Assembly (NCBI GenBank): GCA_022511325.1
Contig: JAFLRU010000004.1
Location: forward strand, 1 to 36,801
Direction of reading: 5' to 3'
DNA: 36,801 nt
Origin: Campylobacter sp.
Lineage (GTDB): Bacteria > Campylobacterota > Campylobacteria > Campylobacterales > Campylobacteraceae
Shown here: piece after piece, positions 1 through 36,801 of the stretch
Layout of the letters: each line of letters begins with the position of its first letter
Position numbering within the stretch: the first letter of the stretch is position 1
Program-made: the position numbers and the translations under genes
Notes under the pieces: model-generated
The model's input: the letters and a program-made list of their open reading frames with translations, nothing else
The model's database searches: none
What the model was told of the DNA's origin: nothing

Positions 1-285
1 AGGAAGATTATAAATTTCACCCTTATAGTTCGCAATAGGAGAATTGATAAAATGATTAAATTCACAAAATTCACTCATATAATCCCAAATTTTTTTATCA
101 CTTGTTCTAAAAATATGGGCTCCATAATAATGGATGTGGATATTTTCCTCATTCTTAGTATAGCAATTTCCACCGATATGATTTCTTTTTTCAAGCACAA
201 GGCATTTTTTCCTTATTTTACTCGCTTCATAGGCAAAAATACTACCAAACAAACCACTACCCACTATACAATAATCATAAAGCAT
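1..285 (-). CDS. glf: UDP-galactopyranose mutase, N-terminal part (truncated by window edge)
   Basis: Reverse-strand reading MLYDYCIVGSGLFGSIFAYEASKIRKKCLVLEKRNHIGGNCYTKNEENIHIHYYGAHIFRTSDKKIWDYMSEFCEFNHFINSPI...; FAD-binding GxGxxG plus 'HIGGN', 'HxYGAHIFRT' and 'W.Y...F..F' typical of Glf. Not in the ORF list because it is partial. Confidence 0.9.
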   Translation of the reverse strand, partial: MLYDYCIVGSGLFGSIFAYEASKIRKKCLVLEKRNHIGGNCYTKNEENIHIHYYGAHIFRTSDKKIWDYMSEFCEFNHFINSPIANYKGEIYNLP

Positions 286-374
286 TTCTTAATAAACCTT
301 AAAATAAATTAAGGATTTAAGATATTAAAACTTAAATCTTAAATTATTTCTTTTTAAATAAAAAGTTTGTTCGA

Positions 375-872
375 TTAAGCTTTAAAGAAAGCTTCGAGTT
401 TTGCTAAATCAGGTAGATTTGTTACTTCGCTGACTAATTCTTTATAAACAATTTTTCCATCTTTTACAACAAAAACTGCTCTAGCAAGCAAGCCCTCAAG
501 AGGACCATCACCGATTAAAACTCCATATTTTTGACCAAATTCTTTAGCTAAAAAATCACTTCCGACAACTAAATTATCAATTCCTTCTGTGGTGCAAAAT
601 CTTCCCATAGCAAAAGGCAAATCAAGTGTTACAACAACAACTTCAGCTCCAGAAAAAGATGCGATTTTTTTATTAAATTCTCTTGCTTCAGTTGCACAAA
701 CTGCAGTATCTAAACTTGGCATAGAAAGTAAAATTTGGGTTTTACTAGATGAGCCGACCTCAATAGAACTTAAATCTCTTGCCTTAAGTTTCACAACAGG
801 TGCTTTATCATTCACCTCTACATTTTGTCCTTTAAGCGTGATAGGATTCCCTTTAAAATTAACTGAACTCAT
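375..872 (-). CDS. tpx: Thiol peroxidase (atypical 2-Cys peroxiredoxin)
   Basis: 165 aa; peroxidatic motif SLDTAVCATEAREFN and resolving Cys in GRFCTTEGI; Tpx length. Confidence 0.96.
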   Translation of the reverse strand: MSSVNFKGNPITLKGQNVEVNDKAPVVKLKARDLSSIEVGSSSKTQILLSMPSLDTAVCATEAREFNKKIASFSGAEVVVVTLDLPFAMGRFCTTEGIDNLVVGSDFLAKEFGQKYGVLIGDGPLEGLLARAVFVVKDGKIVYKELVSEVTNLPDLAKLEAFFKA

Positions 873-924
873 TTTTTCTCCTTAAAAATTGATTGCTTAA
901 ATTGTATCCATATAAAGTTAATAT

Positions 925-2940
925 TTATTCTTTAACCAGCCCTGCTTCAATCAAAAAACACGAAGGGGCATAACCTATTTTCTTACTTTTATCATATTTT
1001 GCATAACTTAAATAAAGCGTATTTTTCGCCCTTGTTACAGCAACATAAAAAAGCCTACGCTCTTCTTCTAAGCTTCCACTCATCGCTATAAGTTTTTGAT
1101 TAGGAAAGCGATTCTGTGCTAAATCCACCACAAAAACCATATCAAATTCCAAACCCTTACTTGCGTGGATACTCAACAAATTTACACCCTTGCCATTGCT
1201 CATCTCACTTGAACCTAAAGTAAGAAAATTATAATAACTATAAACATCGCTGTAATTTTTGCCAAGCTCTTTTAAAACTGCGAGTTTGGAAGAAATTTTT
1301 TCTAAATTTTCACTTTTTCTTAGTAAATCCACCTGCCCTGCTTTGTTTGTGGCTCTTTTTATGGCAAGATTTTCGCAAAGTTCTTTAAAAAAAGCATTAT
1401 TGCAAAGTTCATTTATAATGCTTAAAGAATGGTGGTTGTCTTTTGTATTTTTAATAAAATGATAAATTTTTTCTAAATTTTTAGCACATTCTTCGTTGAT
1501 TTTAGAAAGCTTTAAAATGGGGTGAGCATTAAATTCACTTTCTAAAATAAAACGTTTTGCGTCCGCAAATTCATCTAAATCCGCAAAAAGTCCTAATTCA
1601 TAGCTACTCTTTTTTTCGCTTTTTAAATCCGCATTTTTATCTGGATTTAAAAAACCTTGTATCAAACTCCCCTGCCCTAATTTAAGCAAGGCATCAAAAA
1701 TTTCCTTAGCCAAAACACTTCCAACCCCTTTAGTATGAGTGATGAGATGAATAAATGCCATAATGTCCTTAGGATTAACTACAAGGGCTAACATTGCACA
1801 AAAAGCTTTAACTTCTAAACTCTCAAAAAAACTTCCACTTCCCTTTCTTACGCAAGAAATCCCTTGTTCTCTTAAAGCAACCTCTAAACCATCAGCACTT
1901 GAATTGTTCCGAAAAATAATAGCAATATTTTCAAAACTCACCCCGCTTGTAAGGACCATTTTAGCAATATTTTCGTATTGGTCAAAATTCTCCTCAAAAG
2001 TCAGCAAAGTGGGTGCTTTAAATTCATCATTTCTTGTAACAATAAGTTCTTTTGGATACAATCTTTCGTTATTTAAAATGACTTTATTTGCTAAAGCTAA
2101 AATACTCCTAGAGGAGCGGTAATTTTTATTGAGTGAAAAAATTTGTGCATCTTTAAAACGATGTTTAAATCCACCTATTATATTAATATCTGCACCATTA
2201 AAGGCATAAATACTTTGATCATAATCTCCAACGCAAAAAAGACTCTTACTTTCAAAAGCTTCGATTAATGAGCTTTGCAAAGCATTTGTATCTTGATATT
2301 CATCAACTAAAATTTCATCAAATTCGTGTTTTTGGGTTTTTAAAAAGGATTTAAGCCTGATAAGCAAATCATTAAAATCTACATAGTTAAATCTTTCTTT
2401 TTCAAGCTCGTATTCTTTAAAAATATCCTCATAAATTTCAGCATAAACACTTTGTTCCTCGTAATTTTTGCAAAACCAAGTGTAAAATTCTTCATCAATG
2501 CTTTTGTTTTGAAACAAAGAATACAAATCATAAAGATAGCTTGGTGCATAAGGTTTTACTTCACTTAAATGTCTAAAAATTCTTTTTTCATAAAGACTTC
2601 TAAGCAAAATTTTTAGCTCTGAAGCTTGTTTTAAAGCTAAATTTTTATTTGCATTTCTAAGTAAAGTGTAAGCAACGCTATGGAAAGTTCCAGCTAAAAT
2701 TTCACTTGTAATATTTTTATCAAAATAATAACTCAAACGATTTATCATTTCTTTGCTCGCCTTATTTGTAAAGGTTAAAAGCATTATTTTTTGGGGTTTT
2801 ACTCCTTGTTTTAAAAGATGAGCAATCCTTGCAACAATGGTAGAAGTTTTACCGGTTCCAGCACTTGCAATCACTAAATTATGCCCAAAACTTGCAGTAG
2901 CTGCTTTGAATTGTTCTTCGTTGAGTTTAGAAAGTGGCAT
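925..2940 (-). CDS. UvrD/Rep-family ATP-dependent DNA helicase
   Basis: ASAGTGKTSTIVARI (Walker A), DEYQDTN (motif II), GDYDQSIYAFNGAD, SIHASKGLEFDMVFV, VAVTRAKNTLYLSYA. Start set at MPLSKLNEEQ (2940) rather than the longer ORF start at 3021. Confidence 0.95.
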   Translation of the reverse strand: MPLSKLNEEQFKAATASFGHNLVIASAGTGKTSTIVARIAHLLKQGVKPQKIMLLTFTNKASKEMINRLSYYFDKNITSEILAGTFHSVAYTLLRNANKNLALKQASELKILLRSLYEKRIFRHLSEVKPYAPSYLYDLYSLFQNKSIDEEFYTWFCKNYEEQSVYAEIYEDIFKEYELEKERFNYVDFNDLLIRLKSFLKTQKHEFDEILVDEYQDTNALQSSLIEAFESKSLFCVGDYDQSIYAFNGADINIIGGFKHRFKDAQIFSLNKNYRSSRSILALANKVILNNERLYPKELIVTRNDEFKAPTLLTFEENFDQYENIAKMVLTSGVSFENIAIIFRNNSSADGLEVALREQGISCVRKGSGSFFESLEVKAFCAMLALVVNPKDIMAFIHLITHTKGVGSVLAKEIFDALLKLGQGSLIQGFLNPDKNADLKSEKKSSYELGLFADLDEFADAKRFILESEFNAHPILKLSKINEECAKNLEKIYHFIKNTKDNHHSLSIINELCNNAFFKELCENLAIKRATNKAGQVDLLRKSENLEKISSKLAVLKELGKNYSDVYSYYNFLTLGSSEMSNGKGVNLLSIHASKGLEFDMVFVVDLAQNRFPNQKLIAMSGSLEEERRLFYVAVTRAKNTLYLSYAKYDKSKKIGYAPSCFLIEAGLVKE

Positions 2941-3011
2941 TTTTATCCTTAAAAAAGCTAAAATTATAAAAAAAATTTGCTTAAAAAATGTAAATTTTAC
3001 TTTTCTTTGTG

Positions 3012-3017
3012 TATAAT
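3012..3017 (+). promoter_or_regulatory. sigma70-type extended -10 (TGTG-TATAAT) upstream of the 3051 gene and valS
   Basis: tttctttgTGtgTATAATaca about 30 nt upstream of ATG 3051, in the AT-rich context typical of Campylobacter promoters. Confidence 0.55.
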
Positions 3018-3050
3018 ACAAATTAATTTTAGTTTTTTAAGGAAATAAAG

Positions 3051-3938
3051 ATGAATATTAAGGTTTTTTCTGTTTTAACCGCAATTCTTATAATCGTTAT
3101 AGCAGTTCTTGGGGGAGCCTATTATTATCTTTTTGAATATTCTAGCTCGCCAGAAATCCCAAATTATTCTAATACCAACACTCCGCAAAACCAAAATTAT
3201 AATCAAAACGCAAAAAATAATATTCAAGAACAAAATATTCCATCAATTAACACACAAACACAAGAACCAACTTCTATTCAAGAACTAACTCCGGCTATAC
3301 AAGAAATACAAAAAGAGGTAAAAACTCAAAATTCACAAAACGATAAAAAAGATGAAATAAAAACTCAAAAAACTACTGAAAATACTCCAAAAAAAGATGA
3401 AAATCCTTTAAAACTTGTTCAAGATTCTCAAAATTCTAAAACCAAATTAAGCACCATAAAAGAATATCAAGAAAGAGGTAAAGATAGCCGCTTAGAACCA
3501 GAATTAAGCACTGAAACCATTAAAGTGTATGTAATGGACGGAAAAGCTTTAAGTGATTATAGAATAGGACTTTTAAAAGATATGCTTGAACCCGTGCAAA
3601 ATCGTTCAAAAGATTATAATCTAAGTGTTTTTATTGAAATGTTACCTCAAAATGAAATGAGTATAAGTATTTATAATAAAGACATCATTTTTTCAGACAG
3701 AAAAAAATCTTATAGATATATCACTATGGATAAACTCAAACCTTATCTTAATAATCCTGAAAGCCTTAATAGCAAGGTTAAAAGAGAACAAATCATAGAA
3801 AGAGTAAGTTTTCAAATCGATACGCATTCAGGTGGCAGTGCTTTTTCAAAACATATAAGAAGTCTTAAAAATGGGCTTAATACAGCTCAATATTTCTTTC
3901 CATTCTGCGAAATCATTTATATTGATTCTAAAAAATAG
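3051..3938 (+). CDS. Single-TM periplasmic protein with N/Q/T/K-rich low-complexity linker and conserved-looking C-terminal domain (Cj0776-like)
   Basis: N-terminal TM (VFSVLTAILIIVIAVLGGAYYYLF), about 110 aa rich in Q/N/T/K, then a globular-looking C-terminus. Confidence 0.75.
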   Translation: MNIKVFSVLTAILIIVIAVLGGAYYYLFEYSSSPEIPNYSNTNTPQNQNYNQNAKNNIQEQNIPSINTQTQEPTSIQELTPAIQEIQKEVKTQNSQNDKKDEIKTQKTTENTPKKDENPLKLVQDSQNSKTKLSTIKEYQERGKDSRLEPELSTETIKVYVMDGKALSDYRIGLLKDMLEPVQNRSKDYNLSVFIEMLPQNEMSISIYNKDIIFSDRKKSYRYITMDKLKPYLNNPESLNSKVKREQIIERVSFQIDTHSGGSAFSKHIRSLKNGLNTAQYFFPFCEIIYIDSKK

Positions 3939-3957
3939 GCGAACTTTTGCCTATTTT
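3932..3957 (+). terminator. Intrinsic terminator-like hairpin
   Basis: AAAATAGGC-gaactttt-GCCTATTTT, 9-bp stem overlapping the stop codon, followed by A/T-rich tract. Confidence 0.6.
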
Positions 3958-4023
3958 AAAAAAAAATTTAATTTTTATAGATAAAATTTATTGCTAAAAA
4001 AACCAGTGAGTTAAGGTTAAAAT

Positions 4024-6633
4024 ATGTATGATAAAAATATAGAAAAAAATTATTATAAACTTTGCGAAGAACGTGGATATTTTGAGATAGATTCAAATAA
4101 AGCTATCCAAAAAGAAGGTAAAAATTTTTGCATTATGATGCCTCCTCCTAATGTAACAGGAAGTCTTCACATAGGACACGCTTTAACCTTTACTTTACAA
4201 GATATTACAACGCGTTATAAAAGAATGGATGGTTATAAAACCCTTTATCAACCCGGGCTTGATCACGCAGGAATTGCGACGCAAAATGTTGTTGAAAAGC
4301 AGCTTCTTGCACAAGGGATTAAAAAAGAAGAAATCGGCAGAAAAGAATTCATACAAAAAATATGGGAGTGGAAAGAACAAAGCGGGGGTAAAATTTTAGA
4401 TCAAATGCGAACACTTGGAATTACTCCTGCGTGGAGTCGTTTGCGTTTTACTATGGATGAAGGACTTGCAAGTGCTGTAAGAAAGGCTTTTGTAGAACTT
4501 TATGAAAAGAAGCTGATTGAACGCGGAAATTATATGATTAATTGGTGTACTCACGATGGAGCTTTAAGCGATATAGAAGTCGAATACAAAGAAAATCAAG
4601 GCAAACTCTATCATATAAAGTATTTTTTAAAAGACAGCAAAGATTTTGTCGTTGTTGCGACAACTAGACCCGAAACTTTTTTTGGGGATACTGCTGTAAT
4701 GGTTCATCCAGATGATGAAAGGTATCAAGCCCTTATAGGTAAGGAACTTGTTTTACCGATGAGCGAAAAAACGATTAAAATCATTGCTGATGAGTGCGTG
4801 GATAAAGAATTTGGAACAGGAGTGGTAAAAGTTACTCCAGCACACGATATGAACGATTATGAAGTAGGTTTGAGGCACAATTTAGAATTCATTAGCGTTT
4901 TTGATGAAAAAGGTATTTTAAATGAACATTGTTTAGAATTTCAAGGTTTAGAAAGACTAGCCGCTCGTGAAAAAATCGTGCAAAAACTTGAAAAATTAGG
5001 CTTTATCGACAAAATAGAAGAACACAAAAATCAAGTAGGATACTGCTATCGTTGCAATAACATAGTCGAGCCTTATATCTCAAAACAATGGTTTGTTAAA
5101 AAAGAGATTGCAAAAGAAAGTATAGAAAAAGTTGCCTTAGGTGAAAGTAAATTTTATCCAAACCACTGGATTAATAGTTTTAATGCGTGGATGAAAGATT
5201 TAAAACCTTGGTGCATTTCAAGACAACTTTGGTGGGGGCATCAAATTCCTGTGTATTATTGCGAATGTTCTTATGAGTGGGCGAGTGAAAATGAGCTTGA
5301 TTGTTGTCCAAAATGCAAAAGTAAAAATTTCACGAGAGACCCTGATGTGCTTGACACTTGGTTTTCATCAGGACTTTGGGCGATGAGTACTTTAGGTTGG
5401 GGAAATGGAAACTGGGGTAAAGATGAGCTTTGGTTTGAGAGTGATTTAAAAAACTTTTATCCAAATTCTTTACTCATTACAGGTTTTGATATTTTATTTT
5501 TCTGGGTTGCTAGAATGATGTTTCAAAGCACAAATGCCTTAAAAACTCTTCCTTTTAAAGATATATACTTACACGCTTTGGTTAAAGACGAGCAAGGCAG
5601 AAAAATGAGTAAAAGCCTTGGAAATGTAATTGATCCAACTCAAAGTATAGAAGAATATAGTGCCGATATTTTGCGTTTTACTCTTGCTTTACTAGCCATT
5701 CAAGGAAGAGATATAAAACTAAGCAATGAAAAACTCTTGCAAGTTAGAAATTTCACAAACAAAATTTATAATGCCGCTCAATATTTACTGCTCAATCAAA
5801 GTCATTTTGAGGATTTAGAAAAAATTAAACTCGAAAGCCCTTTAGCTAAATACATTTACGCTAAATTTACAGAGTGCATTAAACAAACTAGAGAGAATTT
5901 AGACAATTACCGCTTCAATGATGCGGCAAATACCTTGTATAAATTCTTTTGGGACGATTTTTGCGACTGGGGGATAGAACTAAGTAAGGCTGAAAAATCA
6001 AGTGTTAAAGAGCTTGGAAGCATTTTTAAAGAAGCTTTAAGACTCTTGCACCCTTTTATGCCATTTATTAGTGAGTATTTATATCATCTTTTAAGTGGTA
6101 CAAAGCTTGAAAATTCAAGCTCTATAATGATTAGCAAATATCCTGATTTTAAAAACAAAGATGAAAATATAGAAAAAACTTTTTCTTTACTCATTGAAAG
6201 TATAGTAAGCATTCGTCGTGCAAAAAGTCTTATCGAACTTGGAAATTCTAAAATTGGGAAAGCTTTTATAAAGCTTAATGATAAAGCCTTAGAACAAGAA
6301 CTTAAAAATTATAAAAATTTTATCACTTTGCTTGCAAAATGCGAAAATATAGAGTTTGTAAATGAAAAATTACAAAAAGCCATTTGTGATGTGAGCGAAA
6401 ATTTAGAAATTTTCATTACTCTTGAAAATATAGACTTAAGTGCTATGATTTCACGACTTGAAAAACAAAAAGAGAAGCTTACAAAAGAAATTAACAAACT
6501 TAATTCTATGCTTGAAAATAAAAAATTCATTCAAAATGCACCTAAAGAAGTCATCTCACAAAATACACAAAATCTTAATTCTTTAAAAACTCAACTTCAA
6601 AAAATCGAAGAAGAAATTGCAAGATTTAAATAA
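4024..6633 (+). CDS. valS: Valyl-tRNA synthetase
   Basis: PPPNVTGSLHIGHA, KMSKSLGNVIDP, Cys cluster, C-terminal coiled coil; 869 aa. Confidence 0.98.
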   Translation: MYDKNIEKNYYKLCEERGYFEIDSNKAIQKEGKNFCIMMPPPNVTGSLHIGHALTFTLQDITTRYKRMDGYKTLYQPGLDHAGIATQNVVEKQLLAQGIKKEEIGRKEFIQKIWEWKEQSGGKILDQMRTLGITPAWSRLRFTMDEGLASAVRKAFVELYEKKLIERGNYMINWCTHDGALSDIEVEYKENQGKLYHIKYFLKDSKDFVVVATTRPETFFGDTAVMVHPDDERYQALIGKELVLPMSEKTIKIIADECVDKEFGTGVVKVTPAHDMNDYEVGLRHNLEFISVFDEKGILNEHCLEFQGLERLAAREKIVQKLEKLGFIDKIEEHKNQVGYCYRCNNIVEPYISKQWFVKKEIAKESIEKVALGESKFYPNHWINSFNAWMKDLKPWCISRQLWWGHQIPVYYCECSYEWASENELDCCPKCKSKNFTRDPDVLDTWFSSGLWAMSTLGWGNGNWGKDELWFESDLKNFYPNSLLITGFDILFFWVARMMFQSTNALKTLPFKDIYLHALVKDEQGRKMSKSLGNVIDPTQSIEEYSADILRFTLALLAIQGRDIKLSNEKLLQVRNFTNKIYNAAQYLLLNQSHFEDLEKIKLESPLAKYIYAKFTECIKQTRENLDNYRFNDAANTLYKFFWDDFCDWGIELSKAEKSSVKELGSIFKEALRLLHPFMPFISEYLYHLLSGTKLENSSSIMISKYPDFKNKDENIEKTFSLLIESIVSIRRAKSLIELGNSKIGKAFIKLNDKALEQELKNYKNFITLLAKCENIEFVNEKLQKAICDVSENLEIFITLENIDLSAMISRLEKQKEKLTKEINKLNSMLENKKFIQNAPKEVISQNTQNLNSLKTQLQKIEEEIARFK

Positions 6634-6661
6634 AATATCAAAAAGAATTTTTGATATTTTA
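6631..6661 (+). terminator. AT-rich perfect hairpin at valS stop
   Basis: TAAAATATCAAAAA-gaa-TTTTTGATATTTTA, 14-bp perfect stem starting at the stop codon. Confidence 0.5.
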
Positions 6662-6769
6662 TTAATTTTAAGGTGAAATTTCAAATTTTTATGAATTTCA
6701 TATTGCAATATAAATTTCAAAATTAAAAAATATTTTAGATCCTGCTTTTTAATTTAAGCTGCATTAAGG

Positions 6770-6775
6770 TAAAAT
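6770..6775 (+). promoter_or_regulatory. Possible -10 element (TAAAAT) for the met transporter operon
   Basis: ggTAAAATaaag about 30 nt upstream of ATG 6804, after a hairpin and AT-rich spacer. Confidence 0.35.
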
Positions 6776-6803
6776 AAAGATTTTAAGAGAAATTGAGGTT
6801 ATA

Positions 6804-7817
6804 ATGATTAAAATTGAAAATTTAAAAAAATATTATGGCAAAGAACTTGTGATTAACGATGTTTCCTTAGAGATAAAAAAAGGAGAAATTTACGCCATTG
6901 TTGGACATAGTGGTGCAGGTAAATCCACCCTTTTAAGATGTATTAATGCCTTAGAAGCTTATCAAGAAGGAAAAGTTGAAGTGCTAGGGCACAATGTTAA
7001 AGACTTAGCTAAAAATAATCCTAAAGAACTTATCAACCTTAGAAAAGATATAGGAATGATTTTTCAAAATTTCGCTTTGATGAATAGAAAATCCGTGTTT
7101 GAAAATGTTGCAATGCCTTTAAGGGTGCATTATACAAGTTCAAAGCTTTATTCAAGCCTTTTTAAAAAAGAATATCTTAGTGAAGAAAGTATCAAAAAAA
7201 GAGTGAATGAACTTTTAGACATCGTGGGACTTTCAAGCAAAATTAAGGCTTATCCTAAAGAGCTAAGCGGGGGGCAAAAACAAAGAGTTGCTATAGCTAG
7301 AGCCTTAGCCTTAAATCCTAAAATTTTGCTTAGCGATGAAGCTACTTCAGCACTTGATCCAAATACGACTAAAAATATTTTAGAGCTTATTGCTAAAATC
7401 AATGTGGAATTTGGTATTAGCGTTGTTTTGGTTACTCACGAAATGGATGTGGTGAAGGATATTGCTTCAAAAGCTGTTTTACTTGAACACGGACAAATCA
7501 TCGGCAAAGGTAAAATCGATGAGCTTTTCTTAAAACCTAATGCTAAAATGAAAGAATTTTTGGGTGAGAGTGAGTTTTTACCTGCAAGTGGAGTAAATAT
7601 TCGTCTTTATTTTCCTAAAGAAGTTGCACAAAATAGTATAGTAACTCATATGGCAAGAACATTAAATATTGATTTTAACATAGTTTGGGGTAAGATAGAA
7701 AAACTCAATGATACAGCAGTAGGAAATTTGGTCATCAATATTGATGAAAAAGACAAACAAAGAGTTTTAGACTATATTGAAACAAGTGGAGTTTTATGGG
7801 AGGTGGCTGATGAGTGA
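6804..7817 (+). CDS. metN: Methionine ABC transporter ATP-binding protein
   Basis: [38 protein letters not shown]-terminal NIL domain. Confidence 0.93.
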
Positions 7818-8718
7818 GAGTTTAAAAGCTTTAAGTGATTTTTTCGGACGCATTAAGAAATTCTTAGACGAAAGCTCTTTAGAAGCTATCAAAGAAGTGA
7901 GTTTAAATTCCATTTATACTTTTGGTGAAAATTATGAAAATATACTCAAACAAGCTTTAAATGAAACTATTTTTATGAGCTTGCTATCGGTTTTTGTAGG
8001 ATTTTTACTTGCTATAATTCCTGGAATTTTACTTGCAATTTGGGGTAAAGAGGGTATTAAAGAAAATAAAATTGCCTACGGGGTTTTAGATTTTATCACA
8101 AATCTTTTGCGTGCTTTTCCTTTTCTTATCCTCATCGTTGTGCTTTTGCCTCTTTCTAAAATCGTAGTTGGCACGAGCATAGGAACAGCTGCTGCAACAG
8201 TGCCTTTAGCCATAGGTATAGCTCCTTACTTAGCCAAAATGTTAGAAAGTGCGTTTAAAGAGGTGGATAAAGGGGTTATAGAAGCCGCAAAATCCTTTGG
8301 AACAAGTAATTTTCAAATCATTTTTAGAGTGATTTTTGTTGAAGCTTTACCAAGCGTTATTAGCGGACTTACTCTTACTTTAATTTTCACCATAGGTTTT
8401 TCAGCACTGGCTGGAACGGTTGGAGGTGGAGGACTTGGAGATGTTGCAATTCGCTATGGTTATGAACGTTTTAATAAAGAAGTGATGATTCAAACCGTTG
8501 TGATTTTACTTGTTTTAGTGCAAGTAGTGCAAATTTTAGGCAATTTATTTTATATATGGGCTAAGGATAATAAAGAAAGTCTTATTTTGGCGACGATTGC
8601 TTTGCTTGTTGTTATTAAATTAGCTTTTTCAGCTTATAATAATGAAGAAATCTTTTTTGAAGGAATATTAACAGCTTTGTTAATTTTAGCTTTATTATAT
8701 AGATTAAAAAGAAATTGA
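7810..8718 (+). CDS. metI: Methionine ABC transporter permease with C-terminal TM extension
   Basis: BPD-type permease ([33 protein letters not shown]); start MSESLKAL at 7810 overlaps the metN stop. Confidence 0.9.
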
Positions 8719-8837
8719 GTTGAGCTATTTATCAAAATTTAAAGGATAAAAATGAAAGTTTCAATGCGTTAATTTAAGATGATTGTTCTTAATGTTTAGA
8801 GATAAAGCAAGCACAAAACAATTTTAAAGGAGAAAAA

Positions 8838-9611
8838 ATGAAAATTAAATCTTTATTTATAGCAAGTTTTTTGGCACTTGGCTTAAATTTAAATGCCGCA
8901 GAAACCATCTTGGTTGCAGCGACACCTGTTCCGCACGCCGAAATTTTAGAGCAGATTAAACCGGATTTAGAAAAAGAGGGTTACAAGCTTGAAATTAAGG
9001 AATTTACAGACTATGTTTTACCAAATCTTGCCACAGATAGTGGTGAGGTTGATGCGAATTTTTTTCAGCATATTCCTTATTTAGAGGAATTTAATAAAAG
9101 TAGAGGCACAAAACTTGTCAAAGTAGCAGGTGTGCATATTGAACCTATGGCGGTTTATTCTAAAAAATACAAAAGCCTTAACGATATTAAAGAGGGTGCA
9201 ACCATTGCGATTCCAAATGACCCTGTTAATGGAAATAGAGCCTTAGATATTATCGCTAAAGCAGGACTTATCAAGCTTAATGATAAGCCTCAAAAAACTC
9301 CTCTTGATATTATAGAAAATCCTAAAAAGATTAAATTTGCAGAACTTAAACCTGCTCAAGTTCCAAGAGCCTTAGAGGACGCAGATTTTGCTGTGATTAA
9401 TTCTAATTACGCTTTATCAGCTAATCTTAATCCCGTAAAAGACTCTGTTTTTATCGAAGATAAAGAAAGCCCTTATGTTAATGTGGTTGTCGTTAAAGAA
9501 GGCAATGAAAATAGCCCAAAAATCAAAGCTTTAATTAAAGCCATTCAAAGCGATAAAATCAAACAATTTATCCTTAAAAGATACGATGGTGCTGTAGTTC
9601 CAGCTTTTTAA
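8838..9611 (+). CDS. metQ: MetQ/NLPA-family substrate-binding protein, copy 1
   Basis: Signal peptide; VAATPVPHAEIL, EFTDYVLPNLA, DANFFQHIPYLEEFN, AIPNDPVNGNRAL. Confidence 0.92.
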   Translation: MKIKSLFIASFLALGLNLNAAETILVAATPVPHAEILEQIKPDLEKEGYKLEIKEFTDYVLPNLATDSGEVDANFFQHIPYLEEFNKSRGTKLVKVAGVHIEPMAVYSKKYKSLNDIKEGATIAIPNDPVNGNRALDIIAKAGLIKLNDKPQKTPLDIIENPKKIKFAELKPAQVPRALEDADFAVINSNYALSANLNPVKDSVFIEDKESPYVNVVVVKEGNENSPKIKALIKAIQSDKIKQFILKRYDGAVVPAF

Positions 9612-9626
9612 AGGTCAATAACGAAA

Positions 9627-10400
9627 ATGATACAAAAAGTGCTCATAAGTTTTATCCTCTCATTTGTATTTGCATTTGCAAATGATGATAAAACCATAGT
9701 TATAGGGATTACACCCAATCCTTTTAAAGCTTTAGTAGAATCAAATTCAAAGGATTTTGAAGATAGAGGCTATAAAATCAAAATCGTAGAATTTACAGAT
9801 TATATCTTACCAAATACTGCTCTAGCAAACAAGGAACTTGACGCAAATCTTTATCAACATAAGCCTTTTTTGGAGCAGTTCAATAAAAATCACGGCACGA
9901 ACCTTGTCGCTATAACGCCAATTATCATAGCTCCTATGGGAATTTATAGCAAAAAAATTAAAAATTTAGATGAACTCAAATTTGGTTCAAAAATTGCTAT
10001 TCCAAATGATCCTACAAATGAAAGCAGAGCCTTAGAGCTTTTAGAAAAAACGGGGCTTATCAAACTTAATGACAAGCCTTTAAAGACTCCGCTTGATATT
10101 ATAGAAAATCCTAAAGAGCTTAAATTTGTAGAACTCAAAGCTGCGCAACTTCCAAGGGCTTTAGAGGACACTCCTTTGGCGATTATCCCCACAAATTATG
10201 CTTTAGGAGCTGGACTTAATCCTCCAAAAGATGGGCTTTTCATTGAAACTAAAGACAGCCCTTATGCTATCGTTATAGCAGTGCGAAAAGGTGATGAAAA
10301 CAATGAAAAAACTCTTATCATCAAAGAACTTTTACATAGCCCAAAGGTTAAAGAATTTATAGAACAAAAATATCAAGGTTCAGTGATTCCAACCTTTTAG
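9627..10400 (+). CDS. MetQ/NLPA-family substrate-binding protein, copy 2 (tandem paralogue)
   Basis: Same length (257 aa) and shared blocks (GLIKLNDKPxKTPLDIIENPK) with the upstream gene. Confidence 0.92.
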   Translation: MIQKVLISFILSFVFAFANDDKTIVIGITPNPFKALVESNSKDFEDRGYKIKIVEFTDYILPNTALANKELDANLYQHKPFLEQFNKNHGTNLVAITPIIIAPMGIYSKKIKNLDELKFGSKIAIPNDPTNESRALELLEKTGLIKLNDKPLKTPLDIIENPKELKFVELKAAQLPRALEDTPLAIIPTNYALGAGLNPPKDGLFIETKDSPYAIVIAVRKGDENNEKTLIIKELLHSPKVKEFIEQKYQGSVIPTF

Positions 10401-10420
10401 ACAAATAAAGCCTAAAAATT

Positions 10421-10443
10421 CAAAAGCCTCCTAAGGGCTTTTG
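10421..10443 (+). terminator. Intrinsic terminator-like hairpin after second metQ
   Basis: CAAAAGCC-tcctaag-GGCTTTTG followed by TTAAATTT. Confidence 0.65.
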
Positions 10444-10490
10444 TTAAATTTAAAAAAGTAAAATTATAAAAATTTCATTTTAGGACTTTT

Positions 10491-11153
10491 ATGAATAAAG
10501 TATTTTTTTTTCTCTTTGTTTTTTTAAGTTTTGTAAGTGCTGGAAATTTAGACCAAATCAAAATTGCATTGAACAAAGAATTTACAAATAATTTTCCTAA
10601 GATTATCATCACAAAAATTGATTTAAAAACCTCTCCTTTACCCAAAGATTTTGAAGAATACGAATTTGTAAGATTAGGCAGTGGAAGATTTACGCGTTCT
10701 ATAGGTTTTGGAAGAGCTGAATTTAAAAATGCAAAAAATGAGCAAAAAAATGTTTTTTTTAAATACTTCGTAAAAGCTCGTTTAGAAGCTGTAAAAAGTA
10801 TTTCTGCTATTAAAAAAGATGAAAAATTACAAGCTTTTCATTACAAAGGTGTTTTACTTGATTTTGATAAAATTCCTCTTAATGCCCTTTCTTTAGATGA
10901 TGCACAAAATCTTATCGCCAAAAACAATATCAAAAAAAATACGATTTTAAAAGAAAATATGTTTAAAACAAATGCTTTGATTAAAAAAAACGATCCTATC
11001 ATCGGGGTTTTAAAAGATAAAGGCATTGATGTTTTAATCGAACTTGTTGCTTTACAAAGTGGAAATTTAAATGAAAAAGTGCGTGCTAAAAACAAAGACG
11101 GCAAAGTAATGCAAGGCATAGTTATAGCTAAAGATAGGATACTTTTACAATGA
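10491..11153 (+). CDS. flgA: Flagellar basal body P-ring formation protein FlgA
   Basis: Signal peptide, C-terminal SAF-like region LVALQSGNLNEKVRAKNKDGKVMQGIVIAKDRILL; length and neighbourhood match Campylobacter FlgA. Confidence 0.88.
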   Translation: MNKVFFFLFVFLSFVSAGNLDQIKIALNKEFTNNFPKIIITKIDLKTSPLPKDFEEYEFVRLGSGRFTRSIGFGRAEFKNAKNEQKNVFFKYFVKARLEAVKSISAIKKDEKLQAFHYKGVLLDFDKIPLNALSLDDAQNLIAKNNIKKNTILKENMFKTNALIKKNDPIIGVLKDKGIDVLIELVALQSGNLNEKVRAKNKDGKVMQGIVIAKDRILLQ

Positions 11154-11707
11154 AAATACTTCTTGGAATTTCAGGTTCAAGCAGCGTTCATTTGGGCTTA
11201 AAACTGCTTGAGAATTTAGAAAAAAAAGCTAAGGTTTTTTGCATCATTACAGAGGGTGCGAAGCTTAGTTTTGAAGCTGAAAACAAAAAAAAGCTCGATA
11301 AAATTTGTAAAAAACGCTTTAAAAAAGTGGTTTTTTTTGAAGATAACGACCTTAAAGCTGCGGTTTCAAGCGGCTCTTTTGGCATAAAAAAAACCATTAT
11401 CGCTCCTTGTTCTATCTCAACTCTTGCTAAAATTCACGCAGGCATTAGTGATACTTTGCTTACAAGAGCTTGTGCTGTAGCTTTAAAAGAACAAAAAAAA
11501 CTCATTTTAGGAGTTAGAGAAATGCCTTTAAGCTTTTTGAGTTTAGAACAAATGACAAAACTAAGCTCACAAGGAGTTTGCATTGCACCTCCTATTTATG
11601 CAAGTTATAGCGGAGTTAAAGACTTAGAGGATTTAGAAAATTTCATTGTAGGAAAATGGCTTAATTTGCTTAAAATCAAGCACAATTTATTCAAAAAATG
11701 GGACTGA
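11150..11707 (+). CDS. ubiX: UbiX-family flavin prenyltransferase
   Basis: LLGISGSSSVHLGLKLLE, IIAPCSISTLAKIHAGISDTLLTRACAVALKEQKKLILGVREMPLS. Confidence 0.92.
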   Translation: MKILLGISGSSSVHLGLKLLENLEKKAKVFCIITEGAKLSFEAENKKKLDKICKKRFKKVVFFEDNDLKAAVSSGSFGIKKTIIAPCSISTLAKIHAGISDTLLTRACAVALKEQKKLILGVREMPLSFLSLEQMTKLSSQGVCIAPPIYASYSGVKDLEDLENFIVGKWLNLLKIKHNLFKKWD

Positions 11708-11785
11708 TTTTTAATAAATTTTTCCAAAAAACATTTTAATTTAAGTCGTTTTGAGTAAAATATACATTTTAAATTGGGAGAATTT

Positions 11786-12262
11786 ATGACTTGTTTATAC
11801 CCGGGAACTTTTGATCCCATTACAAATGGACATTTAGATGTAATTGTTAGGGCTTTAAAAATTTTTGATAAAGTCATTGTAGCCATTGCTAAAAGTGAGC
11901 ATAAAAGCCCTCATTTTAGTTTAGAAAGGCGTAAAGAATTCGCAAAATTAGCTACGAAAAATTTAAAAAATGTAGAAATCATTAGCTTTGAAAACTTGCT
12001 GGTGGATTTGGCTAAAGAACTTAATATCAACACCGTAATAAGAGGGCTTAGAGCGGTGAGTGATTTTGAGTATGAGCTCCAAATTGGCTACGCAAATAAT
12101 GCTCTTTGGAAAGAATTTGAAACCGTTTATTTAATGCCAAATCTTAAAAATGCTTTCATTTCAAGCTCTATAGTGCGTTCTATCATTTCACACGGAGGCG
12201 ACGCAAGTAGCCTTGTGCCAGGTGAAATTCTGCCTTTTTTAAAGGATGAAACTTGTATGTAG
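11786..12262 (+). CDS. coaD: Pantetheine-phosphate adenylyltransferase
   Basis: [37 protein letters not shown]. Start at ATG 11786 preferred over 11774. Confidence 0.96.
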
Positions 12263-12834
12263 CCATTGAGGGAATTGATTGTATGGGAAAAAGCACACAA
12301 ATTAGACTCTTAAAAGAAAAATTTAAAAATGCAATTTTCACACAAGAACCCGGTGCAACAGAGCTTGGAAAACATTTAAGAAAACTTTTACTTCACAAAA
12401 GCTATGCTTTTGGGAAAAAAACTGAACTTTTACTTTTTTTGGCTGATCGTAGTGAGCATTACGAAAAAATTTTAAGTAAAAATAAAAACAAGCTTATTAT
12501 TAGTGATAGAAGTCTGATTTCAGGTTTGGCTTATGCAAAAGGTTTTGATAAAAATTTTCTTTTTGAGCTTAATGCTTTTGTCTTAAATCATTTTTTTCCT
12601 GAAAAAATTATATTTTTAGAGGGTTCTAGAGAACTCATAGAAAAAAGGCTTTCTAAAAAAAGACTCGATAGTATAGAAAAACGCGGAATAGAATATTTTA
12701 TTGAAATTCAAAAAGAACTCAAACAAAGTCTGATTTTCATTGAAAAAAAAATCAAAACTAAAATTTTAAACCTCAATGCCGCAGACACAAAGGAGAATTT
12801 ACATAAACAAATAAAGGACTTTATCGATGATTAA
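12253..12834 (+). CDS. tmk: Thymidylate kinase
   Basis: [47 protein letters not shown]. Starts at TTG inside the coaD 3' end. Confidence 0.95.
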
Positions 12835-14053
12835 TGCTTTAAGAGGAATGAAAGATTTAGAAGGTAAAAACGCTTTTTATTACGAAAAAATCATCAAAAC
12901 TTGTGAAGAAGTGGCAAAAAATTATGGTTTTAGTTTTATTGCAACCCCTCATTTAGAACTTAGCAAACTCTTTAAACGAAGCGTTGGAGAAAGCTCTGAT
13001 ATTGTCGGGAAAGAAATGTATGAATTTATTGATAAAGGTGGCAATGAAGTTTGTTTAAGACCTGAAGGCACTGCAGGAATTGTGCGTTCTTATATCGAGC
13101 AAAAATTTGATAAAACTGGGAGTGTTAAACGTTGGTTTTATCACGGCTCTATGTTTCGCTACGAAAGACCACAAAAAGGACGTTTGAGAGAATTTCATCA
13201 ATTTGGAGTTGAAAGTTTTGGAAATCAAAGCGTGTATGAAGATGTGAGTTTGATACTAATGTTGGCTGAAATTTTTAATCGCCTTGAGATTAAATTTAAA
13301 CTCTTGCTTAATTCTTTAGGTTGCGTCTCCTGTTTGCCAAATTACCGCGAAAAACTTGTAGCTTTTTTAAACACCAAAGAAAATTTATGCGAAGATTGCA
13401 AAAGACGCATAAAATTTAATCCTATACGCGTTTTAGATTGCAAAAACGAGCATTGTGGGGAACTTCTAAGCAATGCACCTCTTTTAAATTCAAGTCTTTG
13501 TGAAACTTGCAAGAAGGATTTTGAACTTTTACAAAATGCTCTTAAAGATAATGATATAGACTTTGAGCTTGATTTTAGGCTTGTGCGTGGGCTTGATTAT
13601 TATAGCAAAAGTGCTTTTGAGTTTATCAGCGATGAAATTGGTGCAAAAGCTGCGATTGCAGGAGGTGGTAGATACGACAAACTCATCGAGCATTTAGAAG
13701 GAAAAAGTGGCTTTGGTATAGGTTTTGCAATAGGTATTGAAAGACTCATTGCAATCTTAGAACAAAAAGAGCAAGAAGCCTTAAGAGAGGGAATTTATCT
13801 TTGTGCTTTAGACGAACTTTATATCCCAAAACTTCTAAAAATTGCTACCAAGTTAAGAAAAAACAGAAAAGTATTTTTATCTTATGAGGCTAAAAAACTT
13901 GCAAAACATCTCTCAAACGCAGATGCTATAAATGCTCAAATTTTCTTATGTATGGGTGAAAATGAAGCTAAAAACAATGCTTTATTTTACAAAAATTTAG
14001 AAAATAAAACCGAAAAAGAACTTTTGATTATAAATTTGGAGAAAGAATTATGA
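12827..14053 (+). CDS. hisS: Histidyl-tRNA synthetase
   Basis: RPEGTAGIVRSYIE, YHGSMFRYERPQKGRLREFHQFGVE, GLDYYSKSAFEF, AGGGRYDKL. Confidence 0.98.
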   Translation: MINALRGMKDLEGKNAFYYEKIIKTCEEVAKNYGFSFIATPHLELSKLFKRSVGESSDIVGKEMYEFIDKGGNEVCLRPEGTAGIVRSYIEQKFDKTGSVKRWFYHGSMFRYERPQKGRLREFHQFGVESFGNQSVYEDVSLILMLAEIFNRLEIKFKLLLNSLGCVSCLPNYREKLVAFLNTKENLCEDCKRRIKFNPIRVLDCKNEHCGELLSNAPLLNSSLCETCKKDFELLQNALKDNDIDFELDFRLVRGLDYYSKSAFEFISDEIGAKAAIAGGGRYDKLIEHLEGKSGFGIGFAIGIERLIAILEQKEQEALREGIYLCALDELYIPKLLKIATKLRKNRKVFLSYEAKKLAKHLSNADAINAQIFLCMGENEAKNNALFYKNLENKTEKELLIINLEKEL

Positions 14054-15879
14054 TGGATTATGGCATAGACATTTGGGGTGATGATAATTTTATCATTAAA
14101 AACGGCAAGGTTTGCGTAAATTACGAAAAAAAACCTGCAATCATTGATATAGTCAAAAGCTTAAGAAATGATGGTTATAGAGGACCTTTACTTCTTCGTT
14201 TTCCTCATCTTATCCAAAAGCAAATTGAAAATATTTATGGAAGTTTTAATAAAGCCAGAAAAGAATTCAACTATAAAGGAAAATTTAATGCTGTTTATCC
14301 TCTTAAGGTTAATCAATATCCGGGTTTTGTTAAAAATCTTGTAAAGCTTGGAAAGGATTATAATTACGGACTTGAAGCAGGCTCCAAAGCTGAACTTTTA
14401 CTTGCTATGGCTTATAATAATGAAAATGCACCTATAACGGTCAATGGCTTTAAAGACAGAGAACTTATAAACATAGGTTTTATCGCCGCTGAAATGGGAC
14501 ATAATATCACTTTAACCATAGAGGGTTTAAACGAACTTGAAGCTATTATTGATATTGTCAAAGAAAGATTTCAACCAAAACCAAATATAGGATTAAGGGT
14601 GAGATTGCATTCTGCTGGAATAGGAATTTGGGCAAAAAGCGGAGGGATAAATTCTAAATTTGGGCTTACTTCAACCGAACTGATAGAAGCTGTAAATTTA
14701 CTTAAAGAAAATAAACTTTTAGAACAATTTACTATGATACATTTTCATTTGGGTTCGCAAATTAACGAAATCCATCCCTTAAAAAAAGCTCTTAATGAAG
14801 CAGGAAATATATACACAGAACTTAGAAAAATGGGAGCAAAAAATTTAAAAGCCATTAATCTAGGTGGCGGTTTAGCCGTGGAATACTCACAATTTAAAAA
14901 CGAAAAAAGCAGAAATTACACCTTAAAAGAATACGCTAATGATGTGGTTTTTATCCTTAAAAATGTCGCTGAACAAAAAAGTGATTTAGAGCCTGATATT
15001 TTCATAGAAAGCGGACGCTTTATTGCTGCAAATCACGCTGTTTTAGTTGCTCCTGTTTTAGAACTTTTTTCACAAGAATATACAGAAAGCAAACTGCTTT
15101 TAAAAAAGGATAATCCAAAGCTCATTGACGAGCTATATGACCTTTATAAAAGTATCAAAGCTTCTAATGCCTTAGAATACTTGCACGATAGTATAGATCA
15201 TTTAGAAAGTATTTTAACGCTTTTTGATTTAGGTTATGTGGATTTAAAAGACCGCTCTAATGCTGAAATTTTAACGCATTTAATTGCTAAAAAAGCCATT
15301 TCACTTTTGGGAGATAAACAAGCAGATTTACTTGCAATCCAAGATGAGGTGCAAGAAAGATATTTGGTGAATTTTTCACTTTTTCAAAGTATGCCTGATT
15401 TTTGGGGATTAAAACAAGGTTTTCCTATTATGCCACTTCATCATCTTGATGAAAAACCTACAAGAAGTGCGAGTATTTGGGATATTACTTGTGATAGTGA
15501 TGGAGAAGTTTCTTATTCTAAGGATAATCCTCTATTTCTGCACGATATTGATGTGGAAAAAGAAAACTATTTTTTAGGCTTTTTCTTAATCGGTGCTTAT
15601 CAAGAGGTTCTTGGAATGAAACACAATCTCTTTATCCACCCTACTGAAGCAACTATTAGCATCAATGAAAAAGATTATAAAATCGAAAACATCATTGAAG
15701 CACAATCTATCCTTGATACTTTAGAGGATTTAGACTATGATATACACGAAGTTATGGATATTTTAAATGAACGTATTTCAAGCTCAAAGCTTGTTAATGA
15801 AAAACAAAAAAAACATATTTTAGGAGAACTTTATCTTTTCTTAAATGATAATGGCTATCTTAAGAGTATAGGAGTATAA
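14050..15879 (+). CDS. speA: Biosynthetic arginine decarboxylase
   Basis: 609 aa; PLKVNQYPGFVKNLV, GLEAGSKAELLLAMA, HFHLGSQI, ESGRFIAANHAVL, CDSDGEVSY. Confidence 0.95.
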   Translation: MMDYGIDIWGDDNFIIKNGKVCVNYEKKPAIIDIVKSLRNDGYRGPLLLRFPHLIQKQIENIYGSFNKARKEFNYKGKFNAVYPLKVNQYPGFVKNLVKLGKDYNYGLEAGSKAELLLAMAYNNENAPITVNGFKDRELINIGFIAAEMGHNITLTIEGLNELEAIIDIVKERFQPKPNIGLRVRLHSAGIGIWAKSGGINSKFGLTSTELIEAVNLLKENKLLEQFTMIHFHLGSQINEIHPLKKALNEAGNIYTELRKMGAKNLKAINLGGGLAVEYSQFKNEKSRNYTLKEYANDVVFILKNVAEQKSDLEPDIFIESGRFIAANHAVLVAPVLELFSQEYTESKLLLKKDNPKLIDELYDLYKSIKASNALEYLHDSIDHLESILTLFDLGYVDLKDRSNAEILTHLIAKKAISLLGDKQADLLAIQDEVQERYLVNFSLFQSMPDFWGLKQGFPIMPLHHLDEKPTRSASIWDITCDSDGEVSYSKDNPLFLHDIDVEKENYFLGFFLIGAYQEVLGMKHNLFIHPTEATISINEKDYKIENIIEAQSILDTLEDLDYDIHEVMDILNERISSSKLVNEKQKKHILGELYLFLNDNGYLKSIGV

Positions 15880-15880
15880 A

Positions 15881-16510
15881 TTGGGATTTTGGAGCATTAT
15901 TAAAGAAGATTTTGAACAACCTAAAAATCAAGACCCAGCTTTTAATTCTCGCGTAGAGCTTTTTTTTAATTATCCGGGTGTTTGGGCTATTGTTAATTAT
16001 CGTTTTGCACACTTGCTTTACGAAAAAAATTTCAAACGTTTAGCAAGAATTATCAGTGGATTTTCTCAAATCATTACAGGAGTGGATTTACACCCTGAAG
16101 CTAAGATTGGAAGACGCGTGTTTTTAGACCACGCAAATGGCATTGTAATAGGACAAACAACAGTTATCGAAGACGATGTTTTAATTTATCAAGGTGTAAC
16201 TTTGGGTGCAACGAGCTTAGAAAGAAATATCAAAAGACACCCTACCATTAAAAGTGGTGTTATCATCGGTTCAGGAGCTAAAATTCTTGGCGACATTACC
16301 ATAGGGGAAAATGCAAAAATTGGCTCAAATGCCGTGGTGGTTAAAGATGTCGGTGCGGGTTTAACCGCAGTTGGAATTCCAGCTTATATAGTTGAACACA
16401 ATAAAAAGAAAGAAAAAAGTCGTGCTATAGACGAGCTTTGCGAAAATAAACTCGATAAACTTGAAAGCGAACTTTTAGAGCTTAAAAAGAAAATTAAAAA
16501 AACAAAATGA
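15881..16510 (+). CDS. cysE: Serine O-acetyltransferase
   Basis: DLHPEAKIGRRVFLDHANGIVIGQTTVIEDDVLIYQGVTLGAT left-handed beta-helix; TTG start directly after speA. Confidence 0.93.
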   Translation: MGFWSIIKEDFEQPKNQDPAFNSRVELFFNYPGVWAIVNYRFAHLLYEKNFKRLARIISGFSQIITGVDLHPEAKIGRRVFLDHANGIVIGQTTVIEDDVLIYQGVTLGATSLERNIKRHPTIKSGVIIGSGAKILGDITIGENAKIGSNAVVVKDVGAGLTAVGIPAYIVEHNKKKEKSRAIDELCENKLDKLESELLELKKKIKKTK

Positions 16511-16630
16511 AAATTTTAGATTTCTTAGCTTACCACTCCTAAAATCGCAATTTTAGTTAAATAAACTCAAAATAAAAGTCAAAAATTTAATAATTTTAGC
16601 TAAAATAATAAAAAATTCTAAGGATAAAAA

Positions 16631-17803
16631 ATGTTAAGCAAAAGATCGCAAGTTTTAGGAGAATCCATAACTCTAGCCATTACAGCTCTTGCTAATGAAC
16701 TTAAAGCAAAAGGTGAAAATGTTATTAGTTTTTCCGCAGGCGAACCTGACTTTGATACCCCGCAAATCATCAAAAATGCAGCCATTAAAGCCATAGAAAA
16801 AGGTTGTGGAAAATATACAGCAGTTGCTGGTATAAACGAAGTTTTAGAGGCAATAAAAAATAAACTTAAAAAAGATAATAAACTTGATTATGAACTTAAA
16901 GAAATCATCACAAATGTTGGAGCTAAACATTCTTTATTTGAGTGCATTGAATGCTTAGTTGAAAAAGGCGATGAAGTAATAATCCCAAGTCCATATTGGG
17001 TGAGTTATCCTGAAATGGTAAAATTTGCTGAGGGAGTGCCTGTTTTTATTGAAGGCTTAGAAGAAAATGGTTTTAAAATTACAGCAAATCAGCTTCAAAA
17101 GGCTATCACTCCTAAAACCAAACTTTTGATTTTAAACTCACCCTCAAATCCTGTGGGTTCTATTTATTCTAAAGAAGAACTTACTGCCTTAGCAAAGGTT
17201 TTAGAAGGCACAAAGATAATAGTTTTGAGCGATGAAATGTATGAAAAACTCCGCTATGATAATGTAGAATTTCACGCTTTTGCAAGCATAAGTGAAGATG
17301 CCTTGCAAAGATGCGTTACGATTAATGGACTAAGCAAATGTGGAGCTATGCCTGGTTGGCGTTTTGGCTATATGGCAAGTAAAAATAAAGATTTAATTTC
17401 AGCTGTAAAAAGACTACAAGGGCAAAGCACCTCAAATATTTGTTCTATCACTCAACACGCAGCCATTGTTGCACTCAATGGAGAATGCGATGCAGATATA
17501 GAAAATATGAGAAAAGCCTTTGAAAAAAGACGCAATATAGGCTTAGAAATGTTAAATAAAATTCCAAATATTAATGTTTATAAACCTGAAGGAGCTTTTT
17601 ATTTTTTCGTTAATATTTCTAAAATTGAAAAAGACTCTATGAAATTTTGTCAAAAATTGCTCGAAATTCAAAAAGTTGCTGTGGTTCCTGGGGTTGGTTT
17701 TGGAATGGAAGGGTATTTTAGAATTTCTTATGCAACAAGTGAAGAAAACATCAAAGAAGGACTGAAAAGAATTACCGAATTTATTAAAAGCTATAAATCT
17801 TAA
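16631..17803 (+). CDS. aspB: Aspartate aminotransferase (class I PLP)
   Basis: SFSAGEPDFDTP, NSPSNPVGSIYS, NGLSKCGAMPGWRFGYMA, FRISYATSEENI. Confidence 0.92.
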   Translation: MLSKRSQVLGESITLAITALANELKAKGENVISFSAGEPDFDTPQIIKNAAIKAIEKGCGKYTAVAGINEVLEAIKNKLKKDNKLDYELKEIITNVGAKHSLFECIECLVEKGDEVIIPSPYWVSYPEMVKFAEGVPVFIEGLEENGFKITANQLQKAITPKTKLLILNSPSNPVGSIYSKEELTALAKVLEGTKIIVLSDEMYEKLRYDNVEFHAFASISEDALQRCVTINGLSKCGAMPGWRFGYMASKNKDLISAVKRLQGQSTSNICSITQHAAIVALNGECDADIENMRKAFEKRRNIGLEMLNKIPNINVYKPEGAFYFFVNISKIEKDSMKFCQKLLEIQKVAVVPGVGFGMEGYFRISYATSEENIKEGLKRITEFIKSYKS

Positions 17804-17818
17804 AGATTTGTAGCTTTT
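17786..17818 (+). terminator. Terminator-like hairpin whose loop is the aspB stop codon
   Basis: AAAAGCTATAAATCT-TAA-AGATTTGTAGCTTTT then TGTTTTC; 15-bp stem with one mismatch/wobble. Confidence 0.65.
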
Positions 17819-18033
17819 GTTTTCAAAAAATTTATGACTTTGTTAAAGCTTCCTAGAAATATTTTTCTATGGTTATTTTTGTGTAATTTCTGTAATCACC
17901 CTCTTTTATTTTGGTTTAATTTGCTTAATAAATATTATCGCTATTTATAAATCTCGTCGACTAGAACACAATCAAAGAAATATAAAGGTTTAATTTCATT
18001 GAACGACCTTTAATTAATAAAACAAAATTTCAA

Positions 18034-18843
18034 TCAAATAAAATCTGCGATTTTAGAGCCAAATTTAAGTTCATCAGTATTTTTTATATTGAAATTTAAA
18101 TGTCCTTTTTGTGAGATTAAAACTATAGTAGAACCTAGTTCAAAATACCCTAACTCCTCGCCTTTTTTAAATTTTAAATTTTCATAGACACGGCTAAAAT
18201 TATGAGAATTTTCAGCATTAGTTTTAATGCTTTCATCAAAATGAAAACGCATTTTACCTACATTTTGAGCTCCGACAAAAACAAGCCAAAAAATAAAACC
18301 TTTTTCACTTTTGCACTTTAAACTCACTCTTTCATTTTTCGTATAAAGATTGGAAATTTTCTCCAAATGCTTTTGATTGACGCTATAAAGTGAACCTCTT
18401 GTATAAACAGCTTTAAGAATTTCTAAATCACAAGGAGCGTGATAACGATGATAATCCTTAGGTGAAAGATAGATATTGACATAATCAAGCCCATTTTGAG
18501 TTTCATTTTTTTCGAAATTTTCTTTTAAAAGTTCCTCTACGCTATAAGTATGCCCCTTGATGCTGAAAGCAAAATACTCATCTTCAGCCAAAAAAGCTTG
18601 TCCGCTTTGAAACACCCTACCATCACTTGGGCTTATAAAACCACTTTCAAACTCACGAGTTTTTTGCAAGCTCCTTGTAAAAAGAGCATTAAGGCTCTCA
18701 TATTCACTAGGAGCTTTAAATTCACTCATATCGATTTTAAAATATCTTACATAATTTTCATTGATGAAATTTTGCAAAGGTTTAAAGAATTTAAATCCCG
18801 CTATAAGCCCAAAAAGCTTTGAACTTTGATTTGAACAACTCAT
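18034..18843 (-). CDS. psd: Phosphatidylserine decarboxylase proenzyme
   Basis: FELGSTIVLI (LGST self-cleavage site), PSDGRV, YLSPKDYHRYHAPC. Confidence 0.96.
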   Translation of the reverse strand: MSCSNQSSKLFGLIAGFKFFKPLQNFINENYVRYFKIDMSEFKAPSEYESLNALFTRSLQKTREFESGFISPSDGRVFQSGQAFLAEDEYFAFSIKGHTYSVEELLKENFEKNETQNGLDYVNIYLSPKDYHRYHAPCDLEILKAVYTRGSLYSVNQKHLEKISNLYTKNERVSLKCKSEKGFIFWLVFVGAQNVGKMRFHFDESIKTNAENSHNFSRVYENLKFKKGEELGYFELGSTIVLISQKGHLNFNIKNTDELKFGSKIADFI

Positions 18844-19961
18844 TCTTGTGCCTTTAAAGTTATAATCACAATTTCACTTTGAGCAAAGGTTCGAATACTA
18901 GGTCCCCAAAATCCAGCTCCAGTGCTAACAAAAAGTTTAGTTTTTTCACTTAAATCATAAAGCCCTCTAATAAAACCTTGATTGAGTTTTACCAAAAACA
19001 TAAAAGGAAAAATTTGCCCTCCGTGAGTGTGTCCGCTTAAAACTAAATCAAAATCACTCAAATCATAAAGTGAAGCAGTTTTAGGCTGATGAGCAAGTAA
19101 AATGCTTGGCTTGGAAGTATCTAAATCTACTTTAACTCTTGCTAAATCAGGAGCATAAATTCCTTTTTGTAAGCCTGCTAAATCACCAAGTCCAGCGATA
19201 TTTATAAAACCTAAATCGAAATTTTCATTGATTAAAATATTCATTTTGGTATTGTTTTTTAATAGCTCTAAAACTTCATTAATGCCGTGATAATACTCGT
19301 GATTTCCAAAAACATAAAAAGTGCCATATTTGGACTTAAAATCATCAAGTTTTGAAATATAATGCTCTAAATTTTTAGGTTCTGTATCCACTAAATCACC
19401 AACAATCATTACCATATCAGGCTTTTGCTCATTGACTTTGACAATGAGTCCTTCTAAAAAATCCTCGTGTAAATTCTTACCCAAATGTATATCACTAAGA
19501 ACAGCAATTTTTAAATCTTGTTTTAATCCTGCGATTTTTAGTTCTAGGTTTCTTACTTCAGGAATATTAAGAGCATTTTGAATGCTTGTGTAAGTTAAAA
19601 AAGCTCCTAAGGCAATAAATATTAAATCTAAAAGAATGCGTAAAGAAATGTGAGGAGTTTTGTATTTACCCGACAAAAGCAAAATAAGTTTAATTACATC
19701 AATGATTAAAGTCATAAAAAATAAGCAATAAGTTGGTGCATAAAGCATAGCCAAAAAGCCATACACTTCATCACTTAAAAATTCTACATTTCTTAAAAGA
19801 AAAAAAGACGCTTGAATAACAAAAAGTAAGCTTAAAATCGGAATAAAAATTTTGTGAAAATATTTAAAAATAAAGATTTTTTTAATCAATCTTTTATACA
19901 CATAAATATTAGCCAAACCAAAAATCAACGATACCACAAGGGAAAAAATTAAAAACATCAT
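18840..19961 (-). CDS. Membrane-anchored metallophosphoesterase (YkuE-like)
   Basis: N-terminal TMs; AVLSDIHLG, MIVGDLVD, VFGNHEYY, LSGHTHGGQIFPF. Confidence 0.92.
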   Translation of the reverse strand: MMFLIFSLVVSLIFGLANIYVYKRLIKKIFIFKYFHKIFIPILSLLFVIQASFFLLRNVEFLSDEVYGFLAMLYAPTYCLFFMTLIIDVIKLILLLSGKYKTPHISLRILLDLIFIALGAFLTYTSIQNALNIPEVRNLELKIAGLKQDLKIAVLSDIHLGKNLHEDFLEGLIVKVNEQKPDMVMIVGDLVDTEPKNLEHYISKLDDFKSKYGTFYVFGNHEYYHGINEVLELLKNNTKMNILINENFDLGFINIAGLGDLAGLQKGIYAPDLARVKVDLDTSKPSILLAHQPKTASLYDLSDFDLVLSGHTHGGQIFPFMFLVKLNQGFIRGLYDLSEKTKLFVSTGAGFWGPSIRTFAQSEIVIITLKAQE

Positions 19962-20010
19962 AAATATAATTATAACAAGTGAAATTAAATATTTGTATAG
20001 TTTTTTTTGT

Positions 20011-20016
20011 TATAAT
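20011..20016 (+). promoter_or_regulatory. sigma70-type -10 (TGtTATAAT) for gltX
   Basis: ttttttttTGtTATAATtagc about 30 nt upstream of ATG 20049. Confidence 0.55.
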
Positions 20017-20048
20017 TAGCTTTTTTACAAAATTTAATAAGGTTTTTA

Positions 20049-21344
20049 ATGTATCGTTTTGCACCCTCTCCAACAGGAGATATGCACATAGGAAATTTAC
20101 GAGCTGCTTTGTTTAATTATATTTGTGCCAGACAAGAAAATACAGATTTTGTTTTACGCATTGAGGACACAGATAAAGCAAGAAATATTGAAGGAAAAGA
20201 AGAAGAAATCAAAGAAATTTTGAAGCTTTTTGGCATAAAATGGCAGCACTTTTATATACAAAGTGAAAATTTAAAATTTCATCGTCAAATGGCTTTAAAG
20301 CTTGTAAGTGAAAAAAAGGCTTTTGCATGTTTTTGCACAGAAGAAAAACTTGCAAAGAAAAAAGAAGAAGCAAAGAAAAAAGGCATAGCTTACAGCTATG
20401 ATGGAACTTGTGAAAATTTAAGTGATAGCGAGGTTTTGGACAATGAAAAACCCTTTGTAATCCGCCTTAAAAAACCTAAAGAGAGTATTAAATTTACAGA
20501 TTTTATTAAAGGAGAGCTTACTTTTGAGCCACAAAATTTAGATTCTTTTGTGATTATGAGGGCAGATAAAACCCCGACTTATAATTTTGCTTGTGCGATT
20601 GATGATATGCTTGAAAATATCACTTGCATTATACGCGGGGAAGATCATACTTCTAATACACCCAAACAAGAGCATATACGTCAAAGTTTGGGTTATGAGC
20701 AAAAAATGACTTATGCTCACTTACCTATTATTCTTAACGAAGAGGGCGTCAAGATGAGCAAAAGAGAAGCTCACTCAAGTGTAAAATGGCTTTTGGAAAA
20801 TGGAATTTTACCCGAAGCGATTATTAATTATCTTATTATGCTTGGTAATAAAACTCCTTGCGAAATTTTTACCCTAGAAGAAGCTTTATCTTGGTTTAGT
20901 CTTAAAAATCTTTCTAAAGCTCCTGCAAGATTTGATCTTAAAAAACTTTTGCAAATCAATAGAGAACATATCAAAAAACTTAACAACGAAAGCCTAAATT
21001 CACTTTTAGGCTTTGAAAAAGACCTTGCTGATTTGGCTAAGTTTTACACTCAAGAAGCAAGCACTCTTAATGAAATCAAAGAAAAATTAAAACTTATCTT
21101 TGCTCCAAAAGATTTTAAAGAATTTAAAGAAGAATGCGAAATTTTGATAAAAACACTTAAAGAACATTCTTTAGAAGAAAATTATGAGGATTTTAAAAAA
21201 GCTTTAATGCAAAAAACAGGACTTAAAGGTAAAAATTTCTTTATGCCTTTAAGACTTATTTTAACTGGCAATACTCACGGACCTGAACTTAGCGATTTAT
21301 ACCCGCTTATTAAGCCTTTTATTGCTGATTTAGTAAGGATTTAA
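20049..21344 (+). CDS. gltX: Glutamyl-tRNA synthetase, short GluRS2-type
   Basis: [43 protein letters not shown]; 431 aa, resembling Helicobacter GluRS2. Confidence 0.94.
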
Positions 21345-21345
21345 T

Positions 21346-21627
21346 ATGATATTTGACTCTTTAATTTTTTCTATTGTTTCTATCATTCAAATGGTGATTT
21401 CAATTTATACTTGGATTATTATCATTACAGCTCTTTTAAGTTGGGTAAATCCTGACCCTTACAACCCTATCGTGCAAATTTTATACAAACTTAGTGCTCC
21501 AGCTTATGAACTCGTGCGTAAAATTCCAACTCGCATAGGAAGCATAGATTTAGCACCTTTAATCATTGTTTTAGCCTTACAATTTATTAGTATCTTTCTT
21601 GGAAAATTAGTAGGGAGTTTATTATGA
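21346..21627 (+). CDS. YggT family membrane protein
   Basis: 93 aa; LLSWVNPDPYNPIVQILYKLSAPAYELVRKIPTRIGSIDLAPLIIVLALQFI. Confidence 0.9.
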   Translation: MIFDSLIFSIVSIIQMVISIYTWIIIITALLSWVNPDPYNPIVQILYKLSAPAYELVRKIPTRIGSIDLAPLIIVLALQFISIFLGKLVGSLL

Positions 21628-23225
21628 GAAAAATTCTATTTTTAAGTTTTTTCACTTTAAGTCTTTTTGGCTATGAATACAGCTTAGATACCTTAAAAAA
21701 GCAAGAAAATTCTTTGGCTAAAGATTATTATATTTATAGACTGGCAGAAAAACATTCTTTAAATGTAAAAGATGTTAGAAGCCTTAGAGCCCATATTTTT
21801 CATTATGCAGGAAAACTTAAAACTGAACTTAGCAAAATCGCAGCTGTAAAACCTTATGTAGATCCAAAAACAGCTGTGTGTTTTAATTATAACAAACAAA
21901 GCATAATTGATGCGAATTTAACTTGTCAAAGCGAAAGATTAAAATCTCTTCTTTTTATTTCAAGCCTAACTCCCCAAACAAGAAACATTTTAGCTAAAAA
22001 ATTAAGCACAACAAGAGCGGATTTAAGTACTCTTTTACTCGCTTTTAACACTCCAAATCCTATGGCTTATGTCATGCAAAAAGAAGATACGAATAGTTTT
22101 TTTAGGCTTTATAATTATTCAAAAAAAATGGATGCGGATTTAAGTATACGTTTTCTTAATAAACTCGCATCTCACCCTTCTTTTAAAACTTTTGCACAAA
22201 ATATCATCATCAAAAAAGAAAATCCAAAAATAAGACATTCTTTACTTCAAATCAAACCCATTTCAGCAAATGAAGATTCTGCCTTTTATCTTGGAATTAA
22301 TGCTCTAATTTATCAAAATGAAAATTTAGCTTATGAGTTTTTCAAAAGAGCTTATGAAACTTTTGGAACGCAAGAAAATAAAGACAACGCTTTATTTTGG
22401 ATGTGGCTTATCAAAAAAGAACCTGCATTGCTTGAAAATTTAGCTAAAAGCGAGGGGATTAATATCTATAATCTTTATGCCAAAGAGCTTTTAAATAAAC
22501 CTTTACCAAAGATTACTACCCCAAATCCAAGCAAAGAAAAAACTTCTTTTAATATGCAAGATCCTTTTGCGTGGCAAAAGCTTTTTAAAGAGATTAAAAA
22601 CTCTGATGAGGCTAAGCTTTTAAAACTCGCAGAGCAATTTAACAGCAAAGAAACCTTGCCTATTTACACCATAATCTTAGAAAGAGCCCATAAATTTAAG
22701 AAAAATTATTTTATAATGCCTTATTATGAGCATATCAAAAATTACGATACTCAAAGACAAGCCCTTATTTTAGCAATAGCAAGACAAGAAAGTCGCTTTA
22801 TCCCAACAGCCATTTCAACTTCTTATGCCTTAGGCATTATGCAATTTATGCCATTTTTAGCCAATCATATCGGTAAAAAAGAACTTAAAATTCCAAATTT
22901 TGACCAAGATTTTATGTTTGAGCCTAAATATGCTTATGAATTTGCCAATTATCATTTAGATTATTTGGAAAAGCGTTTAAATTCCGTGCTTTTCATAGCT
23001 TACGCATACAATGGCGGTATAGGTTTTACAAACAAAATGTTAGCAAGGGAAGATATGTTTAAGGCTGGAAAATTCGAGCCTTTTTTATCAATGGAGCTTG
23101 TGCCTTACCAAGAAAGCCGTATTTATGGGAAAAAAGTTTTAGCTAATTATATTGTATATCGACATCTTCTGAACGATAATACAAAGATTTCGAATATTTT
23201 TCATAATTTAATTCAAAACAAATAG
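21624..23225 (+). CDS. slt: Soluble lytic murein transglycosylase
   Basis: Signal peptide; ILAIARQESRFIPTAISTSYALGIMQFMP, AYAYNGGIGFTNK. Confidence 0.93.
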   Translation: MRKILFLSFFTLSLFGYEYSLDTLKKQENSLAKDYYIYRLAEKHSLNVKDVRSLRAHIFHYAGKLKTELSKIAAVKPYVDPKTAVCFNYNKQSIIDANLTCQSERLKSLLFISSLTPQTRNILAKKLSTTRADLSTLLLAFNTPNPMAYVMQKEDTNSFFRLYNYSKKMDADLSIRFLNKLASHPSFKTFAQNIIIKKENPKIRHSLLQIKPISANEDSAFYLGINALIYQNENLAYEFFKRAYETFGTQENKDNALFWMWLIKKEPALLENLAKSEGINIYNLYAKELLNKPLPKITTPNPSKEKTSFNMQDPFAWQKLFKEIKNSDEAKLLKLAEQFNSKETLPIYTIILERAHKFKKNYFIMPYYEHIKNYDTQRQALILAIARQESRFIPTAISTSYALGIMQFMPFLANHIGKKELKIPNFDQDFMFEPKYAYEFANYHLDYLEKRLNSVLFIAYAYNGGIGFTNKMLAREDMFKAGKFEPFLSMELVPYQESRIYGKKVLANYIVYRHLLNDNTKISNIFHNLIQNK

Positions 23226-23646
23226 TCTCATTGACGCAAATTATAGTTTTAAGGCTCGTTTCGCTTTTTACACTTGGAAGAGAAATTTTAAAATAATCTG
23301 AAAATTCATTACTAATGAGATATTTTAAAAGCTCATCATTTGCACTTAAAAGCTCTATATTTGCAAGTTTATTATTGACAAAGACTTCTAGTTTTTCTAT
23401 ATCAAGAGTGTTTGGAGTGATAGTAAGGGTAAAAACATCATCTTTACTTTTTAAATCTAAAACAGGATTAAGATAACTCATCGTAAAAATCGCACTTGTG
23501 CCATTAATATCGACTTTTTGTTTTTGGGAAAACATCAAAGTTTGAGTTTTTAAATTTGTTGCAACGACTTGCTCATCTTTTAAAGAACAAGCACCAAGCA
23601 AAAAAAGACTTAAAAATAAGCTATAAATTTTCATTTTATCTTCCAA
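23143..23646 (-). CDS. Putative lipoprotein
   Basis: Lipobox LFLLGACSLKDEQ; 3' end overlaps slt convergently. Confidence 0.8.
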   Translation of the reverse strand: MEDKMKIYSLFLSLFLLGACSLKDEQVVATNLKTQTLMFSQKQKVDINGTSAIFTMSYLNPVLDLKSKDDVFTLTITPNTLDIEKLEVFVNNKLANIELLSANDELLKYLISNEFSDYFKISLPSVKSETSLKTIICVNETICFELNYEKYSKSLYYRSEDVDIQYN

Positions 23647-23743
23647 AAATTTTTAATCTAATTGTAGCTATATTAATCCTATTTTTTGCTTTAAAAAGAT
23701 ATAATTTTCAAAAAATTTCAAAAACAAGGCAAATATATAAACT

Positions 23744-24223
23744 ATGCAAAGAAAAATCATAGCCTTTAGCGGTCCTTCAAATTCAGGAAAAACAACACTG
23801 ATAACAAAAATTGCAGATAAATTTATTAAAGAGGGCTTAAAAATTATTATTATCAAACACGATCCAAGTGATAAAGCACAATTTGATTTTAATGGTAAAG
23901 ATAGTTTTAAATTTTTTCAAAGTGGGGCTGAAGTAATGGTTTTAAGCCCTACTCGCACGACTTTTTTTTCTCATCAACAAAGAAGTGTCTTAGAAAGCCT
24001 TAAAATGATAGATGATTTTGATTTATGTTTAGTTGAAGGTTTAAAAAACCTTGATTTACCACGCATTAGTGTTTTTTGCAAAAAAATTGATGAAAGCTAT
24101 TTTAGTTTTTCAAACGCGGTTGCAAGTTATGAAAAAATCGAATATAAAAATTTAAAATGGCTTGATTTAAATGATTTAGAAAGCATTTGTACTTATATAC
24201 TTGAAAATGCTAAAATTTTATAA
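23744..24223 (+). CDS. mobB: Molybdopterin-guanine dinucleotide biosynthesis protein B
   Basis: MQRKIIAFSGPSNSGKTTLITKIADKF, IIKHDPSDKAQFDFNGKDSFKFFQSGA, VEGLKNLDLPRISVF. Confidence 0.92.
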   Translation: MQRKIIAFSGPSNSGKTTLITKIADKFIKEGLKIIIIKHDPSDKAQFDFNGKDSFKFFQSGAEVMVLSPTRTTFFSHQQRSVLESLKMIDDFDLCLVEGLKNLDLPRISVFCKKIDESYFSFSNAVASYEKIEYKNLKWLDLNDLESICTYILENAKIL

Positions 24224-24236
24224 CTAAGGAGAGTAG

Positions 24237-25076
24237 ATGCAAGAACTTATTTCTTTTATCAAACAAGCGGTTTTACAAATCTCAAATGAGCTTAAATTTC
24301 CAGATACAAGCTATGAAAAAAGTCAAAATCATACGGGTGATACTCAACTTAAATTTGATATTTTAAGTGATAAAATCATCGAAAAAACTCTAAGTAAATG
24401 TCCTAAAATTAAAGCTTTAATCAGTGAAGAAAAAGAAGAAATGCTTATTATCAATGAAGGAGCAGAATTTATCGTTGCTTACGACCCCCTTGATGGCTCC
24501 TCTTTAATGGATGTTAATTTTGCTATAGGTTCCATCTTTGCAATCTATGAAAAAAATCCTAAAGCTTCAAATTTAAAAGCAGCTGTGTATAGCATTTATG
24601 GAGCAAGACTTGAACTTGTAATTTGCGAAGACATTCCTAAACTTTATCGTCTTAATCAAAACAATGAATTTATCTTAGTTAAAGAGCTAAAAATGGAACA
24701 AAAAGGCAAAATTAATGCCACAGGTGGAACACAAAAAAACTGGGATTTAAAACACGCAACTTTTATCAAATCTTTATTTGATGAGGGATACAGATTAAGA
24801 TATTCAGGAGCTATGGTAAGCGATATACACCAAATTTTACTCAAAGGAGGAGGAATTTTTAGTTATCCAGCTACAAAAGATTCTCCACAAGGTAAATTGA
24901 GGGCATTTTTTGAGGTTTTTCCTTTGGCTTTTATCCTTGAAAAAGCTGGAGGTAAAACAAGTAATGGGCAAAATAATTCTTTATTAGAGCTTGAATTTAA
25001 CGATATACATTCTACCACGCCTTGTTTTTTTGGCTCAAATTATGAAATTCAAAAACTTTTAAAGGCTTATCAATGA
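24237..25076 (+). CDS. fbp: Fructose-1,6-bisphosphatase class I
   Basis: [57 protein letters not shown]. Confidence 0.95.
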
Positions 25077-25267
25077 ACGAAAGAGATGAATTTGAACAAG
25101 AAATGGATACAAAAAAAGAACTTTTAGAGCAATGTCAAAGCTCAAAAAACTTAAATTCTTGCTATAATTGTGCTGAACTTTTTGACTGCCTTACGCGTAA
25201 AGATTATGTCGATGCAGTTTATAATAGTATGTCTAAGGGTAAAACCGAAGGCGGATTTGATTTTTAA
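25073..25267 (+). CDS. Small conserved Cys-motif protein (Cj0839-like)
   Basis: 64 aa, ATG overlaps fbp stop (ATGA); [19 protein letters not shown]. Confidence 0.75.
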
Positions 25268-25275
25268 GGAAAAAT

Positions 25276-27156
25276 ATGCGTTATATCACTACACCGATTT
25301 ATTATGTCAATGATGTGCCGCATTTAGGGCACGCTTATACAACCATAATTGCGGATACTTTAGCAAGATTTTATCGTTTGCAAGGTTTTAAAACTTGTCT
25401 TTTAACAGGAACAGATGAACACGGGCAAAAAATAGAACAAGCCGCAAAAGCAAGAAATTTCACTCCTAAAGAATACGCTGATACTATCAGCTCTGAATTT
25501 AAAAAACTTTGGGACTCATTTGAAATCAGCTATGATATTTACGCTAGAACAACAGATTTAAGACATATAGAATTTGTTAAGTCAATGTTCTTAAAAATGT
25601 GGAAAAAAGGAGATATATACAAAGATAAATATGAAGGATTTTATTGTATTTCTTGCGAAACTTTTTTCACTAAAACCCAACTTGTAAATGAAAATTGCTG
25701 TCCTGATTGTGGTAAAAAAACTGAACTTTTAAAAGAGGAAAGTTATTTTTTCAGACTTTCAAAATACCAAGATGCTATTTTAAAATGGTATGAAGAAGCA
25801 GACCCTATTTTGCCTAAAAACAAAAAAACTGAACTTATCAATTTCGTTCAAAGCGGCTTAAAAGACCTTTCTATAACAAGAACAAGTTTTGATTGGGGTA
25901 TAAAACTCCCTGATGAAATAAAAGATGAAAAACACATCATTTATGTATGGCTTGACGCACTTTTTATTTACATAAGTTCGCTTGATTATGGAACAAATGG
26001 AGAAAATGCAAAATTTTGGCCTGCTCATTTGCACTTAGTGGGTAAAGACATTTTGCGTTTTCACGCCATTTATTGGCCTGCTTTTTTAATGAGTGTTGAT
26101 TTACCTTTACCTAAATTTATAGGAGCTCACGGCTGGTGGACTAAAGACGGCGAAAAAATGAGTAAATCTAAAGGCAATGTTATAAAACCTAAAGAAGTTG
26201 CAGATACTTATGGCTTGGAAACTTTTAGATATTTTTTATTGCGTGAAGTGCCTTTTGGAAATGATGGAGACTTTAGCGAAGCTGTGCTGATAAACCGCAT
26301 AAACTCCGAACTTAGCAATGAATTTGGAAATTTGCTTAGTCGCATTATAGGAATGAGCTCGAAATATTCAAATGGTATAATTTCAAATGAAGGAATTTTA
26401 GAAAATTTCAAAGCTGAACTTGATTTAGCGCAGAAATATCTTGAAGATTCCATAGCTTTTTTAGAAAATTTGCAACCTAATCGCTATTTAGAAGAACTTT
26501 TTAAGGCTTTAGGTATTGCGAATTTAAGCATTGCTAAGTATGAACCTTGGAATTTAATCAAAAAAGGTGAAGAGAAAAAAGCTAATGCTTTGGTTGGACT
26601 CTGTGCAAATATTTTGGCTAAAGTAAGTATCTTGCTAAGCCCTACCCTACCAAAAAGCACGCAAAAAGTTGCACAGGCTTTAAATTTTGAGATTAGCACA
26701 AATACCTATCAAGCTTTAATCCTAGAAAAAAAGCTTTCAAATTTTAAAGCAAATGCGTGGGAAGCTTTATTTACTAAGATTGAAAAACCGCTTTTAGCCA
26801 CAAAAACCCCACCGCAACAAGAGCAAGAACAAAAAATCAAAATTGATGATTTTGCTAAAATTGAAATCAAAGTTGCTACGGTAAAAGCTTGCGAAAATAT
26901 AGAAGGAAGCGAAAAGCTCTTAAAATTTCAGCTTGAACTTGAAAATGGGGAGTTAAGACAGGTTCTTTCAGGTATAGCAAAACATTATAAGGCAGACGAG
27001 CTTGTCGGTAAGCAAGTGTGCGTTATTACCAATCTTAAGAAAGCCAAAATTTTTGGCTACGAAAGTGATGGTATGATACTTTCAGCTAAAAGTGGAGACA
27101 AACTTGTGTTAATAGGTCCTAATGAGCTTGTATTAAATGGCTCAACGATAGGCTAG
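25276..27156 (+). CDS. metG: Methionyl-tRNA synthetase
   Basis: TTPIYYVNDVPHLGHAYTTI, KMSKSKGNVI, C-terminal tRNA-binding (EMAP/Arc1p-like) domain. Confidence 0.98.
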   Translation: MRYITTPIYYVNDVPHLGHAYTTIIADTLARFYRLQGFKTCLLTGTDEHGQKIEQAAKARNFTPKEYADTISSEFKKLWDSFEISYDIYARTTDLRHIEFVKSMFLKMWKKGDIYKDKYEGFYCISCETFFTKTQLVNENCCPDCGKKTELLKEESYFFRLSKYQDAILKWYEEADPILPKNKKTELINFVQSGLKDLSITRTSFDWGIKLPDEIKDEKHIIYVWLDALFIYISSLDYGTNGENAKFWPAHLHLVGKDILRFHAIYWPAFLMSVDLPLPKFIGAHGWWTKDGEKMSKSKGNVIKPKEVADTYGLETFRYFLLREVPFGNDGDFSEAVLINRINSELSNEFGNLLSRIIGMSSKYSNGIISNEGILENFKAELDLAQKYLEDSIAFLENLQPNRYLEELFKALGIANLSIAKYEPWNLIKKGEEKKANALVGLCANILAKVSILLSPTLPKSTQKVAQALNFEISTNTYQALILEKKLSNFKANAWEALFTKIEKPLLATKTPPQQEQEQKIKIDDFAKIEIKVATVKACENIEGSEKLLKFQLELENGELRQVLSGIAKHYKADELVGKQVCVITNLKKAKIFGYESDGMILSAKSGDKLVLIGPNELVLNGSTIG

Positions 27157-27157
27157 A

Positions 27158-28105
27158 ATGAATATTAGCAATCTTAGCGAACTCTTAAATGCTTTAGTGA
27201 TTAATGAAGGAAGCACTTTAAGTGTTGGCGGATTTGCTCTAAATTTAAATGAGGTTAAATCAAGCTTTGCATTTTTTTCTAACACCCAAGATGAAGTAGA
27301 AGAAGCAATAAAAAAAGGAGCTTTTGTTGTAATTTCTGATCAAAATATCAAAATTACAGATTTAGAAGTCTTTTATCTTAAAGTTGAAAATTTAGAAAAT
27401 GCACTTTTTAGACTTTTGCGTTTTTTATGCGAAAATAAAGAACTTCATTTTTTGCTTACAAATCACAACGAATTTAATTTTTCAAAGGCTTTTTATTTTA
27501 AAATTTTAAGTGGAAATGTTTTTTTAGATTTTGAGCTTTTAAGCAAAGCAAAAAAGGGAGACTTTTTTTGCTTTTATGATGAAAACTATCTCTTAAAATT
27601 CTGCGTTCATTATGAAAAATTGAAAGAGGTTTCTTATACAATTTTAAATCACTCAAGTTTATTTTATACAAGCTTAATTTGCGAAGATTTATATTTCAAA
27701 AATCTTAATTTTCCTTTTATTTATGCAGAATTTTTTGCTAAATTTATAGCCTTTTTAAAAGAAAAAAAAATAAAACTTGACTTTAATACAAATAAATTAG
27801 ATTTTTTTAAAATTTATTTTGTAAATGAAACTATGCAAATTACGAAATTTGGAGGAAGTTCTAAAACTTTTATTTTGGTCTTTAACGAAATGGATTTTGA
27901 ATTTTTTGAGCAAAATTGCAAAGACATAAAGGGTTTTAAAAGTTCTAGAAAAAATTCTCTTTTTTGTGATTTTTCTTATAATAAAATTGAGGATTTAAAA
28001 AATTTTAAATCTTATACTCATTGTCTTGTTTTAGCAGATAATGAAGAGGATTTTTTAAACTCTTTTAATCCTAAAAAAGAAAAAGAGCCAAGTTTATTTG
28101 ATTAA
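27158..28105 (+). CDS. Hypothetical protein with Mur-ligase-like N-terminus (Cj0837-like)
   Basis: FAFFSNTQDEVEEAIKKGAFVVISDQ...YLKVENLENALFRLLRFL resembles MurE/MurF N-terminal domains; no canonical GxxGKT/S follows. Confidence 0.6.
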   Translation: MNISNLSELLNALVINEGSTLSVGGFALNLNEVKSSFAFFSNTQDEVEEAIKKGAFVVISDQNIKITDLEVFYLKVENLENALFRLLRFLCENKELHFLLTNHNEFNFSKAFYFKILSGNVFLDFELLSKAKKGDFFCFYDENYLLKFCVHYEKLKEVSYTILNHSSLFYTSLICEDLYFKNLNFPFIYAEFFAKFIAFLKEKKIKLDFNTNKLDFFKIYFVNETMQITKFGGSSKTFILVFNEMDFEFFEQNCKDIKGFKSSRKNSLFCDFSYNKIEDLKNFKSYTHCLVLADNEEDFLNSFNPKKEKEPSLFD

Positions 28106-28149
28106 GAGGAGAATTTATTTAGAATTTTTCCCTCATAATAAAAATTCAA

Positions 28150-28631
28150 TGCCTGATTATTTTAAAAGATGAAAGCGAATATCTTAGATTTTTCTTACAA
28201 GAAAGAACGCTAAAAATTTACTCAAAAAAGTTAAAATTGCCCATTTTTTAATTGTCCTAAGCCATAGAATACAAGCTTGGCCTACGATGATAAAATATTC
28301 CAAAAGCAAACAAGGTTACTTAAACTTTCTTTTACACTTGCTAAAATAGCTATTAAATACAAAATTGCAAAGATAATTTATGAAATTTTAAGTTTTTATC
28401 ATCCAAAATTTAGAAGCGACATTGTAGAACAAATTTTACAAAGATATAAAAATTACTCTGAAATACTTAATGCTAAGGAGTATTTAAGTTATAGATTTGG
28501 AGTTAGCACTCATTAAAGCACATAAAACTTGGTATAAAGGTGGTATATTAAACTTTTTAAAGAACTTAAAGGCAATAAAAAAGATTTTATATGATAAAAG
28601 AAACCATTTGCTTAAACTAAATTTAAATTAA
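28150..28631 (+). pseudogene. Decayed surface-polysaccharide glycosyltransferase-like gene
   Basis: Fragments in different frames: LKDESEYLRFFLQERTLKIY (stop), AIEYKLGL (stop), AYDDKIFQ...NAKEYLSYRFG (ORF 28277-28516), then +1 frame ELALIKAHKTWYKGGILNFLKNLKAIKK...LNLN* to 28631. 'SYxLG.ALIKAHKTWYKGG' resembles C-terminal motifs of Campylobacter capsule/LOS sugar transferases. Confidence 0.7.
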
Positions 28632-29076
28632 TCCCCTCAAGTTTAAGCAAAAATTTCTTAATTTCCAAACCTCCGCTATATCCTCCAAGTCCTTTACTTG
28701 CCACAACTCTATGACAAGGGATAAAAATAGGAAGTTCATTTTTAGAATTTGCATTTCCAACAGCACGAAAAGCATTTTTATGCCCTATTTTTTCAGAAAT
28801 TTGCTTATAACTTGCGACTTTACCATAAGGAATTTGAATCAAAGCTCTATAAACTTTTTGCTCAAATTCACTTCCTTGAATCTTTAAAGGAGTCTTAAAA
28901 ATCTTTAACTTCCCTAAAAAATAAAGTTCAAGTTCTTTTTTAGCAAATTCCAAAAGTTCGCAAGTTTTTTCTTCTGCTTCTTTTTTCTCCTCATAAAAAT
29001 CAAGTTTTATAAGAAATTTTCCATCACTGTGTAAAGATAAGTAACACATAGGAGATTTATAATAAAGTTTAAACAT
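28612..29076 (-). CDS. ogt: Methylated-DNA--protein-cysteine methyltransferase
   Basis: IPYGKVASYKQIS, AFRAVGNANSKNELPIFIPCHRVVASKGLGGYSGG. Confidence 0.95.
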   Translation of the reverse strand: MFKLYYKSPMCYLSLHSDGKFLIKLDFYEEKKEAEEKTCELLEFAKKELELYFLGKLKIFKTPLKIQGSEFEQKVYRALIQIPYGKVASYKQISEKIGHKNAFRAVGNANSKNELPIFIPCHRVVASKGLGGYSGGLEIKKFLLKLEGINLNLV

Positions 29077-29095
29077 TTTTTATCCTTTTACTTGC

Positions 29096-29101
29096 TATAA
29101 T
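29096..29101 (+). promoter_or_regulatory. Extended -10 (TGcTATAAT) for acnB
   Basis: cttTGcTATAATtatac 30 nt upstream of ATG 29131. Confidence 0.6.
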
Positions 29102-29130
29102 TATACAAAAATTTTAAAAAGGGGTAGAAG

Positions 29131-31677
29131 ATGTCTTTTATACAAGAATACAATAAACTAGTCGAAGAAAGAAAGGCTTTAGGTGTTCCTCCCTTGCCTT
29201 TGAATGCAGCTCAAACTAAAGAACTTTGCGAGTTGCTTAAAACAAACAATGATGAGGAATTAGCCAAACTTTTACAAGAAAGGGTTAGTCCGGGTGTTGA
29301 TGATGCAGCCTTAGTTAAATGCGAATTTTTAGATGGAATTTTAAAAGGTAAAATCAAAGCTGCTAATATTGACAAAAAAAGAGCTTTATCTATGCTTGAA
29401 ACAATGCTAGGCGGATACAATGTAAAAGTTTTAATCGAAGCTTTAAAACAAGAAGATACCGCTAAAGACGCTGCAGAAGTACTTAAAAATATCATTTTCG
29501 TTCACGATGATTTTCACACCATAGCTGAACTTAGCAAAAGCAATCCTCACGCTAAAGCAGTAATTGAAAGTTGGGCAAATGCTGAATGGTTTTTAAAGAA
29601 AGATAAATTACCTGAAACTATAAAATGTGTTGTATTTAAAGTCGCAGGTGAAACCAATACCGACGATTTAAGTCCAGCTGGAGATGCTTTCACAAGAAGT
29701 GATATTCCTTTGCACGCTAATGCTATGCTTAAAGTGCGTCAAACAGGTTCTTTAGAAAAAATTAAAGAACTTAAAAAGAAAGGTTTAGAAGTTGCTTATG
29801 TGGGCGATGTTGTAGGAACTGGCTCAAGTAGAAAATCTGCGATAAATTCCATACAATGGCATTTAGGGAAAGAAATCAAAGGAGTTCCAAACAAACATAG
29901 CGGTGGTATTGTGATAGGTTCAACCATAGCTCCGATTTTCTTTAATACCGCACAAGATAGTGGAGCTTTGCCAATCATTTGTGATGTAACAGGACTTGAA
30001 ATGGGAGATGAGTTTGAAATTCACCCTTATGAAGGAAAAATCATCAAACATGGAAAAAGTATTGCTGAGTTTAAACTCACTCCAAATACAATTTTAGACG
30101 AAGTTAGAGCGGGTGGAAGAATCCCACTTATCATCGGTCGTGGGCTTTGTGCAAAAGCAAGAGAATTTTTAGGACTTGAAGCAGAAAAAATCTTCATCAA
30201 ACCAGAACAACCAAAAGAAAGTAAAGGCGGTTACACTCTTGCTCAAAAAATGCTAGGACGTGCTTGTGGAGTTGAAGGCGTGCGTCCGGGTATGTATATA
30301 GAACCTAGAACTCTAACCGTTGGTTCTCAAGATACTACAGGTCCTATGACTAGAGACGAGATTAAAGAACTTGCAAGTCTTGGATTTAATGCGGATTTTG
30401 TAATGCAAAGCTTTTGCCATACTGCAGCTTATCCAAAGGTAAGTGATTCTAATTTACATCAAACTTTGCCGGGCTTTATGACAAGTCGTGGTGGGGTAAG
30501 TTTAAAACCGGGAGATGGCGTAATTCACTCTTGGCTTAACCGCTTTGTATTGCCTGATACAGTAGGAACAGGTGGAGATTCTCATACAAGATTTCCTATC
30601 GGAATTTCTTTTCCAGCAGGAAGCGGTTTAGTTGCGTTTGCAGCTGTAACAGGTTCTATGCCTTTAAATGTTCCAGAAAGTGTTTTAGTGCGTTTTAGTG
30701 GAGAACTTCAACCAGGAATTACTCTTAGGGACCTTGTTAATGCGATTCCTTATTATGCTATCAAACAAGGACAACTTACTGTTGAAAAGAAAAACAAGAA
30801 AAATATCTTTGCAGGTAAAGTTTTAGAGATTGAAGGTTTGCCAAATTTAAAAGTCGAACAAGCTTTTGAACTTAGTGATGCAAGTGCTGAAAGAAGTGCA
30901 GCAGCTTGTAGTGTAGATTTAAGCGTTGAAAGTGTAAGCGAATATATACGTTCCAATATTTCTTTGATTGAAGCAATGATTGAAGCAGGATATGAAAATA
31001 AAGCCACTCTTGCAAGAAGAGCAGATAAAATGCGTGAATGGCTTAAAAATCCTACTCTTTTAAGAGCGGATAAAGACGCAAACTATGCTTATGTAATTGA
31101 TATTAATCTTAATGATGTAAAAGAACCGATTTTAGCTTGCCCAAATGACCCTGATGATGTGGCAACTTTAAGTGAAATTCTAAAGGATAGCAACAGACCA
31201 AAAAATATTGATGAAGTTTTCGTTGGTTCTTGTATGACAAATATAGGACATTATAGAGCTTTGGGTGAAATTTTAAAAGATAAAGGTATGTTAAAAACAA
31301 GACTTTGGGTTGTGCCTCCAACAAAAATGGATAAAGCTGAACTTACTAAAGAAGGATATTATAGTATCTTTGGTGCAGCAGGTGCTAGAATTGAAGTTCC
31401 GGGTTGTTCTTTGTGTATGGGAAATCAAGCAAGAGTCAATGATGGAGCTGTAGTTTTCTCAACTTCAACAAGAAATTTTGACAATCGTATGGGAATGGGT
31501 GCAAAAGTCTATTTAGGAAGTGCTGAACTTGCTGCAGTTTGTGCATTGCTTGGTAAAATTCCTAGTAAAGAAGAATATCTACAAATTGTAAAAGACAAGC
31601 TTAGTGATGAGAAAAAGGCTAATATTTATAGATATTTAAATTTCAATCAAATTGAGAATTTTAAACTAGCTAATTAG
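29131..31677 (+). CDS. acnB: Bifunctional aconitate hydratase 2 / 2-methylisocitrate dehydratase
   Basis: 848 aa; [56 protein letters not shown]. Confidence 0.98.
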
Positions 31678-31724
31678 TCAAATTTTAAAATTTTGGCTAA
31701 ATAATAAAAAATTTGAGGTGAAAA

Positions 31725-32972
31725 TTGAGATTTTTACTATTTCTTAGCTTATGCTTTGTATTTTGCTTAGCCGAGGAGCAAATGAGCTGCGATTACATCA
31801 AGGCTCATCAAGAAACTTTTTTTAAAAATAATCCTGATTTAAATCAGGATTTGCTTAACACTATTTCTAGCTGTGAAGATTCTTTAAAAAATCAAAAATT
31901 CACAAAAAAACTCTACGAACTTGCTAATGAAATTCGTGGAAATAACAGCATTTGTTCGGGAATTTCTTATTTGCCAAAATTGCTTAATTTTGATTATTTA
32001 CTTTTAGAAATTCCTCTTGATCCTATAAGTTATCAAAAGACACTTGACACTCCTCAAAATTTAGAAAAAAAATACAATGAACTTAGGGCTTATTTTAGAT
32101 ATTGGGCTTATCAAAGTATAGGAAATTTTAGACTTCATCGTGCCTTTTGGCAAGAGTACAATAATGCTATTGAGCCTTTAAAAATCTATTTTCAAACTCA
32201 TTTTAACTTCGATGAAGGAAGTAATATTTATTATACTTCAAATGCTTTAAATGAGTTTTTAAACTGGGCTGTTGGGGAGACTAAAATTTTTAGAGATATT
32301 TCGCCACTTTCGCAAATCGTAGCAAATAAAAATTATAACAGCATTCGTTTGCAAGATTATATCTACACAAACAATCCTTCGAGAGCTGAACTTACTCTTG
32401 CTTTAAGAGCAGCCTTACTTAATCAAAGGGACTCTGAAATTTTAGAACTTCTTTTAAAATTTGGGGCTAGACTTGATGAGGGTTATGAAAGTGCGATTTT
32501 TTATGCCTTAGAAAATTATGAAAATACCAAATTTTTGATAGAAAAAGGAGCAGATGTCAATCAAGCTAATGGTTTTGGTAAAACTCCGCTTTTTTACGCT
32601 ATAGAATTTGGAGATAAAAAAATCATTGAACTTCTTATAGAAAATGGAGCCAATGTCAATCAAAAATACATCAATAATAATGAAAAACTAGCTTTAAGTG
32701 CAAATGTTGGAAAAGAACTCCCCTATTTTATCACTTTTTGTTCTTTAGAACACACTTCTAAAAATATTTTAATGCAAGCTGCAGCTTATGGTGATACTGA
32801 AATTTTAAAACTTCTTGTTAGCAAAGGAGCAAGTCTTTTTGATGTTGATGATTTAGGATTTAATGCTTTAGATTTTGCTTTAGCAACTCATAAAGATGAA
32901 AATGCAAAATACCTAAAATCTTTAGGATTAAAGGCAAATGAAAATTTATTTTACGGAGGAAGCTTAGAATGA
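31725..32972 (+). CDS. Exported ankyrin-repeat protein
   Basis: Signal peptide; KFLIEKGADVNQANGFGKTPLFYAIEFGDKKIIELLIENGANVNQ, TEILKLLVSKGASLFDVDDLGFNALDFAL. Confidence 0.88.
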   Translation: MRFLLFLSLCFVFCLAEEQMSCDYIKAHQETFFKNNPDLNQDLLNTISSCEDSLKNQKFTKKLYELANEIRGNNSICSGISYLPKLLNFDYLLLEIPLDPISYQKTLDTPQNLEKKYNELRAYFRYWAYQSIGNFRLHRAFWQEYNNAIEPLKIYFQTHFNFDEGSNIYYTSNALNEFLNWAVGETKIFRDISPLSQIVANKNYNSIRLQDYIYTNNPSRAELTLALRAALLNQRDSEILELLLKFGARLDEGYESAIFYALENYENTKFLIEKGADVNQANGFGKTPLFYAIEFGDKKIIELLIENGANVNQKYINNNEKLALSANVGKELPYFITFCSLEHTSKNILMQAAAYGDTEILKLLVSKGASLFDVDDLGFNALDFALATHKDENAKYLKSLGLKANENLFYGGSLE

Positions 32973-33715
32973 AAAGTGCTTTAGTAACAGGAGCAAGTTC
33001 TGGTTTTGGAAAATCTTGTGTTAAAGCTTTAATCGAAGAAGGTTTCAAAGTGGTTGCTCTTGCAAGACGCAAAGAAAGACTTGAAGCTTTAAAAGCTGAA
33101 TTTAAAGATAAAATTCATATCCTAAACCTTGATGTTCGCAATCAAGAAGAAGTTTTTAAAGCCATAGAAAATTTACCCGACGAATTTAAAGAACTCGAAC
33201 TTTTACTTAACAACGCAGGTTTGGCACTTGAACAAAAAGAATTCGATGATTTAAGTCTTGATGATATTAATACTATGGTGGATACAAATATTAAAGGTTT
33301 CTTATATGTAGCAAGAGCTGTTATTCCATTGCTTCGCAAGCAAAAAAGTGCTTATATCTTTAATATAGGCTCGGTTGCAGGAAGAAATCCTTATTTTGGC
33401 GGGAATGTATATTGTGGCACTAAAGCCTTTGTAGGGCAATTTTCTTTGGCTTTAAGAAATGATTTAAGAGGAAGCAATATTAAAGTAACTAATATCGCTC
33501 CGGGACTTTGTAAAACTGAATTTAGCGAAGTTCGTTTTAAAGGAGATAAACAAAAAGCTGACGCACTTTATGAAAATACTAAATTTATCAGTGCTGAAGA
33601 CATTGCAAAAGTTTTAATTGCTCTTATTAAGCTACCAAGTCATATTAATGTCAATGAAATTGAACTTATGCCTGTTACTCAAACTTGGAATGGTTTTCAT
33701 ATAGAAAAAATTTAA
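32969..33715 (+). CDS. Short-chain dehydrogenase/reductase (YdfG-like)
   Basis: VTGASSGFGKSCVKAL, LLNNAGLAL, YCGTKAFVGQFS. Confidence 0.93.
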   Translation: MKSALVTGASSGFGKSCVKALIEEGFKVVALARRKERLEALKAEFKDKIHILNLDVRNQEEVFKAIENLPDEFKELELLLNNAGLALEQKEFDDLSLDDINTMVDTNIKGFLYVARAVIPLLRKQKSAYIFNIGSVAGRNPYFGGNVYCGTKAFVGQFSLALRNDLRGSNIKVTNIAPGLCKTEFSEVRFKGDKQKADALYENTKFISAEDIAKVLIALIKLPSHINVNEIELMPVTQTWNGFHIEKI

Positions 33716-33731
33716 TTTTAAAGAATATCTG

Positions 33732-35459
33732 ATGATTAGAATTTTTATACTTTGTTTTTTAAGTTTCTCTCTTTTGTTCTCTAATTCTCCGGCTGAAAAC
33801 GCTAATTTTTTTGGATTTTTTACCTTGTTTCCACCTTTAATTGCAATCATTTTATCTTTCATTACTAGAAATGTGGTTTTATCTTTGTTTATAGGCTGTT
33901 TAAGTGGAACATTTATGTTAAGTTTAGTGAATGAAAGTATTTTCTATGCAATTGTTTCTAGTTTTACAACTTTTATTTCAAAAGTACTTCAATCCCTAAC
34001 AGATAAGGCGAATGCTGGAATTATTTTACAAATGCTTACTATCGGTGGCGTGGTAGCTCTCATTACAAAAAATGGAGGCACCAAAGCCGTTGCAATTTGG
34101 TTTGCTTCCAAAGCAAAACAAGCCAAAAGCTCACAATTTGTTACTTGGGCACTTGGCATTTTTATCTTTTTTGATGATTATGCAAATTCTTTTATCATAG
34201 GACCCATTGTGCGTCCTTTAACAGATAAATTCAAAGTCTCGCGAGAAAAACTTGCTTTTATTATGGATTCAACCGCTGCACCTATTGCTGGGATAGCTAT
34301 TATTTCAACTTGGATAGGCTTTGAACTTTCAGTGATTTCAAAAGGCTATGATTTGATTGATGATGCAATTTTTAGTCATCTAAATATAGCTAGAGAAAAT
34401 ATCAACGCTTTTGAAATTTTTATACAAACTTTACCCTATCGTTTTTATAACCTCTTTATGCTCATCTTCGTATTTTTAACCATATTTATGGGTAGAGAAT
34501 TTGGACCTATGTTAAAAGCTGAACTTAAAGCAAGAAAAGTTCAACTTTATGAAAATTATCAAAACCAAAACGAAAGCCTTGAGGATAAACTCTTAGAACC
34601 TAAAGATGATATTCGTTTAGAGCCTTCAAATGCTTTAATTCCTCTATTTGTTTTGATTTTATTTTCTTTTGTGGGTTTTTATTTTAGTGGATATGCAAAT
34701 ATTGAAGATCTTAGTATAAAAGCTCAAATTGACGCCTCTCCTTTGAGTCTTTTTTCTCTAAGAGAAACTTTCTCATCTGCAAATACTGCAACTGTGCTTT
34801 TTCAAGCTGCGTTACTTGCAAGCATTACAGCTATTGTTATGAGTGCATATAAAAAAATTTTTAGTGTTAAAGATGGAATTATTGTTTGGACTTATGGTTG
34901 GAGAATGATGATTATCACAGTGATTATCTTATTATGTGCTTGGCCATTATCTCTAACCATTAAAGAACTAGGAACTTCAATTTACTTAGTTGATTTGCTC
35001 TCGGATAAAACTCCTCTTAGCTTACTTCCAGCGGCAATTTTTATCCTTGCTTCATTAATTTCTCTTTCAACGGGAACAAGCTATGGAACAATGGGAATTT
35101 TAATGCCTCTAGCCATTCCTTTATCCATAGGTGTAGGTGTTTTTAATGAACTTCATTCTACACAATTACATCATTATATGATTATAAATATTTCAGCTGT
35201 TTTAACAGGTGCAGTTTTTGGGGATCATTGCTCTCCAATCTCTGATACCACTATACTTTCTTCTATGGCAAGCAAATGCGAACTTTTAGCTCACGTTAAA
35301 ACTCAAGCACCTTATGCTATCAGTGTTTGTCTCATTAGCATTGTTCTTGGATATTTACCTGTAGCTTTAGGATTAAATGTAATCTTAAGCTTAATTTTAG
35401 GAATTTTAGCGATGATTTTGCTTTTAAGGATATTTGGTAAAAAAGTTGATGAATTTTGA
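33732..35459 (+). CDS. NhaC-family Na+/H+ antiporter
   Basis: 575 aa polytopic; [81 protein letters not shown]. Confidence 0.9.
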
Positions 35460-36489
35460 ACAAAAGGCAGAAACAAGCAAACTCCTTTTTAAAGACTTTT
35501 ACGAAGGAGATTTTGAGCTTTTTTCTTCTCCTAAGACGCATTTTAGAACAAGGGCTGAACTTTCTTTTTTTCATAATGATGAGGGAATTTTTTATGCAAT
35601 GTTTGATGAAAAAAGTAAGAAAAAATACCTCGTTCAAAATTTAGCCTTTGCGGACAAGAAAATTTGTGCTTTTATGCCCCTACTTTTAAAAAAACTTAAT
35701 GAAAATTCAAATTTAAAACAAAAGCTTTTTGGAGTGGAATTTTTAGCAACAAAGCTTGATTTTAGCACAACTTTACTTTATCATAAAGATATAAGCTTAA
35801 TCATGCAAGATTTAGAAAAACTAAGCAAAGAGCTTGATTTAAATCTCATTGCAAGAAGCAAGGGTAAAAAGCTAGTTTTTGGAAAAGAAAATTTAAGGCA
35901 AAGCTTAAACATCAATGGCAGAGAATTTTTCTACGAGTTTAATAACGATTGTTTCATTCAGCCAAATACTTTTATCAATGAAAAAATCTGCGAGTGGATT
36001 TTAAAACTTTTAGAAAAACAAGAAAAGAAAGATTTGCTTGAGCTTTACTGCGGATATGGAAATTTCACCCTGCCCTTATCAAAACATTTTAAAAAAGTCT
36101 TAGCCACAGAGCTTTCAAAGATTAATATTCATTTTGCTTTAAAAAACTTAAACGAGAGTTTTAATACCACTTTTGTAAAAATTTCTAGTGAGGATTTAAG
36201 CAAAGCCTTTAACAAAGAAAGAGAATTTTACCGCCTTAAAAATATCGATTTAGATAGCTTTGATTTTTCCCATATTTTACTAGACCCTCCAAGAAGCGGA
36301 CTTGATGAAAGCGTCATAAAACTTGCAAAAAATTATGAAAATATTATTTATATTTCGTGCAATCCTTTAACTCTCAAAGAAAATTTAAAAATTCTTAGTC
36401 AAACTCATAGAATTACTCATTTTGCTTTTTTTGATCAATTTGTCAAAACCCCACACTTAGAATGTGGGGTAATGCTTAAAAAGAAATAA
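35449..36489 (+). CDS. trmA: tRNA (uracil-5-)-methyltransferase
   Basis: [42 protein letters not shown]. Start [10 protein letters not shown] (35449) overlaps the antiporter stop. Confidence 0.93.
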
Positions 36490-36534
36490 ATATATTCAAT
36501 TTTTTGCTAAAATTCCCATAAAAAGATGAATAGG

Positions 36535-36572
36535 TCTTACAAAATTTAGTTTTTATCCTAAATTTTGTAAGA
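36535..36572. terminator. Strong inverted repeat between trmA and the converging right-edge gene; possible bidirectional terminator
   Basis: TCTTACAAAATTTAG-tttttatc-CTAAATTTTGTAAGA: 15-bp perfect stem, 8-nt loop. Confidence 0.5.
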
Positions 36573-36598
36573 AAACGTTACAAGGTTTTTAAAACAGG

Positions 36599-36801
36599 CT
36601 AGGGGGTAATATCTACCCTCTCAGCATTAAACCAAATTAAAGCGTTAATGTCTGAGCAATCACTTGAGATAATATCCACAAACTCTCCATCTAAACCTAT
36701 ATCAAATAATAAAGGAATTTCATAAATCTTAAGTTTTTTTGCTTCTTTAACACTAGTTGGACTAAATACAGAATCTATCTCATTAAATAAAAAGAATTCT
36801 C
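36599..36801 (-). CDS. Hypothetical protein, C-terminal part (truncated by window edge)
   Basis: Reverse-strand open reading to the edge: EFFLFNEIDSVFSPTSVKEAKKLKIYEIPLLFDIGLDGEFVDIISSDCSDINALIWFNAERVDITP*; Ser/Asp-rich acidic character, no family recognised. Confidence 0.55.
   Translation of the reverse strand, partial: EFFLFNEIDSVFSPTSVKEAKKLKIYEIPLLFDIGLDGEFVDIISSDCSDINALIWFNAERVDITP

Follow-up and report, generated by a model that had tools for sequence, protein, structure and literature searches.

A probable Mur-ligase pseudoenzyme encoded behind metG in the Campylobacter/Helicobacter order, with a conserved C-terminal tail that resembles DNA sliding-clamp motifs

The window analyzed here, a whole stretch of 36,801 nucleotides of a Campylobacter sp. 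contig, carries in this order mobB, fbp, a 64-aa ORF, metG, the gene described in this work, ogt (on the opposite strand) and acnB. Our gene occupies positions 27158..28105 of the plus strand, starts with ATG and codes for 315 amino acids plus the stop. Its upstream neighbour on the same strand is the methionyl-tRNA synthetase gene metG (25276..27156), whose stop codon stands one base before the ATG. The 64-aa ORF (25073-25267) is cysteine-containing, overlaps the stop of fbp, lies just 5' of metG and had no Pfam match. On the other side, the stretch between our gene and ogt (28106-28610) contains a 79-aa ORF with a TTG start (28277-28516), also without a Pfam match, that may be a decayed gene. 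The counterpart region is presumably Cj0837c in C. jejuni and HP0418 in H. pylori, and full-text literature searches by these two names found no study of either gene.

The ORF and the peptide segments quoted in the original prediction are present exactly at these positions, and the gene is a real one. Searching with the single sequence, we found orthologues that were full length and free of internal stops in 54 of 59 near relatives. A profile built from the alignment of 20 diverse family members then recovered an orthologue, usually in a single copy, in 189 of the 200 genomes sampled across the Campylobacter/Helicobacter order. In a second sample, chosen by phylum, it was present in 150 of 150 genomes, all of them from this same order. 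A first scan of genome contigs with the single protein as query found nothing, and the plasmid collection that we searched contained no match. The neighbourhood is equally constant on one side: metG was the same-strand gene directly upstream in 125 of the 128 loci for which flanks were available, while the downstream gene was variable. We saw no linkage of the orthologue loci to replication genes, mur genes or cell-wall genes. Its occurrence in 189 of 200 genomes and its place directly after metG (125 of 128 loci) show that the gene is under purifying conservation. Five genomes of a single family (f23; G126, G100, G113, G087 and G073) lacked the orthologue, both behind metG and in a genome-wide profile search, and this may reflect either loss or ancestral absence. 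Besides, two related genomes carried a split or interrupted copy (one at G233:C1:1198342-1198707, the other in G178), possibly by decay or by sequencing error.

The first 93 residues (27158..27436, plus strand) were modelled with a pLDDT of about 95 and correspond in profile alignments to the N-domain of MurE and MurF. The GA(Y/F) strand region is kept, and the domain carries D68xE70 and R88. The window protein alone gave borderline values (E = 0.034 against the murF model and 0.037 against a murE model). Among diverse orthologues, 16 of 20 matched the same murE model, with a best E of 2.9e-7, and the family profile matched MurF 3zl8 (3.1e-4) and MurE 4bub (5e-3) in the PDB, again through the N-domain. 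Thus, the proposed likeness of the N-terminus to MurE/MurF is beyond chance. Two Pfam matches of another kind, to TANGO2 and to an IF5A-like family, were discarded as they fell below the cut-off, and the one to TANGO2 appeared in a single member only.

The predicted structures point in the same direction. AlphaFold2 models of the window protein and of a Sulfurimonas orthologue reached pLDDT values of 86 and 91, respectively. When they were compared to the PDB with Foldseek (E<=0.001), all the matches, 32 of 32 for the window protein and 39 of 39 for the Sulfurimonas orthologue, were Mur ligases or PAP11, a MurE-like protein of chloroplasts; an unrelated fold, which would have refuted the original prediction, was not seen among these strong matches. 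The best TM-score was 0.58, to the MurF of P. aeruginosa. The global TM is moderate and the rmsd large, from which we infer a rotation of the domains plus a missing part of the central domain. What would be left of this central (ATPase) domain spans residues 97-235 (27446..27862, plus strand; the borders are approximate), as judged from the model, Foldseek and profile alignment, and is followed by a C-terminal alpha/beta domain at residues 236-303 (27863..28066, plus strand) that appears colinear with the C-domain of MurF. The original prediction also saw the Mur central-to-C-terminal transition in this half. The Foldseek alignments to Mur ligases, which run full length, support it, and hhalign places the C-terminal half colinearly on MurF, although with a weak score (E about 0.04). 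Taken as a whole, the identity of the protein as a Mur-ligase homologue, nearest to MurF/MurE by fold, is well supported computationally.

The residues on which catalysis depends in the Mur ligases are a different matter. At the place of the P-loop (residues 97-109; 27446..27484, plus strand) the protein reads TNHNEFNF, as had been noticed before, and in the model a strand (97-100) passes through a tight turn at once into a helix (103-109), with no GxxGK(T/S). The pattern [AG]xxxxGK[ST] was found in 0 of 218 orthologues, and the loss is kept across the order, not in Campylobacter alone. In Mur ligases, the D(S/T)R and G...DGH elements of the N-domain bind uridine. The D(S/T)R motif was also found in 0 of 218 orthologues, and the family alignments show a deletion of the DGH loop. 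These genomes have genes for authentic Mur ligases at other loci. Since both the P-loop and D(S/T)R are absent from all 218 orthologues, the protein is very probably a non-catalytic Mur pseudoenzyme, as the original prediction had proposed, and the best explanation of sequence and model together is that it would work by binding. The most conserved residues of the family are A50, G54-A55, D68, E70, R88, F169, F221 and G232, to which L313 and F314 of the tail must be added.

This tail was predicted with low confidence in the AlphaFold model and is probably disordered. In the window protein it finishes with EPSLFD (residues 310-315; 28085..28102, plus strand), an instance of [EQ]x[ST]LF in the orthologue alignment. 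The end of the tail is almost invariant in the family, in the form (E/Q)x(S/T)LF or QL(T/E)L(D/E)F. Specifically, among 88 non-redundant orthologues the tail closes with xLF in 76 and with QLxLx(F/L) in 5, and [EQ]x[ST]LF was found in 35% of 190 orthologue tails compared to 0.14% of 691 control tails. The linkers that precede the motif differ among orthologues, so the tail resembles a short linear binding motif. The D(S/T)R loss, the order-wide distribution and this conserved (S/T)LF tail all go beyond what had been noted for this DNA before.

A conserved ending of the (S/T)LF type suggests that the protein has a binding partner, and our best guess for it is the DNA sliding clamp. There is a co-crystal structure of the H. 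pylori clamp with the peptide QEFIRSLF of DNA ligase, and clamp motifs follow the consensus QL(S/D)LF or QxxL(x)F (PMC4976356). We have examined other proteins of the same bacteria for such motifs. DnaE had xxSLF in 29 of 30 sequences, near residue 941, and SLW in the remaining one. HolA, with a match in 16 of 41 genomes, had xxSLF in all the sequences read. By position, we take these motifs to match the sites with which the E. coli proteins bind the clamp (QADMF in DnaE and QAMSLF in HolA). LigA was tried as a further motif control and rejected, as its xxSLF site was not conserved in the relatives examined and the H. pylori ligase motif was not kept there. The orthologue tails agree with the xxSLF motifs of DnaE and HolA, and the interchange of LF, LxF, LL and LW endings found among them fits what would be expected of clamp motifs. 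Several points speak against the clamp, among them the missing conservation of the ligase motif. The canonical QxxL(x)F spacing was found in only 30 of 88 orthologues, and the motif opens with Glu no less often than with Gln. The linkage seen for the gene is to metG, and none was seen to replication genes. One control tail, that of a chemoreceptor, also reads QQLSLF, and motifs this short are weak evidence for clamp binding. We give about even odds to the tail binding the clamp, DnaN.

Our preferred explanation combines these observations. The protein would be a Mur-ligase homologue that, having lost both its ATP-binding loop and its motifs for uridine binding, makes no peptide bonds. Its flexible (E/Q)x(S/T)LF tail would dock into the protein-binding pocket of the sliding clamp, making it a clamp-tethered adaptor whose Mur-like body holds another partner or ligand. 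To this reading as a whole (Mur pseudoenzyme, binding role, clamp-tethered adaptor) we assign a probability of roughly 0.5. A more specific version, in which a dead Mur ligase was recruited order-wide to link the replication machine to the status of cell-wall precursors or to the control of replication initiation, is in our opinion speculative and rather improbable.

The main alternative keeps the protein in the cell wall. The pseudoenzyme could take part in making peptidoglycan precursors, as a partner or a regulator, by binding MurE or a membrane-anchored MurF and helping to position, scaffold or control it. There are reasons to consider it, starting with the fact that the best fold matches are to MurF. 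The MurF of these bacteria is itself peculiar, with hydrophobic segments, probably membrane-spanning, in place of the N-domain and, except in two shorter frames, a P-loop that lies around residue 160-210 of the open reading frame; our literature searches for a MurF of this kind found no report. Their MurE has a shortened N-domain that retains a DSR/DNS-like motif, and the murE model was matched mostly from position 52-86 on. A protein that has kept the N-domain and lost the ATPase would complement a MurF lacking the N-domain and a MurE in which it is short, and in the strongest form of the argument the pseudoenzyme supplies the missing N-domain of MurF in trans. However, this N-domain is devoid of the D(S/T)R and DGH elements that bind uridine. 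Moreover, the f23 genomes have a short MurE and an N-domain-less MurF (two MurF were read) and yet do not have the pseudoenzyme, so it is not required for MurF. These two facts led us to reject strict trans-complementation of MurF. The idea of a split MurE, with its N-domain lost and provided by the pseudoenzyme, was rejected too, because an N-domain, short but with a DSR-like motif, is still there in MurE. As to the genomic context, the role in peptidoglycan synthesis and cell shape suggested in the original prediction found no backing, since the constant neighbour of the gene is metG and mur genes were not seen at the orthologue loci. We keep a looser partnership with MurE or MurF as the main alternative, although we regard it as doubtful.

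Compared with the clamp-tethered adaptor, a second alternative changes only the partner. The LF tail might dock on another protein, for example a chaperone, a protease adaptor or a MetG complex, and the protein would be a binding pseudoenzyme of some other pathway. Conservation of the tail does not by itself name the partner, and the strict coupling to metG would fit a role near translation. On the other hand, the forms of the motif (LF, LxF, and S/T before L) coincide with those of the clamp motifs in the same bacteria, and we find this option unlikely. Much less probable still is that the protein is catalytically active, its nucleotide site or its substrate having changed. The strong conservation of A50, D68, E70, R88, F169, F221 and G232 is what an active or binding site would give, but every orthologue has another sequence in place of the P-loop segment, and the Pfam and NCBIfam searches gave no other family that binds nucleotides. 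Finally, a decaying pseudogene or mis-called ORF, which the split or interrupted copies of the two related genomes might recall, is already refuted by full-length conservation across most of the sampled families of the order and by the constant neighbour.

Since the gene is coupled to metG and nearly universal in the order to which C. jejuni and H. pylori belong, it deserves further study. If the tail binds the clamp, the replication machinery would have taken over the fold of a cell-wall enzyme; PAP11, in the RNA polymerase of chloroplasts, is a precedent for a Mur-like protein within a nucleic-acid machine. If the partner is instead the unusual membrane MurF, the pseudoenzyme could account for the working of a MurF devoid of an N-domain.

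Among known systems, the closest is MurF, the UDP-MurNAc-tripeptide D-Ala-D-Ala ligase. With the P. aeruginosa (4cvm) and T. maritima (3zl8) enzymes the protein shares the order of the three domains, the sequence of the N-domain, the best fold match and, by a weak alignment, a colinear central-to-C half. It differs from them by the lack of the P-loop, D(S/T)R and DGH, by a shortened central domain, by the extra LF tail and by its length, 315 versus about 450 aa. MurE, the UDP-MurNAc-dipeptide ligase, has the N-domain sequence in common with it (E 2.9e-7), and relative to this enzyme the pseudoenzyme has undergone the same losses. PAP11, which belongs to the chloroplast RNA polymerase, also has the Mur-ligase fold and sits inside a nucleic-acid machine (fold match 8r6s_Q), although it is much longer (a chain of 768 aa) and has another partner. 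DnaE, HolA and the H. pylori DNA ligase share with the pseudoenzyme a short motif of the (S/T)LF type within the same group of bacteria. In contrast to theirs, its putative clamp motif is C-terminal on a Mur-like body and has E or Q at the first position. YabA and Hda, the clamp-dependent regulators of DnaA, would be similar in function if the pseudoenzyme were tethered to the clamp. The pseudoenzyme does not have an AAA+ domain, and the comparison is an analogy only.
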